Of a DNA stretch of 60,367 bases, positions 1 through 60,367 are shown one piece after another (positions within the stretch are counted from its first letter, which is position 1; every line of letters begins with the position of its first letter). The notes beneath the pieces were generated by a model that was not told the DNA's origin, did no database searches, and saw only the letters and a list, made by a program, of their open reading frames with translations. This DNA comes from a virus: the IMG/VR virus record IMGVR_UViG_3300036770_006786, positions 1 to 60,367 of that record; one strand, written 5' to 3'. A program made the position numbers and the translations under genes.

Positions 1-22
1 TATAATATTTTGAGGAACTAAA

Positions 23-337
23 ATGCCAATCGCACTAGGAAACGTAACAACATCGGCAGCCAACGTATATGTCAGCAATGGCAACACTGCCGTGACGTTC
101 CTGAGTCTTACAAACTACTCAGCAAGCAACGTCACTGCTAACTTATACGTAGTACCGTCAGGTGATACAGCCAGCAATCTCAATGTTACGTTGAGTGAGC
201 TCGATATCACTACCAAAGATACCTATCAGTTCTATGCTGCCAGCGAAAAACTCCTGCTCGGCAACGGTGATGCCATAGTGGTAGATGCATCCGCAGACAA
301 TGCTGTGAATGCTGTTGTAAGTTATACTTCAATCTAA
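23..337 (+). CDS. Small beta-rich virion-type protein, function unknown
   Basis: A 104-residue protein rich in Asn, Thr, Val and Ser, with no Cys, signal peptide or catalytic motif. Its style, with alternating polar and hydrophobic residues and repeats such as 'SNGNTAV', matches the fibre proteins downstream. It also resembles the 90-residue protein at 27927-28199, because both run through 'ANVYV/ANVY', then 'GNTxVT', then a short strand-rich body. A GAGGAA Shine-Dalgarno sequence lies about 7 bases before the ATG. It is followed within 3 bases by the next structural gene. I infer a small head- or tail-decorating protein; nothing in the sequence proves virion location. Confidence 0.55.
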   Translation: MPIALGNVTTSAANVYVSNGNTAVTFLSLTNYSASNVTANLYVVPSGDTASNLNVTLSELDITTKDTYQFYAASEKLLLGNGDAIVVDASADNAVNAVVSYTSI

Positions 338-339
338 CA

Positions 340-759
340 ATGGGTTATTTTGTCAAAAATCGCAAGTTCGTCAGCGGTAGTACCAGCATGGTAGTACCTG
401 CGGGGGATTCGGCGGATCGTCCAGCCGCACCGGTTTTTGGCAGTTTTCGTTATAACACAGAACTAGGCACATTGGAATTTTTCAATGGTACAGTGTTCAA
501 ACCTGTAGGCATAGCCGGCGAAGTAGACATCGTAGTAGATTCCTTTACTGGTGATGGTTCTACCCTGACATTTACTATGAGCGTAGAAGCCACAGATGCC
601 GAACAAGTTATCGTATTTGTGGGATCAATCTATCAGCAACCCACTACAACCTATTCTATCACTGGTATAAGCAACATAGACATCACATTTACTTCCGCAC
701 CACCAGTGGGCGAACCCATCAACATCATACACAATCTTGGTTCTACCATAGCCAGCTAG
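340..759 (+). CDS. Short tail-fibre-like structural protein
   Basis: A 139-residue protein with two modules also found in the large fibre gene that follows. Residues about 20-57 contain 'ADRPAAPVFGSFRYN' and a strand pair ending in 'FNGTVFKPVG', the form seen as 'RPSSPETGAMRFN...WDGAQWEVVG' in the 669-residue protein. Residues about 65-135 match the segment that there begins 'NGDGSTATFTL' and ends near a 'DTIDVRF'-like strand. It therefore looks like a free-standing copy of the C-terminal modules of a long fibre. It could be a fibre tip, collar or decoration protein. No SD is obvious before the ATG, so translation may be coupled to the preceding gene. Confidence 0.6.
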   Translation: MGYFVKNRKFVSGSTSMVVPAGDSADRPAAPVFGSFRYNTELGTLEFFNGTVFKPVGIAGEVDIVVDSFTGDGSTLTFTMSVEATDAEQVIVFVGSIYQQPTTTYSITGISNIDITFTSAPPVGEPINIIHNLGSTIAS

Positions 760-763
760 ACCC

Positions 764-771
764 TATAAATA
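764..771 (+). promoter_or_regulatory. T4-type late promoter element TATAAATA
   Basis: This is a perfect match to the T4 late -10 element, 19 bases before the ATG of the 669-residue fibre gene, in a short gap that also holds an AAAGGG-type SD. T4 late genes are read by RNA polymerase carrying gp55 and gp33, which recognises TATAAATA. That this phage has equivalents is inferred. Confidence 0.75.
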
Positions 772-790
772 CTCTACTAAAGGGTGATCG

Positions 791-2800
791 ATGGCAATAG
801 CACGAGTTTCCGGCAACATCCTGCAGGACAATCTGCAGAGAGGGGCCAATCTAAGCATACAAGGCAATCTGGCTTACTTTGACGTGACCAACGATCGCGT
901 GGGTATCAACACATCGGATACTACACATGATCTCACAGTCAACGGAAATCTCTTAGCTGGCAATATCACCATTGACATTGATACTGTAAGCGGCGCAGGA
1001 GACATCACGATCTCTCCCACAGGAAACATTCTAGTTTCCAATGTAAACATCAATGATCTAGCAGATCCAGTACAGGCGCAAGATGCAGCCACAAAAAATT
1101 ATGTGGATACTGCACTGAGCTCAATCTTTACCTTTGAAGACGATGCCCTCAACACCACAACAGTGGCCGATGGCGATACTGTGCAGATGTTGGGCACAGC
1201 CAATGAAGTGGATGTGGTAGTTGGCAACCTATCAGTGACATTTGGATTGCCAGATGACGTCACCATTGGCAATACCATTACCGTGGTTGGCAATGTAGAT
1301 GCCGCCAACATAACATCTTCTGGAAATATCACAGCCATCGGAAATATTGAAGGTGGTAATATCATATCTGATGGTGCTGTTATTGGTAATGTTGAAATTT
1401 CAGGTAATCTTACTGTGAATAATCTCACAGTGGTTGAATTATTGCAAGGCAACAATGTCAGTATCAGCAACACTATCAGTGCCACCGGAAATATCACTGG
1501 TGGTAATCTCATATCAAATTCTGCAATAGAAGGCCTGACTGCTACGATCACAGGGAATACCAGTGTTGGTAATCTTGTGATTGATTCTACTGTAGCCAAT
1601 GCAGTGCTCTATACAGATGCCGATAAAAATATTTCCACCAGTTCAAATTTAGAGTTTGATGGTAATGTATTGGTCCTAACTGGTACAGCAAATATTTCTG
1701 CCAATGTCAATGCTGGTAACATCAATACCAGTGGTAATATCACTGCTACGGGTAATATCCAAGGCGGCAACATTATTTCTGATGGCGCAGTGATTGGCAA
1801 TGTTGAAATTTCTGGAAATCTTGTAGTAAACAATCTCACTGTGGTCGAATTGTTTGAAGGAAACAACGTCAGTGTCAGCAATACTATCAGTGCTACGGGA
1901 AACATCACAGGCGGCAACGTCATCAGCAATGCGCTGACTTCAACTGCTAATCTAGAGATCACTAGCACAGATCCCGACAGCTTACTGTTTACAGATGCAA
2001 CAGGGTTGGTAATCACTGATGCCAATCTCACATTTGATGGGTCTGATTTAGTATTGATTGGGTCAGCTAACATCGACAATGTTCGCATAGATGGAACAGA
2101 TATATCAAGCGATGCTAATCTTGGCATCTCCACAGCCAACGACGGTAATCTAGTTTTCACGATTGACGGGGATGGAATTACCAGTTTTGTGAGCACTACG
2201 AGCCTTACGATACCGGTGGGTAATACAGCACAGCGTCCTTCTAGCCCTGAAACTGGTGCCATGCGTTTCAACACAGCTATCACGCAGGTAGAAGTATGGG
2301 ATGGAGCACAGTGGGAAGTAGTGGGCAGCGACTTTGTTTCAATAACCAATCAAACCATCAACGGAGATGGATCCACAGCTACTTTCACCCTTGATGAAAG
2401 CACCACAGCGGCAGCTATCATCGTGGCCACAAACGGTGTGGTCCAACAGCCTGGAGTAGCCTATACTGTGACAGGCAATTCCATAACATTTGCTGAAGCA
2501 CCTCAGATTTCTGATACTATAGATGTGCGATTTACTGCGGCAGTGACTTATGTAAATTCCATCACGAACCTGTCAGGCAATGCAGAAATCACGGTGACTG
2601 ATCCTGGAGTGGCCAACATCGCTACTTGCGATAGCCTGCAACTGCCCAGTTATACCGTAGCATCAGCAGCCAATATCACCACACCTGCAGCCGGCCAGAT
2701 CATCTATGTCTCTAACGGAGATTCAGGAAATCCTTGTCTAGCGGTCTACAGCGGCGGGGCTTGGAAGCGTGTGAGCCTAGGCGCAAATATATCCGCATAG
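791..2800 (+). CDS. Long tail-fibre / adhesin protein with GNITGGN repeats
   Basis: A 669-residue structural protein built from short beta repeats of the form '(A/T)TGNITGGN(I/L)', typical of trimeric fibre shafts in T4-like cyanophages. In order it has: an N-terminal 'GNILQDNLQRGANLSIQGNL' attachment-like region; a module at about 90-165 ('DDALNTTTVADGDTVQMLG' and following) that is nearly duplicated in the next gene; the repeat shaft at about 165-450; a 'RPSSPETGAMRFN...AQWEVVG' module at about 482-513; an 'NGDGSTATFTL' module; and a C-terminal '(I/V)YVSNGDSG...GGAWKRVS' strand pair. It carries no obvious receptor-binding enzyme domain. Late promoter at 764-771. The two long minus-strand ORFs inside it are codon-bias shadows. 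Confidence 0.8.
   Translation: MAIARVSGNILQDNLQRGANLSIQGNLAYFDVTNDRVGINTSDTTHDLTVNGNLLAGNITIDIDTVSGAGDITISPTGNILVSNVNINDLADPVQAQDAATKNYVDTALSSIFTFEDDALNTTTVADGDTVQMLGTANEVDVVVGNLSVTFGLPDDVTIGNTITVVGNVDAANITSSGNITAIGNIEGGNIISDGAVIGNVEISGNLTVNNLTVVELLQGNNVSISNTISATGNITGGNLISNSAIEGLTATITGNTSVGNLVIDSTVANAVLYTDADKNISTSSNLEFDGNVLVLTGTANISANVNAGNINTSGNITATGNIQGGNIISDGAVIGNVEISGNLVVNNLTVVELFEGNNVSVSNTISATGNITGGNVISNALTSTANLEITSTDPDSLLFTDATGLVITDANLTFDGSDLVLIGSANIDNVRIDGTDISSDANLGISTANDGNLVFTIDGDGITSFVSTTSLTIPVGNTAQRPSSPETGAMRFNTAITQVEVWDGAQWEVVGSDFVSITNQTINGDGSTATFTLDESTTAAAIIVATNGVVQQPGVAYTVTGNSITFAEAPQISDTIDVRFTAAVTYVNSITNLSGNAEITVTDPGVANIATCDSLQLPSYTVASAANITTPAAGQIIYVSNGDSGNPCLAVYSGGAWKRVSLGANISA
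1060..1281 (+). repeat. Direct repeat of a fibre-coding module, copy 1 (approximate ends)
   Basis: DNA coding 'ADPVQAQDAATKNYVD' through 'LPDDVTIGNT' is closely repeated at about 3420-3643 in the next fibre gene. Long stretches, including the codons for 'TTTVADGDTVQMLGTANEV', are almost the same apart from synonymous changes. The pattern suggests gene conversion or module shuffling between neighbouring fibres. Confidence 0.7.
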
Positions 2801-2822
2801 AAACAAAAATTAGCCCCACTGG

Positions 2823-2828
2823 TAAATA
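2823..2828 (+). promoter_or_regulatory. Late-type promoter core (GGTAAATA)
   Basis: A TAAATA core lies 26 bases before the ATG of the 1154-residue fibre gene in a 54-base gap. It is a relaxed match to TATAAATA, but the same GGTAAATA form recurs before gp13 and gp16 in this window. Confidence 0.5.
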
Positions 2829-2854
2829 TAATCATAAGCGGAGACCAGTGAAAA

Positions 2855-5800
2855 ATGGCCATTACCAGAATCAAGAATAACCAGATTACCGATGCGTCAG
2901 CCGGTAATATCTACGTAGGTGTAAACGCAGCCTCTAAACTGCAGGACTACTCTATCACGTCAGCTAAGATCGCGAATGATCTTACCTACAACTCCAGCCT
3001 TACTATCACGGGCAACCTTACAGTACAAGGTAATACCACTCAGATTGATACCACGAACCTGGTTGTTGAAGATCCAATCTTCATCCTGGCATCGGAGCAA
3101 ACTGGCACACCCGCACTAGACATTGGTTTCATTGGTGAACGTGGAGACGAAGACAACATAACTTTTATCTGGGACGAATCAGCAGATACTTTTGTCACTG
3201 CATTTACCACAGATCTAGTCACAAACACTACAGTCACTATCTCCAGCTTCGCAGACTTCAAAGCCAACAACATCGTAGCTAATGGTACCTTCCAGGCCAA
3301 CGGTACTTCCACCCTAATTGGTAATACCACGATGGGCAATCTTGAAGTTGAAGCCAACAAAGTTATTATCGTAGGTGCCGGTTCTACCACAGATTTCAAT
3401 CTTATCAATCTGTCAAACGTAGCAGATCCTGTTGGCGCACAAGACGTCGCCACAAAAAATTATGTTGACTCATCACTGAGCTCGATCTTTACACTAGAAG
3501 ATGACGCTACAAACACCACAACAGTGGCCGATGGCGATACAGTACAGATGCTGGGAACAGCCAACGAAGTTGATGTTGTTGTTGGCAACCTGTCAGTGAC
3601 ATTTGGCCTGCCCGATGATGTCACGATTGGCAACACACTGACAGTAACAGACGAAGTCAACGCCACAGGTAATATCTCCGGTGCTAATTTGGCTATCGTT
3701 GATGCTATCACAGCTGGCACTACTATTGTTGCCACAGGCAATATCACAGGTGGAAACATTGACACTGGTGGTCAGATTATCGCAACAGGCAATATCACAG
3801 GTGCAAATCTTGATATTGGTAATGGAATCACAGCCGGAACTACAATCGTAGCAGTTGGCAATATTGATGGCGATAACCTCAATGCCTCTAACGCTATTAC
3901 TGCAGGAACAACAATTGATGCTGTAGGCAATATTACCGGTGGAAATATCATAACCACAGGTGTAGTACAGACCGGTACACTAGAAACCACAGGCAATGCC
4001 TTGATTGGTGGCAACCTTGTAGTACAAGGCAACATCACATACATCAACATTGACGACTTGCGTGTTGAAGATCCTATCATCATACTTGGTACAGGACCCA
4101 ACGGAGCGCCTCTCACAGTAAACGACGGTAAAGATCGTGGTGTATTCATGGAATACTATACCACTGGTCTTGGCAACGCATTTATGGGTTGGGACAACTC
4201 AACCGGCAATATGGTCATTGCCAATGATGCTTATTTCACAGGCAATGACGTAGTTGGTATCAACGCTTACGGTACACTGGAAGTTGGCAACGTCTACGGC
4301 GAATCTGCTGTGTTTGTTGGCAATGTTGATTGCGGCAATCTAAACAGTGCAGGTGCCGTGATTGGCAACGTAGAAATCACAGGCAATTTGGAACTCGGTA
4401 ATCTTTCAGTCACAGGAGTGATTGATGCTACTGGAAACATCACTGGTGGAAATCTAGTTACCAGCAATCTAGTCAGCGGCGCTAATGTACAAGCTACATC
4501 GCTTACTGCTAATCGTGTAGTATATGTAGGTGCCGATAGTTATCTAGTAGATTCTGCTAACTTTACATTTGATGGTACAAATGCTAATCTGCAAGGCCAG
4601 ATGATCATTGATAATTTCACGATCGATGGTACCAGTATCACATCCGATGCAAACCTCACAATCACATCGAGTTCCGACGGTAATGTAGATATCACACCAA
4701 ACGGTACTGGTGTAGTCAATATTGACAACATTACTATAGCTGACAACACTATTGGCTCGAGCACTGGTAACATCGTGGTTGATCCTTCGGCCAACATCGT
4801 ACTGCCAGATGAAACAGCCAGCGCAGTATTATATTTGACAGCAGACAAAGAAGTACAAACAGATGCTAATCTTACCTATAATGGCACCAATGTACAACTA
4901 CTCAACGGCAATATTGGTGTAGGCGACGCTGTAGCCAATGTATTTGTTACCAACGAAGGTATCCAGGGCACAGGAACATTGGTGATCAACCAAGATTCCA
5001 GCGATGTAGACTTTGCCGTCAACGGTGATACTAATGCCAACATCTTCTACATCGATGCTGGCACAGAGACGGCTAGCTTTGGTAATGCCACGCAGACCAC
5101 AGGTGCTATCGTAGCGTTCAATACCAATAGTTCAATCTTGGTACCTGTGGGTAATTCGGCCACACGTCCTTCAGGTGTCACAGGTATGGTTCGATTCAAT
5201 ACCACACTAGACAGCCTGGAATTCTATGACGCAGACTCGTGGGTATCAGCTGGTACGGTGTTTACAGTTATTGACAGTGAAGTGTTCAACGGAGATGGAT
5301 CCACAGTGGCATTCACACTGGGTTCTGATCAGACCACAGACTCGTGTATCGTTTCAATCAACGGTGTGGTACAGATTCCTGTTGTAGCTTATGCTGTTTC
5401 TGGCAACGTGATGACATTCACAGAAGCTCCGCTGAGCCAAGACGTGATCGAGGTACGTGAGATTACCACTACAGTCACAGTCAAAGCCATCTCTAACTCT
5501 ACAGGTAATGCTATTATTGAAGTTGAAGATACCAGTTCAAATGTTTATATCACTGGTAATGTCACACCCACATCTAATGTGGCATTCAATCTTGGTAGTG
5601 ACACTAATAGATTCAATGAATTGTTCCTGGCAGGTGGATCAATCACTCTAGGCAACATCATCCTCAAGAACGAAACTGGCAACACTTTGGCGTTCTACGG
5701 TCCAGATGGTACAACACCAGGTACGCTGAGTTCCAACAACGTGGATACCACAACTATTGCCAATGGAACATCTAATGTCAGTTGCGCAACCAGTAATGGT

Positions 5801-6319
5801 AATGTCAACGTCAACGTGGGCGGCGCCGGTATAGTAAACTTCAATGCAAACGGTATTGACAATCTACTGTCCAACGGCGTTGGTAATATTGGTACATCTT
5901 CTAGCTACTTCAATACCATATTTGCCAAAGCCACATCAGCACAGTACGCTGACTTGGCAGAGATGTACGAAGCAGATGCTGCCTACGAACCTGGCACAGT
6001 ACTGTGCTTTGGTGGCGCTAAAGAAGTCACATTGTGTAGCCAAGCAGATTGCACCCGTGTAGCAGGCGTGGTATCTACCAACCCCAGCTACTTGATGAAC
6101 TCAGGCCAGACCGGCGACAACGTGGTAGCAGTAGCTCTGCAAGGTCGTGTGCCCTGTCGAGTGACCGGAACTGTCCGCAAAGGAGACCTCATAGTGTCAA
6201 CAGGCGACGGTCGTGGCCGTGCTAACAACGATGCCCGAGTTGGTACTGTGATTGGTAAAGCTCTCGCAGACTTTGACGGTGCAGACGGGGTGATAGAGGT
6301 CGTTGTAGGACGGGTCTAA
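2855..6319 (+). CDS. Very long tail-fibre protein with C-terminal chaperone-like domain
   Basis: At 1154 residues this is the largest protein in the window. It carries two copies of a T4-like cyanophage fibre module with the core 'VEDPIxIL...GERGD/KDRG...WD(E/N)S' (about residues 60-115 and 395-460). Many '(A)TGNITGGN' shaft repeats and the duplicated 'TTTVADGDTVQMLG' module follow. A 'RPSGVTGMVRFN...ADSWVSAG' module sits at about 770-800. The last ~150 residues start near 'SNGVGNIGTSSSYFN', continue 'KATSAQYADLAEMYEAD' and end 'GVIEVVVGRV'. That C-terminal domain recurs in the 227-residue protein at 9275. It resembles C-terminal intramolecular-chaperone domains of phage fibres; self-cleavage is possible but not shown. 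A strong terminator follows. Confidence 0.8.
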   Translation: MAITRIKNNQITDASAGNIYVGVNAASKLQDYSITSAKIANDLTYNSSLTITGNLTVQGNTTQIDTTNLVVEDPIFILASEQTGTPALDIGFIGERGDEDNITFIWDESADTFVTAFTTDLVTNTTVTISSFADFKANNIVANGTFQANGTSTLIGNTTMGNLEVEANKVIIVGAGSTTDFNLINLSNVADPVGAQDVATKNYVDSSLSSIFTLEDDATNTTTVADGDTVQMLGTANEVDVVVGNLSVTFGLPDDVTIGNTLTVTDEVNATGNISGANLAIVDAITAGTTIVATGNITGGNIDTGGQIIATGNITGANLDIGNGITAGTTIVAVGNIDGDNLNASNAITAGTTIDAVGNITGGNIITTGVVQTGTLETTGNALIGGNLVVQGNITYINIDDLRVEDPIIILGTGPNGAPLTVNDGKDRGVFMEYYTTGLGNAFMGWDNSTGNMVIANDAYFTGNDVVGINAYGTLEVGNVYGESAVFVGNVDCGNLNSAGAVIGNVEITGNLELGNLSVTGVIDATGNITGGNLVTSNLVSGANVQATSLTANRVVYVGADSYLVDSANFTFDGTNANLQGQMIIDNFTIDGTSITSDANLTITSSSDGNVDITPNGTGVVNIDNITIADNTIGSSTGNIVVDPSANIVLPDETASAVLYLTADKEVQTDANLTYNGTNVQLLNGNIGVGDAVANVFVTNEGIQGTGTLVINQDSSDVDFAVNGDTNANIFYIDAGTETASFGNATQTTGAIVAFNTNSSILVPVGNSATRPSGVTGMVRFNTTLDSLEFYDADSWVSAGTVFTVIDSEVFNGDGSTVAFTLGSDQTTDSCIVSINGVVQIPVVAYAVSGNVMTFTEAPLSQDVIEVREITTTVTVKAISNSTGNAIIEVEDTSSNVYITGNVTPTSNVAFNLGSDTNRFNELFLAGGSITLGNIILKNETGNTLAFYGPDGTTPGTLSSNNVDTTTIANGTSNVSCATSNGNVNVNVGGAGIVNFNANGIDNLLSNGVGNIGTSSSYFNTIFAKATSAQYADLAEMYEADAAYEPGTVLCFGGAKEVTLCSQADCTRVAGVVSTNPSYLMNSGQTGDNVVAVALQGRVPCRVTGTVRKGDLIVSTGDGRGRANNDARVGTVIGKALADFDGADGVIEVVVGRV
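3420..3643 (+). repeat. Direct repeat of a fibre-coding module, copy 2 (approximate ends)
   Basis: Second copy of the module at about 1060-1281, in frame in the next fibre gene and coding the same 'KNYVD', 'TTTVADGDTVQMLG' and 'LPDDVTIGNT' segments. Confidence 0.7.
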
Positions 6320-6336
6320 TCCTGTACAGCTCGCAG

Positions 6337-6367
6337 AAAATAGGGCCCTGATTGGCCCTATTTTTTT
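6337..6367 (+). terminator. Intrinsic terminator after the 1154-residue fibre gene
   Basis: The stem AAAATAGGGCC pairs with GGCCCTATTTT around a six-base loop (CTGATT) and runs into a row of seven T. It lies 18 bases after the fibre stop codon and just before the late promoter of the next fibre gene. Confidence 0.9.
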
Positions 6368-6368
6368 C

Positions 6369-6376
6369 CATAAATA
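6369..6376 (+). promoter_or_regulatory. Late-type promoter CATAAATA
   Basis: Starts two bases after the T-tract of the terminator and 21 bases before the next fibre ATG. It therefore restarts transcription immediately after termination. Confidence 0.65.
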
Positions 6377-6397
6377 TGCATAACTTCTGGAAAATAA

Positions 6398-9250
6398 ATG
6401 GGACTTACTAGACCTCGTGCTTATCAGATCTTTGACTTAGATTACAAACAATCTGTCAGAGTAATAACAACCACCGACGTCACGATCACGGGTGGCGCAC
6501 CTAGCTCTGTTGATGGAGTATCTCTGTCTGCCGGCGATCGAATACTAGTGGCAGGACAGAGCACAGGATCTCAAAACGGTCTCTACCAAGTCAGTGTGTT
6601 AGGCACTGGCAGCAATGGTACTTGGATTAGATCAGTAGACGGTAACGAAACCGGCGAAATAGATGCTGGCATGATCGTGATGGTCACTGAGGGTGAGGTG
6701 TACAAAGACACACAGTGGAAACTCACGACCAACGACCCCATAGTAATCGGCACCACTGCTTTAGTATTTGAACAGAATTCAGCGTTTGCTTTTGGCAACA
6801 TCTATGCCAACGGTACCGCGGTGTTGGCAGACATAGTAGGTGACACAGTCACGTTCACTCCTGCCAACAATCTCATCATAACTGGTAACGCTACATCCGA
6901 TACTATCACGTTTGAAGTAAGTCAGAGCCCTAGCTTCACCGGAACTCTTGACGTCACCGGCAACATCACAGGCGGCAATGTCAGTACCGCAGGAACCATC
7001 ACCGGTACCGGCAACATCACAGGTGGCAATATTGATACAGCAGGCCAGGCCAATGTAGGCACGCTTACAGTCAATGGCGGATCGACATTTACTGGTAATC
7101 TATTGCCATCGGCTAACGTCACATACAATCTTGGTAGTCCTACACAACGATGGAATGAGATATTCCTAGCAGCCAACACCATTGATATCGGTGGTGCCAC
7201 GATCTCTGCCGATCTCGTCACAGGCAGTCTCATACTCACAGGACCAGATGGCGCTGAATTTATCCTGTCGGGTAGCGATGCTGACAACGCATTGGGTGCG
7301 TTTGGTTTTGTCAGTGCCGGAAACACAGAACCTGCAACCAGCACCACAACAGGTGCGATCACTTCGGCAGGCGGCCTGGGAGTGGCCGGCAATATCTATG
7401 CCGGTGGATTGTTAGAAGTCACTGGTAACATTACAGGCGGTAATCTCATTACCACTGGAACAATCACAGGCAATCTCGCGGGTACTGCCAACGTCGCTAA
7501 CTATGTCTACGTCACAGAATCGCCTGACGATAATGTCACTTACAACATACCCTATCTCAGTCCTTCGGGCACAGCCAATGCACCTAGGTCCGTGTATTCT
7601 GACGCCACTGGTATCACATTCAATCCCAGCACCAACACATTGACAGTGAGTATAGGTGCCATCACCACGATCAGTGCCAGCACTATCACAGTAGGCACGC
7701 TCAATGCCACTGTCGCCATAGACTTAGCAGACGATGACATCCTGAGATTCGGTACCAGTGATGACTGGGAGATGTATCACACCGCCGGCGGTGACAACCG
7801 GATGGATCTCAATACTGGCAATCTGGTTATCCGTGATGATGGCACTGTAGGCGATCCTACCAGATTCACATTTGTTCGTACCACCGGCGCCTTTACTGCC
7901 ACTGGCAATGTCACTGGTGGAAATCTTACCACGGCTGGCCGCGTGGATGCCACGGGCAATGTCACGGGCGGAAATCTTACCACGGCTGGCCAAGTCACGG
8001 CCACAGGCAACATCACCGGTGGCAACGTCATAGCCACCACGGCCGTGGATCTCGCCGACAGCGTGGATCTACGGTTTGGATCCAGCGACGACGTAGAGTT
8101 CTATTTTAGTGGGCTGTTCAACTTTTTTGTCACACAATTAGCAAACACCGTGAAATCATGGGATATCTACGGCAATAATGGTAGCAATCTGATTGCCAGT
8201 TTCTCGCAATCAGGAAATCTCCAAGCCACTGGCAATATCACAGGTGGTAATTTGCTCACGGCTGGTGCTGTAGAATCTTCTACTCTGACCACTTCTGGCA
8301 ATGCCATAATTGGTGGTGATCTCACAGTGAATGGCAATACTGTCTACGTCAACATCACTGACCTCAATGTGCAAGATCCTATCATTGGTCTAGGCCGTGG
8401 GGAGAACAATGCACCTCTCACGTCGGATGATGGCAAAGATCGTGGCGAACAACTGTGGTATTACACTGACGCAGAAAAATCCGCGTTTATTGGTTATGAC
8501 AACTCTGCTGACAAACTCATAGCTGCCCTAGATGTCACGCTGTCAAACGAGATAGTCACAGTCAACTCTTACGGTAACTTTGTTGTTGGTGGATTAGAAG
8601 CAGCCACCGGTTCATTCACTGGCAATGTTGACACAGGCAATATTTCTGGCACCACAGGAACATTTACCAATGTAGCAGGCACACTTACAACTGCCGCACA
8701 ACCTAACATCACTTCAGTTGGCACCTTGTCATCACTCACAGTTACCGCTAATGTCACAGGTGGCAATCTAGACACAGCAGGTCAAATAGTTGCTACTGGC
8801 AACGTCAGCGGATCTACATTGATAGCCAGTGGCAATATTGTAGTTCAGTCAAGACAACAAGTCAAATTTTACGATACCGACAATAGCAATTTTATTTCTT
8901 TACGGGCACCAAACGCACTCACAGGTGATTATGTACTGACATTGCCTACTGGATACGGTAATGCTGATCAGGTACTAAGCACTAACGGTGCAGGTACACT
9001 GACTTGGGTAGATCAAAGTGGCGGGGGCGGTGGAAGTTCGGCCACAAGTTATCCTAATAGCACAGTTTCGCCGGTTCCAGGATCCACTGGCAATTTTGAT
9101 CTCAGTTATAACTTTGTGCAAACTTCACAAGAAGTTCCTTTTGAAACATCAGCCACAGACGCATTTGGTGTGAACCTAGGCGAAGTCTATAGCATGATGG
9201 ACCCAGGTGGCGAAGTGTTAGAGCCGGTAGATCTTGGTGTACTAACCTAA
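6398..9250 (+). CDS. Long tail-fibre protein
   Basis: A 950-residue modular fibre. Its N-terminus (about 1-130) differs from the neighbours: it begins 'MGLTRPRAYQIFDLDYKQSVR' and contains a 'GDRILVAGQSTGSQNGLYQV' strand set, a form found in the baseplate-proximal part of many phage fibres. A shaft of 'TGNITGGN(L/V)' repeats follows, then two segments 'LRFGSSDD(V/W)E(F/M)Y', and one 'VQDPIIGLGRGE...DDGKDRGE...GYDNSAD' module shared with the previous gene. A 'TSVGTLSSLTVT' strand and a Gly/Ser linker (about 873-880) precede a unique C-terminus ending 'EPVDLGVLT'. It lacks the C-terminal 'YADLAEMY' domain of the previous fibre, which the next gene carries separately. Confidence 0.8.
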   Translation: MGLTRPRAYQIFDLDYKQSVRVITTTDVTITGGAPSSVDGVSLSAGDRILVAGQSTGSQNGLYQVSVLGTGSNGTWIRSVDGNETGEIDAGMIVMVTEGEVYKDTQWKLTTNDPIVIGTTALVFEQNSAFAFGNIYANGTAVLADIVGDTVTFTPANNLIITGNATSDTITFEVSQSPSFTGTLDVTGNITGGNVSTAGTITGTGNITGGNIDTAGQANVGTLTVNGGSTFTGNLLPSANVTYNLGSPTQRWNEIFLAANTIDIGGATISADLVTGSLILTGPDGAEFILSGSDADNALGAFGFVSAGNTEPATSTTTGAITSAGGLGVAGNIYAGGLLEVTGNITGGNLITTGTITGNLAGTANVANYVYVTESPDDNVTYNIPYLSPSGTANAPRSVYSDATGITFNPSTNTLTVSIGAITTISASTITVGTLNATVAIDLADDDILRFGTSDDWEMYHTAGGDNRMDLNTGNLVIRDDGTVGDPTRFTFVRTTGAFTATGNVTGGNLTTAGRVDATGNVTGGNLTTAGQVTATGNITGGNVIATTAVDLADSVDLRFGSSDDVEFYFSGLFNFFVTQLANTVKSWDIYGNNGSNLIASFSQSGNLQATGNITGGNLLTAGAVESSTLTTSGNAIIGGDLTVNGNTVYVNITDLNVQDPIIGLGRGENNAPLTSDDGKDRGEQLWYYTDAEKSAFIGYDNSADKLIAALDVTLSNEIVTVNSYGNFVVGGLEAATGSFTGNVDTGNISGTTGTFTNVAGTLTTAAQPNITSVGTLSSLTVTANVTGGNLDTAGQIVATGNVSGSTLIASGNIVVQSRQQVKFYDTDNSNFISLRAPNALTGDYVLTLPTGYGNADQVLSTNGAGTLTWVDQSGGGGGSSATSYPNSTVSPVPGSTGNFDLSYNFVQTSQEVPFETSATDAFGVNLGEVYSMMDPGGEVLEPVDLGVLT

Positions 9251-9256
9251 TAAATA
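9249..9256 (+). promoter_or_regulatory. Late-type promoter AATAAATA overlapping a stop codon
   Basis: The first bases are part of the TAA stop of the preceding fibre gene. An AGGAG SD at 9264-9268 and the ATG at 9275 follow. Confidence 0.6.
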
Positions 9257-9274
9257 TACCAACAGGAGAATTCG

Positions 9275-9958
9275 ATGCCAACCGTTTTACAGTTCCGTAG
9301 AGGAACCACAGCACAAAACAACTCGTTCACCGGATCGGCTGGCGAGCTTAGTATAGACACTGATCTTGACACGATCCGGGTGCATGATGGTTCTACTCCT
9401 GGCGGATTTGCTTTAGTAGGCGCTACTGCTGTGCAAACTATTACAAATAAATCTCTTGATGATTTAGCAATAGTAAATGGTATACGAAATGGTAATAGCA
9501 ACGGAGTAGGCAATATTGGCAATTCTTCAACGTATTTCAATACAGCTTTTGTCAAAGCTACTTCGGCACAATACGCCGACGTGGCAGAAAAGTACACAGC
9601 AGATCAAGACTATCCTTGCGGTACTGTGTTAGAAATTAGTGGCTCAGCTGAAGTGCAAGCTAGCCAAAATTTTGCTTCTTCAAAAATTTGCGGAATAGTA
9701 TCCACTAATCCAGCATTTATCATGAACAGTGGGTTGGAAGATCAACATACCGTGGTAGTTGCGCTGATCGGGCGTGTGCCGTGCCGTGTCAAAGGAACGA
9801 TCGCAAAAGGCGATCTGTTGTGTTCTAGTGATATTCCTGGTGTAGCAACCAGACTGCCTGTAGAAAAATACGTTCCGGGCGTGGTAGTAGGCAAAGCTCT
9901 CCAAGATTACGATAGCGATCAAGAGGGAGTAATTGAAGTTCTAGTCGGACGACTATGA
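9275..9958 (+). CDS. Short fibre protein: Mtd-like N-terminus plus chaperone-like C-terminus
   Basis: A 227-residue protein. The first ~50 residues ('PTVLQFRRGT', 'GSAGELSIDTDLDTIRVHDG') are the typical N-terminal strand set of phage fibre and major-tropism-determinant-like proteins. From residue ~75 the sequence matches the C-terminus of the 1154-residue fibre: 'SNGVGNIGNSSTYFN', 'KATSAQYADVAEKYTAD', 'NSGLEDQHTVVVALIGRVPCRVKGT', ending 'GVIEVLVGRL'. It is thus a minimal fibre with the shaft deleted. It has a strong AGGAG SD. Its stop overlaps the next ATG (ATGA). It may be a tip adaptor or a recombination partner for the long fibres. Confidence 0.75.
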   Translation: MPTVLQFRRGTTAQNNSFTGSAGELSIDTDLDTIRVHDGSTPGGFALVGATAVQTITNKSLDDLAIVNGIRNGNSNGVGNIGNSSTYFNTAFVKATSAQYADVAEKYTADQDYPCGTVLEISGSAEVQASQNFASSKICGIVSTNPAFIMNSGLEDQHTVVVALIGRVPCRVKGTIAKGDLLCSSDIPGVATRLPVEKYVPGVVVGKALQDYDSDQEGVIEVLVGRL

Positions 9959-10626
9959 TCAACGCAAGATTTCGCACAGACTACGAAGGTGAATTCGTGG
10001 TGCTGGACACAGTGTTCCGAGGTGGCAAAAAGATACAGCGGCGAGAATACATTGAAAATCCCATCGTCAATCAACATATATCCGGACGTGCTGTGATCAT
10101 TGGTGCCGGGCCCAGTGCCCGTGCAGACGTGATCCGGACATTACCACGGCATCGTGGCGGATTGCTGGGCAAGAAAAAACTACAGACTTATGGTGCTGAT
10201 GGAGTATGGCGTGTGATGCGTCTAGACTTCTGTGTGGAAAATGATGCCAATGAACTCCGCGACATGATCGCAGAGAAATACACAGAAAACTCAGTGGTCT
10301 ATACCAGGGTGAAAAATTGTCTAGCCATGCCTGGAGAATTCTTTATCATACCCTATGGTGTGAGACTAGATCCCATAGCGCAAGCCACATATCTCGCCGC
10401 GTTTGATGGACACAAAGAGATATTCCTAGTTGGTGTGGATGGGTTGAATGCCAATCAAGCGCCCAGTCCGCAACGCATCTCGGATCTCAATCAGGTATTT
10501 GCAGCCTACACCGGAACTCAATTCCGCCTGATCACAGACGGAGCACGGCCACACGACATGTGGCTCCATAATCGCAACGTAGAGACCTGGGATTATCAGA
10601 AGTTTATTTCTTACTGCGACGTTTGA
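9955..10626 (+). CDS. Conserved T4-like phage protein of unknown function, possible Rossmann-like fold
   Basis: A 223-residue protein starting 'MINARFRTDYEGEFVV', a form I recognise from proteins next to tail fibres in T4-like cyanophages. Residues about 46-56 'AVIIGAGPSAR' look like a nucleotide-binding loop after a beta strand. A second strand 'EIFLVGVDG' at ~155-163 follows 'YLAAFDGHK'. This pattern is reminiscent of DUF115-type sugar-transfer proteins, but the match is weak and I do not assign activity. It overlaps the fibre gene upstream by 4 bases (ATGA) and runs convergently into the NUDIX gene with a 16-base overlap. Confidence 0.55.
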   Translation: MINARFRTDYEGEFVVLDTVFRGGKKIQRREYIENPIVNQHISGRAVIIGAGPSARADVIRTLPRHRGGLLGKKKLQTYGADGVWRVMRLDFCVENDANELRDMIAEKYTENSVVYTRVKNCLAMPGEFFIIPYGVRLDPIAQATYLAAFDGHKEIFLVGVDGLNANQAPSPQRISDLNQVFAAYTGTQFRLITDGARPHDMWLHNRNVETWDYQKFISYCDV

Positions 10627-11051
10627 TACTGGCGCTGGGCCAGCTCAATTTTCTGTCGTATCTCTTCAAAGTTTACCGTAGACCATAAGCCGGGATGCAA
10701 AGGTCTAGGCAGCGTGTCGGAATCGATCCAGGCATAGCCAAGATGTTCCTCATTTAGATCTGGTCGGAACTCCGTGGCCACCGAACAGAAAAAAGTATGA
10801 TAAGCAAATTTACCGTCGGCACTGGTAAATTTTTCTATGGGTACCAGTTTGATCGTTTCGGGCCAGGTACCTAGCTCTTCTTGGCATTCTCTGCGTATGG
10901 CATCCAGCAAAGTTTCATTGCGGTGGCATTTGCCTCCGGGCAAGCCCCAGGTTCCAGGATTGCGATCGTCATTTCTCAACAAGTAGAGATATCGATCGGT
11001 ACTCACACTGTAGAACCAAACACCTACTGCATTCAAAGTACCAGACTCCAT
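10611..11051 (-). CDS. NUDIX hydrolase
   Basis: A 146-residue protein with a clear NUDIX box: G40, E46, then R54-E55-x-x-E58-E59-x-G61, preceded by 'WGLPGG'. NUDIX enzymes cleave nucleoside diphosphates linked to another moiety. Substrates range from oxidised dNTPs to ADP-ribose, NDP-sugars and mRNA caps, so the substrate is not predictable here. The two hydrophobic box positions are Cys and Thr rather than the usual aliphatic residues. The ATG overlaps the end of gp15 by 19 bases, and its AGGAG SD is unusually close (1 base), so a downstream in-frame TTG is an alternative start. It is probably co-transcribed with gp15. Confidence 0.85.
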   Translation of the reverse strand: MESGTLNAVGVWFYSVSTDRYLYLLRNDDRNPGTWGLPGGKCHRNETLLDAIRRECQEELGTWPETIKLVPIEKFTSADGKFAYHTFFCSVATEFRPDLNEEHLGYAWIDSDTLPRPLHPGLWSTVNFEEIRQKIELAQRQYQTSQ

Positions 11052-12421
11052 TCTCCTGAAGGATACAATCCTTCATAGCTCTTGAGCCATTCTCCTGCCG
11101 CCCAACGATACTGTATACCGGTGGTGAGATTGGTGATGTATTGTACATCACTGACATTGGAACTATCAAAACTGATGTTCCATCTCACACCATCGTATTG
11201 CACTATGTCGTTAGCACGTGCTGACAGTATAGATCCATCCGTGCCAGTCCAAGCTTCAGCACCACTGTTGTAGTCTGCGGCACCAGTATCGCCCACGAAT
11301 AGATATCTCTGTCCTGCGGCGGCCGCGGGCAAACCTGCTCCAGGTCCATTGCGTTCTGGATCAACTATGGCATCTACCGGAGGCATGGTATTCTGTGGTA
11401 TGGTATCTTCGTCTACAGTGAACAGCAGGAAACGATCATCCGATGGGTGATAGGCCACAGTGCCCACTATAATGGTACCATCATAAGGATTGTCTAGTCT
11501 GATTTGGCTGATACCATCTCGCAAGGCTCCAAACTCATTGACCACGGCGTGCCACATGAGATTGCTGGGAGGACTTTCTGGTGGCTCTATGCCATAACGT
11601 CCTTCAACCACAGCACTGGGCTGTAGCACTTGTAATTGATTGCCTATCAGCAGGACTTGATAGTTGTAGGGTGTGAATTTCTGTCGTGTGCCCAGCAGGA
11701 GATCATTGTCATAGATCGCATCGTTGTAATCACCTGACGAGTCGTAGAGAGATGCCACGATCTTCTGTACCACGCCCAGTTTCTTGACTTTGACCGGAGG
11801 TGATATCCAGATAGGCAGCACAAATCTCAAGCTAGAGATATCTATGGGATCTTCTGTTCCCATGGGTATGGTACGGCTGGTCCAAGTAGTAGATTCTAGT
11901 TCTACCACGCTGAGGCTGGTCCAGTCCAGATAGTTGTCGGTGCTCTGTATCTCTAGGCTGGGATTGAACAGAGTGAGTATCTGTTCCAGCAGTTGCAGTT
12001 TTTGATTGGTATTTGATGTCCAGATATCCAACTGTATGGTGAGATTGTAAGGCACAGGCATGATACGTTCAATGGTAAACGCATTGCCTTGCGTAGTCTC
12101 ATAGGTTTCGGTCTGCTCGTCATAGTAACGCTGGCGCACTGGTGTCTTGTCCACGAAATAAGGTTCTTGCACACGATCACGTGCGTATTCTAGCGCAGTG
12201 ATGTAAAACGTCATCAGAGGTGTGCTCGGTAGGCTGTTGGCTGAATTGTTCTGCAACACAGTTTGTGCTTGCCGCGTGGCATCTCCATAGCGTATGGGCA
12301 CACGCAACAAGCCTTTGGTACCGGAATCATCACGACCGTATTCTACCTGGAAGTTAGAGAATATCCTAGTGAACTGTAGCAGGAAACGTCTTATTTGTTC
12401 GTCATAAAAATATTGAACCAT
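11033..12421 (-). CDS. gp15: Tail sheath stabiliser / tail terminator (T4 gp15-like)
   Basis: A 462-residue protein. The start 'MVQYFYDEQIRRFLLQFTRIFSN', followed by 'VEYGRDD...RVPIRYGD', matches T4 gp15 ('YFYNSSFRRY...LFSNIQI...VPITY'). 'NLTIQLDIWTSN' with 'QLLEQILTLFNPSLEI' matches the gp15 core that caps the tail tube and sheath and joins the tail to the neck. T4 gp15 has 272 residues; here an extra C-terminal ~190 residues are present. The extension contains a 'VGTVAYHPSDDRFLLF' segment and a 'IVQYDGVRWNISF' strand pair like those in the fibres and sheath of this phage. The start overlaps the stop of the GIY-YIG gene by one base (TAATG). Confidence 0.82.
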   Translation of the reverse strand: MVQYFYDEQIRRFLLQFTRIFSNFQVEYGRDDSGTKGLLRVPIRYGDATRQAQTVLQNNSANSLPSTPLMTFYITALEYARDRVQEPYFVDKTPVRQRYYDEQTETYETTQGNAFTIERIMPVPYNLTIQLDIWTSNTNQKLQLLEQILTLFNPSLEIQSTDNYLDWTSLSVVELESTTWTSRTIPMGTEDPIDISSLRFVLPIWISPPVKVKKLGVVQKIVASLYDSSGDYNDAIYDNDLLLGTRQKFTPYNYQVLLIGNQLQVLQPSAVVEGRYGIEPPESPPSNLMWHAVVNEFGALRDGISQIRLDNPYDGTIIVGTVAYHPSDDRFLLFTVDEDTIPQNTMPPVDAIVDPERNGPGAGLPAAAAGQRYLFVGDTGAADYNSGAEAWTGTDGSILSARANDIVQYDGVRWNISFDSSNVSDVQYITNLTTGIQYRWAAGEWLKSYEGLYPSGEWSLVL

Positions 12422-12978
12422 TATGTTTTCTCCGAATAGACTCGTTTGCCATTTATTTTTTTCCAGGTCTTTCCGCGAGTTCCACTACACTCTAACTGTA
12501 TTTTTCTAAGTTTTTCTTTTCCAGAGTCTGGCATGCTCCAAAGACCGCTCGTTCCTTTTCTAGGATGCGATTTGCCTTTCATAGCACCTCCATCTCTACG
12601 TATCCAGGTATCGATACCCAGTTCGCGTCGTCGGGCATGTGCTTGTCTTTGACTCTCTCGCATTTTTTCAATACTGTCTTGAGAATGTGTCTTGTTGTTA
12701 CCTGCTTCACGAGCATTGTATACGTCCGATTCTGCTCGATGAAAGTCTAACCAATACTTTTCTTTAGCATTGAGCTCATCTAAACAGTTTGCTGTATCGA
12801 TAACTTGCCAAACAAAGTTCTCTATGCCGTATTTCCGCATGCTATTGTAGAGGTGGCTGTGCTTACCTTTACGAGCACAAGCGGTGTGCCCATACCATCT
12901 CATCATAGGATTCTTTTGTACGGTCTGTCCAATGTAAATTTTACCATTGACTGAATTAGTGATTTTATAAATGTGCAT
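12421..12978 (-). CDS. GIY-YIG homing-type endonuclease between gp14 and gp15
   Basis: A 185-residue protein. The GIY-YIG core is residues 3-19 (IYKIT...GKIYIGQT), with a downstream Arg and 'LNAKEKYWLDF' carrying the probable catalytic Glu. The C-terminal half has NUMOD3-like DNA-binding pieces ('SIEKMRESQRQ', 'MKGKSHPRKG'). Related enzymes in T4 are the Seg homing endonucleases. It shares one base with the stop of gp14 (TGATG) and one with the start of gp15 (TAATG), so it sits in the gp14-gp15 junction without disturbing either frame. Transcription must come from the gp14 late promoter. It may be a free-standing mobile gene. Confidence 0.88.
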   Translation of the reverse strand: MHIYKITNSVNGKIYIGQTVQKNPMMRWYGHTACARKGKHSHLYNSMRKYGIENFVWQVIDTANCLDELNAKEKYWLDFHRAESDVYNAREAGNNKTHSQDSIEKMRESQRQAHARRRELGIDTWIRRDGGAMKGKSHPRKGTSGLWSMPDSGKEKLRKIQLECSGTRGKTWKKINGKRVYSEKT

Positions 12979-14372
12979 CAGCTAGACCTTTGTCCTGGTT
13001 GTGTGTTGGGATAAGGATTGGCAGTTTTGTTTCCGCCATCGTTGCCATTGTCAGCCTTGGGTTTGAGCATTTCGCTGAGACTCTGGCGGCTGGGTATGTT
13101 GCCTTGATCCGGTGTGTTCACAGTGTATGTATTGTTGACAAATGTGCTACGCAAGGTATTGTTATTGGGCCCTGGTGTGAGATTGGTTCTCACGGCATCT
13201 TCAATCTTGACCCAGCGTGCACCGTTGAAACGGAACAAGCGGTTAGGGAAATAATCCAGTCGCAGAGCATAATCTCCTTCTGCAGGGTTCACTGGGAAGG
13301 AGATGCCAGGAGTGACCGGCAGTCCATTGGGTGCTATGCCATCGCCTGTGAGGTATCCGTTGGTATAACCATCTGCGGTAGGGGTAGCCGATTGTCCATC
13401 TGATACGTTGGGATTGGTGCTACTGACCAACACAAACGTAGTATCGGCGGTAGTGGTAGCCGGATCTGCTGGTTGACCATCTGGCGTGGTAGGTACGATA
13501 TAGAAGCGTACCGTGTCGTAGCCCGACAGGGGAACTTCGGCTTCGGCCTGCGTGAGTATGGCATCGTTGAGTTCGTAGTCTTTGGTACGAGTGCCAATCG
13601 ATTCCTGTATGGTTTCTGGAGTGTACACGGACCAATATGTGGTATTAGTGATCTCGGTACCAACCGGAGTATCTTGTATAGCACGATAATAAGTGTCACC
13701 AGACAGCACGATAGATCCAGATGGGTAGTAGTTGCCTGGATCCCAGATATTGTCTGTGGCAAATGGCTTCTTGAGTATGTCGTTGTATTCCTGCGCACCG
13801 ACCAAAGGCGTGGCTTTCACACGCCATAGGTGCGGCAACCAAGTCTGGCTGAATCCTTCGGATGCGAAGGCAGCGTCTTGTATCACATAGTATTTTGGCA
13901 GGGCCTTGGGCAGGGTGGTATCCAAGGGATTGTAATCTTTGAGATTGGGAAACTCTAGCACATCTCCTGACATCAGTTTACGACCGATGGTGTCGATCAT
14001 GTCGTTGTAGTGGAACGTGATGAACAAGGTGTCGGCATTCAGGAACAGGCCAAACTGCGTGAGATCAAAGTCTAGATCTTGCTGATTGTACACGCCACGC
14101 ATGCGATATATGTCGTCATCATACACACGATCGCGGTTTTCCAGCAACAAGAGATCTTCGATAAACAGCGGATTGGTCGTGGAATAATTGGGTTGTGTGG
14201 CATCACCGTTGCCCGACTCAAGCGAGCTAGACTCATCGTTGCTGGGCTGAGGCCCTAGGTACTTGTGGACGTAGATATCCAATCCGCCCACTTGGTACAT
14301 CTCTGCTATGGTACGGTCCAGGAATTTATAGTCATTTTGCCGATTTGGGCGATAAAGGCTGAGTCTGGGCAT
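12978..14372 (-). CDS. gp14: Neck protein (T4 gp14-like)
   Basis: A 464-residue protein. The region 'DYKFLDRTIAEMYQVGGLDIYVHKYLG', with 'LFIEDLLLLENRDRVYDDDIYRM' and 'FLNADTLFITFHYND...GRKLMSGDVLEFPNLKDYNPL', follows the layout of cyanophage gp14. That protein joins gp13 in the neck that links the portal vertex to the completed tail. T4 gp14 has 256 residues. The extra C-terminal part has a Thr/Pro/Asp-rich stretch (about 280-360) and a 'DYFPNRLFRFNGARWVKIED' strand pair at about 375-393 of the type found in other tail proteins here. A late promoter (14391-14398, minus) and an AGGGAG SD precede it. It heads a gp14-endonuclease-gp15-NUDIX unit. Confidence 0.8.
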   Translation of the reverse strand: MPRLSLYRPNRQNDYKFLDRTIAEMYQVGGLDIYVHKYLGPQPSNDESSSLESGNGDATQPNYSTTNPLFIEDLLLLENRDRVYDDDIYRMRGVYNQQDLDFDLTQFGLFLNADTLFITFHYNDMIDTIGRKLMSGDVLEFPNLKDYNPLDTTLPKALPKYYVIQDAAFASEGFSQTWLPHLWRVKATPLVGAQEYNDILKKPFATDNIWDPGNYYPSGSIVLSGDTYYRAIQDTPVGTEITNTTYWSVYTPETIQESIGTRTKDYELNDAILTQAEAEVPLSGYDTVRFYIVPTTPDGQPADPATTTADTTFVLVSSTNPNVSDGQSATPTADGYTNGYLTGDGIAPNGLPVTPGISFPVNPAEGDYALRLDYFPNRLFRFNGARWVKIEDAVRTNLTPGPNNNTLRSTFVNNTYTVNTPDQGNIPSRQSLSEMLKPKADNGNDGGNKTANPYPNTQPGQRSS

Positions 14373-14390
14373 GATTTTGGTTTCTCCCTT

Positions 14391-14398
14391 TATTTATC
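14391..14398 (-). promoter_or_regulatory. Late-type promoter GATAAATA (minus strand)
   Basis: Read on the minus strand it lies 18 bases upstream of the gp14 ATG, with an AGGGAG SD between. It should drive the whole minus-strand neck operon. Confidence 0.65.
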
Positions 14399-14416
14399 GC
14401 GGGGTTTTAGGCAAGG

Positions 14417-14446
14417 TTGACCAGAAAACCCGGGACAGCGTATAAT
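14417..14446 (+). promoter_or_regulatory. Sigma70-type promoter TTGACC-N18-TATAAT
   Basis: -35 TTGACC at 14417-14422 and consensus -10 TATAAT at 14441-14446, spacing 18. It lies 29 bases before the ATG at 14476, which has an AGGAG SD. It would be read by unmodified host polymerase, so the gene downstream is probably early. Confidence 0.75.
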
Positions 14447-14475
14447 TACACATTGGACCATACCCAGGAGCCACT

Positions 14476-15624
14476 ATGAAAACAGCCGCACTCAAACCGA
14501 TAAAAGCACTGAACCCACGCACACCAGACACCAAATACACTGGCAGTGAACCAGAATGGCGTACCCAACCCGAAAGCGAAAATCGCAATAGCCGACTAGG
14601 CGCGGCGTTCCATTGGTACGGATATCATTACGGCAAGAAAGAAGTGAAAGAATTCATCATCGATTGGCTGACCCGTAATGATCGTATCAAAGAAGCCAAG
14701 GAGTTTGCTCGTGTGCCAGAAAGCACTATCACCAATGTGTACGGCTGGCTGGCCCGCATGAGCCTCATGGGGCTAGAGCTCAACGAGCACGAAGAACTCA
14801 AACTGAACGATCAGATCAAACTGCATATCGGGTCCGTGAAAGCCGTGAAAGAAGTGGTTGAAAAAACAGACGAGCCGGCAGCAGTCAAACCCAACATCCA
14901 GGATCGACTCCGCGAAAAGATGACCGAAGCTGCCGGCGAGATCGAAGGCATGTTTGATGAAATGATCGCGGCCGGAGCCAAGATGAGTGCGGACTACAAA
15001 CCCATGGTTCTGTTGCGTGGTATGAATATAGCACCGCAGATGGTTGGAGTGATCGCCGATGATTGGAAACGGCGCATGGACGAACTGCAAGAGGCTACTG
15101 CTGGCAAAGATGCACAACTGGTCGAAGGATACAGCAACTTCTCTAAGATCCAACTGCGTAATCTCATCAAGTTCTGCGAACAAGTGATCGCGGACTGCGG
15201 CAACTATGTGCAGATCAAAAAAGTGGAACGCAAACCCAGGGCTAAAAAAGCAGTGAGTCCCGAAAAACTGGCCAGCAAGTTCAAGTTCTTGAAAGACTTT
15301 GCTGAACTAAAACTCACGTCAGAATCTCCGGCCAAGCTAGTGGGTGCGTCTGAAGCCTACTTGTATGATACCAAAAAGCGCAAACTGATACACGTGGTAG
15401 CAGACCAGCACATCGGAACGTTTTCCGTGAAAGGTTCCAGCATCGTGGGTTTTGATACTGCTAATAGCCAACAGAAGACCCTGCGCAAACCAGCTGAACA
15501 ACTCAAGGCCTTGTTAGGCAGTGGAAAGCCAGCGGCCCGTAAGTTCTTCAAAGATATCAAAGCCACGGAGATCCGGTTCAATGGACGTGGCAATGAGAAC
15601 TTGATCATACTGAAAACTTGGTAA
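14476..15624 (+). CDS. Unknown phage protein, probably early expressed
   Basis: A 382-residue soluble, charged protein with no recognised catalytic motif. The N-terminal part (about 40-100) is a compact helical region ('AFHWYGYHYGKKEVKEFIIDWL'). The middle (~135-240) is strongly helical. A basic linker 'RKPRAKKAVSPEKLASKF' sits at about 253-270. The C-terminal ~100 residues are beta-rich ('AYLYDTKKRKLIHVVA') and end 'NLIILKTW'. Proteins of this style occur in many T4-like aquatic phages without a known role. The basic linker suggests nucleic-acid contact, but that is inference. It has its own sigma70 promoter and a good SD, unlike the late neck genes on either side. Confidence 0.6.
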   Translation: MKTAALKPIKALNPRTPDTKYTGSEPEWRTQPESENRNSRLGAAFHWYGYHYGKKEVKEFIIDWLTRNDRIKEAKEFARVPESTITNVYGWLARMSLMGLELNEHEELKLNDQIKLHIGSVKAVKEVVEKTDEPAAVKPNIQDRLREKMTEAAGEIEGMFDEMIAAGAKMSADYKPMVLLRGMNIAPQMVGVIADDWKRRMDELQEATAGKDAQLVEGYSNFSKIQLRNLIKFCEQVIADCGNYVQIKKVERKPRAKKAVSPEKLASKFKFLKDFAELKLTSESPAKLVGASEAYLYDTKKRKLIHVVADQHIGTFSVKGSSIVGFDTANSQQKTLRKPAEQLKALLGSGKPAARKFFKDIKATEIRFNGRGNENLIILKTW

Positions 15625-15627
15625 ATA
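15620..15627 (+). promoter_or_regulatory. Late-type promoter GGTAAATA overlapping a stop codon
   Basis: The TAA of this motif is the stop codon of the upstream gene. The gp13 ATG is 20 bases downstream. Confidence 0.55.
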
Positions 15628-15629
15628 CT

Positions 15630-15646
15630 GGGGCAAGGAGTGCCCC
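15630..15646 (+). promoter_or_regulatory. Hairpin presenting the gp13 ribosome-binding site in its loop
   Basis: GGGGCA (15630-15635) pairs perfectly with TGCCCC (15641-15646), and the five-base loop is AGGAG, the Shine-Dalgarno core. The ATG follows one base later. If the late transcript starts near 15633, only part of the stem would form; read-through transcripts from upstream would carry all of it. Confidence 0.5.
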
Positions 15647-15647
15647 A

Positions 15648-16418
15648 ATGGCTGATCAAAATCCATCAACACTAGCGATAGCGAAACAAAACCTAATAGA
15701 ATATGTACGGCTCATGCTGGGTGATCAGATCATTGATATCGAGCCAGATCCTGCGCATTTTGAAGCCGCTTATCAGCGCACCATAGGTATCTATCGCCAG
15801 CGGGCCCAGGCCGCCTTTGAAGAAAGTTATGTGTTCCTGGAACTACAAGAAGATGTCAATGTCTATACCTTGCCACAAGAAGTGCAGAGTGTGCGCCAAG
15901 TATTCCGTCGTACCATTGGCAACTCTACAGGCCCTTACAGCTCTAGCTTTGATCCGTTCTCATCAGCTACACTGAATACCTATCTGTTGAACTATAGTTC
16001 AGCAGGTGGTCTGGCCACGTATGATTTTTATACCCAATACGTGGAACTAGCCGCTCGTATGTTTGGCGGATACATGAATTATACATACAATCCTGTGACC
16101 AAACAGATACAGTTCGTCCGAGATCCCAAAGGATCTGGGGAAACCGTGTTGCTTTGGGTATATCAGACCAAGCCCGAAATTACGTTGCTGAGCGATTTCC
16201 AAATCCAACAATGGATCAGAGACTGTATGGTTGCAGTGGTCAAGATGATTATCGGCGAAGCACGTGAAAAGTTTGCTAGTATCGCTGGCCCGCAAGGCGG
16301 CACCAGCCTAAATGGTGCGGCTATGAAAGCCGAAGGCCAGGCTGCTTTGGATCGTTGTTTAGAAGATCTCAAGCTCTATGTGGACGCCAGCCAGCCATTG
16401 ACATTTGTAATCGGCTAA
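15648..16418 (+). CDS. gp13: Neck protein (T4 gp13-like)
   Basis: A 256-residue protein from ATG 15648; the longer TTG-initiated reading at 15618 has no SD. The signature of cyanophage-type gp13 is present: 'LIEYVRLMLGD' and an acidic 'DIEPDPAHFEAAYQRTIGIYRQR'. It is followed by 'EESYVFLELQEDVNVYTLPQEVQSVRQVFRR', 'SFDPFSSATLNTYLL' and 'ETVLLWVYQTKPEITLL'. Near the C-terminus is 'GEAREKFASIAGPQGGTSLNG'. With gp14 it forms the neck sealing the packaged head. It lies on the opposite strand from gp14/gp15, unlike T4, where 13-14-15 are co-directional. Confidence 0.87.
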   Translation: MADQNPSTLAIAKQNLIEYVRLMLGDQIIDIEPDPAHFEAAYQRTIGIYRQRAQAAFEESYVFLELQEDVNVYTLPQEVQSVRQVFRRTIGNSTGPYSSSFDPFSSATLNTYLLNYSSAGGLATYDFYTQYVELAARMFGGYMNYTYNPVTKQIQFVRDPKGSGETVLLWVYQTKPEITLLSDFQIQQWIRDCMVAVVKMIIGEAREKFASIAGPQGGTSLNGAAMKAEGQAALDRCLEDLKLYVDASQPLTFVIG

Positions 16419-16429
16419 CCAAAAGCTCT

Positions 16430-16457
16430 TTGAAGTTTTCAAAATCTGTGCTACAAT
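16430..16457 (+). promoter_or_regulatory. Sigma70-type promoter TTGAAG-N16-TACAAT, leaderless geometry
   Basis: -35 TTGAAG 16430-16435, -10 TACAAT 16452-16457, spacing 16. The ATG of the exonuclease gene is at 16464, only six bases after the -10, where transcription would start. No SD is present. Confidence 0.65.
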
Positions 16458-16463
16458 AGTCGC

Positions 16464-16991
16464 ATGGACATCATGATCGACATCGAAACTTGTGGCACAG
16501 GACCCGAAGCCTGTATCCTGACCATAGCCGCACAATGTTTCAATCCCTTAGAGCGGCATGAGTTTGATGACTATAGAAGTTATTATGCCCGCGTCGATCC
16601 TGGTAGCCAACCTAACCGTCGAGTAGAAGATGGCACCATCGCCTGGTGGGCCACACAGCCAAAGGAAGCACAAGAAGAAGCGTTTGGAGTCGACAATCGC
16701 ATACCCTTGCAACAGGCACTGGAAGAACTAGGCAAGCTGATCTGGCAGAGCAAACGATTCTGGGCCAACGGTCCCACGTTTGATGCCAACATCCTAGAAC
16801 ATGCCTACAAAGAAGCCAGCATGCCATTGCCCTGGAAATTCTTCGTGGTACGTGATGCCCGCACGGTATATAGTCTGTGTCCTAACCTCAACAAGTATCC
16901 AGCCAGCCATCATGCGTTGGAAGACTGCCGCAGGCAGATCTATCTACTTTGGGACAGCCTCGAAAGCCTAAAAGTCAAGGAGTTAGTATGA
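16464..16991 (+). CDS. DEDD-family 3'-5' exonuclease
   Basis: A 175-residue protein with the DEDD signature: 'MIDIET' gives D6 and E8, 'NGPTFDANIL' gives D107, and 'HHALEDCRRQ' gives H150 and D154. It is close in size and motif spacing to the Rv2179c-like group of 3'-5' exoribonucleases and to shorter relatives of T4 DexA. It probably trims RNA or DNA ends and recycles nucleotides; which substrate is open. It overlaps the dNMP kinase start (ATGA), so the two form an operon for nucleotide supply. Translation likely starts on a leaderless mRNA. Confidence 0.85.
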   Translation: MDIMIDIETCGTGPEACILTIAAQCFNPLERHEFDDYRSYYARVDPGSQPNRRVEDGTIAWWATQPKEAQEEAFGVDNRIPLQQALEELGKLIWQSKRFWANGPTFDANILEHAYKEASMPLPWKFFVVRDARTVYSLCPNLNKYPASHHALEDCRRQIYLLWDSLESLKVKELV

Positions 16992-17650
16992 TCATCGGAG
17001 TATGCGGTTTCATCGGCAGCGGCAAAGACACTATCGCTGACTATCTAGTAAACATCCACGAGTTCCGTAGAGAGAGCTTTGCTAACACCTTGAAAGATGC
17101 CTGCGCCGCTGTGTTTGGATGGGATCGTACGATGCTGGAAGGCCGTACCAAGCAAAGCCGTGAATGGCGAGATCAGGTAGACGAATGGTGGAGCAAACGG
17201 CTAAACATGGCAATCACTCCGCGATGGATCCTGCAACAATGGGGCACAGAAGTATGCCGTAGAGGATTCCACGATGATATCTGGATCGCCAGCTTGGAAA
17301 ACAAATTGCGGCACTCCAAGGACGATATCGTGATCTCCGATTGCCGTTTCCCCAACGAGATCAAGGCTATCCGCAACCAAGGTGGCATAGTGATCCGTGT
17401 AGTACGTGGCCCAGAACCCGATTGGTATGATGATGCAGTGTGCATGAACCGCGGTCCAGAGCGCAATATGAAATGGGCGCTGGCCAAGGACAAGGTAGAA
17501 AAGCTAGGTATACATGCCAGTGAAACTGCCTGGGTAGGTACCCAGTTTGACTTAGTGCTGGACAACAACGGAACTCTGGATCAGTTATACAAACAGATCA
17601 ACGATCTTCTTCAAGATCTCCGCGCCGCCAAGGCAAGTCCTCTCGAATAA
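16988..17650 (+). CDS. gp1: Deoxynucleoside monophosphate kinase (T4 gp1-like)
   Basis: A 220-residue protein from ATG 16988, which overlaps the upstream TGA. The P-loop 'GFIGSGKDT' is at residues 7-15, followed by 'IADYLV...FANTLKDAC', 'TPRWILQQWGTEVCRRGF' and 'DIVISDCRFPNEIKAI', the layout of T4 dNMP kinase. That enzyme phosphorylates dGMP, dTMP and modified dCMP to the diphosphates for dNTP synthesis. Its pairing with an exonuclease fits recycling of degraded nucleic acid. The last 53 bases overlap the convergent zinc-protein gene. Confidence 0.87.
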   Translation: MIIGVCGFIGSGKDTIADYLVNIHEFRRESFANTLKDACAAVFGWDRTMLEGRTKQSREWRDQVDEWWSKRLNMAITPRWILQQWGTEVCRRGFHDDIWIASLENKLRHSKDDIVISDCRFPNEIKAIRNQGGIVIRVVRGPEPDWYDDAVCMNRGPERNMKWALAKDKVEKLGIHASETAWVGTQFDLVLDNNGTLDQLYKQINDLLQDLRAAKASPLE

Positions 17651-17945
17651 CTTCCACTGAACAGTTCAAGCAGATAGTCTTGAGGTTGCGCAATTCAGAA
17701 TCATTGAGATCACCGTTGATGTGATAGATCAGCATCTGCGCTGAACTACGGGCCCGGAACCCACAACGGTCGCACACCATCTTTTTTTTATAGCCACTGG
17801 CTTGCCACCTGGGCACAGCGGCTTTTTGTTTGCGACCTTTCCTGATACAAGCGTCGCATCGAGATCTATAGTAAACACGCTCGCCTCTATGGCAATTTAT
17901 GGCCGCAGGATTGCGATTACAGGCTCGGCACAAAGGTCTTTTCAT
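17598..17945 (-). CDS. Small zinc-binding HNH-like protein
   Basis: A 115-residue basic protein from ATG 17945 (a TTG at 17960 is an alternative start). It has three CxxC or CxxxC-type pairs: 'CRAC', 'CDACIRKG', 'CDRCGF', plus a final 'ICLNC'. Between the last two comes 'MLIYHINGDLNDSELRNLKTICLNC', whose H-N...N pattern with flanking Cys pairs resembles the HNH fold. Proteins with this layout are common in T4-like aquatic phages and are usually left unnamed. Role unknown: structural zinc protein or nuclease. It is convergent with gp1 and overlaps it by 53 bases. No clear late motif lies upstream. Confidence 0.65.
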   Translation of the reverse strand: MKRPLCRACNRNPAAINCHRGERVYYRSRCDACIRKGRKQKAAVPRWQASGYKKKMVCDRCGFRARSSAQMLIYHINGDLNDSELRNLKTICLNCSVEVIREDLPWRRGDLEEDR

Positions 17946-18006
17946 GCAGATACTTAGCAAAAACCTTACCTAAGGGCAAGGTCTTGGGCTGGTTTTAGCA
18001 CCGATC

Positions 18007-18014
18007 GCTAAATA
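18007..18014 (+). promoter_or_regulatory. Late-type promoter GCTAAATA
   Basis: Lies 30 bases before the tail sheath ATG, with a strong AAAGGA SD at 18031-18036. Confidence 0.6.
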
Positions 18015-18044
18015 TGAATAGCACTTTTTTAAAGGAACAAGCAC

Positions 18045-21000
18045 ATGGCACTAGTTTCCCCAGGCGTAGAAGTTACCATCATCGATGAAAGTAATTATCT
18101 ACCAGCCCCAACAAATTCGGTTCCGTATATCCTGATCGCCACAGCGCAAAACAAGATCTCGGGTAGCGGAGTAGGCGTCGCTGCAGGTACAACCGCAGCC
18201 AATGCCGGCAAAGTCTATTTAATATCCAGCCAGCGAGATCTGGTCAACACTTTTGGAAATCCGTTCTTCTACAGTACCACTGCTGGTGCTCCTATCAACG
18301 GATACGAGCTCAACGAATATGGCCTGCTTGCAGCCTACTCTGTGATGGGTATCTCTAATCGCGCCTATATCCAGCGTGCCGATATCGATCTCAGCGAACT
18401 CACAGCCAGCCTCACACGTCCCACTGGCGATCCTGCCAACGGTACTTTCTGGCTAGATACCACAGAAACAGTATGGGGTATCTTTGAGTGGAGCTTTACT
18501 ACCAATGCTTTCACTGCCAAGACTCCTATCGTGATCACTGACACAGATGATCTTGATGGTGGCGTGCCTAAAGATTCTATTGGCAATATCGGAGACTACT
18601 GCGTAGTGGCTACCAATGCCAGCAATCCTGTATACTTCAAGAGCCCTGGTAATACAGTGAGCGATCCCGCAGTGGATGCTAACACCTGGGTGCTGATTGG
18701 TAGCGATGCATGGAAAAATTCATGGCCCACAGTAATTGGTACAGAAACCAATCCTACACTGACCACCGGCCAGAGTATCTACCTGAACGATGTATTAGTT
18801 ACTCTCAGCGGTACTACAGTTTCAGCTATGGCCACAGCTATCAATACAGCAAACGGCGGTGCAGGTATCGCAGGTGTCACTGCCAAAGCCGTAGATGGCA
18901 AACTTGAGATTTATGTGGATTCTGCCGGTACCAATGATGGATCAACAGATAGCGGCAACGGTATCCTTGATATCACAAACGGTACAGGCACACTGCTGAC
19001 AGATATTGGCATCACAGCCCGTCTGTACTATGCACCTGTGCTCCAGCAGAGTCCTAACTACACAGTACCTCAATGGCGTTCTACCAGCTCAGAACCACAT
19101 CCAACTGGTTCAGTCTGGAACAAGACCAACATCGTCAATCAAGGTACCAATCTCGTAGTGAAAAAGTTTGATTCTGCCCTGGCATTGTTTGTCCAGCAGA
19201 ACTGCCCTGTTTATGAGAATGATCAGAGCGCAAACTACACACTAGATCCAGCAGGCGGCGGTCGTAACATCACAGCTGGTACCACCTATGCTCAATACGA
19301 TGTAAATGAAAATGACACATTCACTCTCAAGATATTTGAGCGCCAGGCCACTGGTCCTACCATTATCTTGGGTGATGATACCGCTCCGGTATTTACAAAC
19401 AGCGAAGCATTTACCATCCAGTGGAGTGTGCGCAACTCAGCATCGTTGAGTTCCGCTGTCACTGCTACATTGCCCGGTGCTGGAACATTGGGAGCCGCTG
19501 ATTTTGTCACAGCTTTCTTGGCTGCGATCCCTAGCGGTGCTCCTGTTACGGCCACAGTCACAGCAGACGGTGCTATACAGATCCAGCATACCCAGGGTGG
19601 TGTGATCATCCTTACTGATACAGTGGGTACTCCTGTATCTGATGCCGGTATCAATACAGATGTCGATGGTGTTCGTAATGGCTATACCAACGGTTCAGTT
19701 GACACAGATATCTACATCCTGTCAAACTGGGTCGCTTTGACTTATACAGCCAGCGATACAGCACCTGACCAAGATCCTGCTGAAGGTCGTCTATGGTACT
19801 ACAGTGCCATCGATCAAGTAGATATCATGATCAACGACGGTACTGCCTGGAAAGGTTATAAAACAGTGACCAGCGATGTGCGTGGTTTCAACCTTGCCAA
19901 CACAGATCCAGCAGGTCCAATTATCTCTGCTACTGCTCCTACACTCCAGAGTGATGATACAGCTCTAGTTTATGGCGATCTTTGGATTGACAGTTCCGAT
20001 CTTGAAAACTATCCTGTGATACGTCGTTGGGAATCAGTGGACGGTCAAGATCAATGGGTACTGATTGATAACACAGATCAGACCACAGAGAATGGTGTTC
20101 TGTTTGCAGACTTCCGCTGGGCTACCAATGGAACTACAGACCCAATCACCGATCCAATTCCTACGATTACCAGCTTGCTGACCAGCAATTACTTGGACCT
20201 AGATGCTCCTAACTATGCCCTGTATCCTGCAGGTATGTTGGGATTCAACCTACGTCGCTCAGGATTCAACGTCAAGAGCTTCCAGGTCGACTACTTCAAT
20301 GCCACTGACTTCCCAGATGAGACTCTGCCCACAGAGAAAAATGCTTGGGTCTCAGCATCGGGTCTCAAGAGCGATGGCGCACCTTACATGGGTCGCAAAG
20401 CCGTGCGCAACATGGTAGTGGCCGCGATGAAGAGTGCAATCGACACACAGCAAGATCTGCGTGAAGAACAGCGCCAGTTCAATCTGATCGCTACACCTAA
20501 CTACCCTGAGCTGATACCTAATATGGTAGCACTCAACAACGAGCGCAGCCAGACAGCTTTTGTCATAGGTGATACACCAATGCGTCTGCCAGACACACCC
20601 GATGCTATCATCGATTGGGCTACAGATGCGTTTGGTACCGGAGTTGACAGCGAAGATGGATTGACCACGGCAGACGCATATATGGGCACATTCTATCCTT
20701 CGTGCCAGACCACAGATCTTTCAGGTCAGACAGTGGTGCAACCTCCCAGCCACATGATGCTCCGCACCATCCTGCGTAGCGACGAAGTATCATTCCCATG
20801 GTTGGCACCAGCTGGTACACGCCGCGGTGTGGTTGACAACGCTTTCGCACTGGGTTATGTTGATGCACAGACCGGACAGTTCATCCAGACTGCTATCCGC
20901 CAGAGCATCCGCGACACCCTGTATGAAAACAAGATCAATCCGATCACGTTCATACCTGGCACAGGTATCACCAACTACGGTAATAAGACTGAAGCCGCGA

Positions 21001-21356
21001 CACCATCGGCCTTGGATCGTATCAACGTAGCTCGCTTGGTAGCATTCCTCCGTGCTCGTTTGGAAACCATTGGCAAGACTTACATATTCGAGCCTAACGA
21101 TCAGATCACCCGCAATGAGATTTCTAATGCGGTTTCAAATCTGCTCAATGACTTGGTAGCCAAGCGCGGTGTATACGACTACTTGGTCGTGTGCGATGAA
21201 TCAAACAACACGCCAGCACGTATCGACAGAAACGAGCTGTGGATCGATATCGCTATCGAACCAGTGAAAGCTGTTGAGTTCATCTACATTCCTGTGCGAA
21301 TCAAGAACACAGGTGAGATCGCTGCCGGTGAAGTTGCCACAGCAAGTGCTGTCTAA
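18045..21356 (+). CDS. gp18: Contractile tail sheath protein (T4 gp18-like)
   Basis: A 1103-residue protein; T4 gp18 has 659. The N-terminus 'ALVSPGVEVTIIDESNYLPAP' with 'VPYILIATAQNK' is diagnostic. So is the C-terminal third: 'APYMGRKAVRNMVVAAMKSAI', then 'PNYPELIPNMVALNNERSQTAFVIGD', then 'TNYGNKTEAATPSALDRINVARL'. Between lie about 400 extra residues with repeated modules: 'GTFWLDTTETVWGIFEW' (~134), 'GRLWYYSAIDQVDIMINDG' (~580) and 'GDLWIDSSDLENYPVIRRW' (~643), plus two globular inserts. The inserts probably sit on the outside of the sheath. The gene is bounded by a late promoter and a strong terminator, as expected for a highly expressed structural protein. Confidence 0.93.
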   Translation: MALVSPGVEVTIIDESNYLPAPTNSVPYILIATAQNKISGSGVGVAAGTTAANAGKVYLISSQRDLVNTFGNPFFYSTTAGAPINGYELNEYGLLAAYSVMGISNRAYIQRADIDLSELTASLTRPTGDPANGTFWLDTTETVWGIFEWSFTTNAFTAKTPIVITDTDDLDGGVPKDSIGNIGDYCVVATNASNPVYFKSPGNTVSDPAVDANTWVLIGSDAWKNSWPTVIGTETNPTLTTGQSIYLNDVLVTLSGTTVSAMATAINTANGGAGIAGVTAKAVDGKLEIYVDSAGTNDGSTDSGNGILDITNGTGTLLTDIGITARLYYAPVLQQSPNYTVPQWRSTSSEPHPTGSVWNKTNIVNQGTNLVVKKFDSALALFVQQNCPVYENDQSANYTLDPAGGGRNITAGTTYAQYDVNENDTFTLKIFERQATGPTIILGDDTAPVFTNSEAFTIQWSVRNSASLSSAVTATLPGAGTLGAADFVTAFLAAIPSGAPVTATVTADGAIQIQHTQGGVIILTDTVGTPVSDAGINTDVDGVRNGYTNGSVDTDIYILSNWVALTYTASDTAPDQDPAEGRLWYYSAIDQVDIMINDGTAWKGYKTVTSDVRGFNLANTDPAGPIISATAPTLQSDDTALVYGDLWIDSSDLENYPVIRRWESVDGQDQWVLIDNTDQTTENGVLFADFRWATNGTTDPITDPIPTITSLLTSNYLDLDAPNYALYPAGMLGFNLRRSGFNVKSFQVDYFNATDFPDETLPTEKNAWVSASGLKSDGAPYMGRKAVRNMVVAAMKSAIDTQQDLREEQRQFNLIATPNYPELIPNMVALNNERSQTAFVIGDTPMRLPDTPDAIIDWATDAFGTGVDSEDGLTTADAYMGTFYPSCQTTDLSGQTVVQPPSHMMLRTILRSDEVSFPWLAPAGTRRGVVDNAFALGYVDAQTGQFIQTAIRQSIRDTLYENKINPITFIPGTGITNYGNKTEAATPSALDRINVARLVAFLRARLETIGKTYIFEPNDQITRNEISNAVSNLLNDLVAKRGVYDYLVVCDESNNTPARIDRNELWIDIAIEPVKAVEFIYIPVRIKNTGEIAAGEVATASAV

Positions 21357-21373
21357 CGATGCCGCTAAAGGCG

Positions 21374-21403
21374 AAAATGGGGTGGCAACACCCCATTTTT
21401 TTT
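21374..21403 (+). terminator. Intrinsic terminator after tail sheath
   Basis: ATGGGGTG pairs with CACCCCAT around a GCAA tetraloop, with A-tract before and eight T after. Position is 18 bases after the sheath stop. Confidence 0.92.
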
Positions 21404-21415
21404 GGCCTCATACTC

Positions 21416-21423
21416 GATAAATA
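21416..21423 (+). promoter_or_regulatory. Late-type promoter GATAAATA
   Basis: Lies 21 bases before the tail tube ATG, with an AGGAG SD at 21434-21438. It follows the sheath terminator directly. Confidence 0.68.
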
Positions 21424-21444
21424 ATTGCATATTAGGAGACCGAT

Positions 21445-22062
21445 ATGTCCGTAGCATCACTAACAAAAATGACAGTGCCGTTGGCGAGCGATCAGAGCGC
21501 CCGAGATCAGGGCTTGCTGATGCCCAAGCTCAAATATCGCTTCCGAGTGGTATTTGAAAACTTTGGCGTTAGCACACCTCGGACCGAACTCACCAAGCAA
21601 GTCATCGATTTTGCAAGACCCACAGTCACTTTTGATGAGATGACCGTGGACATCTATAACAGCCGTTTGTTCCTGGCTGGTAAGCACACCTGGGAATCTG
21701 TCACAGTCAACTTCCGCGACGACGCGGGTGGCAACGTGGCCAAGCTGGTTGGCGAACAACTGCAGAAGCAGTTGGACTTCATGGAGCAGGCTTCTGCCGC
21801 TTCTGGTATCGACTACAAGTTCGTCACTCGTTGCGAGATACTGGATGGTGGCAATGGCGCCGCTACTCCTGTGGTGCTTGAGACTTGGGAACTGTATGGT
21901 TGCTTCGTCACTTCAGTGAACTACAATGATCTGAACTACTCAGAGTCAGCACCTGTGACGATCTCTATGACCATGAGATTTGACAACGCCATCCAGACAC
22001 CTATCGGTTCTGGTGTTGGTGCTACCGTTGGTAGAACGCTCGGCGACGTCATAACAGGATAA
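21445..22062 (+). CDS. gp19: Tail tube protein (T4 gp19-like)
   Basis: A 205-residue protein with the gp19 layout: 'LLMPKLKYRFRVVFENFG' near the N-terminus, 'TKQVIDFARPTVTFDEMTVDIYNSR', 'WESVTVNFRDD' and 'APVTISMTMRFDNAIQ' near the end. It polymerises into the inner tube of the contractile tail. Size is slightly above T4 gp19 (163 residues). Its place directly after the sheath gene is the T4 order. It has a strong SD and its own late promoter. A four-base gap separates it from a second tube-family gene. Confidence 0.92.
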   Translation: MSVASLTKMTVPLASDQSARDQGLLMPKLKYRFRVVFENFGVSTPRTELTKQVIDFARPTVTFDEMTVDIYNSRLFLAGKHTWESVTVNFRDDAGGNVAKLVGEQLQKQLDFMEQASAASGIDYKFVTRCEILDGGNGAATPVVLETWELYGCFVTSVNYNDLNYSESAPVTISMTMRFDNAIQTPIGSGVGATVGRTLGDVITG

Positions 22063-22065
22063 TCC

Positions 22066-23292
22066 ATGTCCTTCGGATCGGACTTCCTAAAGGGGTTCTT
22101 TGGAAGCGATTATCTAAAGGACTACACACACGCCAGCAAGACTTTCCGTGCAAACGGTTATGAGCTGGCGCCTCGTTATAAGTTCCTTTTCCATGTGTAC
22201 TTCAATCTCAATACTGATGTGGTAGGGGGTATACCTAAGCTGAGAGAAGTTTTTGACACCACGGATCAGAAAAACATCGGTCTCATGGTCAAGACAGTGC
22301 AACTGCCTAACTATCAGCTGGAAGTGGAAACCATGAATCAGTACAATCGCAAGCGATTGATACAGAAAAAGATTGAGTATAATCCTTGCCAGTTCACATT
22401 CCACGACGACGGCAACGATCTCATCCGCAACATGTGGTACAACTACTTTGCTTACTACTACAAAGATCCCACACAGCAGTACTGGGGTGTTCCTGTCACG
22501 CAAGGTAGCATGGGAGCCAGCGGCAACGGTGGCGATCCCAAGCTCAGCTACAATGGCAGAGATATCTATAACGACGATCGTCCAGTGAATGACTGGGGTT
22601 ATGTAGGCGAAAGCTACAGTGATGGAACATCGAGCACAGGTGGCAAGCCTCCATTCTTCCGAGACATAACCATATTTGGTTTGGCCAATGGGCCCGATGG
22701 GCATCAGTTCTGTGCTTACGTGCTGATCAATCCCATGATCACTGAATGGCGTCATGATACATATGATTATAGCCAAGGTGGAGGATTGATGGAACATCAG
22801 ATGACCGTGCGGTATGAGACGGTGAAATACTATTCAGGCAAGATGAATGCCAAGAACGCACAGAATATCGTCACAGGATTTGCCAAAGAAGATCGTTATG
22901 ATACAGTGCCCAGTTCGCTGAGCCGTCCAGGCACCACCTCTAGTATATTAGGTCAAGGTGGCTTGATTGATACCATCGGTGGAGTGGTCAACGACCTGCA
23001 ATCAGGATCGGTGCTGGGTATCATCGGAGCCATACAGAAAGCTGGCACAGCCTATCAGACATTCAAAGGCAAAGATCTACAGAGCATCGTGCGGAACGAA
23101 GCCAATGCCGTGGTCAAAGACGTGATACGTGGCGAGCTTCCTGGAGCAGTGAGACAGACAGCCAACGCCGCGGATGGATTCTTCTTTCCCAAAGTTCCTG
23201 TGCAAAACAATCCCACTACGACCAGTCCAGCACAACCTAGATCCGCAACACCTACCATCGTAGGTCCGGCTACACAACAGGTACCGAGATGA
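22066..23292 (+). CDS. Second tail-tube-family protein (baseplate tube initiator-like)
   Basis: A 408-residue protein with a tube-like domain (about 30-270): 'ELAPRYKFLFHVYFNL', 'MVKTVQLPNYQLEVETMNQYN', 'PCQFTFHDDGNDLIRNMWYNYFAYYY' and 'GGLMEHQMTVRYETVKYYSG' parallel gp19. The remaining ~135 residues are Gly/Ser/Pro-rich and flexible. In T4 the tube-related larger proteins are gp48 and gp54, which start the tube at the baseplate, so a similar role is plausible. It could also be a tube-tip or head-proximal adaptor. The large minus-strand ORF opposite is a shadow. Confidence 0.75.
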   Translation: MSFGSDFLKGFFGSDYLKDYTHASKTFRANGYELAPRYKFLFHVYFNLNTDVVGGIPKLREVFDTTDQKNIGLMVKTVQLPNYQLEVETMNQYNRKRLIQKKIEYNPCQFTFHDDGNDLIRNMWYNYFAYYYKDPTQQYWGVPVTQGSMGASGNGGDPKLSYNGRDIYNDDRPVNDWGYVGESYSDGTSSTGGKPPFFRDITIFGLANGPDGHQFCAYVLINPMITEWRHDTYDYSQGGGLMEHQMTVRYETVKYYSGKMNAKNAQNIVTGFAKEDRYDTVPSSLSRPGTTSSILGQGGLIDTIGGVVNDLQSGSVLGIIGAIQKAGTAYQTFKGKDLQSIVRNEANAVVKDVIRGELPGAVRQTANAADGFFFPKVPVQNNPTTTSPAQPRSATPTIVGPATQQVPR

Positions 23293-23651
23293 CCAGCACA
23301 GTAAACTACGTTGATCCTAAACTAGATCCCACAGTCAGGATATTCAATAACTTCTATAACTTTGAAGTCGAAGTCAATGCCAACGAATACGACGTGGTAG
23401 AAAGCTATTTCCGCAGAGTTTTTGCGGATCAGTTGGCAGCTAAAAACTTCACAGTGACTCTGTTCCAAATCTCTGAACAGACCAAGCGTCCGGTCTTGGA
23501 GCTCTTGGCAGAGATACAAGGACAAGACCAGATACAGCTCACGGCCACCTTGTGCTACTATCTCAACAATCTCCGGAGCAACACTACCCTGTTAGGTATA
23601 TCCGCATTAGTCACTCCTAACTTCTATGCGGCTCGCAATGTATTACCATGA
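23289..23651 (+). CDS. Conserved structural-operon protein, unknown
   Basis: A 120-residue acidic protein of phage type with 'NNFYNFEVEVNANEYDVVESYFRRVF' and a C-terminal 'YYLNNLRSNTTLLG', ending 'PNFYAARNVLP'. I recognise this ending from small proteins next to tail tube genes in T4-like cyanophages, but no function is known to me. It overlaps both neighbours by 4 bases (ATGA), so translation is coupled to the tube-like and head-completion genes. Confidence 0.65.
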   Translation: MTSTVNYVDPKLDPTVRIFNNFYNFEVEVNANEYDVVESYFRRVFADQLAAKNFTVTLFQISEQTKRPVLELLAEIQGQDQIQLTATLCYYLNNLRSNTTLLGISALVTPNFYAARNVLP

Positions 23652-24082
23652 GCAGGAATTTCGCCCAGGGATTCTTTGAAGTACGCAATCCCCAAAAGTA
23701 CGCAGGCAAAGGCAAACCCAAGTATCGTTCAGGATGGGAACATGCATTCATGCGTTTCTGCGACAGCAATGACAACATCATACAGTGGGCCAGCGAAAGC
23801 ATAGTGATACCATATCGTCATCCTCTCACAGGCAAGATGACCAACTACATTCCAGACTTCCTGATCCAGTATCGTACCAAAAACAACAAAGTGATGACCG
23901 AGCTGATAGAGATCAAGCCCAAAAAACAGAGCGTGATTGAAAGCAAAGCCAGCCAGCGAGACAAGGCCATAGTGGCTGTAAATTACGCCAAATGGGATGC
24001 CGCCACCAAATGGTGCCGCCGACAAGGACTACAGTTCCGGGTGATAACCGAAGACGATATCTTCCGCAACGGTGCAAAATAA
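23648..24082 (+). CDS. gp4: Head completion protein (T4 gp4-like, nuclease fold)
   Basis: A 144-residue protein. 'GFFEVRNPQKYAGKGKPKYRSGWEHAFMRFCDSN' and 'IIQWASESIVIPYRHPLTGKMTNYIPDFLIQY', with 'ELIEIKPKKQ', form the TnsA/restriction-endonuclease-like core: E32, then PDF, then ExK (E-I-K). This is the layout of the T4 gp4 family, needed to finish the filled head before tail joining. The nuclease residues suggest trimming of packaged DNA ends, though activity in the family is not established to my knowledge. It is translationally coupled to the gene before it. Confidence 0.8.
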   Translation: MSRNFAQGFFEVRNPQKYAGKGKPKYRSGWEHAFMRFCDSNDNIIQWASESIVIPYRHPLTGKMTNYIPDFLIQYRTKNNKVMTELIEIKPKKQSVIESKASQRDKAIVAVNYAKWDAATKWCRRQGLQFRVITEDDIFRNGAK

Positions 24083-24085
24083 CCC

Positions 24086-24093
24086 GGTAAATA
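24086..24093 (+). promoter_or_regulatory. Late-type promoter GGTAAATA inside a short palindrome
   Basis: The TAAATA core is flanked by CCCG and CGGG. The ATG of the terminase gene is only 4 bases after the motif, which is closer than a transcript from it could use. It may therefore serve the gene after, or be chance. Confidence 0.4.
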
Positions 24094-24097
24094 CGGG

Positions 24098-24607
24098 ATG
24101 ACAAAAAAACTAGAAGAGCTGTTTGATCTTCCAGATCGCATAGAAGATCCTGCGCCAGATCATGGACCTGCTACCGAAACACAGGATGACATCGAAGCTA
24201 ATCTGCCCGTGTTACCAGAGACCTTGGTCGCACTGGACAAGATAGAGCAAGCCCTACCAGCAGTGCGTGGGCTTGAAGCATCGGATCAAGAGATGGACGA
24301 CCTAGCCGCCAAGGCCACAGAGAACTTTGAAAATCTCATGGATCTGGGCATGAACGTAGATTCGAGATATGCGTCCGAGATATTCTCTGTAGCGTCTACC
24401 TTGCTGGGACACGCCATCACTGCCAAGACAGCCAAGATGAACAAAAAGCTCAAGATGATCCAGCTACAGTTACAGAAAGCCAAACTGGATCAAACCGCAG
24501 ATGAACAACCCATGACTCCGGGCACCGGAATGGTGCTGGATCGCAACGAACTGTTGAACAGACTCACTCAACGTGAAACAACAAAGAAGCCAGATAGTGC
24601 TAAATAG
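24098..24607 (+). CDS. gp16: Small terminase subunit (T4 gp16-like)
   Basis: A 169-residue protein; T4 gp16 has 164. It has an acidic N-terminus, then a long central coiled-coil region (about 60-135: 'DLAAKATENFENLMDLGMNVDSRYASEIFSVASTLLGHAITAKTA'), then a C-terminal 'GTGMVLDRNELLNRL'. This matches the gp16 plan, in which the central helices build a ring that regulates the gp17 motor and recognises concatemer DNA. The large subunit lies 9.4 kb downstream, separated by the internal-protein cassette. No SD precedes the ATG. Confidence 0.72.
   Translation: MTKKLEELFDLPDRIEDPAPDHGPATETQDDIEANLPVLPETLVALDKIEQALPAVRGLEASDQEMDDLAAKATENFENLMDLGMNVDSRYASEIFSVASTLLGHAITAKTAKMNKKLKMIQLQLQKAKLDQTADEQPMTPGTGMVLDRNELLNRLTQRETTKKPDSAK
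24599..24606 (+). promoter_or_regulatory. Late-type promoter GCTAAATA overlapping gp16 stop
   Basis: The motif includes the final Ala and Lys codons and the TAG stop of gp16. The next ATG is 17 bases downstream after a GGGGA SD. Confidence 0.5.
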
Positions 24608-24623
24608 GATATAGGGGATTTAT

Positions 24624-25223
24624 ATGAAAACTTTTGCAGAATACCTGACAGAATCGCGCAAAACCTTTGATTACCGCATCAAAATCGCCGGAGATACCAC
24701 GCCCGAGTTCATGAAAGGATTCGAGCAAAAGCTCAAGCAGTTTGACGTAGTCAAGATGACCGCGCCCAAGACCACACCAGTGCAGAAAACACTGGCAGAC
24801 TTTCCGCAGTATAACAATGAGAGCATGACGTTCATGGACGTCACTTTCAACTATCCTGCCACACCTCCACAGATCACCCAGATCGCATATTTGTTGGGAC
24901 TGGATCCCAATCGCATCTGCATCCAAGATCGAGTGTATGCTGAGAAGATGGATTCAGAGCGAGAGCGCCAGGACAAAGAAAGCAAGAACTTGCTTACAGA
25001 CACAGATTTTCCTGCACCTGACAAAGAGCAACGCGATCTCAAGAAAGATTATTCTGCCGCTCCTGAGGATCATGCTGTGCTCAAGAATGCTTACCGGAGT
25101 GATTTCACAGTGGCAGGCGGAAAGACACCTCCAGCGGTGACCACTAATGACTTTCCGATGGGCACCAAGAGTCCTATCAACGGTACTAATCGAATCCCCA
25201 CACCACAGAGCTCAGCGAGATAA
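24624..25223 (+). CDS. Putative internal head protein with capsid-targeting-like N-terminus
   Basis: A 199-residue soluble protein. The N-terminus 'MKTFAEYLTESRK' is strikingly like the capsid-targeting sequence of T4 internal proteins ('MKTYQEFIAEA'), which the prohead protease removes after an (I/L)xE site. Here YLTE|S, after residue 10, would be that site. The body (about 15-110) is a mixed alpha/beta segment with 'VVKMTAPKTTP' and 'TFNYPATPPQITQIAYLLGLDPNRICI'. The C-terminal half is charged and likely flexible. I infer that it is packaged in the prohead core. No enzyme motif is seen. Confidence 0.55.
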   Translation: MKTFAEYLTESRKTFDYRIKIAGDTTPEFMKGFEQKLKQFDVVKMTAPKTTPVQKTLADFPQYNNESMTFMDVTFNYPATPPQITQIAYLLGLDPNRICIQDRVYAEKMDSERERQDKESKNLLTDTDFPAPDKEQRDLKKDYSAAPEDHAVLKNAYRSDFTVAGGKTPPAVTTNDFPMGTKSPINGTNRIPTPQSSAR

Positions 25224-25234
25224 GGAACTTGACA

Positions 25235-26926
25235 ATGAATAACATGTATGACATACTGAACAAAATGACCCTGTTGGAAGGCCGAGGTTCCAAACCTGAC
25301 TTTCTCGATTTAGACAAAGACGGTAACAAAACTGAGCCCATGAAAGATGCTGCCAAAGAAGTGGATGAAGCAAGTTACTCAGCTAAGGCAGCTCGTGCCG
25401 GTAAAGACATTGGCAAGCCAGGTAAGAACTTTGAGAAGATCGCTAAAGATGCCGCCAAGCGTTATGGTTCAAAAGAAAAAGGCGAAAAAGTTGCAGGCGC
25501 TGTGCTAGCCAAACTGCGTGCCAAGGAATCAATTGACGAAGCTGACATGGAAGAAGGTAACGAGTTTTCTGGTGAATTGGCCAAAGCTCGTGCCTCTGGC
25601 GCTAAAGAATTTCGAGTTGATGGCAAGTCTTACAAAGTCACCAAAGAAGAAGATGAAAAGATGATGAACGAAGATGTGATCGAAGAAGGTTTTGTAGACT
25701 TCATGGATCGCAAAGCCGCTTATCGTTCAATTGGTGCTGATGTAGAAGGCAAACCCGATGACTACACAGTGACCTTCAAAGATGGCACCCGCAAACGCTA
25801 CCAAGATACACCACGTGGCCGTCGTGTGACCACACTGGAACCTGTGGACCGTCCCGAAGAAGTTGATGCCGACGGTGAAGTAGTCAAGCGTGGTCGTGGT
25901 CGTCCTAAAGGAACAGGTCGTAAGATCGGTACTCGCGGAGTCACAGACGTGCGTAAGAAGAAAGTCAAAGAAGGCGATCTTGAAGAAGACTACGACAAAG
26001 ACGAGTACGATGAAGAAGGCGAAATGGCCAAGAGCCAAGCTCGCACCATCGCTGATGCTGCCATGGAGCTACATCAGATCGTGGGCGATAATGAAAACTT
26101 GCCTGAGTGGGTACAGAAGAAGATCGCACTGGCACAAGAATATATCGATGCCGCACGTGATTATCTCGCTGCCAATCGTCCCGAAGAAGAGATGATGGCT
26201 GAAAAAGCAGTGAGCAAGGCACAACGTGCTGCCGCTGGTATCGCTTATGCAGCCAAGAAGGGTAATATCCCCAAGTCAGAACTCCGCGGTGCTTCCAAAG
26301 AGATGGCCAAGATGCCTGCAGGTGAACTCAAGAAGTTTGCTAAGACCAAAGAAAAAGGTCTCCCAGAAAAGAAGGATGAAGCCGTGGAAGAAACTACAGT
26401 TGCCGGATCAGTGGCTCCTGCCGCAGAAGCTCCTAAGGGCAAAAAAGGTGGCATGATATTTGGCAAAGGTGTTTATGAAGGCCAGATCGCCGAAAGCTAT
26501 GAAAAGAAACTCAGTGCAGTGCTGACAGAAGGAATCAGCATGAATGCTTCTGTAGGCGAAGATGGAAAGAAAACATTGACAGTCAATGCCACAGATGATG
26601 ATGCTGAACAATTGGCCGCTATCCTCAAGATGGCTGGTGTTGGTTCTGCGTACAAAGAAGCCTGCTCATCATGTGGCCAAGCACCTTGCGGTTGCGAAAG
26701 CCTGGAAGAAACAGAACTGGCCAATGCTCCTGATGAAGAGTTTGCCGACACAGATACCATGGTCAATACAATATCAGGCGGCTTGAACGCTCGCAAGACC
26801 ACAGGTCAGACCACTGGCGCTCCGTTCAACAGAGATCCTGCACGTATGGGCATACATCGTCAAGAGCAAGTGGACGAAGCACAGGAACAGCGTTTGTTCG
26901 ATCTCTACAAGCAATTCAAGGGCTAA
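25235..26926 (+). CDS. Putative prohead core / DNA-associated internal protein with AT-hook
   Basis: A 563-residue highly charged protein from ATG 25235 (AAGGA SD; a TTG at 25229 is less likely). In order: 'ILNKMTLLEGRGSK' (7-20), resembling the cleaved N-terminus of T4 gp23; a DxDxDG loop at 25-30; an AT-hook 'RGRGRPKG' at 219-226; a strongly acidic stretch at 247-263; a DUF3008-like segment at 325-380 ('SKAQRAAAGIAYAAKKG...GASKEM...GLPEKK'); and a Cys cluster at 477-487. At least eight sites of the form (I/L/V)xE|(G/A/S), the T4 gp21 cleavage type, occur along its length. I infer a scaffold or core protein processed during head maturation. Confidence 0.6.
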   Translation: MNNMYDILNKMTLLEGRGSKPDFLDLDKDGNKTEPMKDAAKEVDEASYSAKAARAGKDIGKPGKNFEKIAKDAAKRYGSKEKGEKVAGAVLAKLRAKESIDEADMEEGNEFSGELAKARASGAKEFRVDGKSYKVTKEEDEKMMNEDVIEEGFVDFMDRKAAYRSIGADVEGKPDDYTVTFKDGTRKRYQDTPRGRRVTTLEPVDRPEEVDADGEVVKRGRGRPKGTGRKIGTRGVTDVRKKKVKEGDLEEDYDKDEYDEEGEMAKSQARTIADAAMELHQIVGDNENLPEWVQKKIALAQEYIDAARDYLAANRPEEEMMAEKAVSKAQRAAAGIAYAAKKGNIPKSELRGASKEMAKMPAGELKKFAKTKEKGLPEKKDEAVEETTVAGSVAPAAEAPKGKKGGMIFGKGVYEGQIAESYEKKLSAVLTEGISMNASVGEDGKKTLTVNATDDDAEQLAAILKMAGVGSAYKEACSSCGQAPCGCESLEETELANAPDEEFADTDTMVNTISGGLNARKTTGQTTGAPFNRDPARMGIHRQEQVDEAQEQRLFDLYKQFKG

Positions 26927-26928
26927 TC

Positions 26929-27912
26929 ATGACCAAGAGTCTACGAGACTATATCACCGAATCAGAGCAATGGATTGATAATCCAGTGCCAGGCGATGAC
27001 TTCGCTATCAACTTCCGTGAGGAATGCCTGGTAGAAAGTTATGTGCTTGAAACAAGAAAAAATGCCGTAGTGATACAGGCCGACGAAGAGATGATCCGTA
27101 TCATGGAATCCTATGGTTGTAGCATGGAAGATCTCGATGAAGAACAAAGCGTAGACGACGTATTAGTGAGTGAAGATCCCACAGAAGAAGAACCCACAGC
27201 ACCTGGTACCATGGGCGCAGTAGATGAGCCCACGGACTATGATCCCATTGGCGAGGACTTCATGGGTCGCATGCTTGAGCTGGCCGGATGTGGTCGCAAG
27301 ACCATGGAAGGTGATATCAGCCAGATCGAAAAAGACATAGCTGATGCTCCTGTAGCACCAATGGGCACTATAGAAGAAGGTATGATGAGCGAGATTGATA
27401 TCGATCTGCATGCCCTCGCCAGTCGTGGAGACGAAGAAGATCTAATCGCTGCTCTAGAAGGCGATCTAGGCCCGGGTACAGCAGTGGTCCTGCAAAACAT
27501 GATGGACGAACTCAAAGACGAGTTGGCCGCAAAAGGTATGAACGATGTCATCAACGACTATGACAAGATGATCGAGATACTGTGGGATAAAATCGTAGAT
27601 GAATACAGCGATGGTGATTTTGATACTAAAGAGATGTCCGAAGCAGAATATCAAGGTCGCAAAGTGCCCTTAGGCAAACCCATGCGTGGTGACGTCAAGA
27701 AGTTCAAGGTCTATGTTCGAGACCCTAAAACTGGCAATGTGAAAAAAGTCAACTTTGGTCATGGTGGTACCAGCGCCAAACGTGCCGGTCAGAAGACCAT
27801 GAAGATCAAGAAATCTGATCCTGCTCGTCGCCGGAGCTTCCGTGCTCGCCATAACTGCGACAATCCAGGTCCAAGAACAAAAGCACGTTACTGGTCATGC
27901 CGGGCGTGGTAA
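26929..27912 (+). CDS. Putative internal head protein with basic C-terminal domain
   Basis: A 327-residue protein. The N-terminus 'MTKSLRDYITESEQWID' again carries a YITE|S capsid-targeting-like site. Residues ~45-230 are very acidic, with another protease-type site 'GTIEE|G'. The last ~85 residues are a different, basic domain: 'YQGRKVPLGKPMRGDVKKFKVYV', 'KKVNFGHGG' and 'RRRSFRARHNCDN', ending 'ARYWSCRAW'. This C-terminus recurs in head-region proteins of many T4-like marine phages. The acidic/basic split suggests a core protein that binds DNA or capsid after cleavage. It is preceded directly by the AT-hook gene. Confidence 0.58.
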   Translation: MTKSLRDYITESEQWIDNPVPGDDFAINFREECLVESYVLETRKNAVVIQADEEMIRIMESYGCSMEDLDEEQSVDDVLVSEDPTEEEPTAPGTMGAVDEPTDYDPIGEDFMGRMLELAGCGRKTMEGDISQIEKDIADAPVAPMGTIEEGMMSEIDIDLHALASRGDEEDLIAALEGDLGPGTAVVLQNMMDELKDELAAKGMNDVINDYDKMIEILWDKIVDEYSDGDFDTKEMSEAEYQGRKVPLGKPMRGDVKKFKVYVRDPKTGNVKKVNFGHGGTSAKRAGQKTMKIKKSDPARRRSFRARHNCDNPGPRTKARYWSCRAW

Positions 27913-27926
27913 AAAGGAAAATATAA

Positions 27927-28199
27927 ATGTCAAGCCAAGCCAATGTCTATACCGCAGTAGCCAACGTAGTGTGGCAGACTGACAAGTGCATGATCTCAAC
28001 AGGAAACACATCGGTCACTTATCGAGTAGATCTCGCTCCTGACTTTGGAAACACTATCTACTCTAACGCTGTATCAATTCCAGCCTATGAAAGCACCTGG
28101 GTTTACGTGGGTGTGGGTAATCAACTTACCATCACTGGATCTAATTTCACAGCCGCCGAGGCCGGCACCGCAAGCTCAGGAACAGCCGGAGTACAATAA
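27927..28199 (+). CDS. Small beta-rich structural protein
   Basis: A 90-residue protein with 'ANVYTAVANVVWQTDKCMISTGNTSVTYRVDL' and 'STWVYVGVGNQLTITG'. It has a single Cys and a Gly/Ala/Ser-rich tail. It resembles the protein at 23-337 in size and strand pattern. It lies between the core proteins and the MRAxEF cassette and has a GGAAA SD. A decoration or head-fibre role is possible, but unproven. Confidence 0.5.
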   Translation: MSSQANVYTAVANVVWQTDKCMISTGNTSVTYRVDLAPDFGNTIYSNAVSIPAYESTWVYVGVGNQLTITGSNFTAAEAGTASSGTAGVQ

Positions 28200-28201
28200 A
28201 C

Positions 28202-28582
28202 ATGCGAGCTCGAGAGTTCGTCACTGAGGCCAAGCGCAATGGCCAGCGTGCCGCTGCCAATCAAGAATTTGAGATGGCTCATCCGGGCATGATTGGACCA
28301 GGCGGCGGTGGTGATACCTACTGGGGTCGCTATTACGACTTCTACAGAGTGGCCACACTGGCCGGCATGGATCCTGCGGAACTGGACAAGGTCGACACCA
28401 TCAGTTTCTTTGGCAACCTGCCAGCATTCTCAGCCTATACTGATGCTGATCGAGTCAAACTCAAAGCCATCCTCAAAAAACTGGGCATGAAGCCCCGAGA
28501 GACCATCGGGCCTGGTAGTCTCGAAGCCAACGGCACCAACGCCACCAGTCCTGTCAAACCTTTCCGCGGTTATCCCAGATAG
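28202..28582 (+). CDS. MRAxEF-family small protein, copy 1
   Basis: A 126-residue protein. The N-terminus 'MRAREFVTEAKRN' has a capsid-targeting-like tag with protease-type site FVTE|A, after residue 9. The C-terminus is 'NATSPVKPFRGYPR'. The middle, with 'YYDFYRVATLAGMDP' and 'AFSAYTDADRVKLKAILKKLGM', looks like a small helical domain. The paralogues at 29460 and 30613 share both ends but little of the middle. It is followed within 3 bases by the Ntn-hydrolase gene. No obvious SD is present. I infer a small protein sent into the prohead; function unknown. Confidence 0.6.
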   Translation: MRAREFVTEAKRNGQRAAANQEFEMAHPGMIGPGGGGDTYWGRYYDFYRVATLAGMDPAELDKVDTISFFGNLPAFSAYTDADRVKLKAILKKLGMKPRETIGPGSLEANGTNATSPVKPFRGYPR

Positions 28583-28584
28583 CC

Positions 28585-29460
28585 ATGTGCATCATAGTCG
28601 CCAAGTACTTTCCTGGTATAGGATGGGCCGGTGCCAAGAACCGCGATCGCAACTACACTCCTACTTTAGATTTCATCGAAGACAACAGCGACGCTGTGAA
28701 TCGCATGATGATGCACGACCAAGTCACTGGCTACAAAGAAGGTATCAACAGCACCGGACTCAGCATACTCAACACCAGCCTTGACGTCTATGATGACGAA
28801 ACTGAAGTAGAAGCTGGTACTGCGGAAAGCAGCCCTGATGGCGGGATCATATCCGATGCTCTTAGGTACACAGATCCTTTGGATGCCGTAAAATACCTCG
28901 TGAAGAAACATCTCGGCGGATGTACCATAGTGTTCAATGAACAAGATCTCTATCTGATCGAAGCCACCGATGATGATGGAACTGCATCCTACAGATACAA
29001 AGTAAAAAAGATCAGTCCAAAAAATACTGTAGCCCGGAGCAATCATGGTCTATGGATTACGGATGCTGGCTACCAACGCAACTCTAAAGATGACAGCGAA
29101 TATCTTGGCCGGCTTTCTAGCGAAGCTAGATTGGCACAAGCAGAAGCTCTGGTGAAGGCTGCAAGGAAACCCGAAGATCTCGTGGATGGCATGTGCCAAG
29201 TCTACATCAATCATCCGCAACTAAATATCATGAGATACAGCACAGCACGCAAGAAGATGCGTACCACCAGCCAACAACTGTGTGTGCCTCAGGAGCGTAC
29301 TCTGTATTGCCGTCCTATCAGCAGTCACATGGACTTTGACTTCTGGAGACTGAATCAACCTCATACCAATGTGTGGGTGGAGATCCTGGGCAATAGAGTG
29401 CTGTGGCAGAATGTTGAAGGTGATCCACCGTTTGCACAGATGAAACTGAAAGACAAATAA
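28585..29460 (+). CDS. N-terminal-cysteine Ntn-hydrolase (choloylglycine / C45 / NRDE-like)
   Basis: A 291-residue protein starting Met-Cys. Removal of Met would expose Cys2 as the nucleophile. Other features match the choloylglycine hydrolase and acyltransferase superfamily: 'AKNRDRNY' (R20, D21) at the position of the conserved Arg and Asp; 'EGINSTGLSILNTSL' (N55) like the 'GxNExGL' loop; 'ARSNHGLWI' (N153, H154); and 'MRTTSQQ' (R226). Such enzymes cleave or transfer amide-linked acyl groups. The 'NRDR' also recalls TANGO2/NRDE proteins. The substrate is unknown. It lies between two MRAxEF genes and shares one base with the second (TAATG). Confidence 0.72.
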   Translation: MCIIVAKYFPGIGWAGAKNRDRNYTPTLDFIEDNSDAVNRMMMHDQVTGYKEGINSTGLSILNTSLDVYDDETEVEAGTAESSPDGGIISDALRYTDPLDAVKYLVKKHLGGCTIVFNEQDLYLIEATDDDGTASYRYKVKKISPKNTVARSNHGLWITDAGYQRNSKDDSEYLGRLSSEARLAQAEALVKAARKPEDLVDGMCQVYINHPQLNIMRYSTARKKMRTTSQQLCVPQERTLYCRPISSHMDFDFWRLNQPHTNVWVEILGNRVLWQNVEGDPPFAQMKLKDK

Positions 29461-29858
29461 TGAGAGCAAGAGAGTTTATAACTGAAGAAAAATATGGCAG
29501 TGCCGCTGATGTACCAGCCGATGGTCATAAACTCCGTAAATCTCAGCGTTCTGCCATGAAAGGCATCATCAGCATGCCCGACATCAGCCAGAACAAACAG
29601 GGCGGTAGTCCTTACACGCAATGGCGTTTTGGAATAGCCATGGCTGGTGCACCTGATCATGAGACAGAACCTGCAGGTGCATTCGCAGGTGATCCTCTGT
29701 TGGCTACTTACAGCGATGCTGATCTCGAGATAGTGAATGCCGCTGCCAAGATGGTAGGTGCCGGAGAAGTAAAAAAGGTCACAGACAATCGCAGTACCGA
29801 AGCTGACTGGGTACACAAGACTAGTCCTGTCAAGGGTTTTCGCGGATATCCAAGATAA
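29460..29858 (+). CDS. MRAxEF-family small protein, copy 2
   Basis: A 132-residue paralogue. The N-terminus 'MRAREFITEEKYG' has site FITE|E and the C-terminus is 'HKTSPVKGFRGYPR'. The middle has 'SPYTQWRFGIAMAGAPD' and 'LLATYSDADLEIVNAAAKMVGAG'. The segment 'YSDAD' aligns with 'YTDAD' of copy 1, and 'YxxxRFGxAxA' aligns with copy 3. The start overlaps the Ntn-hydrolase stop (TAATG), so the two are translationally coupled. The glutamine amidotransferase gene follows within 12 bases. Confidence 0.6.
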   Translation: MRAREFITEEKYGSAADVPADGHKLRKSQRSAMKGIISMPDISQNKQGGSPYTQWRFGIAMAGAPDHETEPAGAFAGDPLLATYSDADLEIVNAAAKMVGAGEVKKVTDNRSTEADWVHKTSPVKGFRGYPR

Positions 29859-29870
29859 ACGGGCTCAAGT

Positions 29871-30599
29871 ATGAAGCCCGTATTGATACTCCAGCACCAG
29901 ATCCCAGAACATGCAGCCTATCTCACCACTTGGTTAGATCGCCACGGCATACACTATGAGGTCTATAATGCCGGTACTGGCGAAGAGTTTCCGCAATCGA
30001 TAGAACCCTATAGTGCCATGGCCGTGATGGGCGGCGGCATGAGTTCAAATGATCCCTTACTCAGCAACCGACAGACAGAGATCTTGATCCTGCAGGCCGT
30101 GTTGAAGGACATACCCGTGATCGGACACTGCTTGGGTGGGCAACTCATGAGCCGTGCGTTGGGGGCGAAAATCGGGGCCAGCCCCCAGCCCGAAATCGGC
30201 TGGCAGCCCATAGACTACACCGCAGATCCTGCAGTTCAAAAGTGGTTTGGCCTTGATCCCACTCCTATGGTGATACAGTGGCATTATGAATCGTTTGGCA
30301 TACCCGAAGGCGCCACTCTATTGGCATCCAGCGATGCCTGTACTAATCAAGCCTGGGCGATGGGCCCACATCTGGCCATGCAGTTCCATATAGAGATGGA
30401 TCAAGACAAAGCCAAAGCCTGGGCCGATGATGAAGATCCGCTGTGGGCAGCGGCAAGGACAAACTATGCTACAGTACAGGATCGCGAAGGAATCCTAGCG
30501 GGCATAGAACCCTATCTCTTACAGCACCAGCGCACAGCAGATCATATCTATAATCAGTGGTTGAGTACCACAGAGTGGGCAGTAGAATGCCAAAATTGA
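29871..30599 (+). CDS. Class I glutamine amidotransferase domain protein
   Basis: A 242-residue stand-alone GATase1. The nucleophile elbow 'VIGHCLGGQLMSRALG' puts Cys at 87. 'AMQFHIEM' provides His173 and Glu175 of the triad. 'MGGGMSSND' at ~53-61 forms the oxyanion region and 'QWHYESFGIPEGA' the substrate side. This is the GuaA-like / YfeJ-type group that releases ammonia from glutamine or cleaves gamma-glutamyl amides. No synthetase partner is encoded nearby, so an isopeptidase or gamma-glutamyl hydrolase role is as likely as amination. It sits between two MRAxEF genes. No strong SD is seen. Confidence 0.82.
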   Translation: MKPVLILQHQIPEHAAYLTTWLDRHGIHYEVYNAGTGEEFPQSIEPYSAMAVMGGGMSSNDPLLSNRQTEILILQAVLKDIPVIGHCLGGQLMSRALGAKIGASPQPEIGWQPIDYTADPAVQKWFGLDPTPMVIQWHYESFGIPEGATLLASSDACTNQAWAMGPHLAMQFHIEMDQDKAKAWADDEDPLWAAARTNYATVQDREGILAGIEPYLLQHQRTADHIYNQWLSTTEWAVECQN

Positions 30600-30612
30600 T
30601 AAGTACATTGAT

Positions 30613-30987
30613 ATGAGAGCCCAGGAATTCATTACAGAACAGAGAGCAGTACTAGATCCAAGTCAGCGTGCGGCTCTGGCCAATACCTATATCATTCCGG
30701 GACTTCCTAGCGAAGATCCTTACAAGACCTACAGATTTGGCATGGCCCTGGCCCGTGCTCGTAGCATAGGAAATGAACTAGATCTCCCGGAGTTTGCGGA
30801 AGAAGGTGCGTTTGGCGAATTAGCTGTGATATCGGGTTCGGAAAATGTAGATGAATTGATAGATCGCGCTCTCAAACTGGCTGGAATCAAAGGTGGCAAG
30901 AAACTGATAGGCAGCAAAGTAAGCCACGAAGTTGAAGGTACAAACAAGACCAGTCCTGTAAAAGCATTCAAGGGTTATCCAAGATAA
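30613..30987 (+). CDS. MRAxEF-family small protein, copy 3
   Basis: A 124-residue paralogue. The N-terminus 'MRAQEFITEQRAV' has site FITE|Q and the C-terminus is 'NKTSPVKAFKGYPR'. The body has 'YKTYRFGMALARARS', matching 'YTQWRFGIAMAGAPD' of copy 2, and a helical 'VDELIDRALKLAGIKGG'. It ends the alternating tag-enzyme-tag-enzyme-tag array. Its stop overlaps the next ATG (TAATG). The DNA divergence between copies indicates old duplications. Confidence 0.6.
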   Translation: MRAQEFITEQRAVLDPSQRAALANTYIIPGLPSEDPYKTYRFGMALARARSIGNELDLPEFAEEGAFGELAVISGSENVDELIDRALKLAGIKGGKKLIGSKVSHEVEGTNKTSPVKAFKGYPR

Positions 30988-31286
30988 TGGCAAATCCTCC
31001 ACCACCATACGCAGACCTCACTGGTATCAGTCGCACAGTGATGAAAGACAATGCGCAGGAAAGCATAGCCAACTATTCAGGCAACGCTCGTCCTGCTGAA
31101 ATGACAGTAAATATCAATACCAACGAGATATACATTGGCAATGCCAGTGGGGCATTGACCAAAGTGATACAGTCAACAGGAGCAAATGTATTCTTGGGCA
31201 ACGTCCGGGTGGTCAATGACACTACAGGACTGAACCAATTGTATTTTGACCCTGCTACCGGAGAGATAGTTTACTATCAACCTTGA
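30987..31286 (+). CDS. Small fibre-like structural protein
   Basis: A 99-residue protein. 'ARPAEMTVNINTNEIYIGNASGAL' is the strand motif found at the N-terminus of phage fibres (compare 'GELSIDTDLDTIRVHDG' in the protein at 9275). A final 'LYFDPATGEIVYYQP' strand pair follows. It is translationally coupled to the MRAxEF gene upstream and followed by a larger structural gene. Probably a virion component of tail or head fibre type. Confidence 0.55.
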   Translation: MANPPPPYADLTGISRTVMKDNAQESIANYSGNARPAEMTVNINTNEIYIGNASGALTKVIQSTGANVFLGNVRVVNDTTGLNQLYFDPATGEIVYYQP

Positions 31287-31294
31287 GATAAGAC

Positions 31295-32815
31295 ATGGCC
31301 GAACCAAATCCAGCAAACGTCGCACCGTGGTACCTGCGTAATATAACGCAGGCGCTGGCGCTTGATTCAGCCACGGGCAATGTGTATGTGCGTACTGATG
31401 CACAGTTCAATATCTCCAACGCCAACATTACCGTAGGCAACGTGGGAGTGACCAGTCTTGGCAACGTGGATGTGTCGGGCACAGAATTACCAGTCACGAT
31501 AGAATCTGGCAACATCACTGTGTATCAAGGTACAGATCCTTGGGTGGTTTCTGGCAACGTCAACGCCAACATCACAGGTGGGTCAGTCAATGCCAACATC
31601 ACAGGCGGCAATGTCACTACCAGTTTCAATCCCACGCTGATAGATGCCTTTAGTCGCTTGCGTGTATCAAATCCTCTTACCTTGTTTGATACCCGTGCCA
31701 TGTATTACGATCATGGGCAGTTTGCCAGCAACTTGGTAGCAAGTGGAAATGTGGTCTACAATGCTAACTCCAGCACCTATCTCATGAGCGTGACTGCTAA
31801 CAATGATGCTGTGTATCGTGAGACTGTGAAAACATTCGTGTATCAGCCGGGCAAGAGCCTGCTGGTGCTCAATACATTCTGCGGCAACACTCCCGCCGCA
31901 GGACTTGTACAGCGTGTGGGCTACTTCAACGACGAGAACGGCATCTACTTTGAAATCAACGGTACCACCAAGAACATGGTTATTCGTAGTAGCAGCACCG
32001 GATCTTTGACTTATGAAACCGTACCACAAAGTTCCTGGAATGGCGATCGACTGGATGGGTCCGGTGGTGCTAATAATCCATCAGGTATCACACTCAACGT
32101 AGACAGAGATCAGATCTTCTGGATGGACATAGAATGGCTGGGCGTGGGATCAGTACGCACTGGTTTCGTGATCAATGGTCAGTTTATCATCTGTCATACT
32201 TTCAACCATGCCAACCAAAGCGGCAATGTCACCACTTACATGGGCACGGCCAACTTGCCTTGCCGATATGAATTGATCAGCACAGGACCCGCTGGTAATC
32301 TACGCCAGATCTGTAGCACAGTGATCTCTGAAGGTGGTTATACTCTCACAGGTGTAGCCAAGAGTGCAGGACATACTTTTGCCGAAGATATCAGTTTACC
32401 CAACGACGACAGTTTTGTTCCTGTGTTTGCTATCCGTCTCAAGAGCACCATGCCCGATGCTGTTGTGATACCCACCACCTGGAGCTTGTCAGTGAGTTCG
32501 AATGATCTCTATGCTTGGAAAGTGTATCGCAGGGCCGTGACATCGGGTGGATCTTGGACGTCAGCAGGATCTGATAGCCCAGTGGAATACAACATAGCAC
32601 CCACGGCTCTAGTTAGCGGTGATTTGGTAGATCAAGGCTACATCCGTGCATCAAATCAAAGTGTAAGCTCACCGCAGAATCAAGAACTAACATTTGAAAA
32701 TCAACTGATCCGTGATCCTTTCACTGCTACCTTCTATGAATTTGTGATCATGGCCGCCACAGACGGCACCAATCAAACAGCGTTGGCCGCAGTTCAGTGG
32801 CAACAAATAACCTAA
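31295..32815 (+). CDS. Virion structural protein (fibre-like N-terminus, conserved phage body)
   Basis: A 506-residue protein. The first ~110 residues have fibre-type strands and 'NANITGGSVNANITGGN' repeats. From ~118 the segment 'DAFSRLRVSNPLTLFDT' begins a conserved body with 'KSLLVLNTFCGNTPAAGLVQRVGYF', 'DRDQIFWMDIEWLGVGSVRTGFVI' and 'RYELISTGPAGNLRQICSTVISEGG'. I know this body from structural proteins of T4-like marine phages and some other phages. No enzymatic motif is seen. Role probably tail or head appendage. Confidence 0.65.
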   Translation: MAEPNPANVAPWYLRNITQALALDSATGNVYVRTDAQFNISNANITVGNVGVTSLGNVDVSGTELPVTIESGNITVYQGTDPWVVSGNVNANITGGSVNANITGGNVTTSFNPTLIDAFSRLRVSNPLTLFDTRAMYYDHGQFASNLVASGNVVYNANSSTYLMSVTANNDAVYRETVKTFVYQPGKSLLVLNTFCGNTPAAGLVQRVGYFNDENGIYFEINGTTKNMVIRSSSTGSLTYETVPQSSWNGDRLDGSGGANNPSGITLNVDRDQIFWMDIEWLGVGSVRTGFVINGQFIICHTFNHANQSGNVTTYMGTANLPCRYELISTGPAGNLRQICSTVISEGGYTLTGVAKSAGHTFAEDISLPNDDSFVPVFAIRLKSTMPDAVVIPTTWSLSVSSNDLYAWKVYRRAVTSGGSWTSAGSDSPVEYNIAPTALVSGDLVDQGYIRASNQSVSSPQNQELTFENQLIRDPFTATFYEFVIMAATDGTNQTALAAVQWQQIT

Positions 32816-32823
32816 GGAACAAC

Positions 32824-33270
32824 ATGAAAAAAATAATCGCTACTGTAATCGCTATATTTGCTATGATGGGCTCTGCCTATGCGCAGAAGATGCCCAAGAA
32901 TTCAGCTACCTATGATGCACAAGTACTGCGTGTAAGCGACGGTGATACCATCGTGATAGCCGCACCATTCCTGCCAGCACCCTTGAAGCCCGAACTGGCC
33001 GTGAGGATCTATGGTGTGGACACTCCGGAAAAAGGTCATCGTGCCCAGTGTGCCCAAGAGAATGAGCGTGCGCTGATGGCCAGCCAATGGACCACACAGC
33101 TGATCAAGCAAGGCGGCAAGATCCAAGTCACACTGTATGGTTGGGACAAGTTTGGTGGTCGCGTATTAGGTGATATCATCGTGAACGGCCAGAGCGTGCG
33201 TGCTGGATTGATCCAAAACGGACTCGCTCGTGAATACTACGGTGATGCCAAACAGAGCTGGTGCCAATGA
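32824..33270 (+). CDS. Secreted thermonuclease (staphylococcal nuclease-like)
   Basis: A 148-residue protein from ATG 32824 (AAGGA SD; the longer reading from 32797 runs inside the upstream gene). The N-terminal 20 residues 'KKIIATVIAIFAMMGSAYA|Q' form a textbook Sec signal peptide with an AYA cleavage site. The SNase fold follows: 'VSDGDTIVI' (D39, D41), 'VRIYGVDTPEK' (R61, D66, E69) and 'KFGGRVLGDI' (R113) carry the metal-binding and catalytic residues. These enzymes degrade DNA and RNA with Ca2+. Export to the periplasm or outside is expected, unusual for a phage nuclease. The stop overlaps the next ATG (ATGA). Confidence 0.87.
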   Translation: MKKIIATVIAIFAMMGSAYAQKMPKNSATYDAQVLRVSDGDTIVIAAPFLPAPLKPELAVRIYGVDTPEKGHRAQCAQENERALMASQWTTQLIKQGGKIQVTLYGWDKFGGRVLGDIIVNGQSVRAGLIQNGLAREYYGDAKQSWCQ

Positions 33271-33485
33271 CCGCAGATGAACTGCGACGGCTCGCTGGCG
33301 TAGGAGTCTATAACAAAAGCAACCTGCCTGCGATGGCAGGTTCTAATATCAGCATCACCGGAACGGAAAAAGCCCAGCTGATGAAGAAACACAACATCCA
33401 ACCCGGCACACAGGAATGGTTCCAGTTATGGTTTTCTAAGCCTTACCTGACTGGAGAACCTCCGGTTCGATCCCGAGATAAGTAG
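33267..33485 (+). CDS. Small conserved phage protein, unknown
   Basis: A 72-residue protein from ATG 33267, coupled to the nuclease stop. The N-terminus 'MTADELRRLAGV' and C-terminal 'PGTQEWFQLWFSKPYLTGE' are features I recognise from small proteins in T4-like cyanophages that lie ahead of the large terminase. Function unknown. The last 50 bases overlap the convergent HNH gene. Confidence 0.6.
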   Translation: MTADELRRLAGVGVYNKSNLPAMAGSNISITGTEKAQLMKKHNIQPGTQEWFQLWFSKPYLTGEPPVRSRDK

Positions 33486-33978
33486 CCCAACTGGGATGGC
33501 GCAGATTGGTATAAGTCTGGCGAACCGAACTCACTAGATTCCAATATCCAGGTTTGTAAGGTTTGCGTATAGGTCTCCATATCTTGCTGCCTTTTTCAGA
33601 ATTACAATCTTTGCAGGCTGTCACACAGTTTTCCCACGATGTGATACCACCTTGGCTGCGAGGCAACACATGATCTATAGTGAGATCTTTTGACCCCATG
33701 GTTTCGTTACAGTACTGACAAGTGAACAAGTCGCGCAAGTAGAGATTCTGACGACTGAATCGCATCAGTCCATTCTTACCAAAACCACGACGGGTCACAG
33801 CCACAGCAGGTATGCGCATCTCCAATTTGGAACTGCGCACAGTCCAGTCATCATACCATTCTAACACTTGGATTTTGTCCAGGAAGAACAGCTTTACTGC
33901 GGTCTGCCAGTCTATGGTCGATAGCGGCAAGTAGTTGACCGGTTGATAGTCCGGTGCTAATATAAGTGTATCGCTCAT
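33436..33978 (-). CDS. HNH endonuclease opposite the terminase gene
   Basis: A 180-residue protein. The N-terminal ~80 residues ('LILAPDYQPVNYLPLSTIDWQTAVKLFF') are the conserved lead-in seen in bacterial and cyanophage HNH proteins of this class. The HNH core has CxxC (C87, C90), 'LTIDHVLPRSQGG' (D102, H103), N117 and 'CKDCN' (C122, C125). Function could be packaging-associated cleavage, homing or defence against other phages. It lies alone on the minus strand with a perfect TATAAATA six bases before its ATG and no SD, predicting a leaderless late mRNA. It is divergent from gp17. Confidence 0.87.
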   Translation of the reverse strand: MSDTLILAPDYQPVNYLPLSTIDWQTAVKLFFLDKIQVLEWYDDWTVRSSKLEMRIPAVAVTRRGFGKNGLMRFSRQNLYLRDLFTCQYCNETMGSKDLTIDHVLPRSQGGITSWENCVTACKDCNSEKGSKIWRPIRKPYKPGYWNLVSSVRQTYTNLRHPSWATYLGIEPEVLQSGKA

Positions 33979-33984
33979 TTTAGA

Positions 33985-33992
33985 TATTTATA
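33985..33992 (-). promoter_or_regulatory. Perfect late promoter TATAAATA (minus), leaderless geometry
   Basis: Six bases (TCTAAA) separate it from the HNH ATG at 33978. In T4, TATAAATA ends about 6 bases before the start of transcription, so the start codon would be at or next to the first base of the mRNA. Confidence 0.75.
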
Positions 33993-34019
33993 GGGTCAGT
34001 TGCTCAGGTAAGTAACAAC

Positions 34020-35585
34020 ATGTCAAAGAGTCTCGAAGGCGTACTGGTCAAAGCACCACATCGTCGCCATCCTTATACTGATGAACAGATTGAAGAATTT
34101 GTGCTCTGTGCAGATCCAGACACGGGTCCACAGTATTTCATGAGCCATTTCTTTTATATCCAACATCCGTTGCATGGAAAGATGCTGTATCAACCCTATG
34201 AATTCCAAGACCGCCTGATCGAAACCTATCACAATTATAGATTCTCTATATCAATGATGCCTAGGCAAACGGGTAAATCTACGTCGGCTGCGGGCTATTT
34301 GCTATGGTATGCCATGTTCGTTCCGGACAGCACCATCCTAGTGGCCGCACACAAGTTCCTAGGTGCGCAAGAGATCATGCAACGTGTGAGATATGCCTAT
34401 GAGTCTTGTCCAGATCACATCAGAGCAGGTGTTGTGAGCTACAACAAAGGTAGCATAGAGTTTGACAACGGAAGCCGTATAGTCAGCCAGACCACAACTG
34501 AAAACACAGGCCGGGGTATGTCTATCACGCTCTTATACTGTGACGAGTTTGCGTTCGTGAGGCCTACCATAGCTCGAGAGTTCTGGACTTCCATCACACC
34601 TACCTTGGCCACTGGTGGTAAAGCCATCATCACATCCACTCCCAACTCAGACGAAGATCAGTTTGCGTTGATCTGGAAAGGTGCCAACAAGCTGGAAGAC
34701 GAGTATGGTAATCCTACAGAGCTGGGCGTGAATGGATTCCGTGCGTTCCGTGCTTTCTGGAAGGAGCATCCGGATCGAGGTGAATCTTGGGCCAATCAAC
34801 AACGTCAGATCTTAGGAGAAGATCGATTCCGGCGAGAGATGGACTGCGAGTTTATCATCAACGATGAGACCTTGATCGCTCCTGCCAAACTGATAGATCT
34901 ACAGTCTACTGATCCCATCTACAAAACTGGTCAGGTGCGCTGGTTCCGTGCTCCACAGTCCGGTCGCATCTACACAGTGGCGCTTGATCCCAGCTTGGGA
35001 ACAGGAGGAGATCCTGCTGCCATACAGATATTCGAAGCCAATACCACTGAACAGATCGGCGAATGGCGACACAATCGTACCACCATTCCTGAACAGGTGC
35101 GTATCTTGGCCGACATCTGCCGGCACATCAATGACACAGTGAAAGATTCCAAGAGCATCTACTACACAGTGGAAAACAATACCATTGGTGAAGCAGCCCT
35201 GATATCTATCGCAGAGTACGGAGAAGAAAACATACAGGGCTATTTTCTCAGCGAGCCCGGAGGCGGATCTGGACGCCGCTACCGCAAAGGTTTCAATACC
35301 ACACACAAGCCCAAACTAGCGGCCTGCGCCAAACTGAAAAATCTCCTTGAAACCGGGCGCATGACTATACATTCTGCCAGCTTGGTTTCAGAGCTCAAAA
35401 CATTCGTGGCGCACGGTACCAGCTATGCTGCCAAACCCGGAGAAACCGACGATCTAGTGATGGCCACTGTGCTGGCCATACGCATGATGCAGATCCTGCA
35501 GAGCTACCACTCAGAACTAGACACACAACTACGCGATCATGCGGACAACACCATAGAACCCATGCCCTTCGTAGCGATGTTCTAA
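34020..35585 (+). CDS. gp17: Terminase large subunit (T4 gp17-like)
   Basis: A 521-residue packaging motor; T4 gp17 has 610. The ATPase domain has Walker A 'PRQTGKST' at 81-88, Walker B 'LLYCDEF' at 171-177 and the coupling motif 'TSTPNS' at ~206-210. The C-terminal RNase H-like nuclease starts near 'VALDPSLGTGGDPAAI' (~321) and continues to 'ETDDLVMATVLAIRM', providing the acidic cluster that cuts concatemers. It pumps DNA into the prohead with gp16. The upstream gap shows no clear SD or late motif on the plus strand. Ends 13 bases before the next ATG. Confidence 0.95.
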   Translation: MSKSLEGVLVKAPHRRHPYTDEQIEEFVLCADPDTGPQYFMSHFFYIQHPLHGKMLYQPYEFQDRLIETYHNYRFSISMMPRQTGKSTSAAGYLLWYAMFVPDSTILVAAHKFLGAQEIMQRVRYAYESCPDHIRAGVVSYNKGSIEFDNGSRIVSQTTTENTGRGMSITLLYCDEFAFVRPTIAREFWTSITPTLATGGKAIITSTPNSDEDQFALIWKGANKLEDEYGNPTELGVNGFRAFRAFWKEHPDRGESWANQQRQILGEDRFRREMDCEFIINDETLIAPAKLIDLQSTDPIYKTGQVRWFRAPQSGRIYTVALDPSLGTGGDPAAIQIFEANTTEQIGEWRHNRTTIPEQVRILADICRHINDTVKDSKSIYYTVENNTIGEAALISIAEYGEENIQGYFLSEPGGGSGRRYRKGFNTTHKPKLAACAKLKNLLETGRMTIHSASLVSELKTFVAHGTSYAAKPGETDDLVMATVLAIRMMQILQSYHSELDTQLRDHADNTIEPMPFVAMF

Positions 35586-35591
35586 TAAATA
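35584..35591 (+). promoter_or_regulatory. Late-type promoter AATAAATA overlapping gp17 stop, leaderless geometry
   Basis: The motif overlaps the TAA of gp17. Seven bases later is the ATG at 35599, with no SD between. Confidence 0.6.
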
Positions 35592-35598
35592 CACGACT

Positions 35599-36873
35599 AT
35601 GAGCCAATCTAATACCGCCAGCCAACAGTTATACGACCTGCTAGTCTCTCGTGATTTTGACCCAGAAGCCCTGGATGCTTCGGGCAAACCCGCTGCAGAT
35701 CCGGGTTCAGCTGATATCATCAGCTTCGATTACAACACACCCAACCGAGACTATGGCACGGTCGTGATAGTGCTGGACGATGAGAACAATCTAGATCTTT
35801 ACTTTGGCGATAACATGGGTCGCACCATGGAAACGGATGACAAAAAAGATTGGTATGATTTCTTGTACCTCATCCGTATGTTCGCCAAGCGCAATCTGCT
35901 GACATTTGGTATCCAGAATCTCAGCAGACTGAAGTTCAACATGAAGACCATGGCCGCGATCAAAGAAAGTTTATTCGAAGGCTACTATGGCAACCGGCGT
36001 ACCTCCTACAGCGACCAACCGCTGAAAACACGATTGAAGATACGCCACAGCAGAGATCTTGGTGAAGGTGATGCACGCTATCGTGCCATAGAGAGCCTAT
36101 TCGTGGAAACAGCCGATGGGGAAGTGTTCCGTGTGCCCAGCCGCAGTCTCACGCATGGACGTATGCTGGCCCGGCACATAGCCGAAGGTGGCAATCCCTA
36201 TGACGCATTTGGTCAGCACATCAACGAAATCATCTCTGAGATGGGCACTTTGGCAAAGTTCGTGCGTGCCGCCCGCAACAAATCATATGATGGTCCGGCC
36301 GCCCACATGGTAGAGTCCGCTATCCGTCATTATGCCGATCTCAAAGCCAAGGCCAAACGCATGATCAGCCGGCGTGGTTATCACGAAGCCAGAGACTCGT
36401 TTGATCCTGCAGAGATCACCAGCACCGACGAAGCAGTGGAAACCATACGTGAGCTGTTTATGCAACAGACACTGGATCCCAGGGTAGAACAGGCCTTGCC
36501 AATCTTGGCCAAACTCAAAGAAAATGAAATCACAGAAGCCGATATGTTTGAGCAGTGGGCTTCTCAGATCGCCGAAGGCACTTGGGCATTGCCCGACACA
36601 CCAGAAAAAGCCGAACGCCTACAGGCGTTGATGGCCCAAGAATTGGTAGTAGGACCTGATGGTACCAATGCCGAAGAACAACTGTATGATCTGGTAGGCG
36701 ATGATGAACTGTTCGACATCCTAGGTGATATATCGATGATCGATCCCGATGCCAATGCCTGGGCAGATCCTCGTGTACAAAAGAGACTGCGTGAGCTAGG
36801 TGTACCCGCTCCGGAGATAAACCTCCGGGCCAACACCGATAGAGAGTTTGATCAGTCCGCCCAGCCTGCATGA
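35599..36873 (+). CDS. Unknown phage protein downstream of terminase
   Basis: A 424-residue soluble protein with no enzyme motif I can name. The N-terminal third has 'GTVVIVLDDENNLDLYFGDNMG' and 'DWYDFLYLIRMFAKRNLLTFGIQNLSRL', then 'AAIKESLFEGYYGNRRTSYSD'. The middle has 'SRSLTHGRMLARHIAEGGNPYD'. The C-terminal third is helical and acidic. The block 'W(Y/F)xFLxxIRxFA' followed by 'LFEGYYG' is a feature I associate with unnamed conserved genes next to gp17 in T4-like aquatic phages. Possible protease sites LFE|G and ITE|A exist, so packaging in the head cannot be excluded. The stop overlaps the next ATG (ATGA). Confidence 0.55.
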   Translation: MSQSNTASQQLYDLLVSRDFDPEALDASGKPAADPGSADIISFDYNTPNRDYGTVVIVLDDENNLDLYFGDNMGRTMETDDKKDWYDFLYLIRMFAKRNLLTFGIQNLSRLKFNMKTMAAIKESLFEGYYGNRRTSYSDQPLKTRLKIRHSRDLGEGDARYRAIESLFVETADGEVFRVPSRSLTHGRMLARHIAEGGNPYDAFGQHINEIISEMGTLAKFVRAARNKSYDGPAAHMVESAIRHYADLKAKAKRMISRRGYHEARDSFDPAEITSTDEAVETIRELFMQQTLDPRVEQALPILAKLKENEITEADMFEQWASQIAEGTWALPDTPEKAERLQALMAQELVVGPDGTNAEEQLYDLVGDDELFDILGDISMIDPDANAWADPRVQKRLRELGVPAPEINLRANTDREFDQSAQPA

Positions 36874-37433
36874 TCACGACCAACGTACCAGGCCAGCTCT
36901 GGACAGCAAAAAACTTTTTTTCTCCTGATCAATTCCGCGATATTAGAAATCTCTATCGCAAAACCCGCATCAAAATGAGCATGACCTATGATGATCGCAT
37001 ATTGACATCTTGGTCGGACAGTCCAGAACTGCAGGAGATAGTGCGATCAGAACAGTCGCGCATCGAAGATATAACCAAACAAAAATTAGCACCTCAGGTA
37101 GCTTATGCCAGCATAGATCTATCCGGCAGCTCCATCATGATGCACAGACTACATCCAGACATATTTGTGCAAGTACAGATAGCATTGTCAGATGCACCAG
37201 ATGTGCGCATGGAGTTCGCGTTCTGCGTGAATGCCCAGGTCAATCAAGAATCAGAAATTGATTACAAACCCATCAGAACGATCACCCGCCACGATGTGGA
37301 ATTGGTTCCCTATGAACCCAATACTGCTTCCATATATGTGAATGAGCCTCGAGGCTTTTGCGGAATGCTGGGCCGCGTGCCAGCCAATTCCGTAAGAGAA
37401 GTCTTGGTATTGAGTTATATTCGAGCGTATTGA
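36870..37433 (+). CDS. Degenerate 2OG-Fe(II) oxygenase-like protein
   Basis: A 187-residue protein whose second half follows the double-stranded beta-helix pattern of the convergent gene at 37415-37963. 'MMHRLHPDIFVQVQIALSD' supplies an HxD (H95, D97). The distal region 'IYVNEPRGFCGMLGRVPANSVREVLVLSYIRAY' aligns with 'ININSDLKKHWVYGGHAIRTSVMFQYARI' of the neighbour, but Cys164 replaces the metal-ligand His, while R176 keeps the 2OG-binding Arg position. It may be inactive, use another ligand, or act as a partner. It overlaps the gene before it (ATGA) and the convergent gene by 19 bases. Confidence 0.5.
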   Translation: MITTNVPGQLWTAKNFFSPDQFRDIRNLYRKTRIKMSMTYDDRILTSWSDSPELQEIVRSEQSRIEDITKQKLAPQVAYASIDLSGSSIMMHRLHPDIFVQVQIALSDAPDVRMEFAFCVNAQVNQESEIDYKPIRTITRHDVELVPYEPNTASIYVNEPRGFCGMLGRVPANSVREVLVLSYIRAY

Positions 37434-37963
37434 AACATCACGCTGGTGCGTATGGCATGGCCGCCATAGACCCAATGTTTTTTGAGATCTGAATTGATGT
37501 TTATGTACCCGTGGTTAGGTTTGAAATCTACCAGATACGGTGGATCCACATGCAAAAACTCCGCACCCACGCAAGGTACGTCAGCTCCAGGACTGGTATA
37601 GATATAGATCTGATAGTTCACATAGAGATCTGGTGCGTCGCTATGTATCTGGCAACCGAACTGAGGTAGATCTAACCAAAACTTTGCTTCAACAAAATTG
37701 AGTTCGCAACCGGATAGTTGTGAAAGAGCCGGAATTTGTTCCACTCCAATCTCATTCAGCCGGGCTTGATCGTGCATGTTGTATTTGAGTTGCAATCGCT
37801 TTTTCAACGCACCTGCTACAAATTCATTGCCTTCGGCTTCGACGATTCCAGAGAGCCACTCAAATGTCTTTGAATCAAAACACGAGTCTACTATCCATAA
37901 GTTAGGAGCGACTAGCTCAGCTGAAGAAAGAGTGTCATAAAGTTTGACTTGTTGTGATATCAT
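37415..37963 (-). CDS. 2OG-Fe(II) oxygenase-like protein
   Basis: A 182-residue protein. 'FGCQIHSDAPDLYVNYQIYI' gives the HxD metal motif (H107, D109). 'LKKHWVYGGHAIRTSVMFQY' gives the distal His (H163, alternatively H169) and R172 for 2-oxoglutarate. 'PNHGYININSD' forms the strand before. Phage 2OG oxygenases hydroxylate proteins, nucleic acids or small molecules; the substrate here is unknown. A relaxed late-like TTTAAATA lies 21 bases upstream on the minus strand. The gene is divergent from gp32, and the gp32-side sigma70 promoter lies partly inside its 5' end. Confidence 0.62.
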   Translation of the reverse strand: MISQQVKLYDTLSSAELVAPNLWIVDSCFDSKTFEWLSGIVEAEGNEFVAGALKKRLQLKYNMHDQARLNEIGVEQIPALSQLSGCELNFVEAKFWLDLPQFGCQIHSDAPDLYVNYQIYIYTSPGADVPCVGAEFLHVDPPYLVDFKPNHGYININSDLKKHWVYGGHAIRTSVMFQYARI

Positions 37964-37971
37964 GCTATAAT
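37944..37971 (+). promoter_or_regulatory. Sigma70-type promoter TTGACT-N16-TATAAT upstream of gp32
   Basis: -35 TTGACT 37944-37949, consensus -10 TATAAT 37966-37971, spacing 16. It would produce a gp32 mRNA with a leader of about 145 bases. The -35 lies inside the start of the divergent oxygenase gene. Confidence 0.65.
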
Positions 37972-38122
37972 ATACTTGTGCTGATATTTAAACATCTTTT
38001 AGAAATGGCAAAATTATCTTGCCTTTCTGATCGACTGTGCTAAATATCTTTGCTACACTCAGTAGGGTGTATGCAAGGCATATATAGGCAATTTACAATT
38101 TCTTGAAAGGACAATTTCTATT
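37972..38122 (+). promoter_or_regulatory. Long 5' leader of gp32
   Basis: This gene-free stretch contains a late-type GCTAAATA at 38039-38046 and an AAAGGA SD at 38107-38112. It is the longest leader among the early-type genes here. T4 gp32 represses its own translation through a pseudoknot and unstructured leader; a similar role here is inference only, and I could not identify a clear pseudoknot. Confidence 0.4.
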
Positions 38123-39127
38123 ATGGCATCTTTAGCAGAAATCCGCGCTCGACTGCAAGCCGCAGAGTCGAACAAAGGCGGTAATCAACAATCAGGCGGC
38201 GACAACGCAATTTATCCCCACTGGAACATCGACGAAGGACAGAGTGCAACACTCCGTTTCCTCCCCGATGGCGATTCAAAGAACACATTCTTTTGGGTCG
38301 AGCGGGCGATGATCAAACTGCCGTTCAATGGCATCAAAGGTGAGATGGACTCCAAACAGGTGCAAGTACAAGTGCCCTGCGTGGAAATGTGGGGAGAGGC
38401 TTGTCCGATCCTGGCAGAAGTCCGCACCTGGTTCAAAGACAAAAGTCTCGAGGACATGGGTCGTAAGTATTGGAAGAAGCGTAGCTACATCATGCAAGGC
38501 TTCGTTCGCGAGAATCCTCTCAGCGATGACAAGACTCCCGAAAACCCAATCCGTCGATTCATCATCGGTCCCCAGATCTTCCAAACAATCAAATCCGCAC
38601 TGATGGATCCTGAATTGGAAGAACTGCCAACCGATCTCATGCGTGGTCTGGACTTCCGTATCACCAAGACATCAAAAGGTGGATATGCAGACTACTCAAC
38701 CTCCAAATGGGCTCGTAAGGAAAGTGCATTGACTGAAGAAGAGCAGGCCGCGATCGAGGCTCATGGCTTGTTCAAGCTCTCTGACTTCCTTCCTAAGAAA
38801 CCAAGTGAAGCCGAACTGAAAGTAATGAAAGAAATGTTTGAAGCTTCAGTTGATGGTCAACCTTACGATCCCGACCGTTGGGGTGCTTACTTTCGCCCAG
38901 CAGGCGTAGCGGCTCCGGCCGGTTCTTCCACAGGTGGCTCTGCAAGTGCTGCCGAGGAGGCCGCACCTGCTCCGGTAGCAAAGGCAGCGCCTGTTTCTAC
39001 AAGCTCGTTTGACGACGAAGATGAAGTGGCCGCACCCACTGCACCTGTAGCAAAACCTGCCGCAGGTGGTAATCAGAATGCTCAAGACATTCTGGCTATG
39101 ATCCGCGCTCGTCAGAACAAGCAGTAA
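38123..39127 (+). CDS. gp32: Single-stranded DNA-binding protein (T4 gp32-like)
   Basis: A 334-residue protein. The N-terminal 'SLAEIRARLQAAES' resembles the cooperativity segment. The OB-fold core has 'IYPHWNIDEGQSATLRFLPDGD', 'VPCVEMWGEACPILAEVRTWF', 'YWKKRSYIMQGFV' and 'GLDFRITKTSKGGYADYSTSKW'. The C-terminus (~260-334) is Ala/Pro-rich with 'DDEDE', then 'DILAMIRARQNKQ', a tail that usually recruits replication partners. The CPI/C pair may be the remains of the gp32 zinc site. It lies directly upstream of uvsX, with which it works in strand exchange. A UUCG hairpin follows. Confidence 0.92.
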   Translation: MASLAEIRARLQAAESNKGGNQQSGGDNAIYPHWNIDEGQSATLRFLPDGDSKNTFFWVERAMIKLPFNGIKGEMDSKQVQVQVPCVEMWGEACPILAEVRTWFKDKSLEDMGRKYWKKRSYIMQGFVRENPLSDDKTPENPIRRFIIGPQIFQTIKSALMDPELEELPTDLMRGLDFRITKTSKGGYADYSTSKWARKESALTEEEQAAIEAHGLFKLSDFLPKKPSEAELKVMKEMFEASVDGQPYDPDRWGAYFRPAGVAAPAGSSTGGSASAAEEAAPAPVAKAAPVSTSSFDDEDEVAAPTAPVAKPAAGGNQNAQDILAMIRARQNKQ

Positions 39128-39142
39128 TATATACGAGCATAT

Positions 39143-39170
39143 CACAAGGGCTTCGGCCCTTGTGTTCTCT
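39143..39170 (+). terminator. UUCG-loop hairpin between gp32 and uvsX
   Basis: CACAAGGGC (39143-39151) pairs with GCCCTTGTG (39156-39164) around a TTCG tetraloop, followed by a weak T run (TTCTCT). It may be a partial terminator or a 3'-end stabiliser that makes gp32 mRNA more abundant than uvsX. Confidence 0.7.
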
Positions 39171-39186
39171 ATCTAACAGGTGAAAT

Positions 39187-40245
39187 ATGGCCAAACCATT
39201 TGACGTATCAAAATTCCGCAAGGAAATCACAAAATCAATCGATGGACTCAGCATCGGTTTCAATGATCCCACAGACTGGATCTCCACAGGCAATTATGCC
39301 CTGAACTATCTCATTTCTGGAGACTTCCACAAAGGAGTGCCATTAGGCAAAGTCACTGTGTTTGCCGGAGAATCTGGTGCAGGTAAATCATATATCTGTT
39401 CTGGCAACATCGTCAAACATGCCCAGGAGCAAGGTATCTTTGTTGTATTAATTGACACAGAGAACGCACTAGACGAAGCATGGTTGCATGCTTTAGGTGT
39501 AGACACTGACGAAAAGAAACTGCTGAAACTCAGCATGGCCATGATTGATGATGTGGCAAAAACCATCTCGACATTTATGGCCGACTACAAAGGTCTTCCA
39601 ACAGATGAGCGTCCCAAGGTCATGTTTGTGATTGACTCCGTTGGCATGTTGCTTACCCCCACCGATGTAAACCAGTTTGAAGCCGGCGATATGAAAGGCG
39701 ATCTCGGTCGCAAGGCCAAGAGCCTTACTGCTCTGGTGCGTAACTGTGTCAACATGTTCGGTAACTACAACGTGGGCATGGTATGTACCAACCATACCTA
39801 CGCCAGTCAAGACATGTTTGACCCCGATGACAAGATCTCAGGCGGACAAGGCTTTATCTATGCTTCCAGTATCGTGGTTGCCATGCGTAAACTCAAGCTC
39901 AAAGAAGACGAAGATGGCAACAAGATCTCTGACGTCATGGGCATCCGATCGGCCTGTAAGGTCATGAAAACACGCTATGCCAAACCCTTCGAAGGTGTGC
40001 AGGTCAAAATTCCTTACGAGACTGGAATGAATCCCTACTCTGGACTTACCGACTTGGCCGAGAAAAAAGGACTGCTCAAGAAGGACGGTAATAAACTCAT
40101 GTTTGTTACTAGCCAAGGGGAAATCATCAAATATTTCCGCAAGGGCTGGGAAAGCAACGAGGATGGATGTCTTGACAAAGTCATGGCAGACTTCCAAAAT
40201 CAGAAGACCGAGGTAAGTACAGCGGATTCTGAAACGGAGGAATAA
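39187..40245 (+). CDS. uvsX: UvsX RecA-like recombinase
   Basis: A 352-residue protein with Walker A 'GESGAGKS' at 61-68 after 'GKVTVFA', Walker B 'VMFVIDSVGML' at ~148-158, and the DNA-binding loop region 'HTYASQDMFDPDDKISGGQGFIYASS'. The layout and length match T4 UvsX (391 residues). It forms presynaptic filaments for strand invasion and recombination-dependent replication with gp32, UvsY and UvsW, all present in the window. AGGTG SD. Three bases separate it from the next small gene. Confidence 0.94.
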   Translation: MAKPFDVSKFRKEITKSIDGLSIGFNDPTDWISTGNYALNYLISGDFHKGVPLGKVTVFAGESGAGKSYICSGNIVKHAQEQGIFVVLIDTENALDEAWLHALGVDTDEKKLLKLSMAMIDDVAKTISTFMADYKGLPTDERPKVMFVIDSVGMLLTPTDVNQFEAGDMKGDLGRKAKSLTALVRNCVNMFGNYNVGMVCTNHTYASQDMFDPDDKISGGQGFIYASSIVVAMRKLKLKEDEDGNKISDVMGIRSACKVMKTRYAKPFEGVQVKIPYETGMNPYSGLTDLAEKKGLLKKDGNKLMFVTSQGEIIKYFRKGWESNEDGCLDKVMADFQNQKTEVSTADSETEE

Positions 40246-40247
40246 TC

Positions 40248-40490
40248 ATGCCAGTAGCATTAGCCAGCGAACTATGGAGCGAACTCAAGCGTTATGTAAA
40301 TTCAGTTGACAAAGACGAAGCTGCCGAAACTGTGGTCAATATTTTGATTGACAATGATATCGACATTGAAGAAATCAAATCTAATTTCAAAGGTGATCCA
40401 GAAATCAAACGTGCTCTTTCTCAGTACACCGAGGATCTTGCCGAGGATCCCGACGAAGACCTCGACGAGGATTACGAGGAAGAATATTGA
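40248..40490 (+). CDS. Small acidic protein between uvsX and the radical SAM gene
   Basis: An 80-residue protein, 'LASELWSELKRYVNSVDKDEAAE' then 'ILIDNDIDIEEIKSNFKGDPEIKRAL', ending in a very acidic tail 'EDPDEDLDEDYEEEY'. The same type of small acidic gene follows uvsX in T4-like cyanophages. It could be a DNA-mimic-like modulator or a protein partner. The stop overlaps the next ATG (TGATG). Confidence 0.65.
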   Translation: MPVALASELWSELKRYVNSVDKDEAAETVVNILIDNDIDIEEIKSNFKGDPEIKRALSQYTEDLAEDPDEDLDEDYEEEY

Positions 40491-41764
40491 TGGATTCACC
40501 GGGGAAAAAAATCTTCCCTATCAAAAACGATGCGGCTTGTACGTTCAAATGGGGTTGGAATACATTTAGACTGTATACCGGGCTCTCGTCGAGCTGCCAT
40601 AGAGTACATCCTGTATTTGTTCCAGTAGATCAATTTGACGATTTTCATAATATGCCAGAGGTATTATCTGATCGTCAATTGATGTTGGATAACAAATGGC
40701 CTAGCGGAAGAGGATGCGAATATTGTCGAGATGTTGAAGTTGCCGGGGGTATCAGTGATCGACTGTATCATAGAGAAGATCCGGGAATAACCCCGGTAGA
40801 TTTTGATGACGACAATCTGCATGTCACGCCCAGGATACAAGAAGTCTATCTAAACAATACCTGCGATTTGGCATGTGTGTATTGTGTTCCTACTTTCAGT
40901 TCTAAGATCAACAAAGAACTTGAAAAGTATGGACCACTGACAACTATGCCTCATATCAAGGTAGTCAATCGATCTCCAGATCAATCTCTATATCTACAGA
41001 AAATGCTGGATTGGCTGGACAAAAATTGGATAAATCTACAGCGATTTCTAGTACAAGGCGGAGAACCGTTTTTACAGAAAGAATTTTTCACGATCGTCGA
41101 TCACATCAAAACTCTGAAGAATCCGGATCTTGAATTTTCTGTCAACAGCAATCTCAATGCCAGTGGCAAGATAATGGAAAATTTTATTCCAGAAATACGA
41201 CAAATATTACTTGAAAGGCGTATCAAAAGATTTGATATCACTGCGAGTATAGACTGTTGGGGGCCAAGACAAGAATTCATACGCTATGGACTCAATCTCG
41301 AGCAATGGAAGAAAAATTTTGAACTACTGCTACAGCACAAATGGATCTATCTAAACACTGGGCAGACAGTGACATCACTTTCGATCAAAACATTGCCAGA
41401 TCTTCAAATACTGCTCAATGGATATATGGATCAAGGTCATAGATTCAACCAGACAGTGGGATATGTGGATGGGCGGAATCAAGTGCTGTATGATCCGATC
41501 ATATTTGGTGGAGATTTTTTCAAGGATGATCTCGAAAAAGCGTTAGATCTGATGCCTTCGTCAACTGATCAACAAAAACACAGCAAAGATCGCATGGCAG
41601 GCATCGTAAAATATGTATTGTTAGGAAAACAAGATCGAGAAAGACTCGCTCGATTATATTCTACGTTAGATCAACTTGACACAAGACGAGGAACCGACTG
41701 GAAAAAATTATTTCCAGAAATCTATCAATATTTTCTAGAAAATGAGATAACCTATGTGGTATAG
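40490..41764 (+). CDS. Radical SAM protein inserted between uvsX and uvsY
   Basis: A 424-residue protein from ATG 40490 (TGATG overlap, GAGGAA SD). The [4Fe-4S] motif 'CDLACVYC' provides C125, C129 and C132. Extra Cys/His elements occur before it, 'SSSCHRVHP' (C36-H40) and 'GCEYC' (C76, C79), which may bind a second metal. A 'FLVQGGEPFLQKEFF' strand follows, the Gly-Glu-Pro motif of radical SAM barrels. It belongs to the type seen in aquatic phages as 'twitch' radical SAM proteins. The reaction is unknown. It overlaps uvsY by 11 bases. Confidence 0.83.
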   Translation: MDSPGKKIFPIKNDAACTFKWGWNTFRLYTGLSSSCHRVHPVFVPVDQFDDFHNMPEVLSDRQLMLDNKWPSGRGCEYCRDVEVAGGISDRLYHREDPGITPVDFDDDNLHVTPRIQEVYLNNTCDLACVYCVPTFSSKINKELEKYGPLTTMPHIKVVNRSPDQSLYLQKMLDWLDKNWINLQRFLVQGGEPFLQKEFFTIVDHIKTLKNPDLEFSVNSNLNASGKIMENFIPEIRQILLERRIKRFDITASIDCWGPRQEFIRYGLNLEQWKKNFELLLQHKWIYLNTGQTVTSLSIKTLPDLQILLNGYMDQGHRFNQTVGYVDGRNQVLYDPIIFGGDFFKDDLEKALDLMPSSTDQQKHSKDRMAGIVKYVLLGKQDRERLARLYSTLDQLDTRRGTDWKKLFPEIYQYFLENEITYVV

Positions 41765-42206
41765 TCGAGTTGTAGCTAACCTTTCAGCGATCCCAGACTT
41801 TATACAGCATTACGAACGAGAACTCGAGGAAGCAAAAAAAGAATGTCGGATCGGTGGCTATGTTGAAGGAAATATCAAAGAACTTCCTGGCATTACCGAA
41901 CATCGTTTCAATCAGCTACAAGAAATCGAAGCCATCCTCAACTATCTCAACATCCAGCTTCGTAAAATCCGTAGAAAGCACTTCCAGAAATATCTTGAAG
42001 CTTATGCCCGACAGCTCACCAGTCGTGATGCTGAAAAATATGTGGACGGAGAAGATGAAGTCATTGACTTTGAAACCATCATCAATGAAGTGGCCTTGCT
42101 CCGCAATCGTTGGTTAGGTATCATGAAAGGACTGGATACCAAACAGTGGCAGATGGGTCATATCGTTCGTCTTCGTACGGCAGGGATGGAAGATATCCAG
42201 GTATGA
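41754..42206 (+). CDS. uvsY: UvsY recombination mediator
   Basis: A 150-residue protein; T4 UvsY has 137. 'LEAYARQLTSRDAEKYVDGEDEV' and 'LLRNRWLGIMKGLDTKQWQMGHIVRLR' are diagnostic of the family. UvsY helps UvsX displace gp32 from ssDNA. Here it is separated from uvsX by an acidic protein and a radical SAM protein. The start lies inside the end of the radical SAM gene, and the stop overlaps the following start (ATGA). Confidence 0.92.
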   Translation: MWYSRVVANLSAIPDFIQHYERELEEAKKECRIGGYVEGNIKELPGITEHRFNQLQEIEAILNYLNIQLRKIRRKHFQKYLEAYARQLTSRDAEKYVDGEDEVIDFETIINEVALLRNRWLGIMKGLDTKQWQMGHIVRLRTAGMEDIQV

Positions 42207-43231
42207 CGGCAAGATTGCGTCGACACGATAGTGGTAATATCGTGTTCTATGATATCTGGCGTAATTTTCCATCTCACGACCTTAGGACTGATGGATTCCG
42301 AGAGATCATTACACAAGATCTTATTGATGCCAACATCTCTCTCGATCATGTAAAAAACTTCCGTTGGATCTTTGACCTCAAACCCGAAGGTATATCTGCC
42401 GACGATATGTCTGGCGTGTATCAGTGGTTCCAAGAGTTAGGAGTTACTCCTGGCCAATTCCGTGTGGCATTCAGTTGTGTGGAAGACATAGATAGTCTTC
42501 CTTATCCTGCCATCTGCTTACCTGACAGATTGATCTACAACGGTAATTGGTTTATGCATATGCAACACTATCGCATAGATTGGGCTAATTTACCTATCAC
42601 TCATAAACTCGTTTGTTTGATGCGCAGGCCCAGTGTCAGTAGAGGTACTTTGGCCAAGAGATTATTGAGTAGATTTACGCTCGATGATCTCATAATGACT
42701 TTTGGTACCAACGGTAGCGACACCAGCGAAGATATCAAGCGTATGGTATGGCCGCAGCCTTATCCTATGATCGTAGATCGGCCCATGGCTGATTATGTTT
42801 TTCAACATCGTATAGATCATGATTTCTTTTATCGTGCACCTACAAACCTCGTGGTAGAAAGTTCTAGCCAGACGGATCCTGATGTATGGCGTAGCATATT
42901 CATCACAGAAAAATCATTCAAAGCTCTAGCCTGGCATCAGTTTCCTCTATGGTATGCAGTTCCGGGATTAGTCGGCGAAATACGCAAGCTAGGATTTGAT
43001 GTGTTCGATGACCTGTTCGATGGGCATGCTTATGATGAGATACAGGATCCCTGGGTACGTATGACACAAGTAGTATTGTTGGCACGACGTTTTTGTAAGC
43101 AAGATCTTGTCAGACTAAGACACCAGCACTGGGATCGATTGGTAAAAAACTTTCAACGGATCGAAGAGATACATACAACAGCGATAAGCCAACATACAGA
43201 AAAATTAGAACAGTTGATATATGGCCATTAG
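42203..43231 (+). CDS. Unknown protein with 'TEKxFKAL...LGFxxF' motif, possible glycosyltransferase-like
   Basis: A 342-residue protein from ATG 42203, which overlaps the uvsY stop; the longer frame from 42110 is inside uvsY. The C-terminal third has 'IFITEKSFKALAWHQFPLWYAVPGLVGEIRKLGFDVFDDLFD', then 'YDEI' and 'RM'. This set recurs in phage proteins and recalls the nucleotide-sugar-binding part of fucosyltransferase-like (GT10) enzymes, where a 'TEK' loop binds the donor. The N-terminal half is unrecognised. Its place at the start of the sugar island supports a glycan role, but only by context. Confidence 0.5.
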   Translation: MTARLRRHDSGNIVFYDIWRNFPSHDLRTDGFREIITQDLIDANISLDHVKNFRWIFDLKPEGISADDMSGVYQWFQELGVTPGQFRVAFSCVEDIDSLPYPAICLPDRLIYNGNWFMHMQHYRIDWANLPITHKLVCLMRRPSVSRGTLAKRLLSRFTLDDLIMTFGTNGSDTSEDIKRMVWPQPYPMIVDRPMADYVFQHRIDHDFFYRAPTNLVVESSSQTDPDVWRSIFITEKSFKALAWHQFPLWYAVPGLVGEIRKLGFDVFDDLFDGHAYDEIQDPWVRMTQVVLLARRFCKQDLVRLRHQHWDRLVKNFQRIEEIHTTAISQHTEKLEQLIYGH

Positions 43232-43985
43232 TTCGTTCCGCAACAGTGAAGAAAGCCATGCACACAGCCGACAGACCCTGGATGTGTTGTATGAGCATGA
43301 CGATTTCATGGAAAGCGTGGGCCGTGTGGCCGACCTTGGTTCCGGACCAGATGGACTCGATGCTTTATGGTGGGCTACAGCCACTACTCGCGATGATACA
43401 CCACAACCTCTAAACATACAGACTCTGGCGCTCGATCAATTTGAAACTTTCATGCCGGCTAAAAAGAGTAAAAACCTCGGGTATCAAAAAGTAGATCTCG
43501 AAACATGGTGCGAAACAAAAAGAGCGTTTGACGTGATGTGGTGTCATGATACCTTCCAATACATGACCAATCCATTGCAGTGCTTGGCTAACTGGTGGCG
43601 AGTCACAGCTGACAGTGGTATGTTGGTATTGATCTTACCCCAGACTACAAACATGGAATTCAATCACGAAGCCTTTGATCTTCCGTCAGGATGCTATTAC
43701 AATCATACCCTGACCAGTCTTATCTACATGCTGGCCACTACAGGCTGGGACTGCGGCTCGGGTTTCTTTCTCAAACGACCCACAGATCCATGGTTGCATG
43801 CCATCGTGTATAAAAGCTCTCAGGCACCCCGAGATCCTCGACGCACCTCATGGTATGATCTGGTGGACTCTGGGTTGCTTCCGGATTCGGCTGTAAAAAG
43901 CATCAACAAATATGGGCACTTACGGCAACGTGATCTTGTATTACCGTGGCTAGATAAGAGCTTCCATTGGTTAGGTAAACAATAG
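43221..43985 (+). CDS. SAM-dependent methyltransferase (class I)
   Basis: A 254-residue protein. Motif I 'RVADLGSGPDGLDALWW' is at ~35-51. 'NIQTLALDQFE' (~64-74) is the motif II acidic strand, 'FDVMWCHDTFQYMTNPLQCLANWWRV' the post-motif region, and 'GMLVLILPQ' the strand after. The target may be a sugar or small molecule, as in glycan clusters; no DNA-methylase catalytic motif (NPPY/DPPY or PCQ) is present. It overlaps the gene before it by 11 bases. A late promoter with leaderless geometry follows it. Confidence 0.75.
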   Translation: MAISSFRNSEESHAHSRQTLDVLYEHDDFMESVGRVADLGSGPDGLDALWWATATTRDDTPQPLNIQTLALDQFETFMPAKKSKNLGYQKVDLETWCETKRAFDVMWCHDTFQYMTNPLQCLANWWRVTADSGMLVLILPQTTNMEFNHEAFDLPSGCYYNHTLTSLIYMLATTGWDCGSGFFLKRPTDPWLHAIVYKSSQAPRDPRRTSWYDLVDSGLLPDSAVKSINKYGHLRQRDLVLPWLDKSFHWLGKQ

Positions 43986-44004
43986 GTCGTTGATTATCTA
44001 CGTA

Positions 44005-44012
44005 GATAAATA
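44005..44012 (+). promoter_or_regulatory. Late-type promoter GATAAATA, leaderless geometry
   Basis: Six bases (TCGCTG) separate it from the ATG at 44019. No SD is present. It is the likely promoter for much of the sugar island, which is then read through overlapping genes. Confidence 0.65.
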
Positions 44013-44018
44013 TCGCTG

Positions 44019-44762
44019 ATGAAAACTGCGATAGTAACTACGTTCAGCGACAAAGGATTCCAGGAGTACGGTCATTGGTTTGTAGACAGTGTAGCAAAGT
44101 TCCTTGACTCGGATCTGCAAGTCTACATCTATGTAGATTCTGTAAATCCACGTACTGATATTCCCAACCTTACTGTGAGAAGATTAGAACCCAGCGTTCC
44201 AGATCTCACTGCATTCAAAGCTCGTCATCGAGATCGTCCTGTAGCAAAATTCCTTTATGATGGAGTACGATTCAGCCATAAGAGCTATTGCATATGGCAT
44301 TGTGCTACTAATTGCGATGCGGATCGACTGATATGGATAGACAGCGACACAGAAATCCTGGCCTCCATTACAGCTCAGTGGTTGAATGGATTTTTACCGA
44401 ACGATAAATTTGTAGGATATCTGGGTCGGGAAGGACGTTATACCGAGACTGGATTTTTGATATTTGACCTCAAACAGCCACATGCCCGTGAATTTTTCGA
44501 TCGTTGGAAACACTATTATGACAGCGACGAGATATGGAATCTATCTGGTCAGCTAGACTGCCATGTGTTCGATGCTTGCCTTGAAGAGTTCCAATCTGCG
44601 GGCAAATTACAAGGACACGATCTCTGCGGTGATGTGGTCAAGAAAAGCCATTTCAATACTGTGTTCACCGGATACTTGGTACACTACAAAGGCGATGACA
44701 AGCAGAACAGAGACAAACATTATAGCAAAGCCATAAGAAGCAAAGGAAAATCAAGATCATGA
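44019..44762 (+). CDS. Glycosyltransferase-like protein (GT-A fold), paralogue of the gene at 51230
   Basis: A 247-residue protein. 'KTAIVTTFSDKGFQEYGHWFVDSVAKF', then 'VYIYVDS', 'VRFSHKSYCIWHCAT' and 'LIWIDSDTEI' with a DxD motif for metal and NDP-sugar. It lines up with the 275-residue protein at 51230-52057 ('YTVITTFHPAGMELYGQRMID', 'VRFSHKVFSVIHAC', 'IIWLDADSKTF'), so the two are paralogues at either end of the island. The donor sugar is unknown. Overlaps the next gene by 4 bases (ATGA). Confidence 0.72.
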   Translation: MKTAIVTTFSDKGFQEYGHWFVDSVAKFLDSDLQVYIYVDSVNPRTDIPNLTVRRLEPSVPDLTAFKARHRDRPVAKFLYDGVRFSHKSYCIWHCATNCDADRLIWIDSDTEILASITAQWLNGFLPNDKFVGYLGREGRYTETGFLIFDLKQPHAREFFDRWKHYYDSDEIWNLSGQLDCHVFDACLEEFQSAGKLQGHDLCGDVVKKSHFNTVFTGYLVHYKGDDKQNRDKHYSKAIRSKGKSRS

Positions 44763-45493
44763 CCTGGGCCTGCGTCACTAGCCAAAATCAATATTACTAT
44801 GACCTCATCGGAGAGGTCATGCTCAAAAGCTGGAGCCGTTATTGGCCCGAACCCGACCAGATGTATCTCTATGCCGAAGAATTCCGGCCGGACGATATCC
44901 ACAGAGTCAACATCGTGGATTGGACTGAGACCTGCTATGAACAATGGTTTCCTTTCAGCCAACGTGCTGAACATCCTTATGCCCATAAATTTGGCAAGAA
45001 AGCCTGGGCCACAGTACATGCCTTGCGCAATATCGATGTTGATTACCTAGTATGGTTAGACAGCGATCTGTTGTTTTGGAATGATATACCCAGAGTCGAT
45101 CTTGAGCGTAGTATCTCAGAACATCACTTGATAGCGTTGTTTGACAGTGATATCGGTCCCAAAGAAAGCCGTGAACTGTGGAGCGCAGAAAGCGGATATG
45201 TGGTATTCAACCGACGCCATACGCGGTTCAATGCCTTTGTGGATCAGTACGAAGCCTACATGGCAGCCGAGACCAAACCCGCAGGAACTCTACATTGGTG
45301 GGACAACCAGGTCCTGATGTTGACAGCCAGTCATTATCTAGATGCAGTACATGACCTTACAGTATATCGTGAACGCAAGACGCAGACTCCTCTCAACCAT
45401 TGTTGGTTAGGCCGACATATGGGACATTACAAAAGTGGCAACAAGAATCGTATCACCCGAGAAGAACAGCTGGCCAAGGCAGGCATACTATGA
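44759..45493 (+). CDS. Glycosyltransferase-like protein (GT-A fold)
   Basis: A 244-residue protein. 'WACVTSQNQYYYDLIGEVMLKSW', 'MYLYAEEF' and 'DYLVWLDSDLLFWNDIP' (DxD) form a nucleotide-sugar-binding core. 'SAESGYVVFNRRHTRFNAF' and 'LHWWDNQVL' follow, and the end 'RHMGHYKSGNKNR' is basic. It is more distantly related to the gene before it. Coupled by ATGA overlaps on both sides. Predicted to transfer a sugar to a phage or host glycan, or to phage protein or DNA; the acceptor is unknown. Confidence 0.7.
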   Translation: MTWACVTSQNQYYYDLIGEVMLKSWSRYWPEPDQMYLYAEEFRPDDIHRVNIVDWTETCYEQWFPFSQRAEHPYAHKFGKKAWATVHALRNIDVDYLVWLDSDLLFWNDIPRVDLERSISEHHLIALFDSDIGPKESRELWSAESGYVVFNRRHTRFNAFVDQYEAYMAAETKPAGTLHWWDNQVLMLTASHYLDAVHDLTVYRERKTQTPLNHCWLGRHMGHYKSGNKNRITREEQLAKAGIL

Positions 45494-46395
45494 AGATACT
45501 GGTCACAGGCACATCAGGATTCATAGGCCAGCATCTAGCTCCGGCGTTGGCCGCCCGCGGACATGAAGTGATCGGGGTTGACCGTAGATCATCTTGTGAT
45601 CTACCCGGTGTGGAACACATACAGCACGATCTCACAAAGAACTGCCGAGACTTGCCCACAGTGGACATGGTCATCCATCTGGCAGCGTTCAATGGCACCA
45701 AGCATTTTTATACCAAAGCCTACGATGTGATCCGTGATAACACTCTGCCTACTATCAACCTCTTAGATAGATATCGCCACGGTGTCAAGCGATTCGTCTA
45801 TGCTGGCACACCCGAAAGCACAGCAGGTGCTACAGATTTGTTTGGTTATGCCATACCCACAGATGAAGAATGCCCATTGGTTGTGGCTGATCCTAAAAAC
45901 CTACGATGGAGTTATGCCGGCAGCAAGGCCTTAGGAGAGCAAGCGGTGATAGCATCAGGCCTGCCCTGGACAGTGATACGCTACAATAACATCTATGGTC
46001 CTGGGCAGCGAGATCATTTTGTATCAGAGTTCTGGGAACGTGCTCGCAACGGAGTCTATCAACTTTATGGCTACGATAACACTCGCACATTCATGTATGT
46101 AGCTGATGCCACTGAAGCGGTGTGCCGCTTGATCGAGATGCCGGAAAGCGAAAATGAAATCATCAATGTGGGTGGCGATCGAGAGATCACTATCCGACAA
46201 GCGGCAGAAGTGATATTAGAGGTAATGGGGCATGGTGGTGAGAAAATCGAACTACATCCGGCACCCGCTGGCAGCGCATTACGTCGTTGCCCCGATACTA
46301 CCAAAATGAAACGTCTTACCGGTATGACCTCTCAGACAGATCTGTCCACAGGTATGGCAGCCACCATCAGGAGTCTAGAATGCGGATTGGAATAA
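45490..46395 (+). CDS. NAD-dependent epimerase/dehydratase (extended SDR)
   Basis: A 301-residue protein from ATG 45490. The Rossmann start 'MKILVTGTSGFIGQHLAPAL' has TGxxGFIG, 'MVIHLAAF' follows, 'YAGSKALGEQ' contains the YxxxK catalytic pair, and 'VIRYNNIYGPGQR' follows. This is the family of UDP-sugar epimerases, dehydratases and decarboxylases that act on nucleotide sugars. The exact reaction cannot be read. Next to a UDP-sugar dehydrogenase, a UDP-glucuronate epimerase or decarboxylase role is attractive, but inferred. Overlaps the next gene by 16 bases. Confidence 0.85.
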   Translation: MKILVTGTSGFIGQHLAPALAARGHEVIGVDRRSSCDLPGVEHIQHDLTKNCRDLPTVDMVIHLAAFNGTKHFYTKAYDVIRDNTLPTINLLDRYRHGVKRFVYAGTPESTAGATDLFGYAIPTDEECPLVVADPKNLRWSYAGSKALGEQAVIASGLPWTVIRYNNIYGPGQRDHFVSEFWERARNGVYQLYGYDNTRTFMYVADATEAVCRLIEMPESENEIINVGGDREITIRQAAEVILEVMGHGGEKIELHPAPAGSALRRCPDTTKMKRLTGMTSQTDLSTGMAATIRSLECGLE

Positions 46396-47174
46396 TAGGC
46401 ATAGGCTGTGTAGGATCGGCTAATCGAGATGGATTCCGGTATCTCAAACACGACGTAGTCGAACATGATCCCAAACTAGGTACGACCATTGATGTAATTC
46501 GTGATACTGAAATAGCATTTATCTGTGTGCCAACTCCTAGCCGCGATGATGGTAGTTGTGATACCAGCATAATTGAATCTGTGTTAGATGATCTTGAGCT
46601 CATTGGTTATCGAGGCATAGCAGCCATACGCAGTACAGTAGTACCAGGGTTCACACAAAGCATGATTGAAAAGCATCGCAATCTTACCATCTGTTTCGTG
46701 CCAGAATTTCTGAGAGAACGATGTGCATTCGACGATTTTGTCAATAATCACAAACTACTAGCGGTAGGCACACACGACATATGGGTATACCGGAAATTGG
46801 TGCAGGCACATGGTAATCTGCCAGAGCACACAGAACATCTTACTCCCAATGAGGCAGAGATATTGAAATATTTCAACAATGTATATGCGGCATTGCGTGT
46901 GACATTTGCCAACGTGATGTACGAGATATGCGAACGACTGGATGCCGATTATACCACCATCAAGAATGCTTATATCAAGACCGGTAAAGCCATCGACATG
47001 TATTTGGATGTGGCACCAAACTTCCGTGGGTACGGTGGTATGTGTTTACCCAAGGATACCAAAGCCTTGGCCAGACTGATCGATAGACTAGACTTAGACT
47101 TTGATCTCATCAAGAGCGTGGACCAAGACAACAATAAATTTGAATCAACAGTATTCAATGGGATGAGATCATGA
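46380..47174 (+). CDS. UDP-glucose/GDP-mannose dehydrogenase lacking the C-terminal domain
   Basis: A 264-residue protein from ATG 46380 (AGGAG SD). The N-terminal NAD domain has 'GIGCVG' at 7-12 and 'AFICVPTPSRDDGSCD' at 46-61. The central domain has 'FVPEFLRE', 'PNEAEILKYFNNVYAALRVTFANVMYEIC' and the active-site 'GYGGMCLPKDTKAL' with Cys222. Full-length enzymes have about 390-450 residues with a C-terminal nucleotide-sugar-binding domain. This one stops just after the central helix and is directly followed by an overlapping gene, so the domain is absent rather than frameshifted nearby. It oxidises a UDP- or GDP-hexose to the uronate if active. Confidence 0.82.
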   Translation: MRIGIIGIGCVGSANRDGFRYLKHDVVEHDPKLGTTIDVIRDTEIAFICVPTPSRDDGSCDTSIIESVLDDLELIGYRGIAAIRSTVVPGFTQSMIEKHRNLTICFVPEFLRERCAFDDFVNNHKLLAVGTHDIWVYRKLVQAHGNLPEHTEHLTPNEAEILKYFNNVYAALRVTFANVMYEICERLDADYTTIKNAYIKTGKAIDMYLDVAPNFRGYGGMCLPKDTKALARLIDRLDLDFDLIKSVDQDNNKFESTVFNGMRS

Positions 47175-47902
47175 CAGAATACCGACTTCCTTATGAACGA
47201 CAGATCATCAGCAGCCAGCATGGTGAGGATGGTATCATCGAGCTCATGTGCGAACACATCAAAGAACCCAATCGACGATTTCTAGAGATTGGCTGGGGCA
47301 CTGGCAAACAAAACATGACCATCACTCTGCTAGAGCAAGGATGGTCAGGTATAGGCATTGACAAACGAGCCATGCAAGAACCCAGCGATTGGTCAGGAAG
47401 ATTCTGCAAACTGGATGAGCTGGTATTTCCAGACACCATAGTAGAGATGCTAGAACCCTACGATACTCTCGGCGACATTGATTTTTTCAGCCTGGATATT
47501 GATAGCTTTGATTATGATGTGGCATTGACATTGATGGAAGCAGGATTCCGGCCTAAGATAGTGTGTTGCGAAATCAATCCTAGATTTGGCGGCCAGGTCG
47601 TGGCCAGTTATCCATATGTTGAACACAAGAAAGGTATCAAGCTCTATAACAAATTTTACTATGGAGGTTGTAGCCTCAGTAAGTATCAGCAGTTCTGGGC
47701 CAGATATGGCTATGATTTTTTTACTATAGACACTAGCCAAGTCAATGCTTTCTTTTATAATCGTGAAAGCTGTAAGGAGATCACTGATGTGCCAACTTTG
47801 GGCAATGATTATCTTGGCACTAGTGATTCTCTCATGAGAGAAGAAATCTCAAAACATGGATTTTGGGTTGACAAAGTAGACATGATCTATCGGGGAATAT
47901 AA
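47171..47902 (+). CDS. FkbM-like / class I methyltransferase
   Basis: A 243-residue protein. 'ISSQHGEDGIIELMCE' and 'RRFLEIGWGTGKQNMTITLLEQGWSGIGIDKR' match the entry and motif I of FkbM-type and related methyltransferases in polysaccharide clusters. 'GDIDFFSLDIDSFDYDVALTLMEAGFRPKIVCCEINPRF' gives the acidic strand region. A C-terminal 'YGGCSLSKYQQFWARYGYDFFTIDT' completes the fold. Probable O-methylation of a sugar. Overlaps both neighbours by 1-4 bases. Confidence 0.7.
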   Translation: MTEYRLPYERQIISSQHGEDGIIELMCEHIKEPNRRFLEIGWGTGKQNMTITLLEQGWSGIGIDKRAMQEPSDWSGRFCKLDELVFPDTIVEMLEPYDTLGDIDFFSLDIDSFDYDVALTLMEAGFRPKIVCCEINPRFGGQVVASYPYVEHKKGIKLYNKFYYGGCSLSKYQQFWARYGYDFFTIDTSQVNAFFYNRESCKEITDVPTLGNDYLGTSDSLMREEISKHGFWVDKVDMIYRGI

Positions 47903-48669
47903 TGGATAAAATAGTTTTGGTCACTGGTGGGTTTGACCCTGTGCATTCAGGACACATCGCCTACTTCAAAGCGGCTCGAGAATTAGGAACCATGCTGATA
48001 GTGGGACTGAATTCCGACGAGTGGTTGCAACGTAAAAAAGGCCGGGCTTTTATGCCTTGGAATGAGAGACTGTGTGTGATCAACAATCTCGCCATGGTAG
48101 ACGAAGTGTACACTTTCAATGACGACGATGGCTCAGCCCGTCATTTCATTGAGCAGGTCAGGGCACATTATCCCACAGCTGAACTGATATTCGCCAACGG
48201 TGGAGATCGTACAGACAAAAATATTCCTGAAATGGACGTGGTAGATAGCAATTTGAAATTCGTGTTTGGAGTGGGAGGATTCAACAAAGCCAACTCCAGT
48301 TCATGGATCCTAGAAGAGTGGCGTGCGCCCAAGACAGATCGTCCTTGGGGTTATTATCGTGTACTGTTCGAACCCAACATCAATGTCAAGCTCAAAGAGC
48401 TCACTGTAGGACCTGGGCAGAGACTGAGCATGCAACGACACGAACAGCGCAGTGAATTCTGGTTCGTCAGCGAAGGTACTGCCACTGTGTATACCCTAGA
48501 TTCCAGCACTGACATGGATCTCTTGGGCACCTACTCTGCGCATCAACATCTGTTTATTCCCCAAGGATCCTGGCATCAGCTATGCAATGAAACATCAGAA
48601 CCTCTCAAACTCATTGAGATACAGTATGGCGACCGTTGCGAAGAACAGGACATAGAAAGACGAGCATGA
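47902..48669 (+). CDS. Fusion: HldE-type nucleotidyltransferase plus mannose-6-phosphate isomerase-type cupin
   Basis: A 255-residue two-domain protein. Residues 1-~130 are a cytidylyltransferase-like fold: 'LVTGGFDPVHSGHIAYFKAA' with HxGH at 15-18, 'LIVGLNSDEWLQRKKGR', 'ERLCVINNLAMVDEV' and 'FANGGDRTDKNIPE', closest to the HldE/RfaE C-domain. Residues ~138-255 resemble the ManC/type II phosphomannose isomerase cupin: 'RPWGYYRVL', 'VKLKELTVGPGQRLSMQRHEQRSEFW' (H180, E185), 'PQGSWHQLCN' (H225) and 'LIEIQYGD'. It would activate and isomerise a sugar phosphate, perhaps a heptose or mannose derivative. The order and pairing are unusual. Confidence 0.8.
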   Translation: MDKIVLVTGGFDPVHSGHIAYFKAARELGTMLIVGLNSDEWLQRKKGRAFMPWNERLCVINNLAMVDEVYTFNDDDGSARHFIEQVRAHYPTAELIFANGGDRTDKNIPEMDVVDSNLKFVFGVGGFNKANSSSWILEEWRAPKTDRPWGYYRVLFEPNINVKLKELTVGPGQRLSMQRHEQRSEFWFVSEGTATVYTLDSSTDMDLLGTYSAHQHLFIPQGSWHQLCNETSEPLKLIEIQYGDRCEEQDIERRA

Positions 48670-50333
48670 AACCCATACCAGTGTTTGTTGGATACGATCC
48701 CAGAGAAGCCATAGCCTATCATGTGTGCGCAAATTCTATCATACGCAATGCATCGGCTCCAGTAGCTATCATTCCCATAGCATTGAATCTATTCCAGGAC
48801 TATCAAGAAACACACACCGACGGTAGCAATCATTTCATCTACACCAGATTTCTTGTGCCGCATCTCATGGGTTTCAAAGGCCGAGCTATATTCATCGATG
48901 GTGATATGGTAGTGCGTGGTGATATCGTGGAACTGTATGAATCCTTACGATTAGGGATGGATGTGGCTGTGGTCAAGCACGATTACAAGACTCGGATGCC
49001 CGTGAAATATCTCGGTGCTAAAAACGAAGACTATCCTAGAAAGAACTGGAGTTCAGTGATCGTGTGGGACTGCCAGACTTTCACTAATCGCAAACTCACT
49101 CCCGAGTTTGTGCAAAGCCAGCCCGGTAGCTTCCTGCATCGCTTCTCCTGGATTCCCGATGATCGCATACAAGAATTGCCTCCGGAATGGAACTGGTTGC
49201 CGGATGAATATGATGCCAACCCTGATGCCAAATTACTGCATTACACCCTTGGCACGCCCTGCTTCCATGAATTCGTGGGTACTCCCCAGGCCGAAGAATG
49301 GCACAGAGAGCGCATGTATGTGGAATATTGCCAGCAAAGAAACTTTTTGGGTCCGGAACCCATCGCACCAAAAACAGCAGTGGAAATAAAAGATCTTTCT
49401 TTCCCTCCCAAACAAAAAGAATTTTTCCAAGAAGTCAGTCGTTGGGTAGAAGATCCCGATGGAGACTATGGCCCGGTAAAGGATCGTAAATGGTTCAATG
49501 AATGGTTCGTTGAAGCCCACGAAAATCAACTAGTAGGATTGAGCGAAATGGATGACATAAGTCAGAAACAACTAGACAAAGGCAGCGGCAATATCGATGG
49601 CATAGTGCAATCCTTCGCCCGAGGCACAGGCGGTCGTGTGGGAGTGTGGAGCAAATACGAAGAAAGCACCGCACCAGTGGCGCTGAGAAGCATAGCCAAG
49701 AAAAAAGTGATGAAACAGTGCGAAGAACAAGGTAGAGATTATTACTACATCGACACTGGATACTTTGGCAATCAAAAACACAAACTCTATCACAGAATCA
49801 CCAAGAATGCCATGCAGTGGTTGGGAGAGATCGAGGATCGTCCTGCGGACCGACTAGAACGTACTGGAGTGAGGCCCAGGAAGATGACCAAAGGCAGCAA
49901 GATCCTTCTATGTCCGCCCAGCCAGAAAGCCATGAACTACTGGGACTTGGATGTAGATAAGTGGGTCGAAGATACTGTGGCTGAGATCAAAAAGCACACA
50001 GATCGTCCCATAGAAATAAGGCTCAAGCAATCTCGTTCAGTGCGCCAACATGTAGATACCATGGAGATGGCCCTGGCCAAAGACGTGCATTGTTTGGTCA
50101 CTTTCAACAGTATCGCGGCAGTGGAAGCATTGATCTTAGGCAAGCCTGTGTTCACTATGGGGCCCAACGCCGCCCATCATCTGTCCAACACTGATCTCAG
50201 CCTGATCGATAATCCTTACAAACCCTCGCTGGAGGAAGTAGATGCTTTGTTGAGATGTCTGAGTTATCATCAGTTCACAGTGGAAGAAATGAAGTCTGGT
50301 TATGCCTGGGCAGTGATCAACGGAGACGTCTAG
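48666..50333 (+). CDS. Two-domain glycosyltransferase: GT8-like plus capsule-synthesis-type domain
   Basis: A 555-residue protein from ATG 48666. Residues 1-~230 are GT8-like: 'VFVGYDPREAIAYHVCANSI', 'FIYTRFLVPHLMGFKGRAIFIDGDMVVRGDI' with DxD at 78-80, and 'LLHYTLGTPCFHEF'. Residues ~235-390 form a charged linker region. From ~400 a second domain runs 'SKILLCPPSQKAMNYWDLDVDKW', 'RPIEIRLKQS' and 'VHCLVTFNSIAAVEALILGKPVFTMG', then 'LSLIDNPYKPSLEEV'. That resembles KpsS/KpsC-type capsule glycosyltransferases and recurs in the two genes at 50333 and 52071. The stop overlaps the next start (TAGTG). Confidence 0.75.
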   Translation: MKPIPVFVGYDPREAIAYHVCANSIIRNASAPVAIIPIALNLFQDYQETHTDGSNHFIYTRFLVPHLMGFKGRAIFIDGDMVVRGDIVELYESLRLGMDVAVVKHDYKTRMPVKYLGAKNEDYPRKNWSSVIVWDCQTFTNRKLTPEFVQSQPGSFLHRFSWIPDDRIQELPPEWNWLPDEYDANPDAKLLHYTLGTPCFHEFVGTPQAEEWHRERMYVEYCQQRNFLGPEPIAPKTAVEIKDLSFPPKQKEFFQEVSRWVEDPDGDYGPVKDRKWFNEWFVEAHENQLVGLSEMDDISQKQLDKGSGNIDGIVQSFARGTGGRVGVWSKYEESTAPVALRSIAKKKVMKQCEEQGRDYYYIDTGYFGNQKHKLYHRITKNAMQWLGEIEDRPADRLERTGVRPRKMTKGSKILLCPPSQKAMNYWDLDVDKWVEDTVAEIKKHTDRPIEIRLKQSRSVRQHVDTMEMALAKDVHCLVTFNSIAAVEALILGKPVFTMGPNAAHHLSNTDLSLIDNPYKPSLEEVDALLRCLSYHQFTVEEMKSGYAWAVINGDV

Positions 50334-51244
50334 TGAAGGTAGCAGTTTACCTGGCTGCCGTACCTCGCAAAGCCAAGAACCAATTCAAAAGAGATCTCCT
50401 GACTGAGTTCGCCCATGGATGTAAAAAATCAGGCGACGAAGTATGGGTCGTGGATGAAATGACCACGGTTGATGCAGACATCGCAGTGCTACAAGGATGG
50501 ATAGGCATGAAGCAAGCCCCACATCTTGAATTGCGAGAGCGTGTGATCCAGCAACAGCGACAAAGAGGACAACACACACTGGTCATAGACAGTAATCTGT
50601 TTGGGTTCCTGGAACCTTTGGACTTCAACAGATATCTGAGATACAGCCTCGACGGTATATTCCCTACCACGGGCTATTACTTCGACAAGGATCCAGATCC
50701 TGCTAGATGGCAATCGATCAAACGCAGTTATCAATTCGAAGAACGAGATTGGAAAACCGGCGGAAAACACATACTGATCTGCTTGCAAAGAGAAGGTGGC
50801 TGGAGCATGGATGGTCTTTGTCCCTATGATTGGCTGGCAGATATCATACCCAAGATACGTTCAGCCACTGACAGGCCCATCGTGATCAGAGGTCATCCTG
50901 GCAGCATGAAAACTGTCCCCGGAGTCAAGAAACGCTGGCCCGATATCACTATATCTGACACGGCAGACATCCGAGGAGATTTCAAACACGCCTGGGCTAC
51001 GATAACCTACAACTCAAGTCCCGGTGTGGCTAGTTTGCTATGGGGAGTACCTGCTTGGATCACGGATCCTACGCCATCTCGTAGCCAGGCCTATCCTTGG
51101 GCAGCCACCGATCTGTCAACTATTGACAATCCTCAACGACCCGACCGCTCTGGATTTTATCAACGGCTGGCGCAGTGTCATTTTTCCATGCAAGAATTGC
51201 ACGACGGATCGGCTTGGAACTTCATGCGATCAAGACTGCCCTGA
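50333..51244 (+). CDS. Capsule-synthesis-type (KpsS-like) glycosyltransferase domain protein, GTG start
   Basis: A 303-residue protein starting at GTG 50333, which overlaps the upstream TAG and follows a GGAG SD; the frame upstream is inside the previous gene. The start 'KVAVYLAAVPRKAKNQF' has the same first strand as the protein at 52071. The C-terminal half has 'HILICLQREGGWSMDG', 'RPIVIRGHPG', 'WATITYNSSPGVASLLWGVPAWI' and 'LSTIDNPQRPDRSGFYQRLAQC', the same domain as in the preceding two-domain enzyme. The 'YNSSPGVAS' loop is typical of the donor-binding side. Convergent with the next gene, overlapping 15 bases. Confidence 0.65.
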   Translation: MKVAVYLAAVPRKAKNQFKRDLLTEFAHGCKKSGDEVWVVDEMTTVDADIAVLQGWIGMKQAPHLELRERVIQQQRQRGQHTLVIDSNLFGFLEPLDFNRYLRYSLDGIFPTTGYYFDKDPDPARWQSIKRSYQFEERDWKTGGKHILICLQREGGWSMDGLCPYDWLADIIPKIRSATDRPIVIRGHPGSMKTVPGVKKRWPDITISDTADIRGDFKHAWATITYNSSPGVASLLWGVPAWITDPTPSRSQAYPWAATDLSTIDNPQRPDRSGFYQRLAQCHFSMQELHDGSAWNFMRSRLP

Positions 51245-52057
51245 CCAATACGATACGTCAGGATGGAAAGCCGCACTTTCATCGTCGCCTTTCCAAGCAC
51301 TACGACCCATTTCTTTGCGCCGGCTACCCTTGAGATGATCTATGTATCTGCCTAGCGCAGATGCGATAAATGGATGTCCTGGACCTTTGCCACTGACTTC
51401 GGGGCTGAGATTGTGGAAACGTATGCCTTGAGATTGATACTGTTTCCTAAGGACGTCAAACACAAAGCTGTCATGATATTCAGTCAGCGTAAACAATCTG
51501 TCAGTGGTATAGAGATCTTTCCAATCGGCAATAAATCGACTCAACATGCTGTGTCTACGATTGTATGCGACCCAACCGCACTCGCTGTGATATTTTTCTC
51601 TGCGACCTAGATAACAGACCATGGCAGAATCGTCGCACACTGATGCCAAGAAATCTTCTGGTATCTTCTGGAATGTTTTGCTGTCAGCATCTAACCATAT
51701 GATCCAATCCGAATCTATGTTTTCACAGGCATGGATCACCGAAAAAACTTTGTGGCTGAATCTTACGGCGTCCCATTTGAATGAGTTATCTTTGATCGGG
51801 CCAGATCCATCGGGCAAGATCTGACCATGAGCTCGAGGGTTATTGGCATGACGATGCTTGAATTCGACCAGCTCTGGACACAGATCCAATAGATTGACTA
51901 CCCTGACATTGGACTTGGTAGTGCGAGGAACACAGTTTTCAGCATACACCACCAGTTCTACAGAATCTGGCCAATGCTGTTCAAAGGTATCAATCATCCT
52001 TTGTCCATATAATTCCATGCCCGCTGGATGGAAGGTGGTAATTACTGTGTATTTCAT
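51230..52057 (-). CDS. Glycosyltransferase-like protein, paralogue of the gene at 44019
   Basis: A 275-residue protein from ATG 52057 on the minus strand. 'KYTVITTFHPAGMELYGQRMIDTFEQHW', 'VELVVYAENC', 'WDAVRFSHKVFSVIHACENIDSDWIIWLDADSKTF' (DxD), 'CGWVAYNRRHSML' and a basic C-terminus with 'GSRRKEMGRSAWKG' parallel the protein at 44019-44762. It is the only minus-strand gene in the island, with its own late-type promoter seven bases before the ATG (no SD, leaderless geometry). It is separated by 13 bases from the divergent gene at 52071. Confidence 0.72.
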   Translation of the reverse strand: MKYTVITTFHPAGMELYGQRMIDTFEQHWPDSVELVVYAENCVPRTTKSNVRVVNLLDLCPELVEFKHRHANNPRAHGQILPDGSGPIKDNSFKWDAVRFSHKVFSVIHACENIDSDWIIWLDADSKTFQKIPEDFLASVCDDSAMVCYLGRREKYHSECGWVAYNRRHSMLSRFIADWKDLYTTDRLFTLTEYHDSFVFDVLRKQYQSQGIRFHNLSPEVSGKGPGHPFIASALGRYIDHLKGSRRKEMGRSAWKGDDESAAFHPDVSYWSGQS

Positions 52058-52064
52058 TTGCGGA

Positions 52065-52072
52065 TATTTAGT
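52065..52072 (-). promoter_or_regulatory. Late-type promoter ACTAAATA (minus), leaderless geometry
   Basis: Seven bases (TCCGCAA) separate it from the ATG at 52057 on the minus strand. It overlaps the GTG start region of the divergent gene. Confidence 0.55.
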
Positions 52073-52919
52073 GATCAAGAACATAGCATATTTTCCTTCT
52101 CAGTGCGCCCGGAACGCTGGACCAGTCATGGATGCGTTTCTCGACAGTTGTCGTGCCCAGTCTATAATGCCTCAAGAAAACAGCTGGACATCAGATGCCG
52201 CGGTGATATGGAGTGTGCTATGGCATGGCCGCATGCGGGCCAATCAAGAAGTATACCAACGATATCGCGATCAAAGACGTCCAGTGATTATCATAGATGT
52301 AGGTGCGCTGTATAGAGGTACCACTTGGAAGATCGCTGTAGACAATATCAATGCTCTAGGTTATTACGGCCACCAGCAGGATCTCGACTGGGATCGTCCT
52401 AAAAAACTAGGTATCAGTCTGGGTTATACATGGCCAGGAGATCCCTCCATATTGATAGCTGCACAACATGGATCTAGTCTCCAAGTCGAGGGACTGGAAT
52501 CTATAGAATCCTGGATCCGACAACAGATACAACAGCTGAGACAGTACACCGATCGTCCAATCAAGATCCGACCACATCCTAGGTATAAGTTAGATCTTTC
52601 AAAGATAGATCAACACGTGGCGATCGAGACACCTTGCAAATTGACTGACACATATGATAGCTTCAATCTACGTTTTGATTATCAGGCCTTGATCAATTAC
52701 AATAGTGGTCCTGGCATACAAGCAGCCATTGAAGGATGTCCTGTGCTGGTAGATAAAAGTAGTTTGGCATATCCTATAAGTATCACACATAAAGAAATAG
52801 ATAGTAGGCTCCAGCGAGATCGAGATCGATGGCTGGTAGAGATCTGTCATACTGAGTATACACTGCAGGAGATAAAACAAGGGCGATGGCTAAAAAGATT
52901 GGCAGACAGACTGTGCTAA
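52071..52919 (+). CDS. Capsule-synthesis-type (KpsS-like) glycosyltransferase domain protein
   Basis: A 282-residue protein if started at GTG 52071. This start keeps the first strand 'NIAYFPSQCARNAGPVMDAFL', which aligns with 'KVAVYLAAVPRKAKNQFKRDLL' of the gene at 50333; ATG 52128 is the alternative. The C-terminal half carries 'SILIAAQHGSS', 'RPIKIRPHPR', 'YQALINYNSGPGIQAAIEGCPVLVD' and 'EYTLQEIKQGRWLKRLADRL', the third copy of this domain in the island. A longer open frame back to 51858 lies opposite the minus-strand gene and is unlikely to be coding. Overlaps the next gene by 34 bases. Confidence 0.6.
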   Translation: MIKNIAYFPSQCARNAGPVMDAFLDSCRAQSIMPQENSWTSDAAVIWSVLWHGRMRANQEVYQRYRDQRRPVIIIDVGALYRGTTWKIAVDNINALGYYGHQQDLDWDRPKKLGISLGYTWPGDPSILIAAQHGSSLQVEGLESIESWIRQQIQQLRQYTDRPIKIRPHPRYKLDLSKIDQHVAIETPCKLTDTYDSFNLRFDYQALINYNSGPGIQAAIEGCPVLVDKSSLAYPISITHKEIDSRLQRDRDRWLVEICHTEYTLQEIKQGRWLKRLADRLC

Positions 52920-53632
52920 AAAACAATGTGATAGATTGTGCTTGTCTCATCCACGACGTGCGATATTCTTGGGACTACGTAGACAAACTCTACAACAGTC
53001 TTTGCCGCAACCTCACGCCTGCTGTGCGCTTGCACGTCTATACTGAACACAATCGAGCAGTGCCCGCACACATGATACATCATGCCTTGGAAGAATGGCC
53101 TGGAGTTCGCGGACCAAAAAAATCATGGTGGTACAAGATACAGTTATTCAATCCTCAACACCATTCTGGACCCTTGCTATATTTTGACTTAGATACAGTG
53201 ATAACCGGCAACATAGATTGGATTTGGCGTTTGCCTTCTGATCGCTTCTGGGCAGTGAAAGATTTCAAGTTCCTTTTCCGTCCTGCCCGTGTGTGCGTGA
53301 ATTCCTCAGTGATGTGGTTCGATACCAGCCGCTGGAGCCATGTGTACCAGGAATTTGATCCAGCTACAGCTCGCAATCGCGCTCGGTATCACGGTGATCA
53401 AGATTACATCAATGAAAAAATACCGGCAGGGCAAGTAAGCTACTTTGATCTGGAACGTGTAAAAAGCTGGCGCTGGCAGCTCAAGGATGGTGGATACGAT
53501 TTCAAAACTCGCCGTTATAAAATACCAGAATCTGGCACAATGATCACGGACCCAGTGAGCGTATTGGTGTTTCATGGAGATCCAAAACCTCACGAAATAC
53601 AGGATCCTAATGTTTTACAGCACTGGGTCTGA
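52886..53632 (+). CDS. Glycosyltransferase-like protein (GT-A fold, DxD)
   Basis: A 248-residue protein. 'IDCACLIHDVRYSWDYVDKLYNSLCRNL', 'LHVYTEHNRAV', 'KSWWYKIQLFN' and 'GPLLYFDLDTVITGNIDWIW' (DxD) form a GT8-like core. 'VNSSVMWFDTSRWSHVYQEF' and 'YHGDQDYINE' provide acceptor-side motifs, and 'VLVFHGDPKPHEI' is the final metal-binding His region typical of such enzymes. Last gene of the sugar island. A late-type motif directly follows the stop. Confidence 0.78.
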   Translation: MAKKIGRQTVLKNNVIDCACLIHDVRYSWDYVDKLYNSLCRNLTPAVRLHVYTEHNRAVPAHMIHHALEEWPGVRGPKKSWWYKIQLFNPQHHSGPLLYFDLDTVITGNIDWIWRLPSDRFWAVKDFKFLFRPARVCVNSSVMWFDTSRWSHVYQEFDPATARNRARYHGDQDYINEKIPAGQVSYFDLERVKSWRWQLKDGGYDFKTRRYKIPESGTMITDPVSVLVFHGDPKPHEIQDPNVLQHWV

Positions 53633-53640
53633 CATAAATA
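53633..53640 (+). promoter_or_regulatory. Late-type promoter CATAAATA
   Basis: Begins at the base after the TGA of the last glycosyltransferase. The next gene starts about 115 bases downstream, the longest late leader in the window. The leader also contains a perfect hairpin, CGCTAA (53688-53693) / TTAGCG (53697-53702), and an AT-rich tract before a TGAGGAA SD. Confidence 0.55.
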
Positions 53641-53755
53641 CCACACAAAATGGATACGGCTATTTTGTAAATTTTTAGATCCGGGTGCGCTAAGTTTTAG
53701 CGATGGCCAGCCTTATGCCGTAAATCAAAATTTGATAAAATTTGAGGAATAAAAA

Positions 53756-54190
53756 ATGGCAACTAATCTTGTAATCAGATTCCGCAGAGAAGCTGAACCT
53801 ACCGCTGCAACCATACTTCTGAATGGCACGCAGATTTTCAGTGGAGTGCTGGGTGCCGGCACAACAATCGGAGAAACCTTCCAGACAGATCCTTTTCCTA
53901 CGGATCTGAATGATGGAGACACCGCATCTATGAGCATCGCTGTCACATCCGGAGTGCTGAAATGCGGTGGAGTCTATAGCGACGTGAGAGACTATCCAGA
54001 TTTCCGTGTGAGCGGTACTGAATTGATCAATGGTGCAGCTCCGGAATGGCCGGCTAGTCCAGTAGATCCTATGCCAGGCGGCACAGAAGAAAATCCAGAC
54101 TGGGATGGCTGGTTCCATGAACTAGGAGCAGGCGAAACTTTGACCTGCAACATCACAGTGGTCGGACCTGCAACACCTCCTGCGCCCTGA
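53756..54190 (+). CDS. Small beta-rich protein, possibly structural
   Basis: A 144-residue protein. The beta-rich N-terminal half 'NLVIRFRREAEPTAATILLNGTQIFSG' is followed by 'DTASMSIAVTSGVLKCGGVYSDVRDYPDF' and a Pro/Gly-rich linker. The end, 'TLTCNITVVGPATPPAP', resembles a late strand. No catalytic motif. It stands alone between a long late leader and a strong terminator, implying a well-expressed monocistronic late mRNA, perhaps for a decoration protein. The minus-strand ORF across it is a shadow. Confidence 0.55.
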   Translation: MATNLVIRFRREAEPTAATILLNGTQIFSGVLGAGTTIGETFQTDPFPTDLNDGDTASMSIAVTSGVLKCGGVYSDVRDYPDFRVSGTELINGAAPEWPASPVDPMPGGTEENPDWDGWFHELGAGETLTCNITVVGPATPPAP

Positions 54191-54203
54191 TTTGAAGTAG
54201 CAT

Positions 54204-54232
54204 AAAAACCCTGCCTTGAGCAGGGTTTTTTT
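54204..54232 (+). terminator. Intrinsic terminator
   Basis: AAAAACCCTGC (54204-54214) pairs with GCAGGGTTTTT (54220-54230) around CTTGA, followed by more T. It closes the single-gene unit before it. Confidence 0.92.
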
Positions 54233-54236
54233 ATGG

Positions 54237-54266
54237 TTGACCAATAAATCCTTTATTTGCTAAAAT
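54237..54266 (+). promoter_or_regulatory. Sigma70-type promoter TTGACC-N18-TAAAAT
   Basis: -35 TTGACC 54237-54242 and -10 TAAAAT 54261-54266, spacing 18. It begins 4 bases after the terminator. It is the first of two tandem promoters ahead of the AAA+ gene, and an ATG at 54273 has leaderless spacing to it. Confidence 0.6.
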
Positions 54267-54272
54267 ATGAGT

Positions 54273-54323
54273 ATGGATAGTAAATTGTGGCAAAAAAACA
54301 ACATCAAAAAACGGGCAAAATAG
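54273..54323 (+). CDS. Possible 16-residue leaderless micro-ORF
   Basis: ATG 54273 is six bases after the -10 of the first tandem promoter, the same spacing as in the leaderless genes at 16464 and 55527. It codes the basic peptide MDSKLWQKNNIKKRAK and stops at TAG. A CGGGC/GCCCG hairpin (54312-54327) covers its end. It could equally be a chance frame in a short regulatory RNA. There is no SD. Confidence 0.25.
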   Translation: MDSKLWQKNNIKKRAK

Positions 54324-54328
54324 CCCGG

Positions 54329-54357
54329 TTGACCACAAATTCCCATTATCGTATAAT
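54329..54357 (+). promoter_or_regulatory. Sigma70-type promoter TTGACC-N17-TATAAT
   Basis: -35 TTGACC 54329-54334, consensus -10 TATAAT 54352-54357, spacing 17, an ideal host promoter. It lies 33 bases before the AAA+ ATG, which has an AAAGGAG SD. Confidence 0.82.
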
Positions 54358-54390
54358 ATTGGTATAGCGTAAAAAAAGGAGCCTAGACAA

Positions 54391-55413
54391 ATGACGCAAG
54401 TCCAAATCTTGAATGGTACATATCGTAAGCAGAGCGTGAATGGTATTACTTTTCCGCTGGTGCGTGATTTCCAAACAGATGCCAAAGGTGGCAATGTAGT
54501 GGTAGCCAACAATGGTGTGTTTCCTGGCATGCCGGACCAGATCCGTGTGCGAGTAGATTCAATCGATGACATTGTTTTCGTAGGAGAGCGAGTGAGCAAA
54601 CCAGACAATCTAGTAGAGTTCAAGACAGCGGTCCAGACAGAGACCGACGAACAAGTGATGGATCGTATCGAACAGCGATTCAACATCCTGGACGACATGA
54701 CCAAAGCCGCTATCTCCGGTGATATCCGTGCTATGATCGTGGTTGGCCCTCCTGGAGTGGGTAAATCCTACGGTGTGGAGTATCAGCTGGAAAAGGCTGG
54801 CCTGTTTGACAACATCTCTGGCCGTAAGATCAAATACGAAGTGATCAAGGGTGCCATGACTCCTATCGGCCTGTACTGCACCTTGTATAAACATTCGGAC
54901 CCTAAGAACGTGTTGGTGTTTGACGACTGTGATTCGATCCTGCTGGATGACGTGGCGCTGAACATCCTCAAAGCCGCCCTGGACTCAGGTAAAAAACGTC
55001 GTATCCACTGGAACGCTGACAGCTCGATGTTGCGCCGTGAAGGTGTGCCCGATCAGTTCGACTTCAAAGGCTCGGTGATCTTTATCACGAACTTGAAGTT
55101 CGATCACCTCAAATCAAAGAAACTGCAAGACCATTTAGAGGCGCTCCAAAGCCGATGCCACTTCCTGGACCTCACACTGGACACCACACGCGACAAGATC
55201 CTGCGTATCCGCCAGATCTTCCGCAAAGGTGATCTGTTCCAGGACTACGATTTCACTCCTGAACAAGGTGAAGAGATCGTACAGTTCATGCAAGACAATC
55301 ATGCCAAACTCAGAGAGATCTCGTTGCGCATGGCGCTGAAATTGGCGGACCTGACCAAAGTCAGTGCCAATTGGAGAGCTCTGGCTGAGAGCACTTGCAT
55401 GCGCCACGGTTGA
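54391..55413 (+). CDS. AAA+ ATPase, unknown role
   Basis: A 340-residue protein. An N-terminal beta-rich domain (1-~85) is followed by an AAA+ core with Walker A 'GPPGVGKS' at 119-126, Walker B 'VLVFDDCD' at ~174-181, and sensor I-like 'GSVIFITNLKF'. It is not gp44 by motif, because the usual clamp-loader entry and 'SRC' finger are not evident, although 'LQSRCHFLDL' gives an arginine-finger-like region. Similar stand-alone ATPases are common in aquatic T4-like phages. It has two tandem host promoters upstream and a strong terminator after, so it is an independently controlled, probably early gene. Confidence 0.78.
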   Translation: MTQVQILNGTYRKQSVNGITFPLVRDFQTDAKGGNVVVANNGVFPGMPDQIRVRVDSIDDIVFVGERVSKPDNLVEFKTAVQTETDEQVMDRIEQRFNILDDMTKAAISGDIRAMIVVGPPGVGKSYGVEYQLEKAGLFDNISGRKIKYEVIKGAMTPIGLYCTLYKHSDPKNVLVFDDCDSILLDDVALNILKAALDSGKKRRIHWNADSSMLRREGVPDQFDFKGSVIFITNLKFDHLKSKKLQDHLEALQSRCHFLDLTLDTTRDKILRIRQIFRKGDLFQDYDFTPEQGEEIVQFMQDNHAKLREISLRMALKLADLTKVSANWRALAESTCMRHG

Positions 55414-55420
55414 AGTTTTC

Positions 55421-55457
55421 CGGATAGCCATCTATAGTCTAGCTCCTAGGCTATCCG
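55421..55457 (+). other. RNA hairpin upstream of a terminator
   Basis: CGGATAGCC (55421-55429) pairs with GGCTATCCG (55449-55457) around a 19-base loop. It lies just before the intrinsic terminator at 55461-55492 and may protect the 3' end of the AAA+ mRNA. Confidence 0.6.
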
Positions 55458-55460
55458 TTT

Positions 55461-55492
55461 AGAGGCACCCATAAAACGGTGCCTCTTTTTTT
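55461..55492 (+). terminator. Intrinsic terminator after the AAA+ gene
   Basis: AGAGGCACC (55461-55469) pairs with GGTGCCTCT (55478-55486) and runs into seven T. The last T bases form the start of the -35 of the next promoter. Confidence 0.92.
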
Positions 55493-55520
55493 GACTTTAG
55501 TAAATACAGCCTGCTATAAT
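55491..55520 (+). promoter_or_regulatory. Sigma70-type promoter TTGACT-N18-TATAAT with embedded late motif, leaderless geometry
   Basis: -35 TTGACT 55491-55496, -10 TATAAT 55515-55520, spacing 18. The ATG of uvsW at 55527 is six bases after the -10. A late-type AGTAAATA (55499-55506) lies in the spacer, so one region may serve both phases. Confidence 0.72.
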
Positions 55521-55526
55521 CAAACA

Positions 55527-56996
55527 ATGCGACAGGCACGACTAATCATACGCGACGAAGTCAACGTCAAGATCGAAGGACTAGAACTTGATGCGAGACG
55601 CACTCTCGTCAACCGATTCAAATACGATGTTCCTTATGCTCGATATCTACCAGCGGTACGTCTGGGTAGATGGGATGGCAAGGTATCCTTCTTCCAGCTT
55701 GGCGGTAGCACTTATGTGAACCTATTGCCTGAGATCATTCCTGTGTTGGAAGAACTCAACTATGATATCGAACTAGATGACCAACGCGAGTATCGTACCA
55801 CATTTGAGTTTGAGCAGGTAGCCGAAGATACGTTCTCAGACATCCTATGGCCCAAAGGACATCCAGCCGCAGGTGAACCTATCATGATGAGAGACTATCA
55901 AGTAGAGATAGTCAACAACTTCTTGGCCAACCCGCAGTGCCTGCAAGAAGTGGCCACGGGTGCTGGTAAAACAATCATGACAGCCGCACTGAGCCATGCA
56001 GTCACACCTTATGGTCGCAGTATTGTGATTGTGCCCAACAAGAGCCTGGTCACCCAGACAGAGAAAGACTACATCAACATGCAACTCGATGTGGGTGTGT
56101 TTTTTGGTGACAGGAAAGAGTTTGGTCGCCAGCACACCATCTGCACCTGGCAGAGCTTGAACGTGCTACTAAAAAATACCAAGAGCGGTTCGGCGGATAT
56201 CACTATCACAGAGTTCCTTGAAGATGTAGTATGTGTCATAGTCGACGAAGTACACATGGCCAAGGCCGATGCACTGAAAACCTTGCTCACAGGCGTGATG
56301 TCGCAAGTGCCGATCCGTTGGGGATTGACCGGTACCATACCCAAAGAAGATTTTGAGTTCCAAGCCCTGCATGTGAGTCTTGGTCCCGTGATCTCTCGAT
56401 TGGCCGCCGCGGAACTACAGGACATGGGTGTGCTGGCGCAGTGCCATGTGAACATCGTGCAACTGGTAGACCATGTAGAGTACAACAACTATCAGAGTGA
56501 ACTGAAATACCTGTTGGAAGAATCGGGGCGCCTGGATACTATGGCCAGTCTCATAGCAGAAGTAAACAAAACCGGAAACACATTGGTGTTAGTAGACCGC
56601 ATCGCGCCCGGACAAGAACTGGTCAAGCGTCTCGGCGACCGTGCAGTATTTGTATCGGGCGCTACCAAAGCAAAGGACAGACAAGATGAATATGACGAAG
56701 TGGCTGAGGCTACCGATAAAATTATTGTTGCTACTTACGGTGTGGCCGCTGTTGGTATCAATATTCCTCGTATTTTCAATCTGGTGCTTGTGGAGCCCGG
56801 AAAGAGCTTTGTCCGAGTTATACAGAGCATTGGGCGCGGCATTAGAAAAGCAGAGGACAAAGACCATGTGCAGATCTGGGATATCACCTCCACCTGCAAG
56901 TTCGCAAAAAGACACCTGACCAAACGCAAAGCCTATTACAAAGAAGCACGATATCCTTTCACGCAAGAACGATTGGAGTGGATGCGACTTGGGTAA
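55527..56996 (+). CDS. uvsW: UvsW-type ATP-dependent helicase
   Basis: A 489-residue protein from ATG 55527; the in-frame extension to 55479 crosses the promoter. Superfamily 2 motifs: 'MRDYQVEIVNNFL' (Q-motif region), Walker A 'ATGAGKT' at 143-149, 'DEVH' at 240-243, 'GLTGTIP', and motif VI 'QSIGRGIRKAEDKD'. The N-terminal ~110 residues ('RWDGKVSFF' region) match the UvsW DNA-binding lead. UvsW unwinds R-loops and branched DNA and drives the switch to recombination-dependent replication. T4 UvsW is similar in size (503 residues). No SD precedes the ATG. Confidence 0.9.
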   Translation: MRQARLIIRDEVNVKIEGLELDARRTLVNRFKYDVPYARYLPAVRLGRWDGKVSFFQLGGSTYVNLLPEIIPVLEELNYDIELDDQREYRTTFEFEQVAEDTFSDILWPKGHPAAGEPIMMRDYQVEIVNNFLANPQCLQEVATGAGKTIMTAALSHAVTPYGRSIVIVPNKSLVTQTEKDYINMQLDVGVFFGDRKEFGRQHTICTWQSLNVLLKNTKSGSADITITEFLEDVVCVIVDEVHMAKADALKTLLTGVMSQVPIRWGLTGTIPKEDFEFQALHVSLGPVISRLAAAELQDMGVLAQCHVNIVQLVDHVEYNNYQSELKYLLEESGRLDTMASLIAEVNKTGNTLVLVDRIAPGQELVKRLGDRAVFVSGATKAKDRQDEYDEVAEATDKIIVATYGVAAVGINIPRIFNLVLVEPGKSFVRVIQSIGRGIRKAEDKDHVQIWDITSTCKFAKRHLTKRKAYYKEARYPFTQERLEWMRLG

Positions 56997-57016
56997 TCTT
57001 TATCAACAAGACTCGG

Positions 57017-57045
57017 TTGCAAATACAAGAATAACATAGTATAAT
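57017..57045 (+). promoter_or_regulatory. Sigma70-type promoter TTGCAA-N17-TATAAT, leaderless geometry
   Basis: -35 TTGCAA 57017-57022, -10 TATAAT 57040-57045, spacing 17. The ATG at 57053 is seven bases after the -10. An upstream in-frame ATG at 57044 overlaps the -10 itself and so would not be in the mRNA. Confidence 0.7.
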
Positions 57046-57052
57046 GGAAAAT

Positions 57053-57553
57053 ATGAAAATACTGACCCTAGACAACAAGTCTTATGATCTCGACACACTA
57101 CCCGAAGAGGTAGATGACATGCGGTTCGCTATCCTGGATAATTCTGACCCGTCGGATCCGGATTATCATTATATTCCATTGATCTTCTTAGAAAGCTTCA
57201 ATTCTCCTGCGCTGGTATTGCAAGTGGGAGAGCGCAGGATCAAGATGCCTATAGATTGGCAGATCCTGATCGGAGAACCTGATCTTGGAGATCTAGAAAT
57301 GTTGCCCTTGACCTCAATCAATGATCGTGGATTCAAAGCATTCCAGTTCAATCCCTTGACATCATTCCGACCCAGTTTCCTTGACATTGAGATAGTGGAT
57401 GTGTATCATGATGTGGCCTGGTATGCGCCCAAACTCAAGAATGGTCAGATGCTATGTGTGCCGTTGGATGACAGCGAAGAACCAGACTGTGTGTACTTTG
57501 TCAAGGATATCAGCCGCAACTGTGAAGTGGTAGATTACAACAAGGCTTGGTAG
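57053..57553 (+). CDS. Conserved unknown phage protein
   Basis: A 166-residue acidic protein from ATG 57053. The N-terminus 'MKILTLDNKSYDLDTLPEEVDDMRFAILDN' is followed by 'HYIPLIFLESFNSPALVLQVGERRIKMP' and a central 'DLGDLEMLPLTSINDRGFKAFQFNPL'. The rest includes 'WYAPKLKNGQMLCVPL' and 'CVYFVKDISRNCEVVDYNKAW'. No known motif, but the compact alpha/beta pattern and place between uvsW and a possible clamp-loader gene suggest a replication or transcription accessory. Expression probably from a leaderless early mRNA. TAGTG overlap with the next gene. Confidence 0.6.
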   Translation: MKILTLDNKSYDLDTLPEEVDDMRFAILDNSDPSDPDYHYIPLIFLESFNSPALVLQVGERRIKMPIDWQILIGEPDLGDLEMLPLTSINDRGFKAFQFNPLTSFRPSFLDIEIVDVYHDVAWYAPKLKNGQMLCVPLDDSEEPDCVYFVKDISRNCEVVDYNKAW

Positions 57554-57999
57554 TGGACAAACTCAGTATACAAAATGAAATGTCAGAGTTCGATCGTAAG
57601 AACCGATCGTTCTATGACGAACTCACAGATGAAGAACGCAAGAAGTTCTCTAACTATCTCATGATACGTTGGGGATCCAGTGTGCAAGGCAGCCAAGAGA
57701 TACAGGAATACTATGTGCAGAGCTGTAACCATTATCTCAATAAGAATTTCTTCGCGATCAATCGGCATCCCAAACTACAATGGCTCTGTGCCACGGCAGT
57801 GAGCCCTGGCATGGGCACACATAGACATCAGTGGATCGCTCCTAAGAAAAAAGAAGGCGGCAGCAACGAGATCAAGAAACAGCTCATGGAGATGTTTCCC
57901 AATATGAAGATGAGTGATATTGATGTATTGGCCGCTGTGACAGACAAGAAAGAGATCAAGGAGTACCTGCGTGAGCGAGGCCGCGACAGCAAAGACTGA
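57553..57999 (+). CDS. Possible clamp-loader small subunit (T4 gp62-like), GTG start
   Basis: A 148-residue protein from GTG 57553 (TAGTG overlap, AAGG SD); ATG 57580 is the alternative. 'FDRKNRSFYDELTDEERKKFSNYLMIRWGSSVQGS' is followed by 'YVQSCNHYLNKNFFAINRHPKLQWLCATAVSPGMG'. 'HQWIAPKKK' and 'MKMSDIDVLAAVTDKKEIKEYLRE' complete it. This helical layout and its end resemble the phage clamp-loader A (gp62) proteins of T4-like aquatic phages. The identification rests on memory of the pattern; no gp44 or gp45 gene is in the window to support it. Confidence 0.5.
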   Translation: MDKLSIQNEMSEFDRKNRSFYDELTDEERKKFSNYLMIRWGSSVQGSQEIQEYYVQSCNHYLNKNFFAINRHPKLQWLCATAVSPGMGTHRHQWIAPKKKEGGSNEIKKQLMEMFPNMKMSDIDVLAAVTDKKEIKEYLRERGRDSKD

Positions 58000-58669
58000 A
58001 TATCGCTGTCAGTATTGCGACAAAGCGTTCCAGCGAGAGACCAGTCTCGCTGTGCATGTATGCGAACAAAAGAAACGCTATCAGAGCCAGGATGAGGCAG
58101 GTGTGAGATTGGGCATGCAGGCGTATCTGCGTTTCTTTGAAATGACGCAGGGCAGTGCCCGACTCAAGACCTTTGATGACTTTGCCAAGAGTCCTTACTA
58201 CAAAGCCTTTGTGAAGTTTGGTAGACATTGTGTGGCCATCAATGCTGTGAATACACCACGCTTCATTGATTGGGTAGTAGAAAAGAACAAAAAGATCGAC
58301 CATTGGTGCAAAGATAGCATCTATACAGAGTATCTCCAAGAATATCTTCGCCGAGAGAATGTGAATGATGCCCTGGCTCGTGCCATAGAACAGAGCATAC
58401 GTTGGGAAGAACAGCATGGGAATCCTGCACATGACTTCTTGCGATATGGCAACTCCAACGTGATATCCTATGCCATAACCACAGGTCGCATCAGTGCCTG
58501 GGTGCTGTATAATTGTGAAAGCGGTCAGAAGTTTTTAGACGATCTCAACCAAGAACAGATCGCTATAGTATGGCCCTGGATCGATCCAGAGTTTTGGCAG
58601 AAGAAGTTCCGCGACTATCCGGCGGATCAAGAGTATGCCCGAGAGATGTTAGCAAAGGCAGGCTGGTGA
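57971..58669 (+). CDS. C2H2 zinc-finger phage protein
   Basis: A 232-residue protein starting at GTG 57971, inside the end of the previous gene (29-base overlap). Residues ~13-31 'CQYCDKAFQRETSLAVHVC' form a zinc finger (CxxC...HxxC). The remaining ~200 residues are helical with 'FFEMTQGSARLKTFDDFAKSPYYKAFVKFGRHC' and 'TGRISAWVLYNCESGQKFLDDLNQEQI'. The layout is widespread in T4-like cyanophages. No function is known to me; nucleic-acid or protein binding through the finger is likely. The stop overlaps the next ATG (TGATG). Confidence 0.68.
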   Translation: MSEAATAKTEYRCQYCDKAFQRETSLAVHVCEQKKRYQSQDEAGVRLGMQAYLRFFEMTQGSARLKTFDDFAKSPYYKAFVKFGRHCVAINAVNTPRFIDWVVEKNKKIDHWCKDSIYTEYLQEYLRRENVNDALARAIEQSIRWEEQHGNPAHDFLRYGNSNVISYAITTGRISAWVLYNCESGQKFLDDLNQEQIAIVWPWIDPEFWQKKFRDYPADQEYAREMLAKAGW

Positions 58670-59250
58670 TGAGCGCAGATATTGACATTGATTTTGCCGA
58701 CAGAGAAAAGATCATATCGTTGATCTCGGTCACACCAGCACGCCAAGAAAACAACGGGCAAGTCAGGAAACATAATTCCGGAGTGTACCCTACGGATATT
58801 CCCTGGGATCCAGTGAATGCCTGTGCCAGCATAGAATATCAAACAGCCGAACAGTTGGGGTATTTCAAAATCGACTTGCTGAACATGTCAGTATATCAAC
58901 TCATCCGAGATCCTGCGCATTATGAAGCAATGTTGGCCAAAGATCCACCTTGGACGAGATTGATGGAGCGAGAGTTCTGCGAACGGATCGTGCATATTGG
59001 TAATCATTATGATCTAGTATGCGAGCTCAGGCCCGATACTATACCCAGGATGGCCATGTTCTTGGCAGTGATACGTCCAGCCAAACGACATCTAGCTTCG
59101 GGAGGCTGGCCCGCGATCTCAAAAGACATCTGGACACGTCCTGAGGACGACAGTTATTTCTTCAAGAAAAGCCATGCTGTGGGATACGCCCAACTAGTGG
59201 CTTTGCACATGAATCTGATTGATGAACAAGATAAAACAGATCTACGGTAA
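58669..59250 (+). CDS. Miniature DNA polymerase III alpha (C-family) active-site protein
   Basis: A 193-residue protein from ATG 58669. It carries, in the right order, the active-site motifs of bacterial Pol III alpha: 'DIDIDFADR' (D4-D8, the palm DxD), 'HNSGVYPTD', 'LGYFKIDLLNMSVYQLI' (K67-x-D69, third palm Asp), 'ELRPDTIPRMAMFLAVIRP' (compare 'P...iALyRPG') and 'YFFKKSHAVGYAQLVALHM' (163-181, the fingers 'F.KSHA..YA' motif). The PHP, thumb, beta-clamp-binding and OB regions of the ~1100-residue enzyme are missing. The frame is intact and overlapped on both sides, so it is a real small gene. Polymerase, terminal-transferase-like or regulatory roles are all open. Confidence 0.72.
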   Translation: MSADIDIDFADREKIISLISVTPARQENNGQVRKHNSGVYPTDIPWDPVNACASIEYQTAEQLGYFKIDLLNMSVYQLIRDPAHYEAMLAKDPPWTRLMEREFCERIVHIGNHYDLVCELRPDTIPRMAMFLAVIRPAKRHLASGGWPAISKDIWTRPEDDSYFFKKSHAVGYAQLVALHMNLIDEQDKTDLR

Positions 59251-59944
59251 TGGTTGCTCTTTCATAAGAGACAAGTTGCCCTTGGATCCCGATTATCGTC
59301 CTGGGTACTTAGAAATGATCGCCGACGAATTAGGTGTGCCTTCTGAAAATGCTGGACTGCCGGGCAGTTGTAATCGTCGTATCATCCGATCAACACTGAG
59401 AGACAGTCTCAATCACGACGGTTCCACCCTATTCATCATACAGCTCACTCATTTACACAGAACTGAACGTGCCAGCGAGCGCAACGGTATCAATGATTGG
59501 AAGTTTGATAGAGAAGACTATTTTGAAAGCGTGAAGCCTCATAATGAATCTGTAGAACCTCACAACTCTGCTTATGTCAAACATCATCTACGATATTTCG
59601 ATGAGCGTGCTGCCATGACAGATCTCACCGCAGACGTTCTCATGTTGGCTGCTTGGCTCCGAGATCGAGAGATTCCTTACTATATTTTTTCTTATCTGCC
59701 TCTGATCTCTGAGAAAACTGCGCAAGAATTGCAAGATCATTATCTAGATATCCAGGCCCGCCACGATCCTTGTGTTATGCCACTGTTAGATCAGAGTCTG
59801 GCTTACAAACTCGGGCCTGGAGATTGGTATTATGATGCCAATGGCAATAATTTTGATATCGGTCATTTCAACGCTGTAGGGCATATCAGAGCCAAAGAGC
59901 TATTGCTCAGTGAGCTCAATCGACACGTCTTACCAAAGTTATAG
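59222..59944 (+). CDS. SGNH-like hydrolase family phage protein
   Basis: A 240-residue protein from ATG 59222 (TTG 59219 alternative), overlapping the polymerase-like gene by 29 bases. 'IYGNGCSFI' near the N-terminus supplies a G-x-S-type block I, 'NAGLPGSCNRRIIR' a block II-like Gly and Asn, 'TLFIIQLTHLHRTE' a block III-like strand, and 'FNAVGHIRAKELL' a C-terminal His. This is the pattern of SGNH/GDSL-like proteins often found in aquatic phages (DUF6071-type). An esterase acting on acylated glycans is plausible. The catalytic Asp-x-x-His is not perfect ('DIGHFNAVGH'). Confidence 0.58.
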   Translation: MNKIKQIYGNGCSFIRDKLPLDPDYRPGYLEMIADELGVPSENAGLPGSCNRRIIRSTLRDSLNHDGSTLFIIQLTHLHRTERASERNGINDWKFDREDYFESVKPHNESVEPHNSAYVKHHLRYFDERAAMTDLTADVLMLAAWLRDREIPYYIFSYLPLISEKTAQELQDHYLDIQARHDPCVMPLLDQSLAYKLGPGDWYYDANGNNFDIGHFNAVGHIRAKELLLSELNRHVLPKL

Positions 59945-60302
59945 ACTTACGTTTGCTTTTTTTACGGGCTAGATCTGCAAGGCTGGTACATGGTCCGTGC
60001 AGGATCTCTAGATCCTTGTTGACGAAGGTGCGTAGATAAGGACGGAATGGATCCCAGTCTTGCTTGAGGAATATGTTGATGGGTATGCTACGATTACTTT
60101 CCCACCACCATACATTGGCTAGTTCTAAGAACATGCGCTTGAGATCTGCATCTTGTATATTGCCAAAATCGTAGATAGTAGTCACCGCATCGTCGCGATT
60201 TTGTACCACACCGATGTATTCGTTCCCGGCGTAGGTACAGAAAGTTATAAAAGGATAGCGTTCTGCTATTTTCGCGAAGATTTCAGAGCCCATAAATATC
60301 AT
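59916..60302 (-). CDS. Conserved unknown T4-like phage protein
   Basis: A 128-residue protein starting 'MIFMGSEIFAKIAERYPFITFCTYAGNEYIGVVQN' (a second ATG at 60293 is possible). The core 'FLELANVWWWESNRSIPINIFLKQDW' and the C-terminal 'ILHGPCTSLADLARKKSKRKSITLVRR' are features I know from small unnamed proteins of T4-like cyanophages. The basic tail suggests nucleic-acid binding. Convergent with the SGNH-like gene (29-base overlap). A perfect minus-strand TATAAATA lies 33 bases upstream. Confidence 0.65.
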   Translation of the reverse strand: MIFMGSEIFAKIAERYPFITFCTYAGNEYIGVVQNRDDAVTTIYDFGNIQDADLKRMFLELANVWWWESNRSIPINIFLKQDWDPFRPYLRTFVNKDLEILHGPCTSLADLARKKSKRKSITLVRRVD

Positions 60303-60335
60303 TGGGAAATTATTCGAATGTATTCAACCACAGCC

Positions 60336-60343
60336 TATTTATA
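60336..60343 (-). promoter_or_regulatory. Perfect late promoter TATAAATA (minus strand)
   Basis: Lies 33 bases upstream of the ATG at 60302 on the minus strand and would drive the small conserved gene. Confidence 0.7.
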
Positions 60344-60367
60344 TCAGCAAAAGCAACAGGTCATTTT

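Follow-up and report, generated by a model that had tools for sequence, protein, structure and literature searches.

What could bring together three small proteins with nearly the same first residues and two predicted amide-cleaving enzymes among the head genes of a phage? The window, that is, the whole stretch of 60,367 nucleotides that was analysed, comes from an uncultured phage that is kin to giant (jumbo) phages. An ORF check places all five genes in the order, place and strand given by the first-pass annotation: P1 (28202..28582), the Ntn-hydrolase NTN (28585..29460), P2 (29460..29858), the glutamine amidotransferase GATase (29871..30599) and P3 (30613..30987), all on the plus strand. 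The gaps between successive genes are 2, −1, 12 and 13 nt, the P2 start and the NTN stop overlapping by one base. We consider it probable that the phage is T4-like and P1–P3 are its tagged internal head proteins, delivered with the DNA, that NTN is likely a head-delivered amidase and that the GATase is accessory.

P1 (126 aa; predicted mature form 117 aa, pI 9.4) runs from MRAREFVTE (28202..28228), with a predicted cut after VTE, to TSPVKPFRGYPR (28544..28579). P2 (132 aa; predicted mature form 123 aa, pI 8.2) runs from MRAREFITE (29460..29486) to TSPVKGFRGYPR (29820..29855), and P3 (124 aa; predicted mature form 115 aa, pI 8.2) from MRAQEFITE (30613..30639) to TSPVKAFKGYPR (30949..30984); in both the cut is predicted after ITE. 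It had been noted earlier that these proteins share both ends and not the middle. The ends are indeed common, but an unrelated middle is ruled out: BLAST matches P2 to P3 over residues 25–132 (E 1.8e-10, 37%) and to P1 over residues 1–132 (E 1.8e-8, 35%), and an alignment of 20 family members is full length with internal invariants Y45, R49, P58, S106 and E108. P1–P3 are thus, as judged from their sequences, tandem paralogues homologous end to end. The P family has no usable match in Pfam, PHROGs, NCBIfam or PDB, and the three queries gave no match among INPHARED isolate phages. The structure model is moderate (pLDDT 80, pTM 0.55) and its sole significant viral structure match is an uncharacterised protein.

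Very probably, the N-terminus MRAxEF[IV]xE is a signal of the T4 type for capsid targeting and for the prohead protease. In T4, the first 10 residues of IPIII are enough for packaging and gp21 cuts by the rule L/I-X-E (PMC9026906). T4 IPII and IPIII start with MKTYQEFIAE and gp23 contains SFLTE (cut points from the literature). Among P-family ORFs, counted by a profile and so not biased by the tag, 165 of 169 have I, V, L or M at position 7, a variable position 8 and E at position 9, a pattern that agrees with the gp21 rule. E9 is missing in only one of the 169, setting aside three mis-started ORFs, and V at position 7 (49/169) is a mild departure from L/I. M1, R2, A3, E5, F6 and E9 are kept in 95 aligned members, part of which were picked by the tag. 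Conservation of this kind in the alignments excludes a chance origin. A gp21-type protease (PF03420) is present in 7/14 relative records and a gp23 capsid gene (PF07068) in 8/14, with capsid junctions (slash, cut site) YLRE/NASSG and YLKE/NASAG that match the tag sites. Small tagged proteins of two relatives, MRAQEFIKE/NASVGATSSG (L171) and MRANEFIKE/TASAGATTSG (L180), both reproduce the capsid junction. In the window record (60 kb) neither the PF03420 protease nor the gp23 capsid gene was seen, probably because the record is a fragment.

The proposed likeness to the tags of T4 internal proteins thus stands up well. P proteins resemble the gp21-cut IPI, IPII, IPIII and Alt in having a short N-terminal tag of the form aromatic-[IL]-x-E fitting the cut rule L/I-X-E (PMC9026906), in the gp21-type protease and gp23 capsid of their phages, and in the diverse bodies found behind one tag. 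They differ in that no sequence relation to the T4 proteins was detected and in that they form arrays of several copies, share a conserved motif at the C-terminus and have an Ntn-hydrolase gene resident among them. The ejection proteins of SPN3US and phiKZ, whose propeptides are cut after Glu by gp245/gp175, relatives of gp21 (PMC5694885, PMC7411985), are likewise head proteins; the SPN3US motif is, however, A-X-E behind long propeptides, whereas here it is [IL]-x-E and the tags are short. No mention of the present tag sequences was found in the papers searched. If the paralogues P1–P3 are packaged inside the head of a T4-like phage near the jumbo phages, their nine-residue start, MRAxEF[IV]TE, would dock each precursor on the prohead core and a gp21-type protease would cut after [IV]TE, giving mature proteins of 115–123 residues. 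With their basic, flexible tail TSPVKxFxGYPR these would stay in the head and enter the host with the DNA. Cleavage, packaging and delivery are steps that we infer from the tag and its company.

NTN (291 aa, MCIIVAKYF...NRDRNY) is untagged, and its predicted catalytic Cys2 (codon 28588..28590) follows immediately behind the initiator Met. Its AlphaFold2 model (pTM 0.83) matches 2x1c in Foldseek (E 1.6e-6); the best PDB matches, 2x1c, 3gvz, 6ufy and 6dxw, include bile salt hydrolase and NAAA, and TM-scores of the significant matches are moderate (about 0.33–0.58). The invariants C2, D21 and N153-H154-G155 supply the catalytic Cys, an Asp some 19 residues further along and, beyond it, an Asn. 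By its model NTN is a predicted Cys amidase/acylase of the choloylglycine hydrolase / isopenicillin N acyltransferase / NAAA group. It has in common with choloylglycine hydrolase, penicillin V acylase, isopenicillin N acyltransferase and NAAA the predicted fold, the N-terminal Cys and the conserved Asp and Asn, and differs from them in having no match above family cut-offs to Pfam and NCBIfam profiles and in that, in a phage sister clade, the Cys is preceded by an [IL]xE leader. NTN was not filed as a C45 proenzyme (NCBIfam NF040521), its score being 22.3 bits against a curated cut-off of 85 bits; a TANGO2/NRDE-type assignment, which the MCI...NRDR start might suggest, is unsupported by Pfam and the fold search. 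A two-pattern scan confirmed no NTN in bacterial genomes.

A conserved neighbourhood of the small proteins and the Ntn-hydrolase had been named beforehand as a test, and it was found: a P gene adjoins NTN in 78/83 loci, the five without being L430, L441 and L444–L446. On the other hand, the idea of a fixed alternating architecture has to be given up. The exact order P-NTN-P-GAT-P occurs in the window and one relative (L007), NTN is missing in 54/59 P stretches, and P arrays with neither NTN nor GATase are common. The cassette as drawn is lineage-specific. The GATase (242 aa) has a PF00117 score of 42.5 bits (cut-off 22.8), the triad Cys87, His173 and Glu175, and a near full-length match to 3m3p (130 bits); it resembles bacterial amidotransferases and is of the class I PRK07053 / 3m3p type, although its 130.7 bits to PRK07053 are below the curated cut-off of 250. 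Further differences from that type are that it is phage-borne and sporadic and that no partner synthetase domain was seen. It is present in 11/83 NTN loci, which rules it out as a core partner; it is an accessory gene. Our results give no support to the suggestion that the two enzymes modify, mature or serve the small proteins.

The Cys immediately follows the start codon in 83/83 window-type NTN loci and none of these enzymes is tagged, so that their packaging is deduced indirectly. NTN and GATase could instead be ordinary cytoplasmic infection enzymes that hitchhike unpackaged in the head cluster, and we give this nearly an even chance. Both lack a tag, the GATase, which resembles bacterial enzymes such as 3m3p, is found in few loci, and distant NTN relatives (L441, L444) stand apart from P genes. 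P and NTN genes may lie side by side simply because the order of the head genes is inherited vertically. Cytoplasmic enzymes would leave it unclear, however, why NTN adjoins tagged P genes so regularly though its position inside the array varies, and why the sister-clade enzyme itself has a leader of the prohead-protease type. In the reading with a head-delivered amidase, the window-clade enzyme has no leader and Met removal would be enough to expose its Cys; its gene lies among tagged P genes, and its likeliest role would be that of the same head-delivered amidase, carried by or along with the P proteins. Its substrate would be some N-acyl amide.

P genes lie in the neck-to-terminase head cluster in 2–5 tandem copies, and the large terminase, a marker of this cluster (34020..35585, plus strand), has its closest isolates among PA5oct-type jumbo phages (52%). 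Just upstream of the cassette, two genes on the plus strand encode head-region proteins with tag-like N-termini: MKTFAEYLTE/S (24624..25223) and MTKSLRDYITE/S (26929..27912), the latter protein having a basic C-terminal domain (phrog_7595). In PA5oct (Wroclawvirus) gp285–gp280 the genes between head closure and the large terminase come in the same order and the neighbours gp282 and gp281 are annotated as virion proteins, gp282 (homologue of the 24624 gene) by ESI-MS/MS; the P/NTN/GAT cassette is missing there, and the terminase directly follows gp281. Homologues of the 24624 gene in PA5oct and Phosso are without the Glu (DYYDAS, EYLSSV), and therefore this helix at the N-terminus is not necessarily cleaved in those phages. 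The P genes' place in tandem within this cluster, their basic, flexible tails and the virion annotation of the PA5oct neighbours would also suit P proteins that are tagged and cut but belong to the head structure or core (associated with the scaffold, lying at the inner surface or condensing the DNA), with no effector delivery. We regard this as rather unlikely, as the T4 core proteins gp22, gp67 and gp68 are cut to many fragments (PMC9026906) whereas P bodies are compact and conserved, and the identical tag is found on enzyme-like bodies in other phages.

The sister clade of NTN, in our opinion, offers a better link to head packaging than the first-pass annotation had. Its leader, newly recognised here, ends with [IL]xE right before the catalytic Cys in 30/33 distinct sequences; there are 21 different leaders among the 33, some as short as four residues. 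In three members nested within the clade the leader has been lost and the protein begins with Met-Cys. Phages MA9V-1 and MA9V-2 have such a leader as well. With the MA9V-1 enzyme alone as the query no relative was found, while an alignment query brought them out. PF03420 is present in 9/12 and gp23 in 8/12 sister-clade records, with QLVSE/ASATGT and QLLDE/ATQTGT; the P family was searched for in these phages and not found. In the Chryseobacterium phage MA9V-1, F[LIV]NE occurs just 20 times in 66,515 residues. Most of these sites belong to N-terminal tags and to genes of the head; among them are those of the capsid protein (FINE, FLNE) and of NTN (EFLNE/C).

Some Ntn-hydrolases self-process their propeptide. 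The leader could accordingly be self-cleaved as in penicillin V acylase and unrelated to the prohead, which its shortness in some members would permit. We find this improbable: self-cleavage does not account for so many leaders keeping L/I at −3 and E at −1 while the residue in between is free, and it has to accommodate the members starting with Met-Cys and the match of the MA9V-1 leader motif to the capsid-protein sites. The leader fits better a proenzyme that is targeted to the head and that the prohead protease unmasks. As it ends at the catalytic Cys, a single cut would free the nucleophile as the new N-terminus and turn the enzyme on inside the head, and an active amidase would therefore be delivered with the genome. 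That sister-clade enzymes are head-packaged zymogens activated at [IL]xE/Cys and that window-clade enzymes are escorted in trans by tagged P proteins is put forward tentatively, our confidence in the two together being somewhat below one half. Should this reading of the leaders be right, the prohead protease would be a switch for delivered enzymes too, beyond maturation, and a new control layer on phage effectors.

The P-type tag is also modular, being found on unrelated bodies (DUF6321, GH19-like, Zeta-toxin-like), and 88/146 and 95/124 motif matches lie at gene starts against 0/25 in a scrambled control. That the common P N-termini play no part in targeting and stem from plain paralogy or conserved start sites is thus very improbable: P1–P3 are paralogues, but the nine-residue tag opens unrelated proteins far more often than the control allows. 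A loose tag pattern is near background over a 320-kb genome (15 found, about 12 expected), and these counts were therefore dropped. The nine-residue motif could serve to predict which proteins are packaged in the heads of uncultured phages, whose virions are out of reach of proteomics. Stricter aromatic-[ILV]-x-E tags, unlike the loose ones, cluster in the head region.

The five genes of the cassette are close-set on the + strand, in exactly the order and placement of the first-pass annotation: the tagged small protein P1 (28202-28582), the Cys Ntn-hydrolase NTN (28585-29460), P2 (29460-29858, its start overlapping the NTN stop by one base), the class I glutamine amidotransferase GAT (29871-30599) and P3 (30613-30987). 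In this 60-kb IMG/VR virus record, head-closure and tail genes flank the cassette at one end and the large terminase at its other end. The closest isolates by this terminase are PA5oct-type jumbo phages (52%), and relatives include contigs of 320 and 344 kb. PA5oct is without the cassette; its genes neighbouring that site carry a virion-protein annotation from ESI-MS/MS. The Glu is missing from the PA5oct homologue of the window gene at 24624. The same region of the window encodes a head-region protein of 565 aa that contains DUF3008 (25229-26926, +) and, between cassette and terminase, a small protein that is thermonuclease-like by eye (32797-33270, +) and has a signal-peptide-like start, MKKIIATVIAIFAMMGSAYAQ.

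The three P proteins had been described as sharing both ends and not the middle. The shared ends stand. Through its body, and not just at its ends, P2 aligns to P3 at E 1.8e-10 and to P1 at E 1.8e-8, and a 20-member family alignment has internal invariants, therefore the unrelated middle was an overstatement. Across 95 diverse members the family keeps M1, R2, A3, E5, F6 and E9 at the start and E114 and S122 close to the C-terminus; that set was partly picked by the N-terminal tag MRAxEF[IV]xE, therefore the unbiased figure comes from 169 profile-found ORFs. Among these, 165 have I, V, L or M at position 7, position 8 takes 13 different residues, and Glu fills position 9 in 165; of the four ORFs without it, three are mis-called starts with the true tag downstream. 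At the C-terminus there are at least two conserved tail types, as some members (loci L116, L136, L149, L170, L201 and L446) carry a SPVAKxKKNKYGV-like end instead of SPVKxFxGYPR.

Judged from sequence, the fixed-free-fixed pattern at positions 7-9 looks like a protease site. The T4 prohead protease gp21 cuts after L/I-X-E, and residues 1-10 of the internal head protein IPIII are sufficient for packaging; within them, targeting is influenced by residues 4 and 7, and processing by residues 8 and 10 (PMC9026906). MKTYQEFIAE is the start of T4 IPII and IPIII, and SFLTE lies within the T4 capsid protein gp23. A gp21-type protease (PF03420) is encoded in 7 and a gp23 capsid in 8 of 14 records of relatives. 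The N-termini of these capsid proteins include YLRE/NASSGSTVSG and YLKE/NASAGTTVSG (slash, predicted cut point), and the junction is copied right after the tag in two very small proteins from the tag scan, MRAQEFIKE/NASVGATSSG (L171:11838, - strand) and MRANEFIKE/TASAGATTSG (L180:7597, - strand).

The tag is also modular. DUF6321 proteins are headed by it in related loci; their cyanophage homologues, often encoded directly upstream of terminase, lack the first part, their alignment starting at about residue 7, and in all three examined the domain forms the end of a longer protein. IMG/VR was scanned for MRAxEFIxE and MKxFxEFIxE, with a scrambled version of equal composition as control. Among the matches listed, 88/146 and 95/124 for the two real motifs lie at a gene start, and the unrelated bodies behind the motifs number at least dozens, GH19-like and Zeta-toxin-like ones among them; the scrambled motif had 25 matches in the entire collection, and not one of these lies at a gene start. 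The largest non-P family (a cluster of 62 tag-scan proteins) has a GH19-like chitinase/lysozyme domain behind either motif, and in one member (L118:2992-3609, +) a twin-arginine-like stretch, RRGFLGALGAG, follows the tag. At L314:11976-12929 (+) the tag heads a candidate delivered effector, whose Zeta-toxin/kinase match is weak.

NTN has no match in Pfam and scores 22 bits against NCBIfam C45, below the cut-off of 85. Its structure model (pTM 0.83) matches isopenicillin N acyltransferase precursor, CV2077, bile salt hydrolases, penicillin V acylase and NAAA. C2, D21 and N153-H154-G155 are invariant across 35 relatives, and Cys directly follows the start codon in all 83 loci with an NTN of the window type. 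Chryseobacterium phages MA9V-1 and MA9V-2 (33%) are the only isolates in which homologues were found, and these have an extension before the Cys, ending NEFLNE/C and NAFINE/C. F[LIV]NE occurs 20 times in MA9V-1 (66,515 residues). Most of these sites lie in short N-terminal tags (MRDFFINE, MKNFFVNE, MKNFFSFINE, MKTFFNFVNE), in the capsid protein (FINE, FLNE), in the NTN homologue and, at four sites, in a 1347-residue ORF enclosing a gp21-type protease domain (OR050627, 126501-130544, +). A scan for this sister clade found >500 relatives, of which 80 were kept (33 distinct sequences): [LI]-x-E immediately precedes the Cys in 30 of the 33. Between them the 33 have 21 different leaders, MINE, MKLSE, MKKLINE and MPQLFDKIILGE among them. 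Very short leaders such as MINE may be cleavable, yet perhaps too short for targeting alone. The longer sister-clade records encode the protease in 9/12 and gp23 in 8/12, with candidate capsid junctions QLVSE/ASATGT and QLLDE/ATQTGT.

We propose that the tag would bring P precursors into the prohead, where cutting after [IV]xE would leave small basic proteins with the DNA. The sister-clade enzyme would take the same route, and the cut would also free its catalytic nucleophile. In the window clade tag and enzyme belong to different polypeptides with adjacent genes, an arrangement suggesting that P may carry NTN in. The main support for this reading is a complementary distribution, own tag without P or no tag with P neighbours, and it is confounded by descent because each state essentially corresponds to one clade: in the tree all 62 rows of the window clade are Met-Cys, and they stand apart from the tagged clade, where 31 of 34 rows are tagged. 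It is also imperfect, three leaderless Met-Cys members being nested inside the tagged clade. A profile search found no P gene in 13 sister-clade phage records, and there was none in 80 stretches around sister-clade NTN genes; the search of the 13 records borrows its positive control from the window-type loci, where the same profile found a P gene somewhere in 79 of 83. That NTN modifies P is less likely than attack on a host molecule, because the substrates of this fold group are mostly small-molecule N-acyl amides.

The expected co-occurrence of the P proteins with both enzymes held for NTN and mostly failed for GAT. Among the 83 loci, several of them near-duplicates, a P gene directly adjoins NTN in 78 and on both sides in 51, with NTN between, after or before the P genes, and GAT occurs in 11. 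NTN was not seen in about 54 of 59-60 P-bearing tag-scan stretches, most of which have short flanks, nor in 9 of 10 with good flanks. Therefore the P array is the general unit, NTN a regular guest in one lineage and GAT an occasional guest, probably accessory. On one 518-kb contig (L444) an untagged NTN lies away from any P gene, and its neighbours, judged by eye, resemble bacterial genes (ClpX-like, ClpS-like, peptidyl-prolyl isomerase-like).
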